Source of the DNA: a virus
Virus record (IMG/VR): IMGVR_UViG_3300045999_003964
Coordinates: 1-27,159 of that record
DNA: 27,159 nt
Reading direction: 5' to 3' (one strand)
Shown here: positions 1 through 27,159 of the stretch, one piece after another
Layout of the letters: every line of letters starts with the position of its first letter
Numbering within the stretch: the first letter of the stretch is position 1
Translations under genes and position numbers: made by a program
Notes under the pieces: generated by a model
Seen by the model: only the letters and a program-made list of their open reading frames with translations
Databases searched by the model: none
Told to the model about the DNA's origin: nothing

Positions 1-276
1 AGAGTGCTGGTGCAGAGGAACCCTCACGCACTGCTTGAGCGCCCCTTCGAACTTCTGGACGTCCGCCAGGGCTCTCGCCAGAGCCTGGGGCGGGGTGACG
101 GTGTCGCCCATCTGCACCGGGCTGCCGTCGGGCCGCTTGGTCGTGCCGAATCCCACCGTGGGGACGTCCGTCGGCAGCGGCCTCACCGCCCGATCGGTGT
201 AGCCCTCATGCAGGGCAATCCCCACCAAGCCCATCGCCGACAGGCTCAGCGCCCCGACGGCGATGCGCGCCTTCAT
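1..276 (-). CDS. SAR-type endolysin (GH24 lysozyme), 3' end cut off by window edge
   Basis: This is a peptidoglycan-cleaving muramidase; 92 codons are visible before the window ends. The N-terminus (about residues 4-22) is a weakly hydrophobic Ala/Gly/Leu segment following Lys and Arg, typical of a signal-arrest-release anchor. The HEGYTD motif follows, with catalytic Glu at residue 24, and then TVGFGTT near 40-46, the hallmark of phage lambdoid/T4-type lysozymes. I could not place the usual catalytic Asp with certainty. The MGDTVTPPQALARAL segment also fits this family. The ATG overlaps the holin stop by 4 bp, and an AAGG sits 7 nt upstream. It is the most downstream gene seen, closing a holin-endolysin cassette; Rz/Rz1 would lie beyond the edge. 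The assignment is confident, but the C-terminal half is unseen. Confidence 0.88.
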   Translation of the reverse strand, partial: MKARIAVGALSLSAMGLVGIALHEGYTDRAVRPLPTDVPTVGFGTTKRPDGSPVQMGDTVTPPQALARALADVQKFEGALKQCVRVPLHQHS

Positions 277-479
277 TCTTCGACCTTCTTCCCAAAGTGC
301 ATCCTGCCCCACCGATACAGCAGAAACCCGATCTGCAGCACGATGTAGATCAGGGTCGCCCACAGGATCAGGTCATTCACCTGCACGCCAGCGATCGTCG
401 CGCCAGCGACTGTGACGGGCGGCGCTGCCTTGGCGGCTTCGCTGGCGATGTCGGCTTTCTGTTGCATGGTCAAGCTCAT
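273..479 (-). CDS. Holin, single-TM T7-like (class II)
   Basis: A 68-aa protein expected to make inner-membrane lesions that let the endolysin act. Residues 1-20 are polar and Ala/Lys-rich. A short PPVTVAGATIAGVQ segment follows, then one strong membrane helix at about residues 36-56 (DLILWATLIYIVLQIGFLLY). The tail is short and basic (RWGRMHFGKK). This layout resembles T7-type holins. An in-frame extension upstream to 566 exists, but the ATG at 479 overlaps the previous stop as ATGA, and the extension duplicates the coding region of the HExxH gene, so I start at 479. The next gene is the endolysin, overlapping by 4 bp. With a SAR endolysin, this small holin could work as a pinholin; that is inference. 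Confidence 0.8.
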   Translation of the reverse strand: MSLTMQQKADIASEAAKAAPPVTVAGATIAGVQVNDLILWATLIYIVLQIGFLLYRWGRMHFGKKVEE

Positions 480-739
480 GATCTCTGCGCCGCGCGGGCA
501 TCCACTTCCAAGGGGTTGTCGCGGTATCCGTACCGCAGGGTGAACCAGATGTAGGTCACATACCACTTGAGCACGCCCATCTCACGGGCCTGCTCAAGAT
601 GGCGTAGTTCATGCCTGATCAACCCGGCGCTGTTCAAGTGCTTGGGCTCGATCCACACCCCAAAGGGGGGGATGGCGATCCCGTCGAAACGAGACCGCTC
701 CAAGAGCCACCGCAGAAGACCACGCGCCGGGTAGATCAT
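476..739 (-). CDS. Small HExxH putative metallopeptidase-like protein in the lysis cassette
   Basis: An 87-aa protein of unverified function. It contains RHELRHLEQ at about residues 42-50, which is an HExxH zinc-binding motif with His43, Glu44 and His47. Further on, RDNPLEVDAR (about 73-82) offers an acidic third ligand, as in small DUF4157-like zincins. Between them is an aromatic, hydrophobic stretch (WYVTYIWFTLRY) that may be buried or membrane-associated. The N-terminus (ARGLLRWLLERSR) is amphipathic. The ATG at 739 overlaps the preceding TGA by one base, and the gene ends in an ATGA overlap with the holin. Its position suggests a role in lysis or envelope attack, but it could also be a virion or host-directed peptidase. 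The motif is seen directly; enzymatic activity is inference. Confidence 0.7.
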   Translation of the reverse strand: MIYPARGLLRWLLERSRFDGIAIPPFGVWIEPKHLNSAGLIRHELRHLEQAREMGVLKWYVTYIWFTLRYGYRDNPLEVDARAAQRS

Positions 740-903
740 CAGCCCTCCGCGGGCTCGGCAGGCTTGAGTTGCGCCTCGGCCTGCTGCTTCAGGCGCGCCC
801 ACAGTTCCACCGTGGCCTCCAGGGGCAGCTTGCCCAGGCCGGCCATGATGAGGTTGACGTCGTTGACCGACAGGTCGGTCAGGTTGATCTTCGGTTCGCT
901 CAC
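739..903 (-). CDS. Conserved-looking small helical phage protein (54 aa)
   Basis: The GTG start at 903 is preceded by a strong GAGGAG at 6-nt spacing, and the reading frame ends in a TGA that overlaps the ATG of the next gene. The 54-aa product begins MSEPKINLTDLSVNDVN and continues with a helix rich in Leu, Ala and Gln and an acidic Pro/Ala tail. Small proteins with this kind of NxTLSVNDVNxILxALGxxPL core are common beside phage lysis genes, but their role is unknown. The antisense and other-frame readings here are compositionally poor. It is translationally coupled to the HExxH gene. Confidence 0.7.
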   Translation of the reverse strand: MSEPKINLTDLSVNDVNLIMAGLGKLPLEATVELWARLKQQAEAQLKPAEPAEG

Positions 904-941
904 GAGAGACTCCTCTACTACTTTCTAACACGCGAATCAGG

Positions 942-955
942 CGCTTCCGAAAGCG
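942..955 (-). other. Small hairpin after the 66-aa gene
   Basis: An inverted repeat CGCTT/AAGCG with a 4-nt loop lies one base downstream of the TAG at 957-959, in the 53-bp space before the GTG at 903. No run of U follows, so it is more likely an mRNA-end or processing structure than an intrinsic terminator. The evidence is weak. Confidence 0.25.
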
Positions 956-956
956 T

Positions 957-1157
957 CTACGCTTCCTCTTTCAACGGCGGAATCGATTGGTTGTAGACGT
1001 CGCACGCCGCCTGCACGCCGCCGTTGACAGTTTCGGTGCCGTACTGGGATTGATAACTCTTGGCCGCGTTGTTCATCACGAATTCGACGTATTGCTCAGC
1101 AGAGAGCGGACCCTCGGGCGGGGTGTAGTCGTCGCGGATGTCGATGGTGTAGATCAT
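957..1157 (-). CDS. Hypothetical protein (66 aa) between fibre and lysis genes
   Basis: The ATG at 1157 has a GGAG 9 nt upstream. The 66-residue protein begins MIYTIDIRDDYTPPEGP, includes an EQYVEFVMNNAAKSY helix, and ends in acidic LKEEA. It has no membrane segment, cysteine motif or catalytic pattern that I recognise. It sits 30 bp after the tail-fibre stop and before the lysis cassette. A small fibre-associated protein or chaperone would be plausible from position only. Confidence 0.65.
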   Translation of the reverse strand: MIYTIDIRDDYTPPEGPLSAEQYVEFVMNNAAKSYQSQYGTETVNGGVQAACDVYNQSIPPLKEEA

Positions 1158-1187
1158 GGTTTGTTGCTCCAGGTTGCGGGTAGGTGA

Positions 1188-2909
1188 TCAGGGTCCAGCG
1201 TCGCGCCATGCGCCGCCGGAGTAGAAATAAAGCTTGTTGTTCGTGGTGTTTACCACGATGGGTGCCATTCCGGTAATTGCCGTGGGTACTCCCGTGGGAA
1301 TTCCGGCACAAGTTGGGACGTATAGAAAACCATCTGTAGCATTGGTGGCTAGGGCTATTGACCCACCGGCGACCACGTTCCCCGCAGGTGTAATGCGGGC
1401 CTTTTCCGAGAAGTTTATGTTAAAAGTTATTGCGTGGTTTGTAACCGTTCGCAGTGACAAAAAACCGCTTGCCACATCTGCTACTAGCCCACCTTTTAAG
1501 GTCCCGGCTCCATTGACGTAAAAATTCGCAAGCCCGCTGGCGCTTCTGACTTCTAGATTATTTGTTCCGGTACCAAAATTGTCAGGCAAGTTTGCGCCTA
1601 CGCAAACATTCCCGGATGTGTCGATACGTATGCGATCAGTTCCACTAGTTTGCAATGCCAGTTCTCTTGCAAGCCCCGTCCCCGCATTCTCCGTCCCAAT
1701 CGTCAGGACATTGGAAGCCCAGGCGAAGCGCCCGCGCTCGAAGTTACTCCCATCCGTGAACGTGTTATACACCCGCAGCGTCTGGGCATTCACCCCGTTG
1801 CGCTGGGCTAGGGTGTTTGCGGCGTCGCGGAGAATTGACAGGTCAAAAACATTCCCGCCTGTACCGTGGACGTTGAATCCGTTGGACCAGTTGATAGATT
1901 CGACAGATTGAAGCCCGATATAGTTTAATCCCAACCCAAGAATTTGTGTCGTTACTGTATTCAGGTCGAGATACGCGGTCCATTTTGTCGTCGAAAATGA
2001 TCCGCCCTCGTAACTCCAGACAATTTGTGCCCTAGATGGCCCCGCAGAGAAACTTCCATTCTTTGCTGCGCTGAACCTACTCACCCCCCCAACCTGCAAA
2101 TCCAGCAGCAGCGAAGCCGCATTGGACGCAGTATCGGTAATGTTGAGCCTAATGCCGGCGGGCGTGCCCGTGGTGTTCCATGTGCCAGACAAATCTACCA
2201 GCGCCTGAGCATTGGCGCCGGTCAAGCTATATGAGCTTGAGACAATTCCAGATGTATTGGCAGCAGGCGCAAACGTTTGTGTGCCGGTAAAAGTTTGCGC
2301 GGCATCCGTCCGCGCAAGACTAGCGCTTGTGGACGGAAACGTCATTGTGGTTGCGTCAGTGCCAGCAAAAACCAAGCTGTTATTTATGGTCAATAACTTG
2401 CCGTCAACTCCAGCCAGCGTCAAAGACGAGTTTGCAGCCAGCGTCTTGCCATCAGCAATGGTCAAAGTAGCGACCGTGGCGGGGGCGGTGAATAAAACCT
2501 TGTTGATGCTGGTTGCCGTTGCAACACCCAACGACGGGGTTGTGAAACTGGGACTCGTTGTCCTAGCAACATCGCCGGTGCCGCTGCTGCTCACCCATTG
2601 AGGCGCAGTGGCCCCGCTGTTGACTTGCAACACCTGACCGGCCGTACCGATGCCTAGGAAGGTGGTCGCGTTGGCCCCGGTCTGGTACGGCAGGGACCCC
2701 GCAGCGCCGCCGGCAAGGTTGGCTGCAGTCGTCCCGCCGCTCGACGCATCAGCCAGCAGGAAGACGTTGTTGCTCGCGTCCTTGGCGTAGAGCTTCTTGT
2801 CCGTCAGGTTGATCGCCAGTTCGCCCGCGGCCAGATTCCCAGCCGTCGGCTGTGTCGAAGCCGTGGTGGTCCGGTACAACTGGATCGGGGTGAAGCCTGT
2901 TTGTGCCAT
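1188..2909 (-). CDS. Tail fibre / receptor-binding-type protein (573 aa)
   Basis: A long protein rich in Thr, Ser, Ala, Gly and Asn with almost no charged clusters, typical of trimeric beta-structured fibres. The N-terminus has the AGNLAAGELAINLTDKKLYAKD pattern seen at the start of many phage fibre subunits. At residues 80-110 is a GTAGQVLQVNSGATAPQW module. The C-terminal end (YVPTCAGIPTGVP, then VNTTNNKLYFYSGGAWRDAGP) matches a terminal module seen on many phage fibres. The middle (about 1260-2580) is clearly less GC-rich than neighbouring genes, as expected for a host-range gene swapped between phages. The ATG at 2909 follows a GAGG at 8 nt. No intramolecular chaperone motif was recognised. 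Confidence 0.8.
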   Translation of the reverse strand: MAQTGFTPIQLYRTTTASTQPTAGNLAAGELAINLTDKKLYAKDASNNVFLLADASSGGTTAANLAGGAAGSLPYQTGANATTFLGIGTAGQVLQVNSGATAPQWVSSSGTGDVARTTSPSFTTPSLGVATATSINKVLFTAPATVATLTIADGKTLAANSSLTLAGVDGKLLTINNSLVFAGTDATTMTFPSTSASLARTDAAQTFTGTQTFAPAANTSGIVSSSYSLTGANAQALVDLSGTWNTTGTPAGIRLNITDTASNAASLLLDLQVGGVSRFSAAKNGSFSAGPSRAQIVWSYEGGSFSTTKWTAYLDLNTVTTQILGLGLNYIGLQSVESINWSNGFNVHGTGGNVFDLSILRDAANTLAQRNGVNAQTLRVYNTFTDGSNFERGRFAWASNVLTIGTENAGTGLARELALQTSGTDRIRIDTSGNVCVGANLPDNFGTGTNNLEVRSASGLANFYVNGAGTLKGGLVADVASGFLSLRTVTNHAITFNINFSEKARITPAGNVVAGGSIALATNATDGFLYVPTCAGIPTGVPTAITGMAPIVVNTTNNKLYFYSGGAWRDAGP

Positions 2910-2919
2910 GTTCGTGTCC

Positions 2920-3900
2920 TCAGAATGTCCCGCCGTTCACCGTGTCCCACTTCGGGGCCGATGCGCCAGCAACCAGTACTTGACCCGCCGTCCCAAGACC
3001 CAGCTTGGACAGCGTCGTCGATGCGCTCGCGTACAGGATGTCGCCAGCCGTGTAGGAAGACTGCCCAGAGCCCCCAGAAGCCGCGTTCAGCACGCCGCCA
3101 AGGGTCAGGGTGCCCGTCGTCGTGATCGGGCCTCCTGTGACCGTCAGGCCCGTCGTGCCGCCGCTTCCATTGACCGATGTCACCCCGCCGACCACCATGG
3201 TCTGCCAAGACCCGTTGGCGTAGCCCTCGAACACCCCCAGGTCGGTGTTGTAGCGCAGGTAGCCGTTCGTGTTGGGGTTGCGCTCGACCGTGGTCCCCGT
3301 GGGCAGCTTCACGCCGCCCGTCCCCGGGATCACCGGGTTGTCGGCCAGACCCACCGTCGGGTTCCCGGCAGCCCCGTTCCCGTCCGCCACGTCGATCTCG
3401 CCGGCCGTGCCCAGCAGCACCCGCGGGTTCAGCCCCGACCCATTCGAGGCCAGGATTCCCGGGGTCGAGATGTTCGCCAGATCGGCCACCTGCCCCGTCA
3501 GCGCGAACGTGGGGTTGCCCAGCACCCCATTGCCGTTCGTGATGCTCAGCCCCAGCCCCGAGGCCGTCAGCGTCCTGGCTTCCACCGTCACCGAGCCGGT
3601 CTTCGCCACGATGCCCGTCAGGGCCGTTTCCAGGCTCCCAGAGGCGCCGTTGAGGCTCAGGGCTAGGGTGGACAGGGCTCCGCCGTCCGCGAGCCCCAGG
3701 CCCGTTCCTGCGGTCAGCCGGCGGCTGTTGGCCAGCGTCGGCTCTTGGTTCAGCGTCAGGAAGGTCTGGAACTGCGCCGGGGACGCCGCGATCGCCGCAG
3801 CCGTCGACTGGCGGGTCTGGCCGTCTTGAACAACAGGCACAAGCTCCGTCCCCGTGATGGGGCCGGCCACCGGCAGTTGGGTGATGGTGACGTTTGCCAT
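2920..3900 (-). CDS. Fibre-like tail protein (326 aa)
   Basis: A Gly/Thr/Ala-rich, low-charge protein beginning MANVTITQLPVAGPITGTELVPVVQDG, a start typical of phage fibre or appendage proteins. It has repeating LTASGLGLS / GNPTFALTG / GNPTVGLAD units (about residues 110-190) suggestive of beta repeats. The C-terminus carries SGQSSYTAGDILYAS and GTAGQVLVAGASAPKWDTVNGG, the same kind of module found near the N-terminus of the next gene. The ATG follows the previous TGA directly, with a GAGG 5 nt upstream. It probably forms the proximal part of an appendage with the 573-aa fibre; the interaction is inference. Confidence 0.72.
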   Translation of the reverse strand: MANVTITQLPVAGPITGTELVPVVQDGQTRQSTAAAIAASPAQFQTFLTLNQEPTLANSRRLTAGTGLGLADGGALSTLALSLNGASGSLETALTGIVAKTGSVTVEARTLTASGLGLSITNGNGVLGNPTFALTGQVADLANISTPGILASNGSGLNPRVLLGTAGEIDVADGNGAAGNPTVGLADNPVIPGTGGVKLPTGTTVERNPNTNGYLRYNTDLGVFEGYANGSWQTMVVGGVTSVNGSGGTTGLTVTGGPITTTGTLTLGGVLNAASGGSGQSSYTAGDILYASASTTLSKLGLGTAGQVLVAGASAPKWDTVNGGTF

Positions 3901-4236
3901 TCAGACCTCGATCCCGTCCAGGTTGCCGTTGTTCGACGGCACCTGCGTATTCTGCTGCGTCGAGATCACGGAGTGGTCATAGGGGCCCGTGATCAGGTTG
4001 TTGTCCCTGACCGCCACGCTCACGTCTGGCCGCGGGAAGCGGATCGTGATGCGCTCCGTCTTGCGCGCCGGCAGGCGATAGGGGTCCTTGTCGTCAGCGC
4101 ATCCCCGTCCGCACACCTGCAGGCCCGGGAAGTTGGGGTCCGGCCGCAACTCGACGTGCGCGCGCTTCATCTTGCAGCGGTCGCACACTGCGACGGACAG
4201 AACCGCGTTGCCCAGGGTGTTCAGGAACCTGGGCAT
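3901..4236 (-). CDS. Conserved phage protein with treble-clef-like Cys motif (111 aa)
   Basis: The N-terminal half has CDRCKMKRAHVELRPDP near residue 18 and a second cysteine pair (VCGRGCADD) near 42-46, giving a CxxC...CxxxC zinc-binding pattern. The second half (TERITIRFPRPDVSVAVRDNN) is hydrophilic and beta-rich. Proteins beginning MPRFLNTLGNxVLSxAVCDRC recur in podovirus head-tail gene clusters; their function is unknown. The ATG overlaps the stop of the HNH gene by one base (TGATG), and the next gene starts immediately after its stop, so it is embedded in the structural operon. A role in connector or tail assembly is inferred from position. Confidence 0.72.
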   Translation of the reverse strand: MPRFLNTLGNAVLSVAVCDRCKMKRAHVELRPDPNFPGLQVCGRGCADDKDPYRLPARKTERITIRFPRPDVSVAVRDNNLITGPYDHSVISTQQNTQVPSNNGNLDGIEV

Positions 4237-4835
4237 CAGACCGTCCTCCCCTGCGCCTGCAAGGTAGCGCGCCGCGCGGCCACTCGCTTGGCCACCTGCT
4301 CTGGAGACTGCTTCCGGCCTTTGTGAGTCTGCGAGATCTTGTCACGCGTCTCTTGCGACGCGGGCACGCCTGCGTTGGCCGGCTTGCGGCCAATCATCCA
4401 GGGAGTCGATCTCGTTTTGCCCTTCAGCGGGCTGACATACCCCTCGGGCCGAGACCTTCCAAGCGCCAAGCAGGCCAACTGCGTCTCGTTGGCTTTGCGG
4501 CCCATCAAGGCCTTGCGCGTCTTCTCGACCGCCTCACGCGGCTGAACCCTGCCCTTGGTGGCGGCGCTGATCTTGGCGCGCGTTTCGGGCGATTTCGGCT
4601 TTCGAAGGTAGGTCTTCGGGATACCCTTGCGGTTGGGGATCAGCTCATCCTTCAGGCCGTTCAGCACGCGGTTGTATGCCCACCCATCCGCGGGATTCCC
4701 GTACAGCTTGAACCGCACCAAGTGCGCGATGGCATGGTCGATCGGGTGCAGCAGCACCAGATTCTCAGGCGCGTCAGTGCCGCCCTGATACCTGGGGATG
4801 ATGTGGTGCCGGTGGAAGCCTGAGAGCAAATTCAT
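4236..4835 (-). CDS. Free-standing HNH homing endonuclease with NUMOD3-like repeats
   Basis: A 199-aa site-specific nuclease of the mobile homing type. The N-terminus carries HRHHIIPRYQGGTDAPENL and a later LLHPIDHAIAH, an HNH ββα-metal core with His pair, Asn and distal His in about the first 40 residues. The rest has DNA-binding NUMOD3-like units: SPETRAKISAATKGR, then VEKTRKALMGRK, and near the C-terminus SQETRDKISQTHKGRKQSPEQVAKR. A GGAG precedes the ATG at 4835. It separates the connector gene from the zinc-motif gene and looks intact. It is not part of virion assembly; it most likely promotes its own spread between related phages. Confidence 0.9.
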   Translation of the reverse strand: MNLLSGFHRHHIIPRYQGGTDAPENLVLLHPIDHAIAHLVRFKLYGNPADGWAYNRVLNGLKDELIPNRKGIPKTYLRKPKSPETRAKISAATKGRVQPREAVEKTRKALMGRKANETQLACLALGRSRPEGYVSPLKGKTRSTPWMIGRKPANAGVPASQETRDKISQTHKGRKQSPEQVAKRVAARRATLQAQGRTV

Positions 4836-4850
4836 TCTTTGCTCCAGATA

Positions 4851-5903
4851 TTACCTTGTATAGCACGCTATCGACGGCGCGATAAAAATTGGCGACTTGT
4901 CGCGCTCCTCCTGCTCGGCCAGGGTCAGGTACTTCTCTGCCTGCCCCTCTAGGTACTGCACACGGTCCAGAGGAACCCCAGGCAGCTCCAGCGACATCTG
5001 GTGCGCCAGCATGTTCTGCACGGCCAGCATCCACCGCTGAGGGATCTCCAGTTCTCCCGACAGGGAGCCCACGTCCATCACCTGCCGGGAGTACCACACC
5101 GTCATCTGCACGAAGGGGTCAGATGGAACGGGCCACAGGTTCAGCTTGGCCTGGGGGATCGTGCGGTTCACCCAGAACTGGAACGGCTGGTTGGCCGTGA
5201 AGTTCTTGTTGGGCAGGTTCGTGTAGTCATCCCGGTTCAGCCGGGCCATCGTGATCTCGGTCGAGTTGTTGCCGAAGTACAACTCACGCACGCTCAGCGT
5301 CGCGCCCCCGGTCTCGCGCATCCGGTAGTACGGGGCCGACGCACCTGGGTCGATGTCGTACCAGAGCCACTCGCCGTTCACCCAGGCCGTCGCGCCCGGG
5401 TCGTACAGGGTCGTCCACGAGACGTTGTCCTGAGAGGTCTCGAAGACCACGTTGAAGGTTCCAGACGCCCCAGGCAGGATGCCGATCGAGCCGATGTACT
5501 CCGACCCGCTGTAGGCGATCGACAGGTTGCCGTTCGCGCTCACCTGGGTGCAGACCGTGTCCACATTCCCGTCGAAGGCGTTCGCGACGTTGCCCCCAGC
5601 ACTGGAGGCGCCGTTGCCCGACGGGCGGTTCATCCGGCGGTACAGGACGTTCAGCGCGTCCACCGCGCCCACCGGCAGGTCGTAGATGTACTTGTCGGCC
5701 TGCAGGCCGATCACCGTCTTGCCGATCGCCCAGTACTGGATCCCGATGTTGATCAGGTTCGACAGGGCGTAGAACAGCGCGTCGCGCGAGGCTTGCACCT
5801 GCTCCGACGTGAGCTCCTCGGCCAGCTTGCCGCACCGGCGCGCGCCGTGGTCAATCAGCTTCTGGACCGAGATGACCGTGGTTCCGACCGTGCCTGAGTA
5901 CAT
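4851..5903 (-). CDS. Head-tail connector / tail adaptor (gp4-like) with discoidin-like insert
   Basis: A 350-aa virion protein expected under the portal ring. The N-terminal part (about 10-95) is helical, with VQKLIDHGARRCG, ALSNLINIGIQYWAIGKT and VDALNVLYRRMNRP, as in adaptor families. Residues about 100-212 form an inserted beta domain (SSAGGNVANAFDGNVDT, then FETSQDNVSWTTLYDPG, then YYRMRETGGATLSVRELYFG) with the pattern of an F5/8-type C/discoidin fold. The adaptor part resumes with ARLNRDDYTNLPN, QPFQFWVNRTIPQ, LNLWPVP, then LEIPQRWMLAVQNMLA. I choose the ATG at 5903, which overlaps the preceding stop by one base; two GTG codons just upstream are possible alternatives. The connector role is inferred from resemblance and position. 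Confidence 0.75.
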   Translation of the reverse strand: MYSGTVGTTVISVQKLIDHGARRCGKLAEELTSEQVQASRDALFYALSNLINIGIQYWAIGKTVIGLQADKYIYDLPVGAVDALNVLYRRMNRPSGNGASSAGGNVANAFDGNVDTVCTQVSANGNLSIAYSGSEYIGSIGILPGASGTFNVVFETSQDNVSWTTLYDPGATAWVNGEWLWYDIDPGASAPYYRMRETGGATLSVRELYFGNNSTEITMARLNRDDYTNLPNKNFTANQPFQFWVNRTIPQAKLNLWPVPSDPFVQMTVWYSRQVMDVGSLSGELEIPQRWMLAVQNMLAHQMSLELPGVPLDRVQYLEGQAEKYLTLAEQEERDKSPIFIAPSIACYTR

Positions 5904-6148
5904 CACCACCCCGGACAGTTCCAGCGCTTCATGGAGGCCCGCGCCCGGCTGCCCTTCTCGCTCTTCTCAGCGACCGGGCCCATCCGGGCACAGAACGAGT
6001 CGCGCCGCTTCCCGCCTTCAGGCTGCGGCGCCTTGAGGTTCGAGCCGGTCTCGCGGTTGTACTTCGCGCGACCCTTGGCCGTCAGCCCAGCACCCTGCTT
6101 CGCCGGCAGCTTCTCACCGCGGCCGATGGCCAGACTGACGTCCTTCAC
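5903..6148 (-). CDS. Small basic conserved phage protein, DUF6321-like (81 aa)
   Basis: The core LTAKGRAKYNRETGSNLKAPQ followed by KRRDSFCARM and a Lys/Arg-rich C-terminus matches a short family recurring in podovirus genomes that I associate with DUF6321. It is strongly basic and lacks hydrophobic segments, so nucleic-acid contact is plausible, but its function is unknown. The GTG start overlaps the preceding TGA (GTGA), with GGAGG about 9 nt upstream. The stop shares one base with the connector ATG (TGATG). Confidence 0.75.
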   Translation of the reverse strand: MKDVSLAIGRGEKLPAKQGAGLTAKGRAKYNRETGSNLKAPQPEGGKRRDSFCARMGPVAEKSEKGSRARASMKRWNCPGW

Positions 6149-6315
6149 CAGCAGGACCCTCCGCCGGCCTTCTTCACCTCGGGCAGGCGCTTGTAGGATC
6201 GGCCTTCGGTGAACTCAGCCGCCACGCTCGGCTTGATGCCGACCTTCTTGGCGAACTTGGGGTTCTTCTCCGCCGCCTTCATCAGACGGAACTGGGCTTT
6301 GCTCTTGGCCGGCAT
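6145..6315 (-). CDS. DUF3008-like small basic protein (56 aa)
   Basis: The product begins MPAKSKAQFRLMKAAEKNPKF, continues AKKVGIKPSVAAEFTEG, has a LPEVKKAGG segment, and ends in GGGSCW. The MPAKSKAQ(Q/F)RLM start is diagnostic of DUF3008-like phage and bacterial proteins of unknown function. The ATG is one base after the previous stop without a clear ribosome-binding site, so translation is probably coupled. It ends in a GTGA overlap with the DUF6321-like gene; the two basic proteins form a pair between structural genes. Confidence 0.75.
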   Translation of the reverse strand: MPAKSKAQFRLMKAAEKNPKFAKKVGIKPSVAAEFTEGRSYKRLPEVKKAGGGSCW

Positions 6316-6316
6316 G

Positions 6317-7090
6317 TCAGGGCCCGTTCTTGATCAAGACCAAGACGAACAACGAAGAAACCGCGTTGTTGTTCGCACTGCCGATGGCGGTCGCCTCGAC
6401 CGTGGTCTTCTCAGGCACCGCCAGCGGGTACTCGAACGCATAGTCGGCCACGCCGTTGTTCAGCGTCGTGAGCGCAGCAGTGCGGCGGATGTTGTCGGTG
6501 CCGCGGGTCATCAGCCTGCCCTGCACTTGAGTCGACCCGCTGGCTTGACCGGCAGAGAACAACCCCTGCGAGAGGTACGCGGTATAGCCCGCAGGCACCG
6601 TGTAGCTTCCCGTGGTCGTGTTGTTGTAGTCGACCTTGATGATGTTGTAGGTGGTCGCGGGAACGCCCGAAGTCACAACACCCGTGCCGATGTAGATGTC
6701 ACCTGCGGCGCCGTTTCCAGAGCCGGCCGTGGCCACATAGGCGTAGTTCACGCGCAGCAGAGACGCCGCCATCGTCACGGCCGTCTGGCCGTTCAGGGTG
6801 ACGACCTCGGTGACTTCGTTGTAGTTTGCATCCAGACCCTGCACCACGACGGTTCGAGCGCCTGTGCCAGCGCTTGCGTCGTTCGTGTTGGTCGAGCTGA
6901 CCGTCATCTGCAGGGCGGCAGCCGGAAATGGGATCAGGCTCGCCAGCGGCCACACCGACACCTGAGTCGTGTCGACATCGGCGTTGAAGCCGAACACCTC
7001 CACACTCCTGTGGCCCTGAATCTGGTTGCGAGCCACCTGGAGCTCGAACGGTTCGTACGCGCCCTGGCGCGAGATCGACGAAATGGTCAT
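6317..7090 (-). CDS. Virion structural protein, beta-rich (257 aa)
   Basis: A Thr/Ala/Val/Gly-rich protein of low charge. It begins MTISSISRQGAYEPFELQVARNQ and contains TVVVQGLDANYNEVTEVVTLNG (about 80-103), a segment found in many podovirus and cyanophage virion proteins. Later parts include YTVPAGYTAYLSQGLFSAG and PLAVPEKTTVEATA, consistent with beta-sandwich strands. The ATG at 7090 lies 20 nt after the hairpin that ends the preceding transcript segment. It lies between the head genes and the connector, so a capsid-surface or neck component is likely. Its precise role is unknown. Confidence 0.65.
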   Translation of the reverse strand: MTISSISRQGAYEPFELQVARNQIQGHRSVEVFGFNADVDTTQVSVWPLASLIPFPAAALQMTVSSTNTNDASAGTGARTVVVQGLDANYNEVTEVVTLNGQTAVTMAASLLRVNYAYVATAGSGNGAAGDIYIGTGVVTSGVPATTYNIIKVDYNNTTTGSYTVPAGYTAYLSQGLFSAGQASGSTQVQGRLMTRGTDNIRRTAALTTLNNGVADYAFEYPLAVPEKTTVEATAIGSANNNAVSSLFVLVLIKNGP

Positions 7091-7107
7091 GTCAGACCCT
7101 CATAGGA

Positions 7108-7131
7108 CAGCAGGGGCCGAAGCCCCCGCTG
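7108..7131 (-). terminator. UUCG-loop hairpin after the KxGG-repeat gene
   Basis: On the minus strand this reads as a 10-bp stem, CAGCGGGGGC pairing with GCCCCUGCUG (one G-U pair), closed by a C(UUCG)G tetraloop. It lies two bases past the stop at 7134. No U-tract follows, so it may mainly protect mRNA 3' ends or weaken read-through rather than stop transcription fully. A sister hairpin with the same loop sits after the capsid gene. Confidence 0.5.
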
Positions 7132-7133
7132 AT

Positions 7134-8039
7134 TCAGCAGGCGCCGCCGCGCTTCTTGTTGGGCTCGACCGTGACGGACTTCTCCGTCTTGGTCACCGCC
7201 CCAGGTGCCGGCGCACGGTTGAACAGGCCCTTCACCATCTTCGGAATGCCCGAAAGCATCCCGCCGATGGACGACTCTCCACGCTTCTGGTCGGCCTCGA
7301 AAGCCTTGTAGGCCCTCTCGTTCTCCGCCTGCTGGAGCATCGACTTGGCTTCCTTCGGGATGTCCATCGCCTTGATCTCGTCGTAGCGATCGACCTTCCC
7401 GCCTTCCTTGAAGGTGCCAGACAGCCGGCTGATGCTCACCGGCTTGGACGGGGCCTTGCGGCCTTGAGGCATCGCCACGGGGGCACCAGAGTCAACACGA
7501 CCCCCCGTGGCGTAGGCTTTTGGGCGTCCACCCTCCTTGTAGCCCCCGGCGTTCGCCTTGGCCACGCCGCCCGTCTTGTAGCCCGCCGCGCCCATCTTCA
7601 CGTCGCCGGTCTTGGCCGGCGAGTGATCCGGGTGCGCCGTGGCGACCTTGGTGGTCACCTTGCCGCCCATCGCGTAGCCGCCCTGGGCGTTGGCCACCCC
7701 ACCCGTCTTCAGGCCCTTGTGGGCCTTGCTGGCGGGCTTGGAGGCGTGCTCCGCAAGGGTGTCGCCACCCTCCTTCATCATGCGGCCCGCGCGCCCCACA
7801 GGGCCCGCAGGAGCCGCCGCAGAGGGCATGGCCTGCATCGCACGCCGCCGAGCCGCCATGGACGGCTTGCGGGGCGCTGCAGCAGGCATCATGCCGCCTC
7901 GCGCCGGCAGGCCGCTCATGGCGGCAGGCCGGGCCATGGCGCCGCCCATCTGCTTCTTGACCTCACCACCGGACTTGAGCTTGAGCTCGACCGAGGGCTC
8001 GGTCGTCTCCATCTTCACCATCGGCTTGAATGCACCCAT
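7134..8039 (-). CDS. Basic low-complexity protein with repeated KxGG motifs (301 aa)
   Basis: A Lys/Gly/Ala/Met-rich protein without a recognisable enzyme domain. KxGG-type motifs recur: KSGG near 22, KEGG near 89, KTGG near 111 and 155, KEGG near 168 and 211, with AMGG and ATGG variants near 123 and 177. Residues 35-90 are Met/Ala/Pro/Arg-rich and look disordered; 215-275 form a more ordered, helix-prone segment (KAMDIPKEAKSMLQQAENE, then SIGGMLSGIPKMVKGLF). It ends NKKRGGAC. A GGAGGAG precedes the ATG. Its place among capsid genes and its basic charge suggest an internal or DNA-contacting virion protein; this is inference. Confidence 0.6.
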   Translation of the reverse strand: MGAFKPMVKMETTEPSVELKLKSGGEVKKQMGGAMARPAAMSGLPARGGMMPAAAPRKPSMAARRRAMQAMPSAAAPAGPVGRAGRMMKEGGDTLAEHASKPASKAHKGLKTGGVANAQGGYAMGGKVTTKVATAHPDHSPAKTGDVKMGAAGYKTGGVAKANAGGYKEGGRPKAYATGGRVDSGAPVAMPQGRKAPSKPVSISRLSGTFKEGGKVDRYDEIKAMDIPKEAKSMLQQAENERAYKAFEADQKRGESSIGGMLSGIPKMVKGLFNRAPAPGAVTKTEKSVTVEPNKKRGGAC

Positions 8040-8041
8040 GA

Positions 8042-8725
8042 TCAGCGCTCCTCCGCCACGAAGATGTAGTCGACGGTCATGGTCTTGGCCGCGGCTTCGC
8101 CGTTCTGGATGGCGAAGGACACCGTCAGGTCCTCGTCATCCACCAAGTTGGTCGTGACCGACGCGCCTTGAACCACACCGTTGACCGCGTACTGGATCTG
8201 CGACGCACCGTCGTAGAAGAACGACAGCGTGATGAACGTGTCGTTCGCCAGGGTGGCCACTGAGGTGGTGGTCGCCGTGTTGTTCTTCTCGACCACCAGA
8301 CTCACCGAAGTGGACCCGTCGGCCTTGATGAAGAACACGCCGTCCGTCACATCCAGCGGCGAAGCATCGGTGATCTGCAAGCCGATGACGACGTCCGACT
8401 GGGTCGCATCGTTGACCCTGAAGCGGGCCTCGAACCACAGACGCTTGCCGGCCGTGAACCGGAACGCCTCGCCGACCTTCTGCAGCGCCACGAGGTCGTC
8501 GTCGGCCGCGGTGTTGGTCAGCAGCAGCAGACCACCGTCGCCGTCGGTCAGCGCCTGGGTGGCGCCGGCCTGGGTCTCGGTGACGGTCCAGTTGGCCGCG
8601 TTGTAGTAGAAGAAGTCCTCCATGTAGGTGACGAACCTCGGAGGAGCCGGCTGACCCAACTGGGCGAAGATGCTGTCTTCGCCGACGTTGGTGACGCCAT
8701 TCGGGAATCGAGTCGTGCGCAACAT
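8042..8725 (-). CDS. Virion structural protein, concanavalin-like/jelly-roll type (227 aa)
   Basis: A beta-rich acidic protein. It begins MLRTTRFPNGVTNVGEDSIF and contains FYYNAANWTVTETQAG, then GKRLWFEARFRVND (about 93-106), DVVIGLQITDASP, and FFYDGASQIQYAVNG. The WFEARF...GLQ...DG pattern resembles a concanavalin-like/LamG fold used in phage capsid or appendage surface proteins. A GGAG lies upstream of the ATG at 8725. It follows the major capsid gene after a strong hairpin, so head decoration is a reasonable guess. I saw no catalytic motif. Confidence 0.65.
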   Translation of the reverse strand: MLRTTRFPNGVTNVGEDSIFAQLGQPAPPRFVTYMEDFFYYNAANWTVTETQAGATQALTDGDGGLLLLTNTAADDDLVALQKVGEAFRFTAGKRLWFEARFRVNDATQSDVVIGLQITDASPLDVTDGVFFIKADGSTSVSLVVEKNNTATTTSVATLANDTFITLSFFYDGASQIQYAVNGVVQGASVTTNLVDDEDLTVSFAIQNGEAAAKTMTVDYIFVAEER

Positions 8726-8745
8726 CTCGCGCTCTCCTTGTCAGA

Positions 8746-8767
8746 GAGGGGGGCCGAAGCCCCCCCC
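8746..8767 (-). terminator. UUCG-loop GC-rich hairpin after the capsid gene
   Basis: The minus strand reads GGGGGGC-UUCG-GCCCCCC, a 7-bp stem extendable to 9 bp with a G-U pair, closed by the very stable C(UUCG)G tetraloop. It lies 6 bp past the capsid stop codon. There is no clear U-run, so I call it a partial terminator or mRNA-stabilising element. Confidence 0.55.
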
Positions 8768-8773
8768 AGGTCG

Positions 8774-9688
8774 TCAGACGCCCGGCGTGCCGTACATCGC
8801 GCGCGGGTCGGTGAAGCCGACGTCGTAACGCTCGGTCGCCTTGTAGCGCATCGAGTCCGTCTCGAAGTCGCCTTCCATGGTCTTCTCCAGCTTCCGGCGC
8901 ATCAGGAGCTTCATGCCCTCCGGCGCGTCGGTCTGAACCCACCATGCGGTCGGCGAAGTCAGACGCGACAGAACCGCCGCGCCCTCGTCCAGCAGACCGA
9001 TCGACTTGATCGGGTTGATGTCGTTGTTGGCGTTGCCGGCACGCAGAACCGACTTCAGCAGCACCTCGGCCTGGAAGACGTTGCCCGGGGCCACCACCAG
9101 TTGGCGGGGCACCAGACGAATCCGCTTGCCGTTGTTGTCCACCGCCTGACGGATCTGGATCAGCATCTGCTCCAGCGACGTCTGCGAGAGGTTCGCAGCA
9201 GTCGTCAGCAGGTTGCTGAACGTGCCGTTGACGATGGGGTGCGATGCGCTGTTCAGTTGCACGCCGTCGCCGCCAGGGTACGAGCTGTTGAAGGCGCGAT
9301 TCAGCACGTTGGCCGACAGCGTCTCCTTCGTCTCGATCAGCGACTGGGCGAGGTGCCGCGCGTAGACCTGTCCGATTCGGATGTGGTCGCCGTCTTCCAC
9401 GAGCACCTTGGTCAGCGCGAACGCCAGACCGTACACGTTGTAGACGTAGCGCTTCAGGAACAGCACGCCACCCTGCTGGTACGACACGGGAGTGCCGTCC
9501 GGCAGTTGCGGCGCCGCGCCGAAGCCGTAGAGCACGGGCTCTTCGTGGTAGTTGCGGGGGATGCCCTGCGACTCCCGGAAGACCCGCGACCACTCGTCGG
9601 TGCGCTGGTCGTAGACGCCATCGAAGCATTCGTTCAGGATCGGCTCGACGATCGAACGAAAGTCGGTACTTCTCATCGGAGCTGCCAT
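8774..9688 (-). CDS. Major capsid protein (304 aa)
   Basis: The shell-forming head protein, probably HK97-like in fold. Supporting features are ESQGIPRNYHEEPVLYGFG near the N-terminus, ETKETLSANVLNRAFNSSY (about 120-138), DGVQLNSASHP, LSQTSLEQMLIQIRQAVDNNGKRI (about 167-190), and PRQLVVAPGNVFQAEVLLKS followed by NANNDINPIKSIG. The last segments strongly recall Mu gpT-like and podovirus capsid subunits. The C-terminal AWWVQTDAPEGMKLLMRR segment fits the same families. AAGGAGG lies 7 nt before the ATG, the best ribosome-binding site in the region, consistent with high expression. A probable scaffold and a co-chaperonin are encoded upstream. Confidence 0.85.
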   Translation of the reverse strand: MAAPMRSTDFRSIVEPILNECFDGVYDQRTDEWSRVFRESQGIPRNYHEEPVLYGFGAAPQLPDGTPVSYQQGGVLFLKRYVYNVYGLAFALTKVLVEDGDHIRIGQVYARHLAQSLIETKETLSANVLNRAFNSSYPGGDGVQLNSASHPIVNGTFSNLLTTAANLSQTSLEQMLIQIRQAVDNNGKRIRLVPRQLVVAPGNVFQAEVLLKSVLRAGNANNDINPIKSIGLLDEGAAVLSRLTSPTAWWVQTDAPEGMKLLMRRKLEKTMEGDFETDSMRYKATERYDVGFTDPRAMYGTPGV

Positions 9689-9703
9689 GATCCAGCCTCC
9701 TTA

Positions 9704-10303
9704 TCAGATGGCCGTACCGGCGGCACCAGCGAACTGGTACTCGGCGATAGTGGCACGAACGATGACGAACGAGTCCCCCCAGGCGTTGTCGGGGTACGGA
9801 GCGATGTCGATGATCCGCATCTGCGCCGTGCCGGACCCGGCCACGCTGTTGGACAGCGTCGCTTGCGACAGACCCGTGGTCGTGGAACCCGCGGTCGTGT
9901 TGCTGAGGTCGGCCTCGCCGCCGAGGGTGGATTGCGCCACCGTGCCGTCGGTCTGGATCTCGTAGACGATGTTGGGGTCGCTGTAGAAGTAGGCGACCAC
10001 CGAGCCGACCTGGAACGACTCGTTCGCAGGCCAGTAGTTGGACACCCGACGACGGCCCGTGGAGTCCGTCCACTCGACGCCCGCGAAGGCGCCCAGGAAC
10101 GCATCACCGGCGCCAGCGACGACGATGTAGCCGCCCGTGTCCATCTTGACGGGCTGGCCCTTCAGGATGGTGGTGGCGTAGCCAGCCGAGACGTTGCCGC
10201 TCGTGCTGACTGCTTGGATTCCGTTGGCGAGCGCCTGTGCGCGATCCAGACCACTGGGATGGAACGCGGGACGCAGGCCGAACGGAGCACTCGTGGAAGG
10301 CAT
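9704..10303 (-). CDS. Capsid-associated structural protein, possible decoration protein (199 aa)
   Basis: The ATG at 10303 is set by an AAAGGAG 6 nt upstream; a long in-frame extension to 10822 only shadows the neighbouring gene. The product begins MPSTSAPFGLRPAFHPSG and contains GYATTILKGQPVKMDTGGYI, then FLGAFAGVEWTDSTGRR, then VVAYFYSDPNIVYEIQ. Proteins with this pattern occur next to podovirus capsid genes and are found in virions. The low charge and beta-rich character fit a cement or decoration protein, which is inference. It lies 15 bp upstream of the capsid gene. Confidence 0.65.
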   Translation of the reverse strand: MPSTSAPFGLRPAFHPSGLDRAQALANGIQAVSTSGNVSAGYATTILKGQPVKMDTGGYIVVAGAGDAFLGAFAGVEWTDSTGRRRVSNYWPANESFQVGSVVAYFYSDPNIVYEIQTDGTVAQSTLGGEADLSNTTAGSTTTGLSQATLSNSVAGSGTAQMRIIDIAPYPDNAWGDSFVIVRATIAEYQFAGAAGTAI

Positions 10304-10319
10304 GAGTTTCTCCTTTGTC

Positions 10320-10862
10320 TCACCCAGCGAATACCGGGATCTTGACGTTTCGATCCATATCGCCGAAGCCTTCGCCCTCGACCTGACCGAGGCTTCGGCC
10401 CCGGCTGTCACGCGCACCTTGGAGGTTCTCCACTTGGACGCGGATCTTGTCCGCCTCTTCCATGGGCTTCTCATGGTGCATCTGCAACATGACGTCCTGA
10501 TACAAGTCCATGGGGAGCTTGTACAGGCGCATCTCGTTGCAGGCGATGAAACCGACGTCTTCGCCAGCCTTGACCTTGTAGTTCTCGAACCCAGGCAACT
10601 CATCCGCGCGAACGGGAACGTAGCCGAGTCGGATCCGCTTGTCGATGCTGTCGTAGGCGTTGGTTGTCGATAGCCAGCAAAGGTGCCATCCCGGCATGTC
10701 CGGGACCTTCGGCAGCGCTGATTGTGTCCACTCGTCACTCCACATCCTGCGACGTTCCTGTGTCGAGTGAAACTGTTCCTCCGGTGCTTGCCGTACCGCG
10801 TCCTCGCTCGCGCGAGTTTCACGTCCGCCAGCGGACAGAGATTTCTTGAGACGACCGTCCAT
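10320..10862 (-). CDS. Uncharacterised head-region protein (180 aa)
   Basis: A hydrophilic, charged protein. The first about 45 residues are polar and likely disordered. A compact part follows with MPGWHLCWLSTTNAYDSIDKR, LGYVPVRADELPGFENY, and DVGFIACNEMRLYKLPMDLYQ (about 58-120). A helical Glu-rich stretch (HHEKPMEEADKIRVQVENL) and a Gly/Arg-rich end (ARDSRGRSLGQVEGEGFG) complete it. Related proteins occur between scaffold and capsid genes in podoviruses, with no known function. An AGGAG overlapping the end of the previous gene precedes the ATG. An assembly or minor virion role is inferred from position. Confidence 0.6.
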   Translation of the reverse strand: MDGRLKKSLSAGGRETRASEDAVRQAPEEQFHSTQERRRMWSDEWTQSALPKVPDMPGWHLCWLSTTNAYDSIDKRIRLGYVPVRADELPGFENYKVKAGEDVGFIACNEMRLYKLPMDLYQDVMLQMHHEKPMEEADKIRVQVENLQGARDSRGRSLGQVEGEGFGDMDRNVKIPVFAG

Positions 10863-10864
10863 CT

Positions 10865-11809
10865 TCAGTTGCTCCTGCTTCGTGCCTCTTGGGCGTAACG
10901 CTTGATCATGTTGGCCCGCTTCTGGGGGTCATCCCAGTAGCCTCCATCTTTCATCGCCCTCACCTGTTCTGGCGAGAGTACGAAAGTTGAGCGGCTTGAG
11001 CCGGCACCGACCTCACGTCCCGATCCCGTCACCACGCTTCGGGGCCTACTCCTTCGAGAATGGTCATCGACGGAGTCAGTATAGCGATGCGGCAGGCGCT
11101 TTTGTAAACGCCTGTCGAGCTCCTCCCAGTAGTCTTTCGACGACGGGTCCCACCCCTCCTCGGTGAGTTTGCGGTCGATCACCTTGGCGATCGCCGTGTC
11201 CTCATCATTGCCCGACGGGTCGTACCAGTCATGGCGCTCCATCCAGGAGTTGGCCAGCCGCGTCACGCTCGGGTTCACGGCGCCCTGCTGCTGCTGGGTG
11301 GCCTGCGTCGCACGCTCCTTGAGGTTCTTCATCGCCTCGATCTTGCGACGCGACTCGTACCACATCTCCTGCGCTCGGACCATCGTCGCACCGTCACCGG
11401 ACGACGTGGCCTCCTGCAGCTTCTGGGAGGCGTAGCGGAAGCGAAGCTCCTCGTCCTCGATGGCCTTGTCCAGCCGGGCAAGATCGGACGACTGCGTCTT
11501 GCGCTCCACCACCGACAGGCGCTCCATGAGCTCCTGGTTCTGGCGCTGCAGCATCTGCAGGCGTTGATCCTTCTCCTCGTTGGTCCGCCGCACCAGTTCC
11601 TTCTTGGCCCGGCGGCGGTTCCTGCGGGCCTCGCGGACGGCGTCGGAGTCCCCTGGCCTGTCCACGTCCCCGCCGTCGTCTCCTGCGGCCTCCTGGGCCC
11701 CTTCCTGGGCATCTTCGGGAGGGGCGAGTTCGTCGGGGAGGTCGACGACAGCACTGCCGTCCTTCTCCTCGACAACGTCGATGTGATCTTCTTGCTTGTC
11801 GGTGCTCAC
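10865..11809 (-). CDS. Probable capsid scaffolding protein (314 aa)
   Basis: Very acidic N-terminus (EDHIDVVEEKDG, DELAPPEDAQEGAQEA), then a long charged coiled coil at about residues 60-170 (ARRNRRRAKKELVRRTNEEK, LQMLQRQNQELMERL, DEELRFRYASQKLQEA). A helical middle (NSWMERHDWYDPSG, DRKLTEEGWDPSSKDYWEEL) is followed by a basic Ser/Arg tail ending in an ordered LSPEQVRAMKDGGYWDDPQKR helix. This acidic-coil-basic layout just before the capsid gene is typical of internal scaffolds, whose C-terminus binds the shell. The GTG start overlaps the preceding TGA (GTGA), with GAGGG 7 nt upstream. No protease is seen. Assignment rests on architecture and position. Confidence 0.6.
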   Translation of the reverse strand: MSTDKQEDHIDVVEEKDGSAVVDLPDELAPPEDAQEGAQEAAGDDGGDVDRPGDSDAVREARRNRRRAKKELVRRTNEEKDQRLQMLQRQNQELMERLSVVERKTQSSDLARLDKAIEDEELRFRYASQKLQEATSSGDGATMVRAQEMWYESRRKIEAMKNLKERATQATQQQQGAVNPSVTRLANSWMERHDWYDPSGNDEDTAIAKVIDRKLTEEGWDPSSKDYWEELDRRLQKRLPHRYTDSVDDHSRRSRPRSVVTGSGREVGAGSSRSTFVLSPEQVRAMKDGGYWDDPQKRANMIKRYAQEARSRSN

Positions 11810-12240
11810 AGGAAGGCCCTCATTTCCAGCGGGTTGCCGGTGACCTTGGCGATCACCTCGTGGTCGTTCAGGATGCTGAACAGCGCCGGGTCTTCGAGGT
11901 CATCCTCGCCCGGAACCTTCACCTCCCAGCGGTCGCCGCCCCACTTCGGGACGCGGATGTAGTCGCCCGGCTGGCACCAACTGCCCTCCGGCCACGGCTC
12001 CATCGTGTCGCGCTTGCGGAACGCCAGCGGCCCGATCTCGATGACCTTGGCCACCATGTTCTGCCACTTCTCCGTCTCCTTGGTCTCGCTGACCAGGATG
12101 ATCCCCGCCTTCGTTGCCTTCCTCTTCGCGCGGCGCAGTTGCACCAGAATGCGCCCGCCCAGAGGTTTCGCGCCAGGGTCGACGCTCGGGAATGCCCAAG
12201 CCATTTCGGCGTCGTCAAACGCCTTGCCCATCTCGCTCAT
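11806..12240 (-). CDS. GroES-like co-chaperonin (144 aa)
   Basis: A phage-encoded cap for GroEL-type folding, probably for the capsid or another large virion protein. The GroES fold is visible: PLGGRILVQLRRA near residues 26-38 (first barrel strand), a mobile loop ATKAGIILVSETKE near 42-55 with the hydrophobic IIL that should dock into GroEL, then VAKVIEIGPLAFRKR and CQPGDYIRVPKWGGDRWEVK (about 89-108). The protein is longer than bacterial GroES (about 97 aa), with N- and C-terminal additions. The ATG lies inside the end of the preceding gene (26-bp overlap), and it ends in a GTGA overlap with the scaffold. No GroEL gene is in view, so the host chaperonin is presumably used. Confidence 0.82.
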   Translation of the reverse strand: MSEMGKAFDDAEMAWAFPSVDPGAKPLGGRILVQLRRAKRKATKAGIILVSETKETEKWQNMVAKVIEIGPLAFRKRDTMEPWPEGSWCQPGDYIRVPKWGGDRWEVKVPGEDDLEDPALFSILNDHEVIAKVTGNPLEMRAFL

Positions 12241-12412
12241 CGTCGTCTTTCATCAAATCGTTGAGGATCGCCAGAGCCTCTGCGAGGCCGGCGTGTTGAC
12301 CCACCATGCGGTTGTACGTCTCCCAGTTCGCTGCATTGCCCGCAGCGAGGGACGCGGCTATCTCAGCCTGCCTAGACGTGATCCCGCCGATGAGATCTGC
12401 GATCGTCTTCAC
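12215..12412 (-). CDS. Small helical phage protein (65 aa)
   Basis: The protein starts MKTIADLIGGITSRQAEIAASL, continues NAANWETYNRMVGQHAGLAEAL, and ends in the acidic NDLMKDDDERDG. It looks like two amphipathic helices. The GTG start overlaps the TGA of the 52-aa gene (GTGA), with only a weak purine-rich stretch upstream, so coupling is likely. Similar short helical proteins sit between portal and scaffold genes in podoviruses; their function is unknown. Confidence 0.65.
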   Translation of the reverse strand: MKTIADLIGGITSRQAEIAASLAAGNAANWETYNRMVGQHAGLAEALAILNDLMKDDDERDGQGV

Positions 12413-12567
12413 TTCTTCTTCGTCGCCTGGGACAGACCTCCTTGCGCCGGCTTGCCATTGCCGGAATCCTTGGCCTGCATCGACTGGCCGTCGACCTTGG
12501 CGCCCATCGCCATGCGCTTGTGCTGCGGCACGAGCACGCTCTTCTGCTCCTGATCACTGGTAGCCAC
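12409..12567 (-). CDS. Small Lys/Gln-rich protein (52 aa)
   Basis: The reading frame starts at a GTG (12567) with AAAGGAG at 6-nt spacing and overlaps the 3' end of the portal gene by 14 bp. The product begins MATSDQEQKSVLVPQHKRMAM, continues with a Gly/Ser/Asp-rich stretch, and ends QATKKK. It bridges the portal gene and the 65-aa gene, with a GTGA overlap to the latter. No family was recognised. The strong ribosome-binding site and clean overlaps support it being real. Confidence 0.6.
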   Translation of the reverse strand: MATSDQEQKSVLVPQHKRMAMGAKVDGQSMQAKDSGNGKPAQGGLSQATKKK

Positions 12568-15100
12568 TTCCTGCTCCTTTCATGGTGTCGATCACGGTCT
12601 TGTCCTGGTCGAGTCTCAACCGGGCCGCATCCCGCGTCAGGCGGGCCGTCTCGATGCGCTCCTTCATCTCCTGGTCGCCCTGGGCGATGGCCAGCTTCAG
12701 TTGGAGTTCCTCGATGGCGAGATCCTTCTCGTCCATCTGCTTCTGCTGGGCAAGCTGCAGCTTGGCAGTGCTGTCCTGCGCCTTGATCTGCATCTCGGCC
12801 TGATCGCGCGCCTTGCGACGCTCGGTCTCGGCCATGCTGGTCTGCAGCAGCACTTGACCGTCCGGCGTCATCTCGGGCTTGGGCTTGAACTTCTCCAGCA
12901 CCTCGACCATCTGCTGGATCACCGGCATGGTCTTGGCCAGGGTCTCCTGAGCGTCCAGCGCCACGTGCCCTGCGGCCGCGCCGAACAGCTTGTCGAGCTC
13001 CTTCGGGTCCACCGTTTCGGCGTAGTCGTCCGGCTGCCGCCCCAGCGAGCGGTTGACGTAGCCCTTCATCCGAGCCAAGTACCACAGCGCGAAGTGCTGC
13101 TTGATGTGCTCCATCGCCTTGGGTAGGAACGTCGGCGCCACCATCGGATTGGCCCCGAACACCGGGTCCGAGGCGTACTTCAGGTGCGTCACGATGTGCG
13201 AGAAGTGATCCTGCTCCAGGTAGGCGAAGGCGCTCTGGCCGATCGTCATGGCCACATTCTCGTTCGCGGCGTCCAGCTTCTCCGGGGCCGGCGCGTCGGT
13301 CATCAGTTCGTTGATGCCCGGCACCTTGATCTGCTTCAGGAAGCGCATCAGCACCGCCCGGCGGTTGAACATGTCCGGGTTCTTCTCCATCAGGGACATG
13401 ACCGCCTGGGTCTGCGCCATGCGCTGCGTCTCGCTGAAGATGTGCGGGTCGCTCACCGGGATGACGTCCGTCACCCGGGCAAAGTCCTCCCGACGAACCT
13501 CTAGGTCCTCCACCACCTCGCCGCGGCGCATGTCGTCCAAGTACCATCGGTTGATCCGGCTCAGCACCTTCAGGACACGCGACTGCGACTCGTGCAGGCG
13601 GGCATGGATGGCCGAGAACACGGCCGCGCCCTGCTCGATCAGAGCCTGGGTCGTCCCCACCGGGGTGTTCGCGTTGACGTCGGCGATCTTCTCCTCGGCC
13701 GTCGTCACCACCCCCTTCGCTGCGCTCGTCAGCCAGCCCAGCAACTGAAACAGCACCGGGCTGGGCGGGTTGAACGGCATCGGCATGGCCAGCTTGCGGA
13801 CGTCGTCAACGCCCGGCGCCGCCTCGATCTCGGCGATCTGGGTCACCTCGACCTGCTGCGACTGCCCAGACACCTTCGCGCCCTTGAGCTTCAGCAGCGT
13901 CGCGGCGTTGTTGATGTGCGCCGAGTCCATCAGGGCCCTCAGAGCGCCCGTCAGAGCCGCAGAAAGGCCCCCGATGAGGTGCGGCAGGCCCACGGCATAG
14001 GCCCCGCGCCACGGGATGAACTTGAACTCGACCACCCAGTCGAGTTTCGTCATCGTTTCGTCGCCCTCTTCCCAGTTTCGGTACAAACCGATGACCTCCG
14101 ACTCCAAATCGTCGATCATCAGGATGTAAGGGGCCATCTTTCCCTTGCTGAAGGTGTCGTTTTTGACCTCCAGCCACGTATAGATGTGATAGACACGCCG
14201 AACGCCGTCTTCGTTCTCGTTTTCCGACCTTCCCTCGACCTTGTCGGTGGCTTTTTGCGCCGCAGTGGGCTCCGGGTCCATCGTTGACCGGATGAAACTG
14301 CCGTCTCGGTACAGTCCAGACGCAATTCGACGGTCGAATTCGTACTTTGAGAGGTTGTGGACCTCAGTTGCGCGCGGCGCGGTGTAGAAATTCGACGCCG
14401 CGAAGGGCAAAAGCACGTTGTCGATGGGCAAAAACTCAGCGCAGGGCCGCTTTTTGTCCTCGTCGTACCAGAGTTTCAGGTATTGCGAGCCACCGAGCGG
14501 CAGTTGCGTGAAGAGTTGCTCCTGCTCGTCGCGAAACTCCTCGATCTGCTCGGTCAACTGCCAGTTCATGAAGTCGCGCTTGCGCTCGGCGATCTCCATC
14601 TTGTCCTGATCGACGTCTCCGAGGATCTTCGTGCGCGTCGGGCCGTCGGCCGGGAACAGTTCTCGGATGGCCCGGGACGCGAAGTCGATGCACGCCTCGG
14701 CCATCACCGGGTGGACGACCTTGCTCGCGCCAGCGAACGTGGCCCCGCCTGGGGCGTCGTTGCCCATCCCGGTGCGCCGGATGCCGTCCTCGTACTGCTT
14801 GTCGCGCTGCTCGCGCGCCTGCTTGTCCTTGCCGACCAGTTCGAGGAACTTCAGCGCCATCGAGTCCAGTTCGAACGGGTCGATGACGTCGCTGTCGGCG
14901 AGGTTCTGGTAGAAGTCCTCGTTGTCCTGGGGCCCGTTGGTGTCCAGCCGAACCACCGCAGAGCCATCAGGAAGCTCCTCGATGTCCGACTCGGTCAGTT
15001 CAAGGTCGACCTCAACCCCCGGCGTCTCGCCGTCAGCGTCTTGGGGCATCCCCTGCACGAAGCGGTTGAACTCAGGATCGATCGGGAACTCGGTTGCCAT
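12554..15100 (-). CDS. Portal protein (848 aa)
   Basis: Forms the dodecameric DNA gate at the capsid vertex and the docking site for terminase. The N-terminal 80 residues are acidic. The body contains MALKFLELVGKDKQAREQR, KVVHPVMAEACIDFASRAIRE (about 127-147), PLGGSQYLKLWYDEDKKRP, EFLPIDNVLLPFAASNF, and PWRGAYAVGLPHLIGGLSAA followed by LTGALRALMDSAHINNAATLL, the typical portal stem/wing region. The last 110 residues are a charged, Gln-rich coiled coil, as in podovirus portals whose C-terminus forms a barrel. The length suits this class. The ATG at 15100 has a weak AGG 8 nt upstream. It is followed directly by the small head genes. Confidence 0.88.
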   Translation of the reverse strand: MATEFPIDPEFNRFVQGMPQDADGETPGVEVDLELTESDIEELPDGSAVVRLDTNGPQDNEDFYQNLADSDVIDPFELDSMALKFLELVGKDKQAREQRDKQYEDGIRRTGMGNDAPGGATFAGASKVVHPVMAEACIDFASRAIRELFPADGPTRTKILGDVDQDKMEIAERKRDFMNWQLTEQIEEFRDEQEQLFTQLPLGGSQYLKLWYDEDKKRPCAEFLPIDNVLLPFAASNFYTAPRATEVHNLSKYEFDRRIASGLYRDGSFIRSTMDPEPTAAQKATDKVEGRSENENEDGVRRVYHIYTWLEVKNDTFSKGKMAPYILMIDDLESEVIGLYRNWEEGDETMTKLDWVVEFKFIPWRGAYAVGLPHLIGGLSAALTGALRALMDSAHINNAATLLKLKGAKVSGQSQQVEVTQIAEIEAAPGVDDVRKLAMPMPFNPPSPVLFQLLGWLTSAAKGVVTTAEEKIADVNANTPVGTTQALIEQGAAVFSAIHARLHESQSRVLKVLSRINRWYLDDMRRGEVVEDLEVRREDFARVTDVIPVSDPHIFSETQRMAQTQAVMSLMEKNPDMFNRRAVLMRFLKQIKVPGINELMTDAPAPEKLDAANENVAMTIGQSAFAYLEQDHFSHIVTHLKYASDPVFGANPMVAPTFLPKAMEHIKQHFALWYLARMKGYVNRSLGRQPDDYAETVDPKELDKLFGAAAGHVALDAQETLAKTMPVIQQMVEVLEKFKPKPEMTPDGQVLLQTSMAETERRKARDQAEMQIKAQDSTAKLQLAQQKQMDEKDLAIEELQLKLAIAQGDQEMKERIETARLTRDAARLRLDQDKTVIDTMKGAGSGYQ

Positions 15101-15116
15101 GTTGTTGACCTATCGG

Positions 15117-18100
15117 TTATGCCAGAGCGCCCTGACGAGTGACCTCTCCGCCTTCCTTCTTGACCGTACGGACGTCAGGCATCGGCGCACCCTTGAAGTA
15201 CGGCATCAGCACGCCGCGCCCCGTATCGATCATGTCCAGCAGGTACTCGCGCACGGCCTTCGGTGTCGGGTTGATGCCTTGGCCTTGCAGCGTGTAGGCG
15301 GTCTGCTTTTCCAGCAGATCCAGCGCGTCGCCGCGCGGTGACTTCAGGCCAGTCAGTTCGCCGCCGCCGAACCACCTGCCGGCCTGGGCCGTACCGCCAG
15401 GAATGCCCATTTCATTGGCGATGTCGAGCATTTTGCTCTCTGCCAGTCCGTACTCCGTCGGGCCGAACCCGCCTTGCTCGGTGAAGTAGGGGTGGAACCT
15501 GCTTCCCTGCGTCTGTCCAGCCGCCTCATGGACGTCCAGCACGACACTCTTGCCGAAGTCTCCAGCCTTCTGCGTGCCGTAGGTCGGGATCTTGTAGTTG
15601 GTCGGGATGTCGGCCTTCAGCAGATCCCGCATGTTCAGCCCGCCCTCGATGACGTTGCGCACGCCCTCTCGATGCACCGGCATCAGCGGCAGACCCGTCC
15701 CATACTGCTGCTTGAACTTGGCCATCTCGGCGGTGACCGTGGCCTCATCAAGCGGCAAACCCCGCGCGTTCATGTCGCGCAAGAACTGCCCCACGGCCAT
15801 CTCGTTCATGATCGAGTTGCGCGCGCTTGCCGGTGCCGTCTGATAGACGAACTGATCGAACTTCTCGGCGGGAATGCCGCGCTCCAGTGCCGCCATCTTC
15901 AGCGGGTACAGCGACGCATAGAACGTCTCGCCACCCAACGGTAGGCCGCGGCCGATCTGCTGCTTGATCAGCGCGCGATTGGCCGGGTCGTCGTAGATTT
16001 CGTTGATGTAGTCGGTCTGCGCGCGCGGCGCCTCGTACCGCGGGAAGCGCGTCTGCTCGATGCCCGGGAAGCCTTCCATCGCCTCCTTGATCATCGCTCG
16101 GTCGAACGCCTGCTTTTCAGGAGGCGGCGGCGTCCACGGTTCTGTGGGCTTGCTCAAGAACTCCCTGGCCTTCTCGGCGCGTTCCGCCACCACCTCGGGG
16201 GCGTTGCGCAGGCGCCTGGGCGCCGGCATGTCATACGACGACGGCGACAGCTCCCCGTAGGTCTTCTGCAGTTCAGGGCGGGTTTCGCGCTCCCACTTCA
16301 GGCGCGCCAGCACCTGCCGTTGCGCCCGCGAGGCCACCTCCTGCTCCGTCAACTTGGGCGCGTCCTTGCTGATCGCGGCCGCGCGCTCCAGCATCATCTG
16401 CCGCACCGTTTCGGGCTTGGCATAAGGGCGCGAACGACCCTGCGCAAGCATCTGATTGGCTTGGTCGATGGCAGACGTCAGCGACGGCGGCGGAGCGGCT
16501 TCCAGGGCCTTCTTGGCGGCTTCTTGGGCAGCCTTCTCTGCCAGCCGACCCTCTGCTCGGGCCGCAGCACGTGCAGCCGCCCCGGCCGCACCCTTGGCCG
16601 CGCCGCCGGCAGCAAAGGTCGGCTCGATGCGCTCCTTGTTCAGACCGTTGATGTAGTCCTCCATCTCCTTGAGCATCTGGCGACGCTCAGGCGAGATGCT
16701 CGGGTGCTCCCGCAGCAGCTTCGCCCCCGTCATGGCGCGCGGCAGCCCAGCGCCCACGAACGCCGCACCGGCCCCACGCCCGGCCGGCACCCGTTCTGCC
16801 CCCTGCGCCATGCCCTGCATGATCAGACCAGGGATGTCCGCCGCACCCGCAGCCGGCAGCGTAGCCGCCTCGTCAGGCCGCACCCGTGCGCTGCGGGGCG
16901 CGATGTTCGCCCCCTGCACGCCCCTCGCAGCAGGATTGGCTGCGGACGGCCCACGGCCCTTGTCCGCATTCAGGAGGTCGCGCAGCGTCATCTGCGCGCC
17001 GAACTGGCGCCGGAAGTCGGCGAGCTCTTCAGCACTCACCATCGTCCGGCCGTCGACCACCGGCCGATTGGGCAGCGGGCCGCTCCAGGTCTTGCGCATC
17101 CGCACCGGCTCGGGCTTGAACAGGGCGTTCTGCGCCGAGCGCCTCTGACGCATCTGGCGCTCCGCCGCCTCGTACAGGTCGCCGCCCTCGTTCATCAGCA
17201 CCGCCCCGCCGGCCTTCATTTGCGCGTCCGACATCCGCAGCGCCATCGTCATCGCGCGGTCAGGGTCAACACCCTGGCCGACCAACTTGCCGGCGATCAC
17301 GTCCGCCGCTTGCGTGTAGCTCATGCTTCCTCCAACAGGCCCGCCTTGGGCCTTCTTTGTGGGCAGCTTCTCTTCGTTGCGCTGCAGGATGGTGAGGTTC
17401 TTCTCCTCGCCGGGGAAGACGACGAAGTTGCGGGTGCCTTGACCGGCGGCGCGGCTTCCCTCGTCAAGATACTTGATGCCAAGAATGCCCATGCCCTGGA
17501 ATTCGCGAGACGCTCCCTCGGGAGACAAGAATTTGGCAAACGTCTCGTAGGCATCCCGCCCAGTCAGCCGGCCCTCATTGCGCGCACCAGCCTTGAAAAG
17601 CAACTCCTCGGCGTTCAGCGCCTCAATAATTGAGCGGCCAATCTCACCCTGCTGCGCGAGCGGCTTGTCCCAGTCAAGCATCTTTTCGATCATCGGATCC
17701 GGGAGGTCGACGGTATATAGGGCGCCGCCTTCTGGCTTGTATTGCATGGCCCTGAGAAGGCTCGCGGCTTCGTCGTGAATCTTCGTGGCGTCATCCATCC
17801 ACGTCAATTCCCCACTCGCCGCGTCGAGGTCGCCCTTCTTTTCCTTCAGGGTTTGATATGCCAGCGCTGCAGATTCCTGAGAATAACCCTGGCCTTTGGC
17901 CGCGTCAGAAAACGTCTTCCACTCCGGCGACCCACCAACGATTGACACATCCTTGCCGCCAAGCAGGAACACGTTGGGATTCTTGCCGGTCAATCGCTCG
18001 CGGTATCCAGTCGCCACCTCTGGCGCTTCCGCCGTGTAGGTTCCAACCCCATACGCCTGAGCGCCCTCGCCCGTGCCAATCTTCTCTGACCGGAACCTCC

Positions 18101-19682
18101 CAAGGGGCGCGCCCTCTTCAGGAGCAAAGGTGTGCGGCGAACCGTGGTACACCGTGGCCAAAGCCGTCGTAGGCCCCTGCCGCTCAACGTCCTTCAACTC
18201 CGAGATGGGGACGTCATAGCTCTCTTCTGGAAAGGTCGCGCGGCGCTGCTCTGCAGTCATGCCTGCGCGCGCCTCTACAGCCCGCGCCTCCGCCTCTCCC
18301 GGGGTTCTCAAGTATTGCTGCGTCGGCGTAAGCTCCGCCTTGCTTGTCTCGCGATTCAACGCGCTTGTCACGTCCTCGCCAAGCATCCACAGTTGCTCTT
18401 GACTCTTTGGGGGCTCCAAGCCAGCGGCTTTGGCGGATTGTCTTAAATCCTCCCATTCCGATTTTGGCAGACGGGTGTTGAAGTCAAGCCCGTCAATAAT
18501 CGATTGCGTGAATTCATACACATCACCAGAGAGCGATATGTCACTTGGCCTCAAGTCGGCCGGCCCGCCGAGTTTTGCGGACAAATTCGCAAACGCATTG
18601 AACGCTGCGCGCTGCTCTGGCGTCTGCTTGAACTTGTATTCGAACATATCCGGGTTTGCGCCAGCGCCAAACCCTTCGCGCTCTTGAATCGGGTGCTGAG
18701 CCTCATGAAGCGCCGTCTTTTTGGTCGCCCCGCGGCCAAGGGTAATTTCCTCGGGCAAAACGCCGAAGCCAGCAAAATGTGACGACTGACCAGTGGGATC
18801 CACCGTCATCCGCATCGACTGCAACTCAGGGTAGGCGCGAAACAACTCTGGATGAGACAGGACTTCAGCGACTGTCTTTGCCTGCGGGTCGGGAGTGAAG
18901 CGAGCTTCAACATCGCTGATCTCCTGCCGCCACTGCCCATCAGGCGCCCGCCAGTTTCCAGTTTGCGACCAGATGTCCCGCGGGTCGGCGCCGGCCTTCT
19001 CCATCTCCACCGCGCGCACGTTCGACGCAGCGTCCCAGGTCTTGGCGCTCTTGCCGATGAAGATGTCGGGCATCATCCCGGCCCGGCGCATGTACGCCTC
19101 GGCCATCTCGGCAGCCTTCGGGCCCAGGCTCTGCACCGTCGCCTTGCCCGCCTTCGCCGCCCCGCGCCCGGCCGCAGCAACACCGCGCGCCGCCGGCCGC
19201 GCAGCAGCACCCGCCCCCAGCAGGTTCAGCGGGTCGGCCAGCAACTCTGCCCCAGTGGCCAGCAGCGGAGAGCCCGTCGCCCTCAGCGTCGCCTCGCCGG
19301 CAGCCTGGGGGATCGCCCCCAGCGGCGACAGGCCCTCGGCAATGCCCCTGACGGCCCGTATGCCGCCTTCTGTCTTCGGGTCGATGGTCAGGTAGTCCTG
19401 CACCCTCTGAACGGCGTCTGCGGCCTTCTCGGGGCCCTGCCCGGCGCCCAGATACCCCAGGCCCGCCAGACCAGCAGGGATGCTCCCCAGCACGGCCGAG
19501 CCGATCGTCTCCAGCGCCTCGCCGCCACCGCGCTGAGTGCGCCGGCCCGGGCTCGACGTGCGGAACGACGGACGCGACGCAGCGGCCAACTCAGCCGCCG
19601 TCGGAGGAACCTCCTCACGCCGACGGGTCGGCTCAGCCGTCCCCGCCAGCACTCGCCGAAGCTCCTCGTCCATCAGGTCCAT
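15117..19682 (-). CDS. Large polyvalent protein with HExxH (LPD23-like) and ADP-ribosyltransferase-like domains
   Basis: A 1521-aa multidomain protein. The N-terminal 190 residues are Ala/Gly/Arg-rich with hydrophobic segments (SAVLGSIPAGLAGLGYLG). At about 322-340 comes ATKKTALHEAQHPIQ, an HExxH zinc site, with a TPGEAEARAVEARAGM motif near 462, as in LPD23-type domains. ATVYHGSPH (near 510) and EKIGTGEGAQAYGVGTYTAE (near 533-552) match polyvalent-protein ART domains, ending near residue 770 (ARNFV-like FVVFPGEEKNLTILQ). The remainder is Ala-rich helical linker plus a C-terminal domain with VLDVHEAAG, GPTEYGLAESK and WFGGGELTGLK (about 1380-1440). I start at the ATG 19682, 5 nt after GGGAG; a GTG at 19688 is less likely. 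Such proteins are thought to be ejected with DNA and to act on host defences; that role is inference here. Confidence 0.75.
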   Translation of the reverse strand: MDLMDEELRRVLAGTAEPTRRREEVPPTAAELAAASRPSFRTSSPGRRTQRGGGEALETIGSAVLGSIPAGLAGLGYLGAGQGPEKAADAVQRVQDYLTIDPKTEGGIRAVRGIAEGLSPLGAIPQAAGEATLRATGSPLLATGAELLADPLNLLGAGAAARPAARGVAAAGRGAAKAGKATVQSLGPKAAEMAEAYMRRAGMMPDIFIGKSAKTWDAASNVRAVEMEKAGADPRDIWSQTGNWRAPDGQWRQEISDVEARFTPDPQAKTVAEVLSHPELFRAYPELQSMRMTVDPTGQSSHFAGFGVLPEEITLGRGATKKTALHEAQHPIQEREGFGAGANPDMFEYKFKQTPEQRAAFNAFANLSAKLGGPADLRPSDISLSGDVYEFTQSIIDGLDFNTRLPKSEWEDLRQSAKAAGLEPPKSQEQLWMLGEDVTSALNRETSKAELTPTQQYLRTPGEAEARAVEARAGMTAEQRRATFPEESYDVPISELKDVERQGPTTALATVYHGSPHTFAPEEGAPLGRFRSEKIGTGEGAQAYGVGTYTAEAPEVATGYRERLTGKNPNVFLLGGKDVSIVGGSPEWKTFSDAAKGQGYSQESAALAYQTLKEKKGDLDAASGELTWMDDATKIHDEAASLLRAMQYKPEGGALYTVDLPDPMIEKMLDWDKPLAQQGEIGRSIIEALNAEELLFKAGARNEGRLTGRDAYETFAKFLSPEGASREFQGMGILGIKYLDEGSRAAGQGTRNFVVFPGEEKNLTILQRNEEKLPTKKAQGGPVGGSMSYTQAADVIAGKLVGQGVDPDRAMTMALRMSDAQMKAGGAVLMNEGGDLYEAAERQMRQRRSAQNALFKPEPVRMRKTWSGPLPNRPVVDGRTMVSAEELADFRRQFGAQMTLRDLLNADKGRGPSAANPAARGVQGANIAPRSARVRPDEAATLPAAGAADIPGLIMQGMAQGAERVPAGRGAGAAFVGAGLPRAMTGAKLLREHPSISPERRQMLKEMEDYINGLNKERIEPTFAAGGAAKGAAGAAARAAARAEGRLAEKAAQEAAKKALEAAPPPSLTSAIDQANQMLAQGRSRPYAKPETVRQMMLERAAAISKDAPKLTEQEVASRAQRQVLARLKWERETRPELQKTYGELSPSSYDMPAPRRLRNAPEVVAERAEKAREFLSKPTEPWTPPPPEKQAFDRAMIKEAMEGFPGIEQTRFPRYEAPRAQTDYINEIYDDPANRALIKQQIGRGLPLGGETFYASLYPLKMAALERGIPAEKFDQFVYQTAPASARNSIMNEMAVGQFLRDMNARGLPLDEATVTAEMAKFKQQYGTGLPLMPVHREGVRNVIEGGLNMRDLLKADIPTNYKIPTYGTQKAGDFGKSVVLDVHEAAGQTQGSRFHPYFTEQGGFGPTEYGLAESKMLDIANEMGIPGGTAQAGRWFGGGELTGLKSPRGDALDLLEKQTAYTLQGQGINPTPKAVREYLLDMIDTGRGVLMPYFKGAPMPDVRTVKKEGGEVTRQGALA

Positions 19683-19691
19683 CGTCACTCC

Positions 19692-19874
19692 CTAGTGCGG
19701 CTCATGATGCACCCAGACCTCGTTCCCGGTCTCAGGGTCCACGTACTCCAGCCTCGGACAGCACCAGCACAACGGCGACGGCAGGTGCTCCGTCGCCTCC
19801 TGCCCGCGGTCGAGCATCACGTGCTTCTCATACACCGGCCATACCCGCCCGCCGGGTATCTGCTCACGCTGCAT
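19692..19874 (-). CDS. Small protein with Cys pair (60 aa)
   Basis: The ATG at 19874 lies inside the end of terL and has GGGAG 7 nt upstream. The product begins MQREQIPGGRVWPVYEKHVML, contains LCWCCPRLEYVD with clustered cysteines, and ends WVHHEPH. The CxCC plus terminal His cluster suggests metal binding, perhaps a partial zinc knuckle. A longer in-frame version from 19967 would translate Arg-rich sequence shadowing terL, so I prefer the short form. No family was recognised. Confidence 0.55.
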   Translation of the reverse strand: MQREQIPGGRVWPVYEKHVMLDRGQEATEHLPSPLCWCCPRLEYVDPETGNEVWVHHEPH

Positions 19875-22113
19875 AGGGATTCTCCCGCTTTGCCCGCCCG
19901 GTGTCTGCGTAGTCGTCTTCGTCCCAGTCATCCTGCGGCGGCGGGTCAACCTCCAGCCATCCCGCATCGCGAAGGAATCTCAGCGCCTGCGTCAGTGTAT
20001 CCACCAGATCATCGTTCGTCGTATTCGGAAACGCGCACACCTGCGAAACCAGCGGCTCCGCCCAGTCCCGCACATACCCAGGTCGCTGCGAACTCTCGGG
20101 AATCCACACCCGCCCCCGGGCAATGATGTGCGACACGATGTTCAGGCGCTGCAGCTTGTCCGCCTTCCCAGGGTTGTACGCCCGCACCGGCAGGTGAGCA
20201 CGCTGCAGGTCCTGGATCAGCGAGATCCCCGCCGACTTGTCCTCGATCAGGATCAGATCCACCCGCTTGCGGTCCCGCCCGTCCACCCCGGACTCGAAGA
20301 CGGTGTCGTACTCGTCCACCACCTTCGGCCGCAGATCAGGATACTGCAGCCGGTCCTGCCAGCAGTCGATCAGCATCACGCTCATCGGCCCGTCCTCGGG
20401 CTTGAACACGCCCCAGGTGCTCGACGCCGTCGGGTCGTTCTGCGTCTTCTCCGACGTCGCGCAGTCGTAGCTCTGCAGCACGTACTCGAACTTCGGGAAC
20501 GCCTTCGCGTGCGACCAGAGCTTGAAGTGCCCTCGCTTGACGATCCCGCCCTCCTCGGGGTCGATGATCTCAGCATGGATCTCCTGCCGGCCGAGCGTCG
20601 TGCCCTCGTACTGCAGGATCTGCTTCTTGAAGTTGGCCGACAGGTTGCCCAGGTTGGCATAGGTCGACGCCCGCGTCACCACGACGTCGTCGCCCTCCCG
20701 CCCGATCAGTTCGATGATCAGGTCCTTCGGCTTCGGCGTCGTCGTGATCACCGTCTTCGTCTGCGCCCCCAGGCGCACGCCGAACTGGATCTGGTCCCAC
20801 GACTCTTGGATGTAGTCCCAGGCAGCGAGCTCGTCGCAGTTATGGACGACGATGCCGTTGGCGATGAACTCGTGCTCGCCCTCAACCGTCAGGTTGTACG
20901 TCGCAGCGTTGGGCAAGCGTTCGACGCGGCGTACCGCCAGCGGGTTGACTGCGATAGGTGCGCACCTTGGATCGGTTGTTGCACGCCCGGCAGCAGTACC
21001 GCTGGAAATGCTTCGTCGCGATGTACGCTCCCCGGCAAACCTCACAGGCTCGTTGCTCGGGCTCGAACACGTTGCGCCGCCACCGCTCCAAGCAGTCGCG
21101 AGAACAGAAGGAACCCACCCGCCCAACGGCCAAGGAGACAAACCCGGCGCCGCATTGAAGGCAGCGCCCATCCTTGGGAGTGCGCAGCTTGGCCAGGGTC
21201 GCCGAAGCAGCAGCCTTTTGAGCGGCCGTCGCCGGCTTGCCGGTCTGGTGCATCCGGTTGTGCTCAGCCCGAGGCATTGCCTCAAGGTTCGCAGGGTCGT
21301 TGTTGCCAGGGTCGCCATCCCGGTGATGAACCACCCAGCCAGCCGGAATCGGCCCATGATGCCGCTCGTAAATGACCCGATGCGCGTACCTGCCGCCGAT
21401 GTACTTGTAGCCCATACCAAAGCGCCTTCCTTGACGTCGCCAGCAGCCACCCACTGGTCGCCCACCAGTATGGGATGGTCCTCCGTCACCGTCAAGCTCG
21501 TCTCGCCACAATCCAGCCTCACCAGATCCGCGGGATTGCCCGACGGTCCAGCCGCCAGCACTTGCCTGGGGCCATGCCGGGTCAGCACGACATCACCAGC
21601 CCGCAGCGTCTCGATTGGCCGCTCTCCGCCCGGCGTGGCGATCAGCGTCCCCGGGATGCAGCACCAAGCCCCGTGGAACTGCGGCCCCCGGAAGCGCTCA
21701 GGCTCCGACGCCGGGATGCCCTTGATCAGCGACCCGTTCGTCAGGCGGAGCTCGTGCAGCGCCTTGTTGTACTCGGCGATCAGCGGCGCAGGGATCACGC
21801 TCATCAGCCCCGAGTCGCCCTCGAAGCACGTCCCCCGCACGTCAGACGACGTCGGCGCCGCCACCAGCCAGCGCGTCCCCGGGTTCTCCCAGGCCCACCA
21901 CCCCACCTGCTCTGCGGCCGTTCTGGTCTTCCCAGCACCCCGCCCGGCCAGCATCAGCCAGATCGACCACCAGTCCCCCGACGGCAAGACCTGATGCCCG
22001 TGCGCCTGCTGCAGCCACCGGGCCCGCCACAGGTACGCCAGCCTCTTGTCCGCCGGCAGCGCCTTCAGCGCGCCCCGGACGTCCGGCGCGGCCAGGGTCT
22101 CAGCGAGGTTCAC
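19864..22113 (-). CDS. terL: Terminase large subunit precursor with intein
   Basis: The ATPase/nuclease that packages DNA into proheads. The 749-aa open frame includes about 475 residues of terminase and a 275-residue intein. The ATPase shows Walker A LAGRGAGKT near 55-63 and an adenine-side segment upstream; Walker B becomes HGAW-CDELAAW only after intein removal. The nuclease half has SYDCATSEKTQNDPTASS (about 548-565, first acidic site), DLILIEDKSAGISLIQD (about 619-635, second) and NDDLVDTLTQALRFL (about 700-714, third), typical of Terminase_6C-type nucleases. The GTG start follows GAGG at short spacing. Without splicing, Walker B would be disrupted, so activity depends on the intein. terS lies 2.5 kb upstream rather than adjacent. 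Confidence 0.92.
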   Translation of the reverse strand: MNLAETLAAPDVRGALKALPADKRLAYLWRARWLQQAHGHQVLPSGDWWSIWLMLAGRGAGKTRTAAEQVGWWAWENPGTRWLVAAPTSSDVRGTCFEGDSGLMSVIPAPLIAEYNKALHELRLTNGSLIKGIPASEPERFRGPQFHGAWCCIPGTLIATPGGERPIETLRAGDVVLTRHGPRQVLAAGPSGNPADLVRLDCGETSLTVTEDHPILVGDQWVAAGDVKEGALVWATSTSAAGTRIGSFTSGIMGRFRLAGWFITGMATLATTTLRTLRQCLGLSTTGCTRPASRRRPLKRLLLRRPWPSCALPRMGAAFNAAPGLSPWPLGGWVPSVLATAWSGGGATCSSPSNEPVRFAGERTSRRSISSGTAAGRATTDPRCAPIAVNPLAVRRVERLPNAATYNLTVEGEHEFIANGIVVHNCDELAAWDYIQESWDQIQFGVRLGAQTKTVITTTPKPKDLIIELIGREGDDVVVTRASTYANLGNLSANFKKQILQYEGTTLGRQEIHAEIIDPEEGGIVKRGHFKLWSHAKAFPKFEYVLQSYDCATSEKTQNDPTASSTWGVFKPEDGPMSVMLIDCWQDRLQYPDLRPKVVDEYDTVFESGVDGRDRKRVDLILIEDKSAGISLIQDLQRAHLPVRAYNPGKADKLQRLNIVSHIIARGRVWIPESSQRPGYVRDWAEPLVSQVCAFPNTTNDDLVDTLTQALRFLRDAGWLEVDPPPQDDWDEDDYADTGRAKRENPYAA
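20839..21663 (-). mobile_element. Intein within terL, inserted at Walker B
   Basis: The intein spans terL residues 151-425. Block A is CCIPGTLIATPGGERPIETL followed by RAGDVVLT (Cys1 then Thr at +5). Block B is TSLTVTEDHPILV with the TxxH-like motif. Block F/G is ATYNLTVEGEHEFIANGIVVHN followed by Cys+1. Removing Cys151 to Asn425 joins HGAW to CDELAAW and restores a perfect terminase Walker B, which fixes the boundaries. The first of two adjacent Cys residues is therefore Cys1. In the terL frame, about 150 residues between blocks B and F (roughly 233-388) read as Ser/Arg/Trp-rich non-domain sequence, while an HNH gene occupies another frame there. Confidence 0.92.
20882..21415 (-). CDS. HNH homing endonuclease nested out of frame in the terL intein
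   Basis: A 177-aa HNH nuclease in the -1 frame relative to terL. It begins MGYKYIGGRYAHRVIYERHH; the core is PAGWVVHHRDGDPGNNDPANL then MPRAEHNRMH, giving the His-His, Asn and distal His of the ββα-metal fold in about the first 55 residues. Two zinc-knuckle-like pairs follow: CLQC...FCSRDC and CEVC...CCRAC. It has its own ATG at 21415 with GGAAGG 9 nt upstream. The frame opens further upstream to 21511, but there it overlaps block B of the intein and reads as low-quality sequence. It ends inside the C-terminal splicing block. It probably drives intein homing. Two compensating frameshifts that moved an in-frame domain out of phase are an alternative. Confidence 0.85.
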   Translation of the reverse strand: MGYKYIGGRYAHRVIYERHHGPIPAGWVVHHRDGDPGNNDPANLEAMPRAEHNRMHQTGKPATAAQKAAASATLAKLRTPKDGRCLQCGAGFVSLAVGRVGSFCSRDCLERWRRNVFEPEQRACEVCRGAYIATKHFQRYCCRACNNRSKVRTYRSQPAGGTPRRTLAQRCDVQPDG

Positions 22114-22210
22114 GGGGCCTCAGCAGGGCGCAGACGGGCCTGGGGGCCTGCGGCAGGGGTAGTACCGGCACGCGGCCGATCGGCGCTTGTGGCGGCTTCT
22201 GGTGGCTCAT
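22100..22210 (-). CDS. Possible tiny Pro-rich ORF before terL (36 aa)
   Basis: An ATG overlaps the preceding TGA as ATGA and the frame runs 36 codons, overlapping the terL start by 14 bp. The peptide (MSHQKPPQAPIGRVPVLPLP and a basic tail) has no recognisable family. It fits the overlap style of the operon and would couple terL translation, but it may simply be a leader. Low confidence. Confidence 0.35.
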   Translation of the reverse strand: MSHQKPPQAPIGRVPVLPLPQAPRPVCALLRPREPR

Positions 22211-22551
22211 ACGGGCACTCCCTCGATCGGGGATGTCGGCTTCTGCGGCATCAGCGCCTCAACCATCAACTGCATGTGCCGGGTGTTGTCGTCCAGCAGA
22301 GCATGGATGTGCGGCCGGTAGCCCCGCATCTCTTGGTGATACCTCTCGGCCACCTCGGACGCAGCAGCCAGTCCGATCTGCAGCACCGGCAGCACCTCGG
22401 CCTTCAGGGCGTCCAGTTTCGCCTGCTCGCGCCGCCGCACCTCCGCCACCAGCCGGTGAACCCGGCCGACGAACGACTGCGGTTCGTCCTTCATCCGGTC
22501 GGACGCCTGTAGGCTCCAGCCCATGAACTCGGCAATCTCGGCATCAGTCAT
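22207..22551 (-). CDS. Uncharacterised protein (114 aa), MazG-module/terminase neighbourhood
   Basis: The ATG at 22551 overlaps the preceding TGA as ATGA; a longer frame to 22809 shadows the upstream gene. The product begins MTDAEIAEFMGWSLQASDRMK, which looks like a small helical head. A long helix follows (VHRLVAEVRRREQAKLDALKAE), then VLQIGLAAASEVAERYHQEMRG, then a polar end. It has no cysteines or catalytic signature. It belongs to the same translationally coupled run as the transglycosylase and transporter genes, and the next recognised gene is terL. Function unknown. Confidence 0.65.
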   Translation of the reverse strand: MTDAEIAEFMGWSLQASDRMKDEPQSFVGRVHRLVAEVRRREQAKLDALKAEVLPVLQIGLAAASEVAERYHQEMRGYRPHIHALLDDNTRHMQLMVEALMPQKPTSPIEGVPV

Positions 22552-23000
22552 TCCTTGGCCTCCACCGCCTTGATGGCCCGGCTCGCAACCGAGTTGATGT
22601 CGATCAACGCGGCGTACACCATCGCCCCGTCCACGGTGAAGCTGCGGATCTTCTTCACCGCCTGCAGCAGATCGTCGCGCTGAGCGGTCAGCGCCGCCAC
22701 CTCCTCCGCCAGCGGCTTGGACTGGGGCGGGGCAAGGTAGAGGAGCGCCCCCATCGGCAGGTCGCGCAGCAGATGCACCATCTTGATGGGCTCCCCTGGC
22801 GCCTGCCACTGCCCGTTGTACCCGCGCCAGACATCGCTCTGCGTTCCGACCGCCGCCACCGGCTCATCCTGCTGCGCCAGTGCGGCGCGGAGTGCGTATT
22901 CCACGTCTCTCACTGGACATGGGCCGGGAAGCCCCCGGTGCGTGGCATAGACCTCCAACGCCTCCAGCGCCTGCTGGGCGGCGGTTCTCAGGTCGTTCAT
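22548..23000 (-). CDS. Uncharacterised coiled-coil protein (150 aa)
   Basis: The ATG at 23000 overlaps the transporter stop as ATGA. The protein has an N-terminal helix (MNDLRTAAQQALEALEVYAT), a CPVRDVEYALRAALAQQ segment, a middle DLPMGALLYLAPPQ stretch, and a C-terminal coil (LAEEVAALTAQRDDLLQAVKK). This layout recurs in Ea22-like or DUF551-like phage accessory proteins, which have no known activity. It is coupled to the transporter gene upstream and to the 114-aa gene downstream. Confidence 0.6.
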   Translation of the reverse strand: MNDLRTAAQQALEALEVYATHRGLPGPCPVRDVEYALRAALAQQDEPVAAVGTQSDVWRGYNGQWQAPGEPIKMVHLLRDLPMGALLYLAPPQSKPLAEEVAALTAQRDDLLQAVKKIRSFTVDGAMVYAALIDINSVASRAIKAVEAKE

Positions 23001-23488
23001 GCCGCCTCCATCCGCCGCCGCAGCGGCTGTAGCGCCCAGGCCCACACCGCGCCACCGGCCACCTTCGCCACGAACTGCAGCGCCACGATGTGCGGCATCA
23101 ACGCGCCGAAGGCCAGCGTCGGGAATACCAGAGAGTCCACTGCCGCGCCGGCCGCGTTCGAGGCATTCGACCTCGCCAGCCATGACCCTCGCATCCTGGC
23201 GAACACCCCCCAGTCGACGACCGCCGCCGCAGTGAAGGCGACCGAAGAAGCCACTGCGATCATCCCCGCTGCCGGGTTCAGCACGTACGTCAACGCGCCC
23301 GTCCCAATGATCAGGGCACCCATCTGCCACACCCGCAGGCGGACATGCAGCAGGTCGCGCAGCGCCAGATCTAGGCCGATCAGGAGGAAGGCATTGATCG
23401 GAGACACCCACGGGCCGAGAACGGCCACAGACAGGTTCGCCAGCACCATGGCCGCTGCGTAGGCAATGATCGCGATCATCGGGGTCAT
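22997..23488 (-). CDS. yhhQ: Queuosine-precursor transporter, YhhQ/VUT family
   Basis: An integral membrane protein of 163 aa with about five or six hydrophobic segments. Diagnostic stretches are MVLANLSVAVLGPWVSPINAF (first helices), INAFLLIGLDLALRDLLHVRL (about 31-51), VLNPAAGMIAVASSVAF, and the family signature RSNASNAAGAAVDSLVFP (about 106-123) followed by VALQFVAKVAGGAVWAW. This RSNxSN...VDS pattern is typical of PF02592/YhhQ, which imports preQ0/preQ1 or queuine across the inner membrane in E. coli. It is shorter than the bacterial protein (about 220 aa), as in phage versions. The ATG overlaps the dpdA-like stop as ATGA; the upstream in-frame extension shadows that gene. Confidence 0.82.
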   Translation of the reverse strand: MTPMIAIIAYAAAMVLANLSVAVLGPWVSPINAFLLIGLDLALRDLLHVRLRVWQMGALIIGTGALTYVLNPAAGMIAVASSVAFTAAAVVDWGVFARMRGSWLARSNASNAAGAAVDSLVFPTLAFGALMPHIVALQFVAKVAGGAVWAWALQPLRRRMEAA

Positions 23489-24162
23489 ATCAACTCCACT
23501 TGCAATGCCATCGGCTTCCATGCCGTCGGCGGGTTCTCTGCATTGATGCGCTTGGCCATGCAGCTGGCGCACACCCTCTGCTCTGCATGATGCAGCGCAA
23601 CATTGGTGCTGTCCGCGCTGGACAGCGGCCACCGTTCTGTTCCCTGGCCCAGCATCCGCATCCCGTGCGTCCACGGCAGTCGGCCAAACTTCCGCGCCAG
23701 GGCGTTGAATGCCTCGTCCATCCTGCCGGCCCAGGCCGGCCCGCCAACCTGCCAATACTGGCCCGACGACCCCAGCGCAACGCGCCCCCAGCCGTCCACC
23801 AGTTCCAGCAGGTAGTCGATCGGCAAGCCGAGATGCCAGACAGGCATCCCCAGCGCACGCGGGAATGGCCACGTCTTGACCATCTCGCGCTGTTGCTCGA
23901 CCGACCCGTCGATCACATCAGGCACCACGCCCCAGTGCGGGTGCGCCAGCAGCGGGTCGACCCACTCATAGAACCCGTTGAGGTTGAACTCCGCGCCGCG
24001 GGTCTTGGCAGAGAACGCGCCGTTGTCCAGCATCAGGGACTGCCCGATGCGCAAGCAGGTCTTGAGGCTGTCCGGCCGGGCAAAGCTCACGCAGAAGTGC
24101 TGGCCGGCCATCGACTCCAGCGCCAGCTTCGGCGTGATCGGCGTGCCGTGGAAGTGAATCAC
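23485..24162 (-). CDS. dpdA: DpdA/TGT-like 7-deazaguanine DNA transglycosylase
   Basis: A 225-aa TIM-barrel enzyme related to tRNA-guanine transglycosylases, expected to swap guanine for a 7-deazaguanine base, probably in DNA. Barrel landmarks are HFCVSFARPDS (22-32), SLMLDNGAFSA (42-52; Asp46 where TGTs have DSGGFQ), WGVVPDVIDG (77-86), PVWHLGLPIDYLLELV (107-122), GRVALGSSGQYWQVGG, GRLPWTHGMRMLG (160-172) and PLSSADSTNVALHH (179-192), where Asp184 is a candidate nucleophile. CASC near 198-201 with nearby His may bind zinc. It is shorter than bacterial TGT (about 375 aa). The GTG start has GAGGAG about 7 nt upstream. It heads a chain of ATGA-overlapped genes including yhhQ. The gene symbol is by resemblance. 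Confidence 0.75.
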   Translation of the reverse strand: MIHFHGTPITPKLALESMAGQHFCVSFARPDSLKTCLRIGQSLMLDNGAFSAKTRGAEFNLNGFYEWVDPLLAHPHWGVVPDVIDGSVEQQREMVKTWPFPRALGMPVWHLGLPIDYLLELVDGWGRVALGSSGQYWQVGGPAWAGRMDEAFNALARKFGRLPWTHGMRMLGQGTERWPLSSADSTNVALHHAEQRVCASCMAKRINAENPPTAWKPMALQVELI

Positions 24163-24181
24163 TCATGCTCCTCATAGGTTC

Positions 24182-24240
24182 CCCAAGGGTGACAGCACCT
24201 GTCACTCCTCGCCCGGTCTTGCGACCCAGCGCACCCTGGG
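24182..24240 (-). promoter_or_regulatory. Possible structured RNA leader of the dpdA-yhhQ genes
   Basis: On the minus strand, CCCAGGGTG (24240-24232) can pair with CACCCTTGGG (24191-24182) as nine base pairs with one bulged U, enclosing a GGUC-GCAA-GACC hairpin with a GNRA loop (24226-24215). Alternatively GTGACAG/CTGTCAC (24205-24189) forms a 7-bp hairpin that competes for three of the same bases. Two exclusive folds 20-80 nt upstream of the GTG could regulate translation. I do not recognise a known preQ1 riboswitch class. Confidence 0.35.
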
Positions 24241-24415
24241 GGCGGCGATTCACTCGATGCGGGGCTCGTCGTCACCTTGGCCCCCGCGTCTTGCCCAGTC
24301 CCTCGCCAACAGGCTGGACGGCCCTCCCGGGTGGAGGGAGGCCGGTGTTTCCCGGGTGCGGTCCATGCAGACCCATTTGCTAACGCGCCCTGACGGCCGG
24401 CGCAGAAACGACGAA

Positions 24416-24480
24416 GCCCTTGACCATCCTCCCGGTGAGAACCCCGGACTCGCGGCCGGGGCGGAAGGATGGGCAAGGGC
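24416..24480 (-). other. 65-nt hairpin element with 14-bp outer stem
   Basis: Outer arms GCCCTTG and CAAGGGC pair over 7 bp; after one mismatch CCATCCT pairs with AGGATGG over 7 bp. Inside, CCCCGG/CCGGGG (24442-24447 with 24456-24461) forms a second stem with an 8-nt loop. It is too short and lacks T-arm and anticodon features for a tRNA. It could end terS transcripts, although no U-tract follows, or form a cruciform or RNA element. Confidence 0.5.
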
Positions 24481-24556
24481 TCTGAATGTCGGTTCTCACG
24501 CCAACGGGACGCATTCTGCAGGCTCCGTCAGCGGCTGTCAAGCGCCGCAGCGAGGT

Positions 24557-24683
24557 ATAGGAAATCCCAATGACGCCCCAGGCCCCGCCACCAGCCCAAG
24601 CGGTCTCAGCCCGGGATTTCCGCATCCCCCCAGCACCCGACCAAGGGTTTACCCTGGCTCCAGCCATAGGAAATGCCTATGAC
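24557..24683. repeat. Pair of 18-bp direct repeats flanking an inverted core
   Basis: ATAGGAAATCCCAATGAC (24557-24574) and ATAGGAAATGCCTATGAC (24666-24683) match at 16 of 18 positions, 109 bp apart. The core GGAAATCCC also occurs inverted as GGGATTTCC at 24613-24621, between them. The right copy overlaps the end of terS. Spaced copies of a half-palindromic site suggest binding by a phage or host protein such as a repressor or the terminase; this is inference. Confidence 0.6.
24644..24681. repeat. Three abutting dyad-symmetric sequences at the end of terS
   Basis: AGGGTTTACCCT (24644-24655), GGCTCCAGCC (24656-24665) and CATAGGAAATGCCTATG (24665-24681) are each inverted repeats and lie back to back. 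The last spans the terS TAG stop at 24677-24679. Together they could form a run of short hairpins at the 3' end of the terS mRNA or a protein-binding array. Confidence 0.5.
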
Positions 24684-25159
24684 TCCGACGCCTGACGCTT
24701 CATCTGGGCGTTCTCTAGGATCGCCTGGAGCAGCTTGTCGGCGTGAACCTCCGCCTCCAGTTTGATCGGGTTGTCAGCGTCGCCGGCCACCTGGACCCTC
24801 TCACCGTAGGCTTTCGGCTTGAGCTTGCTGGCGACCCACTTCCTGGCGTCGACCCTGTTCTTCTGCCACGCCACCCAGGCAGAGTCGATCCGAGCCACGC
24901 CCTTGTCGTCCACGACCATCTGCGGCTTCTCGTCCGCCAGCGCCGTGATCTGCGCCGCCAGCGTGTCCGCCTGATCCTCCCGCGCACGCGCGTACTGATC
25001 CGCGAACTCGGGCCGCGCCTTCAGCCACTGGTACACCGTCGAGACCCCGATGCCCTCTGCGGCGCATATGGATGGGAGTGCTTCGCCGTTGGACAGGCGG
25101 GCACAGATGGTGGCGGCGATCTCTGGCGTGTACGTGCTGGGGCGTCCGGTCTTGGGCAT
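24677..25159 (-). CDS. terS: Terminase small subunit (Sf6 gp1-like)
   Basis: A 160-aa DNA-recognition subunit that brings phage DNA to the large terminase. The N-terminal MPKTGRPSTYTPEIAATICAR is followed by a helix-turn-helix (LPSICAAEGIGVSTVYQWLK, about 28-47). A central helical segment for oligomerisation follows (EFADQYARAREDQADTLAAQI), then RVDARKWVASKLKPKAYGER (about 102-121), which closely recalls Sf6 gp1 and related small terminases, and a C-terminal tail for TerL contact. AGGAG lies 6 nt before the ATG. It precedes the repeat-rich gap and is separated from terL by four genes, an uncommon arrangement. Confidence 0.85.
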   Translation of the reverse strand: MPKTGRPSTYTPEIAATICARLSNGEALPSICAAEGIGVSTVYQWLKARPEFADQYARAREDQADTLAAQITALADEKPQMVVDDKGVARIDSAWVAWQKNRVDARKWVASKLKPKAYGERVQVAGDADNPIKLEAEVHADKLLQAILENAQMKRQASES

Positions 25160-25186
25160 GGTGTACTCCTGATGCCTTGTAGGCTA

Positions 25187-25600
25187 TCAGAATGCCTTGC
25201 CGCCGGCCTTGGCCCGGTTCTCGGGCTTGTGGTCGGCCCTGCTGGCGTTGTACTGCAGCTTCTCGGCGATGGCGCCTGGGAGATCGAGGTTGAGCCCGCC
25301 GGCCATGTCGAAGATCCTGATGACTGCGTCGGCGAGCTCCACCTCCAGCATGGGGCGGTTGGGGAGCTTGTCGTCGTAGAGGCCCTTCCTGGCGCCTTCC
25401 ATGGCCTCGCTGATCTCGGAGTGGATCAGGCAGAGCAACTCGCCGATGTTGCGGCCTGAGGCGTTTTTGACGCCTGGGGCGTAGGTGTAGAACCGCTCCT
25501 GGCCGTCGACGTTCCACCATCCTGCGTCCCTGGCAAGCCCGTGGCATGTGCGCTGCAAGCAGAAGCCCGCGGCGCGGATCTCAATGTCGGTGGTGTCCAT
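25187..25600 (-). CDS. MazG-like nucleotide pyrophosphohydrolase (137 aa)
   Basis: An all-alpha NTP pyrophosphatase-type enzyme, predicted to hydrolyse (d)NTPs or alarmone-type nucleotides with Mg2+. The metal-binding signature ExxE...ExxD is present: Glu62 and Glu65 in LIHSEISEAMEG, then Glu88 and Asp91 in EVELADAVIRIFD. The first 50 residues (LQRTCHGLARDAGWWNVDGQ) are an added N-terminal part common in phage versions; the end AKAGGKAF is basic. I start at ATG 25600, overlapping the previous stop by one base; a GTG at 25603 would give a GTGA overlap. It may tune nucleotide pools or blunt a host starvation response; for this phage that is inference. Confidence 0.85.
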   Translation of the reverse strand: MDTTDIEIRAAGFCLQRTCHGLARDAGWWNVDGQERFYTYAPGVKNASGRNIGELLCLIHSEISEAMEGARKGLYDDKLPNRPMLEVELADAVIRIFDMAGGLNLDLPGAIAEKLQYNASRADHKPENRAKAGGKAF

Positions 25601-25998
25601 CACTTCCCCGCGCTGAAGGCCAGGACGTTCTTCAGGACGTAGCCCAGCAGCGGCCAGATCTGCTGGGTGGCGTTCTGCCGGGCGATCTTGCGGCCGATGG
25701 CGGCGTCGAAGTTCTCCGGCGCGGCGCAGGCGCTGGTGCCCACGATCGTGTAGCCGTTGCGCAGGGTGAGCACACAGATGGTCACCAGTTCCAGCGGCGC
25801 CGGGGGCTTGATGCTGCGGCTGTCCGCCATGGTGGCCCAGGCATGGCCCATGAAGCCCTCAGCGGCAGTGAAGCACGTCTCATGGGCGATGGTGGCCTCG
25901 ACGTCCTGCGGCGTGATCCTGGGGGCGTTGAGGCCCTTGCTGCGGATCTCCTGCTCGACGGAGTCGTCGTCCGTCCGCGGCGAGTTGATGTGCATCAT
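25600..25998 (-). CDS. N4 gp49 / Sf6 gp66 family protein (132 aa)
   Basis: Features of PF13876-type proteins: ITPQDVEATIAHETCFTAAEG (about 28-48), then LVTICVLTLRNGYTIVGTSACA (about 71-92), then NFDAAIGRKIARQNATQQIWPL followed by LGYVLK (about 96-123). The NFDxxIGRKIARxNAxxxIWPLxGYxL stretch is the clearest match. The family is frequent in phages and its function is unknown. ATG at 25998 overlaps the preceding TGA as ATGA. It is one of a chain of small genes upstream of the terminase and probably acts early or in host takeover, which I infer only from family distribution. Confidence 0.88.
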   Translation of the reverse strand: MMHINSPRTDDDSVEQEIRSKGLNAPRITPQDVEATIAHETCFTAAEGFMGHAWATMADSRSIKPPAPLELVTICVLTLRNGYTIVGTSACAAPENFDAAIGRKIARQNATQQIWPLLGYVLKNVLAFSAGK

Positions 25999-26249
25999 GC
26001 CGCGAGCGCCACCACGTTGCCGGCCGGGTCGACCTTGACCTCGGGCTCGGGCTCGAACAGGCCCGGCTCCTGAACCGCCTGCTCGACCTTGATGCCCGCG
26101 GGCAGCAGCTTGATCAGGTCCTGCTGGCTGGCCTTGCGCACCGCGTAGGTGGTCCGGGCGGCGTAGGCGAGAGCCTGGGTGCTCTGCGATGCCTCGATGA
26201 GGCGGGCGGGCAGGCCATCGGCCTCCACGACGTAGACGTTGCGTGCCAT
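25995..26249 (-). CDS. Uncharacterised small phage protein (84 aa)
   Basis: I start at the ATG 26249, with AGGAG 6 nt upstream, rather than at 26273. The protein begins MARNVYVVEADGLPARLIEAS, continues QALAYAARTTYAVRKASQQDL, and ends with an acidic EPEPEVKVD stretch and hydrophobic tail. The layout suggests a small α/β domain in the first 60 residues. Similar short proteins lie beside N4 gp49-type genes in phages, with unknown function. The stop forms an ATGA overlap with that gene. Confidence 0.68.
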   Translation of the reverse strand: MARNVYVVEADGLPARLIEASQSTQALAYAARTTYAVRKASQQDLIKLLPAGIKVEQAVQEPGLFEPEPEVKVDPAGNVVALAA

Positions 26250-26264
26250 GAGATGCTCCTCGAT

Positions 26265-26287
26265 TGAACCCACCGGGTTACCCGGCC
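26265..26287 (-). other. Two competing hairpins over the stop of the 75-aa gene
   Basis: AACCC/GGGTT (26267-26279, 3-nt loop) and CCGGG/CCCGG (26273-26285, 3-nt loop) share bases and cannot form together. They span the TAA at 26278-26280 and precede the AGGAG of the next gene. A translational or mRNA-processing role is possible; the evidence is weak. Confidence 0.3.
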
Positions 26288-26505
26288 ACGCGGGGCTGCG
26301 TGACCGAGTTCCGGGGGCCTTTCGATTGTATAGGATCGGAGACGGTTTGCGTACAGTCGCGGTTAGACAACCGGCGCTGCGTCAGCGCCTGGGCGACCGC
26401 CTTGACGGCCGCGTGGTCGTCAGGGTGGACGTACAGGTCCAGCCGCACCAGACCCTGCTCGGCCCGGCGCTGGCGCAGCGCTGCCACGCGCTGGGTGGCG
26501 GTCAT
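26278..26505 (-). CDS. Small phage protein, ribbon-helix-helix-like (75 aa)
   Basis: Begins MTATQRVAALRQRRAEQGLV, then RLDLYVHPDDHAAVKAVAQAL, a basic helix followed by a short strand and an acidic-start helix. This resembles small DNA-associated phage proteins with a RLxLYVHPDDHxxVKxLA motif and an RHH-like fold. The final 25 residues (SDPIQSKGPRNSVTQP) are polar and look like an unstructured tail. The ATG overlaps the preceding TGA as ATGA. DNA binding is a guess from the fold-like pattern. Confidence 0.6.
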   Translation of the reverse strand: MTATQRVAALRQRRAEQGLVRLDLYVHPDDHAAVKAVAQALTQRRLSNRDCTQTVSDPIQSKGPRNSVTQPRVAG

Positions 26506-26846
26506 GCGGCCACCTCAATGTGACGCACCTCATGGCCATCGCGCTCCAGTTGCCGGCGCGCGTCGTCGGCGTCCTTCGCGAGGACGTGCGTCCAGTGATC
26601 CACCGGGCCCTGCATGTAGCTGGTGGTCAGGTCGGCCTTGAACTTGCGCAGCGTGGTCTCCCGCACCCCCACGGTGCCCATCGGGCCGAAGGTGGGCAAC
26701 ACGATGACGTGGTGGAACTCCTCGAAGCTCTTCACGGTGCCGTCGGGGAACACCTCGTCCCAGGCGCGGAGGTCACCGTGAGCCGGCGCACGGCCGATCA
26801 CGCGCGTGTTGACGATGCGGGGCGGGGTGATGCTGAGGTCGTACAT
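26502..26846 (-). CDS. Uncharacterised phage protein (114 aa)
   Basis: The ATG at 26846 is chosen because AGGAG lies 8 nt upstream; a TTG at 26867 would add seven residues. Contents: MYDLSITPPRIVNTRVIGRAP, EFHHVIVLPTFGPMGTVGVRE (about 45-65), then DHWTHVLAKDADDARRQLERD (about 82-102) and a terminal HEVRHIEVA strand. It looks like a small α/β protein, possibly with an ACT- or ferredoxin-like end, but no named family was recognised. It follows a pair of hairpins and joins the next gene by ATGA. Confidence 0.62.
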   Translation of the reverse strand: MYDLSITPPRIVNTRVIGRAPAHGDLRAWDEVFPDGTVKSFEEFHHVIVLPTFGPMGTVGVRETTLRKFKADLTTSYMQGPVDHWTHVLAKDADDARRQLERDGHEVRHIEVAA

Positions 26847-26868
26847 GGGGCTCTCCTGTGTAAACAAT

Positions 26869-26904
26869 GGCCTGGGTCGGTTCCTAGGCCGCTGCTCATG
26901 CAGC
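26869..26904 (-). terminator. Tandem hairpins between zinc-ribbon gene and 114-aa gene
   Basis: On the minus strand, GCTGC-ATGA-GCAGC (26904-26891) is followed directly by GGCCTAGG/CCCAGGCC (26890-26869, one mismatch, 6-nt loop) and then ATTGTTTAC, a loosely U-rich stretch. This may be a weak intrinsic terminator or attenuator ahead of the small-gene chain. Confidence 0.4.
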
Positions 26905-26912
26905 GGGGGGGG

Positions 26913-27119
26913 TCAGAACCCGTAGCGCTCTCCGTACTCGTGGCCCCAGCGGTGGTCGCAGGCGCAGCAGCGGAACTCTGTGCTGCCGTTGCTTTCCGTG
27001 TCGCTGTTGCCGCACTCGGGGCATTCTTCGCCAAAAGCTTGAGCGGCGTCGCGCAGCAGGGCTTGAGGGATCGGCTTGCCGGCGAGAAGGTAGCTGGCGG
27101 CGGCTTGGTCGTAGGTCAT
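26913..27119 (-). CDS. Zinc-ribbon protein (68 aa)
   Basis: The first 30 residues form a helical part (AAASYLLAGKPIPQALLRDAA). A zinc ribbon follows: CPEC at 33-36 and CCAC at 51-54, separated by a polar hairpin (NSDTESNGSTEFR), ending HRWGHEYGERYGF. Two CxxC pairs at this spacing fit a rubredoxin-like knuckle. A GGAG 8 nt upstream supports the ATG. Such proteins may bind nucleic acid or transcription factors, but the target is unknown. It overlaps the end of a preceding gene at the window edge. Confidence 0.65.
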   Translation of the reverse strand: MTYDQAAASYLLAGKPIPQALLRDAAQAFGEECPECGNSDTESNGSTEFRCCACDHRWGHEYGERYGF

Positions 27120-27159
27120 GTCTGCTGCTCCGGTTGGTTCGCTGTCGATGAGTGAACTG
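27116..27159 (-). CDS. Possible 3' end of an upstream gene at the window edge
   Basis: Reading from the edge, a frame without stops ends in TGA that overlaps the zinc-ribbon ATG as ATGA, the same junction used across the operon. Only about 13 codons are visible, so nothing can be said about its product. Confidence 0.35.
   Translation of the reverse strand, partial: VHSSTANQPEQQT

Follow-up and report, generated by a model that had tools for sequence, protein, structure and literature searches.

Most described nuclease-bearing inteins carry the nuclease fused in frame, and introns are the classical location of genes for I-HmuI-type HNH homing endonucleases. A brucellaphage terL gene was mentioned in passing in 2015 as holding an out-of-frame, putatively intein-encoded HNH gene (PMC4422536). 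ShiLan elements consist of an out-of-frame HNH gene without a splicing domain (Arsenault et al. 2025, PMC11855218; also PMC12613952) and are described in phage methylases in PMC11855218. The same paper cites actinobacteriophage inteins of "non-canonical architecture" (Gosselin et al., bioRxiv 10.1101/2025.01.02.630785) for frequent overlapping reading frames in actinobacteriophages. PMC10448857 credits Dassa et al. (2009) with the description of fractured genes in which split inteins are accompanied by a separate nuclease.

The window analyzed here is the whole of a 27,159-base IMG/VR virus record (IMGVR_UViG_3300045999_003964), in which coding is mostly on the minus strand. Its terL gene is a single uninterrupted ORF of 749 aa (19864 to 22113, minus strand). 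A preliminary description made from the sequence had proposed an intein at 20839 to 21663 with an HNH gene nested in the -1 frame under its own ATG. These intein boundaries were found to be correct, and the HNH gene was confirmed in the -1 frame. The features are as follows.

21664 to 22113, minus strand: terL N-extein, 150 aa, GTG start, from Walker A to HGAW; the frame is open and matches intein-free TerL alleles.
20839 to 21663, minus strand: intein, 825 nt, 275 aa in the terL frame (CCIPGTLI...GIVVHN), defined by Hint/intein families, empty alleles and the joining of the flanks.
21400 to 21663, minus strand: N-terminal half of the splicing domain, blocks A and B, with Cys1 and TEDHP; AlphaFold2 pLDDT >90, match to solved inteins at Z ~20.
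20965 to 21399, minus strand: terL-frame linker, ~145 residues with no domain and no stop; pLDDT ~29.
20839 to 20964, minus strand: C-terminal half of the splicing domain, blocks F and G, VVHN followed by Cys+1; TIGR01443 at 8.4e-8, pLDDT >90.
20882 to 21415, minus strand: nested HNH gene, 177 aa, -1 frame relative to terL; PF13392 at 4.5e-20, match to I-HmuI.
21425 to 21432, minus strand: Shine-Dalgarno-like AAGGAAGG within the Hint-motif codons for K-E-G, 9 nt 5' of the HNH ATG.
19864 to 20838, minus strand: terL C-extein from Cys+1 onward, with the remaining ATPase and the RNase H-like nuclease domain (PF03237, PF17289).

Excision of the intein joins HGAW to CDELAAW as in the intein-free relatives (joined flanks, GPQFHGAWCDELAAWD). 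The terL frame matches the profiles PF13403 (Hint_2, 1.3e-8), TIGR01443 (intein_Cterm, 8.4e-8) and PF14890 (Intein_splicing, 1.3e-5, which in the window copy is under the curated Pfam cut-off). The terminase and Hint/intein domains share this frame, and HNH_3 (PF13392) is in the other, with its ATG at 21415 (offset 2 from terL) and its stop at 20882. Cys1, the block B TxxH motif and a terminal Asn followed by Cys+1 are all found in the host frame; Cys1, TxDHP in block B and the C-terminal VVHN before Cys+1 are kept across the intein family. The intein structure model and alignment A3 start one residue after the first Cys of the intein. The Cys1 boundary is backed by empty alleles, by single-Cys relatives such as L015 and by the structural register, in which model residue 1 pairs with residue 2 of solved inteins. 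The confident segments of the AlphaFold2 model (model residues 1-87 and 233-274, pLDDT >90) together match the gp41-1 and RecA inteins with Z ~20 and rmsd of 1.6-1.8 over 122-127 aligned residues, and the model predicts that a Hint fold is present in the terL intein. The 145 residues between them, at pLDDT ~29, are predicted to be disordered. A canonical bifunctional intein would have the nuclease fused in frame between the splicing halves; here the HNH gene lies in the -1 frame in the window copy and in all its relatives. Nor is it a split intein or fractured gene in the window, as the terL frame is unbroken over 749 codons.

Other genes of the window include a small terminase (24677 to 25159, minus strand, 8.4e-35), a portal (12554 to 15100, minus strand, 2.4e-17) and a capsid-like gene (8774 to 9688, minus strand, 2e-11), which by their profile matches are an ordinary tailed-phage head module. 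A 1523-aa protein (15117 to 19688, minus strand) contains a large polyvalent protein associated domain (LPD23, 9.3e-11). Beside the terminase genes, the gene at 23485 to 24162 (minus strand) matches PHROG 887, queuine tRNA-ribosyltransferase-like (4.4e-40), and is possibly a DNA-modification gene.

The nested gene is predicted to encode a homing-type HNH endonuclease. Catalytic His and Asn residues and zinc-type Cys pairs are conserved, with invariant His/Asn positions and Cys pairs common to 45 HNH relatives. I-HmuI is the only solved relative found by profile (E 3e-5) and the top hit by structure as well (Z 6.6, rmsd 2.9, 60 aligned). The nearest non-nested HNH relatives include free-standing HNH genes adjoining terL.

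We recovered 36 distinct copies of this intein from IMG/VR, 34 of them full length. The -1 HNH gene and an intein frame with zero stops were found in 34/34 full-length homologues. This layout, identical in every full-length homologue recovered, is not a chance arrangement. The other two copies are same-site mini-intein derivatives (L033, 3454 to 3840; L039, 212 to 646) which have kept the splicing domain and lost the nuclease wholly (L033) or mostly (L039). Several of the same terL genes carry a second intein, at the terL nuclease motif (THDD..), also with a -1 HNH gene. An alignment-based scan for HNH relatives gave the -1 layout in 80/80 best loci, at this second terL site, over a G+C range of ~0.34 to 0.66. 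Ten divergent ORFs spanning such loci were scanned for domains; nine contained an intein/Hint domain and five a terminase domain, and the partial ORF of L177 gave no domain match. The layout is also carried by the isolate phages TJE1 (Tetrasphaera), Highwayman (Acinetobacter) and LS06 (Rhodobacteraceae), whose annotations give terL alone and omit the nested nuclease. Cultured relatives include TJE1, Highwayman and a prophage of Janthinobacterium sp. PC23-8 (L287).

A scan of bacterial and archaeal genomes with a closer HNH alignment yielded 52 usable relatives: 24 nested in the -1 frame, one in the +1 frame, 25 free-standing or unclassified and two in long in-frame ORFs; all searches were seeded by nested HNHs, and these proportions are not estimates of prevalence. 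No in-frame HNH relative was found among the nested cases. The two long in-frame ORFs (L303 and L288) were considered as ancestral in-frame inteins and not accepted; of these, L303 was inspected and is not an intein. The sole +1 nested HNH gene, in a terL intein of a Planctomycetota MAG (L286, 1051 to 3117), breaks a strict -1 rule. In a Thermoplasmatales archaeon MAG (L256, 1080 to 3275) the -1 nested layout is found at a G+C of 0.34 with a 732-codon open host frame. The preliminary description had called an out-of-frame HNH gene unusual compared with most large inteins. Its treatment as an anomaly was too narrow, because an out-of-frame HNH gene is the rule in this terL intein/HNH family. 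It was concluded that the layout is a real, mostly unannotated class of selfish element, present in well over a hundred other sequences.

In Vibrio phage 1.238.A (L143, NC_055735.1, 1500 to 3386) terL and the N-terminal intein half end at 2534, the C-terminal half restarts near 3045, and the HNH gene overlaps both halves in the other frame. From its sequence this locus, with the intein frame broken and the HNH gene retained, resembles a split intein that arose from the hidden-HNH layout. A third intein site, at Walker A, is found in the same terL family (L004, L005, L007, L032, L034 and L048). The Walker A intein is in frame throughout and has a long insert with LAGLIDADG-like motifs by the author's reading of the translation. 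Several inteins are possible in one terL gene of this family.

The intein appears to have moved between terL genes. L032 is a near-isogenic allele without this intein (exteins 95-98% and flanks 96% identical). In L005 and L007 the inteins are 94% identical to that of the window while the exteins are just 77-86% identical. An empty allele and incongruence between intein and host are the footprint that would be expected of homing.

The intein frame is kept free of stops across the HNH gene. No intein-frame stop was found among 114 nested HNHs. Each HNH protein was recoded with its own codon usage to obtain the expectation; over 56 clusters (<60% identity), 163 intein-frame stops were expected and none observed (sum log10 P = -84, treating the 56 clusters as independent). 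Against this expectation, the absence of intein-frame stops means that selection maintains an open host frame. Per HNH gene, the intein frame was predicted to hold 2.3-2.7 stops and had 0; for the third frame, 10-16 were predicted and 9-15 observed. The -1 register is thus the stop-poorer one for this HNH protein, which can explain its near-exclusive use.

The HNH protein is under protein-level selection, and purifying selection acts on the splicing domain too. In the HNH codons, third-position variation is ~2x that of the first and second positions, and HNH amino-acid identity follows splicing-domain identity (e.g., 0.696 vs 0.697). Each HNH fourfold site is a second codon position of the linker, where a change is always nonsynonymous. 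Divergence at fourfold sites of the HNH gene and the splicing domain was 0.155 and 0.182, 0.610 and 0.537, and 0.637 and 0.686, respectively, and one small bin of five pairs was slower at HNH sites (0.200 and 0.313). Because the HNH fourfold sites diverge about as fast as those of the splicing domain, the linker is best read as a stop-free shadow of the HNH gene, free of protein-level constraint. A functional linker domain was considered, and constraint beyond stop avoidance was rejected as there was no consistent slow-down at these sites. Linker identity is above that of a fully random synonymous model, which assumes saturation. The suggestion that the intein tolerates a junk linker is therefore supported: the linker has a pLDDT of ~29, the HNH fourfold sites that overlap it diverge about as fast as those of the splicing domain, and all or most of it has been lost in two relatives.

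The HNH start is at a constant place in all full-length homologues and is an ATG except in L026 (GTG). It overlaps terL-frame codons that specify Val-Trp or a comparable pair. The Shine-Dalgarno-like stretch before it sits in the codons of the Hint I-K-x-G-D motif, and both the position and the signal recur in relatives. Predicted Shine-Dalgarno strength exceeds that of synonymous shuffles overall (p 0.019 at this site and 6e-6 at the second site, values that are optimistic as the sequences are related), and the excess comes mostly from members whose amino acids do not force such a sequence. In the window the signal is no stronger than in shuffles because the K-E-G codons yield it anyway. It was rejected as a universal signal, since about half of the second-site members are without a good one.

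The element is very probably a two-layer mobile intein, in which a self-splicing terL precursor is combined with a separately translated -1 HNH endonuclease that drives homing. The terL frame would encode a Hint splicing domain split by an unstructured linker of ~145 residues, and the precursor would splice itself at the protein level and restore TerL. The linker DNA would carry in its -1 frame a complete HNH gene that has an ATG and a Shine-Dalgarno-like site of its own and would be translated into a separate protein via internal initiation on the terL mRNA. The HNH protein would then cut intein-free terL genes, into which the whole element would be copied. Splicing, separate translation, cleavage and homing are the steps that we infer beyond the anatomy, conservation, selection pattern and mobility footprint observed above. 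The linker would be kept free of stops because TerL translation must pass through it, and the -1 register would be favored as the stop-poorest alternative frame for this HNH protein.

The preliminary description had also allowed that two compensating indels or assembly errors had shifted a once in-frame HNH gene, so that the window copy would be a damaged canonical intein. The in-frame fusion of most described nuclease-bearing inteins, and of the Walker A intein in the same terL family, would favor this explanation. We consider it extremely improbable: the -1 offset is the same in 34 homologues from separate assemblies, in 80 second-site loci and in several isolate phages, no relative has the HNH gene in frame, and purifying selection acts on HNH and splicing domain alike. 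A programmed -1 ribosomal frameshift late in the N-terminal splicing half, producing an intein-HNH fusion, would agree with the -1 offset and with an HNH frame that is open upstream in the window (~60 codons 5' of the ATG) and in some relatives. Judged from the window copy alone, an N-terminally longer or frameshifted HNH product may be made. In many relatives, however, an HNH-frame stop lies a few codons or fewer 5' of the conserved ATG with its Shine-Dalgarno-like sequence, and a fusion cannot begin upstream of it. This argues against a frameshift fusion, which we regard as unlikely, and internal initiation is the favored route to a separate HNH protein.

That the insert is an RNA intron with an HNH gene, the open terL frame being incidental, would suit the classical intron setting of I-HmuI-type enzymes. 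We give this practically no credence, as a complete Hint domain lies in a terL frame that is never interrupted, and an Rfam search at the gathering threshold gave no family for the window or for ten relatives, that is, no recognizable group I or II intron RNA. The HNH protein might instead be a terminase-assisting packaging nuclease with the intein merely as its harbor. Its closest non-nested relatives are free-standing HNH genes adjoining terL, and in some phages HNH proteins and terminases have been reported to act together, as discussed in PMC10448857. Against such a role, which we think highly unlikely, the patchy presence, near-isogenic empty alleles and deletion derivatives indicate that the HNH gene is dispensable in this lineage.

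Taken jointly, the observations would fit an old, coherent two-layer class of hidden-HNH inteins in the terminases of bacterial and archaeal viruses. Free-standing HNH genes from beside terL would have entered mini-inteins, nearly always in the -1 frame, as this register is stop-poor and the Hint K-x-G-D codons can double as a Shine-Dalgarno sequence. Decay of the linker would then leave a split intein with its nuclease encoded apart, the state seen in Vibrio phage 1.238.A, and offer a concrete path by which natural split inteins and fractured genes could arise. We give this wider reading an even chance. The broken state of L143 is a plausible route to split inteins, and the layout is a testable intermediate between these and mini-inteins with separate nucleases. 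It accounts for the presence in an intein of a nuclease that is not fused to the splicing domain. It is also a clean natural case of overlapping coding, with one frame constrained as protein and the other only to have no stop, and annotation of such stretches with one product loses the other. An intein able to accommodate a long unstructured stretch between its Hint halves may also be of use as a tool.

The window element belongs to a scarcely described intein variant with precedent in the brucellaphage terL gene and ShiLan. The breadth and constancy of the class and its selection pattern look new; in the literature examined, which did not cover the Gosselin preprint, we found no description of these, of the stop-poor register, of the signal inside the Hint motif or of the broken L143 state. 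The brucellaphage terL gene, like that of the window, contains an out-of-frame HNH gene proposed to be part of an intein; that report (PMC4422536) gave no splicing-domain, selection or comparative analysis, and the likeness is drawn from its published description. ShiLan shares an other-frame HNH gene in an insertion, an open host frame and a patchy, mobile distribution. It differs in having no detectable splicing domain or ribosome-binding site and in sitting in a methylase, whereas the window element has a full Hint domain and is not of the ShiLan type. The mini- and split inteins gp41-1 and Mtu RecA have the same Hint fold, to which the window intein adds a disordered linker of 145 residues that overlaps a second gene. 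I-HmuI (1u3e) has an HNH module like that of the window but is intron-encoded, while the window HNH is nested in an intein and has two Cys-pair modules. Fractured genes, as described in PMC10448857, likewise have a separately encoded nuclease between intein halves; the host frame is unbroken in the window, and L143 shows the broken state.

Follow-up and report, generated by a model that had tools for sequence, protein, structure and literature searches.

Organization of the locus between the terminase genes

The window, as we call the whole stretch of DNA analysed, is a linear virus record of 27,159 bp and represents a fragment. On its minus strand, a terminase small subunit gene (TerS) is followed by a 514-bp stretch, a DpdA-like gene, a VUT gene, two small genes, and a terminase large subunit gene (TerL), which places the two-gene cassette between TerS and TerL:

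24677..25159, minus strand: terminase small subunit (TerS), upstream neighbour of the cassette (Pfam Sf6_terminase, 8.4e-35)
24163..24676, minus strand: 514-bp leader between TerS and the cassette, no assigned gene
24163..24172, minus strand: Shine-Dalgarno-like AGGAG directly upstream of the dpdA-like GTG start, sequence AGGAGCATGAGTG
23485..24162, minus strand: DpdA-like, putative 7-deazaguanine DNA transglycosylase, 225 aa, GTG start (PHROG 887, 4.4e-40; hhalign to 9g DpdA, 7.5e-10, and to MED16 DpdA, 5.9e-53)
22997..23488, minus strand: VUT/YhhQ-like six-helix membrane protein, predicted transporter, 163 aa, ATG start (PF02592, COG1738)
22548..23000, minus strand: 150-aa protein, function not assigned, ATGA overlap with the VUT stop
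19864..22113, minus strand: terminase large subunit (TerL) with an intein, downstream neighbour of the cassette

An earlier note on this DNA had placed two directly overlapping open reading frames, with motifs of DpdA/TGT enzymes and of YhhQ/VUT proteins, at positions 22997-24162. Both frames and their motifs were found there, and the overlap consists of 4 bp (ATGA) shared by the DpdA stop and the VUT start. A VUT start at the GTG of a longer, 291-aa frame was considered and rejected; the true start is the ATG at 23488. A second ATGA overlap joins the VUT stop to the start of the next gene at 23000, whose 150-aa product is absent from the related loci examined. The pN/pS ratio of both cassette genes, measured against closest relatives with about 80-90% protein identity, was 0.13-0.23. 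We therefore conclude that both ORFs encode proteins maintained by purifying selection. GC content at third codon positions (GC3) was 0.86 and 0.85 in the two cassette frames and 0.88 in the capsid gene. The leader contains one σ70-like promoter match (24541-24513, 10 of 12 positions, a match to the consensus only), and an Rfam search that included preQ1 riboswitches gave no match in the leader or elsewhere in the window, where no tRNA was found either.

Of the structural relatives, MW202545 (capsid 89%) and Caulobacter phage RW (78%) are the closest; the ties to Caulobacter phages hint at an alphaproteobacterial host. In MW202545, TerS and TerL are separated by 476 bp, and no DpdA match was found in either genome. 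In this lineage, the cassette is thus an accessory insertion. In Caulobacter phage RW, two TerL-like genes are arranged in tandem, with an annotated methyltransferase gene between them (L237, 17117-19919); since this methyltransferase has no Pfam support, the idea of a shared anti-restriction slot near TerL was dropped.

Several other features of the window were recorded. An intein at about residues 151-425 of TerL interrupts the WCDE motif, and the two extein parts match the intact TerL of MW202545. Nested in the intein, and read in another frame, is an HNH_3 endonuclease ORF (20882-21511, minus strand; 4.5e-20). The TerL frame remains open here, and GC3 is low in both frames, as in recent foreign DNA. 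A 1523-aa ORF with an LPD23 polyvalent-protein domain (15117-19688, minus strand), located between TerL and a portal-like gene, has no match in the compared stretches of MW202545 and phage RW, and a GroES-like co-chaperonin (11806-12240, minus strand; Cpn10, 3.6e-6) is common to the window and these two relatives.

Sequence and fold of the two cassette proteins

The DpdA-like protein carries the landmarks LDNGAF (D46), PDVID (D82), VWHL (H110), THGMRML (H166), and SADSTN (D184), whose Asp and His residues are invariant among 34 relatives. Pfam and NCBIfam searches with the protein gave no meaningful match, but it matches PHROG 887 (4.4e-40). When the alignment of the 34-member family was compared with characterised phage enzymes by hhalign, it matched the DpdA of phage 9g with an E-value of 7.5e-10 and that of phage MED16, over nearly its full length, with an E-value of 5.9e-53; an HMM built from the same family recovered DpdA in the 9g genome (E 1.2e-12). 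Residues D72, H196, and D215 of the 9g enzyme align with the invariant D46, H166, and D184, respectively. The conserved His at 9g position 196 is missing from DpdA2 (Hutinet et al., PMC6884629). The window protein therefore combines the traits of a phage DpdA, namely homology to the 9g enzyme, an H196 equivalent, two catalytic Asp residues, and a TGT-like TIM barrel.

Structural comparison was conducted with an AlphaFold model of pLDDT 77, in which most residues after position 170 score under 60. With Foldseek, nothing significant was found in the PDB (the best match, a transaldolase, had an E-value of 0.019), and PDB sequence searches returned chance matches only. VIA matched the model to Cap10 (Cap10-CdnD-NDG structure 9ntn, Z 13.8), arcTGT (Z 12.9), and Zymomonas mobilis TGT (Z about 12), the matches to TGT, arcTGT, and Cap10 covering 204-215 residues at Z of about 12.0-13.8. 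A profile check that could have placed the 225-aa protein outside the TGT superfamily placed it inside, as the earlier note had proposed; together with the TGT-type fold, this confirms that it is a compact DpdA of the TGT/DpdA superfamily.

Homology to the 9g and MED16 enzymes indirectly supports DNA as the likely substrate of the protein. The enzyme could instead act on host or phage tRNA and sustain queuosine-type modification, with the transporter feeding that pathway. Databases name the family "queuine tRNA-ribosyltransferase", the TGT fold is common to both groups, and genes of the Q pathway (QueC) are present in hosts. However, the Pfam TGT model matched none of the 34 family members, and no Cys that could serve a TGT-type zinc site is invariant in their alignment, so assignment to the tRNA-guanine transglycosylase class was rejected. 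Given also a length of only 225 aa, and the fact that the closest of the characterised enzymes compared is the DpdA of a phage with modified DNA (MED16, PMC8306585), we consider action on tRNA improbable. A protein target is suggested by the top VIA match, since Cap10 of type IV CBASS is a TGT-family enzyme remodelled for protein (PMC11996544); by analogy, the window enzyme might handle protein-attached 7-deazaguanine and perhaps hinder host immunity. The lead of Cap10 over arcTGT in Z is small, however, Cap10 acts together with the QueC-like Cap9, no such partner gene was found in the window or its relatives, and the sequence ties of the family are with DNA-modifying DpdAs. This reading is very improbable, and both tRNA and protein are less likely targets than DNA.

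The second protein contains the RSNASN..VDS motif, with S110, N111, D118, and S119 invariant among 45 relatives, and matches Pfam Vut_1 (PF02592) with 42.1 bits (1.5e-10), above the curated cut-off of 27.2. The claim that it belongs to the VUT/YhhQ family thus stands. The scores against the NCBIfam YhhQ equivalog models were well below the cut-offs (22.4 versus 252 and 22.3 versus 50.95 bits). Most of the 45 relatives match the same two models as the window protein (43 and 41 members). An AF2 model of high quality (pLDDT 94) shows six helices; Foldseek gave no significant PDB match, and VIA revealed an ECF S-component-like fold (Z up to 11.6). E. coli YhhQ (COG1738, PF02592) has in common with the window protein the Pfam family, the SN...DS motif, and the six helices, but the window protein is 163 aa long, compared to the 221 positions of the YhhQ model. 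Since the Pfam cut-off was passed and the equivalog cut-offs were not, we regard the protein as a superfamily member whose substrate is deduced from the family. Import of preQ0 or preQ1, as the earlier note had it, is therefore consistent with PF02592 membership, while assignment as a YhhQ equivalog did not hold.

Linkage of the two genes and the search for biosynthesis genes

IMG/VR was searched with the DpdA and VUT proteins separately. At viral loci found through DpdA, VUT adjoined it in 72 of 78 assessable cases and was absent in six; at loci found through VUT, DpdA was present in all 67 assessable cases. Both gene orders occur, the reverse order being observed in five loci. Seven viral loci with full flanks and no VUT are close kin, with RusA-like or other genes replacing VUT. 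By eye, Dcm-like methyltransferases are seen upstream of DpdA in five VUT-less loci (L037, L038, L039, L042, and L048), and a PAPS-reductase-like protein downstream of DpdA in some of them. Both genes are also located within about 0.6 kb of each other in the cultured phages Pam5, RHph_X2_30, Flyfo Tbat1_6, and PEAT2, among whose pairs two VUT subtypes can be distinguished by length and alignment. The main text of the Pam5 paper does not discuss the pair.

A scan of genome contigs with single sequences revealed no loci, and an alignment-based scan revealed 77. In these bacterial-genome relatives, VUT was adjacent to DpdA in 13 of 68 assessable loci and not adjacent in 55. On a tree of 105 DpdA proteins, the linkage label requires about 13 changes, compared to 34.5 in shuffles, and at least seven of these changes are forced by well-supported branches. 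This count indicates repeated gain or repeated loss of the pairing. In the window's clade 32 of 33 members are linked, a proportion that is biased towards linkage since the tree includes loci retrieved with DpdA as well as loci retrieved with VUT.

With models of QueC, PTPS (QueD), and FolE, no match was obtained in the window, in the four cultured phages that bear the pair, or in 22 related contigs that are 20 kb or longer (possibly incomplete); phage 9g, used as a positive control, matched all three. A PTPS match in Caulobacter phage DMCA, which has no VUT, was below the cut-off. The absence of genes from a linear fragment of 27 kb such as the window gains weight only from the relatives; the lack of folE, queD, and queC that had been claimed for the window is borne out there and extends to these relatives and the cultured phages. 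A preQ0 biosynthesis cluster of QueC, QueD, and FolE was thus found in neither the window nor its relatives. The number of phage sequences that contain the pair but are apparently unable to make the base is well above a hundred, which gives the pair the look of a small, standard anti-restriction kit. The first reading of this locus was correct as to the superfamilies and the missing biosynthesis genes, but missed a widespread pairing that was repeatedly formed or lost.

Several known systems resemble the pair in part. Singleton DpdA phages (group 3 of Hutinet 2019; Pantoea phage MED16, Salmonella phage 7-11) likewise have DpdA without preQ0 biosynthesis genes, and the MED16 DpdA belongs to the same protein family as the window DpdA (E 5.9e-53). 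However, a VUT gene was looked for in MED16 and not found, whereas in the window a transporter gene overlaps that of DpdA and the transporter is conserved across the clade. In phage EC151 (Seuratvirus; PMC8310023), DpdA and a predicted preQ0 transporter are in one cluster, as here, but phages of this type also encode FolE, QueD, QueE, and QueC, while QueC, QueD, and FolE were not found in the window. About 9% of bacterial dpd islands (dpdA-K) have YhhQ (PMC11888242), with DpdA near YhhQ in some; the window contains a two-gene unit, with no DpdB/C or restriction operon seen beside it. DpdA-only phages, described in 2019 and the largest class of that survey of deazaguanine phages, had uptake proposed as one source of the precursor, the question of its origin being left open, and some phage YhhQ proteins were noted with "no correlation" to any group (PMC6884629). 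What appears to be new, although earlier notice is possible, is a DpdA lineage with a near-obligatory transporter, whose gene overlaps that of the enzyme in the window. Such a lineage would provide a concrete, testable answer to the precursor question for part of the DpdA-only class, and a pair of genes that is easy to express when modified guanines are to be introduced into DNA.

Precursor supply and the proposed role of the pair

We consider it probable that the two overlapping genes constitute a minimal salvage-and-insert cassette for 7-deazaguanine in phage DNA. The VUT protein, in the inner membrane of the host, would make more of a 7-deazaguanine base available in the cell, preQ0 or preQ1 being the most likely cargo. 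The DpdA would then exchange selected guanines of phage DNA for the imported base by a TGT-type covalent mechanism, with D184 as the predicted nucleophile, D46 as the acid/base, and H166 serving as in other DpdAs. The resulting mark would probably be sparse dPreQ0 or dADG, and may shield sites from host restriction. In MED16, which has no biosynthesis genes, dADG was detected in virion DNA by LC-MS, but only about 0.13% of G was modified and most enzymes tested still cut the DNA (PMC8306585). Since MED16 DNA remains sensitive, protection may be motif-specific or aimed at particular host nucleases, and we are less sure of nuclease resistance than of the modification.

A strong QueC match was present in 44 of the 49 host genomes tested, which are hosts of prophage relatives. 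Most hosts could thus supply preQ0, and import is probably a supplement; salvage, which the earlier note had taken as the route to the precursor, agrees with the missing phage QueC and FolE but is probably not the only source. The same result could mean that DpdA mainly uses host-made preQ0 and that VUT has a side function (another base, or host fitness), the two being unrelated morons packaged together. Many relatives have no VUT, and MED16 DNA is modified in the absence of any transporter gene (PMC8306585), as expected from this alternative. It is nevertheless rather improbable, given that the pairing is repeated, that either gene may come first, that two subtypes of VUT take part, and that in the window the genes overlap by 4 bp.

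Within the favoured reading of a salvage-and-insert cassette, the pair might go further and be a self-contained mobile cassette that scavenges bases from the community to mark phage DNA, independently of host synthesis, perhaps with a base foreign to the host; this extension we regard as somewhat unlikely. Among the 13 hosts of VUT-linked relatives, 4 had no strong QueC, compared to 1 among the 36 others (one-sided hypergeometric probability of about 0.014, calculated by hand and uncorrected for kinship). Four of the five genomes without strong QueC, including three of the four VUT-linked ones, are MAGs, and the contrast is only a hint of host-independent scavenging. A rule that would confine VUT to hosts lacking YhhQ was sought and not borne out, as some VUT-linked hosts have a PF02592 protein of their own. 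In several Rhizobiales genomes (G025, G027, G030, and G032; loci L161, L163, L166, and L168), a PF02592 gene is located within about 1 kb of QueC.
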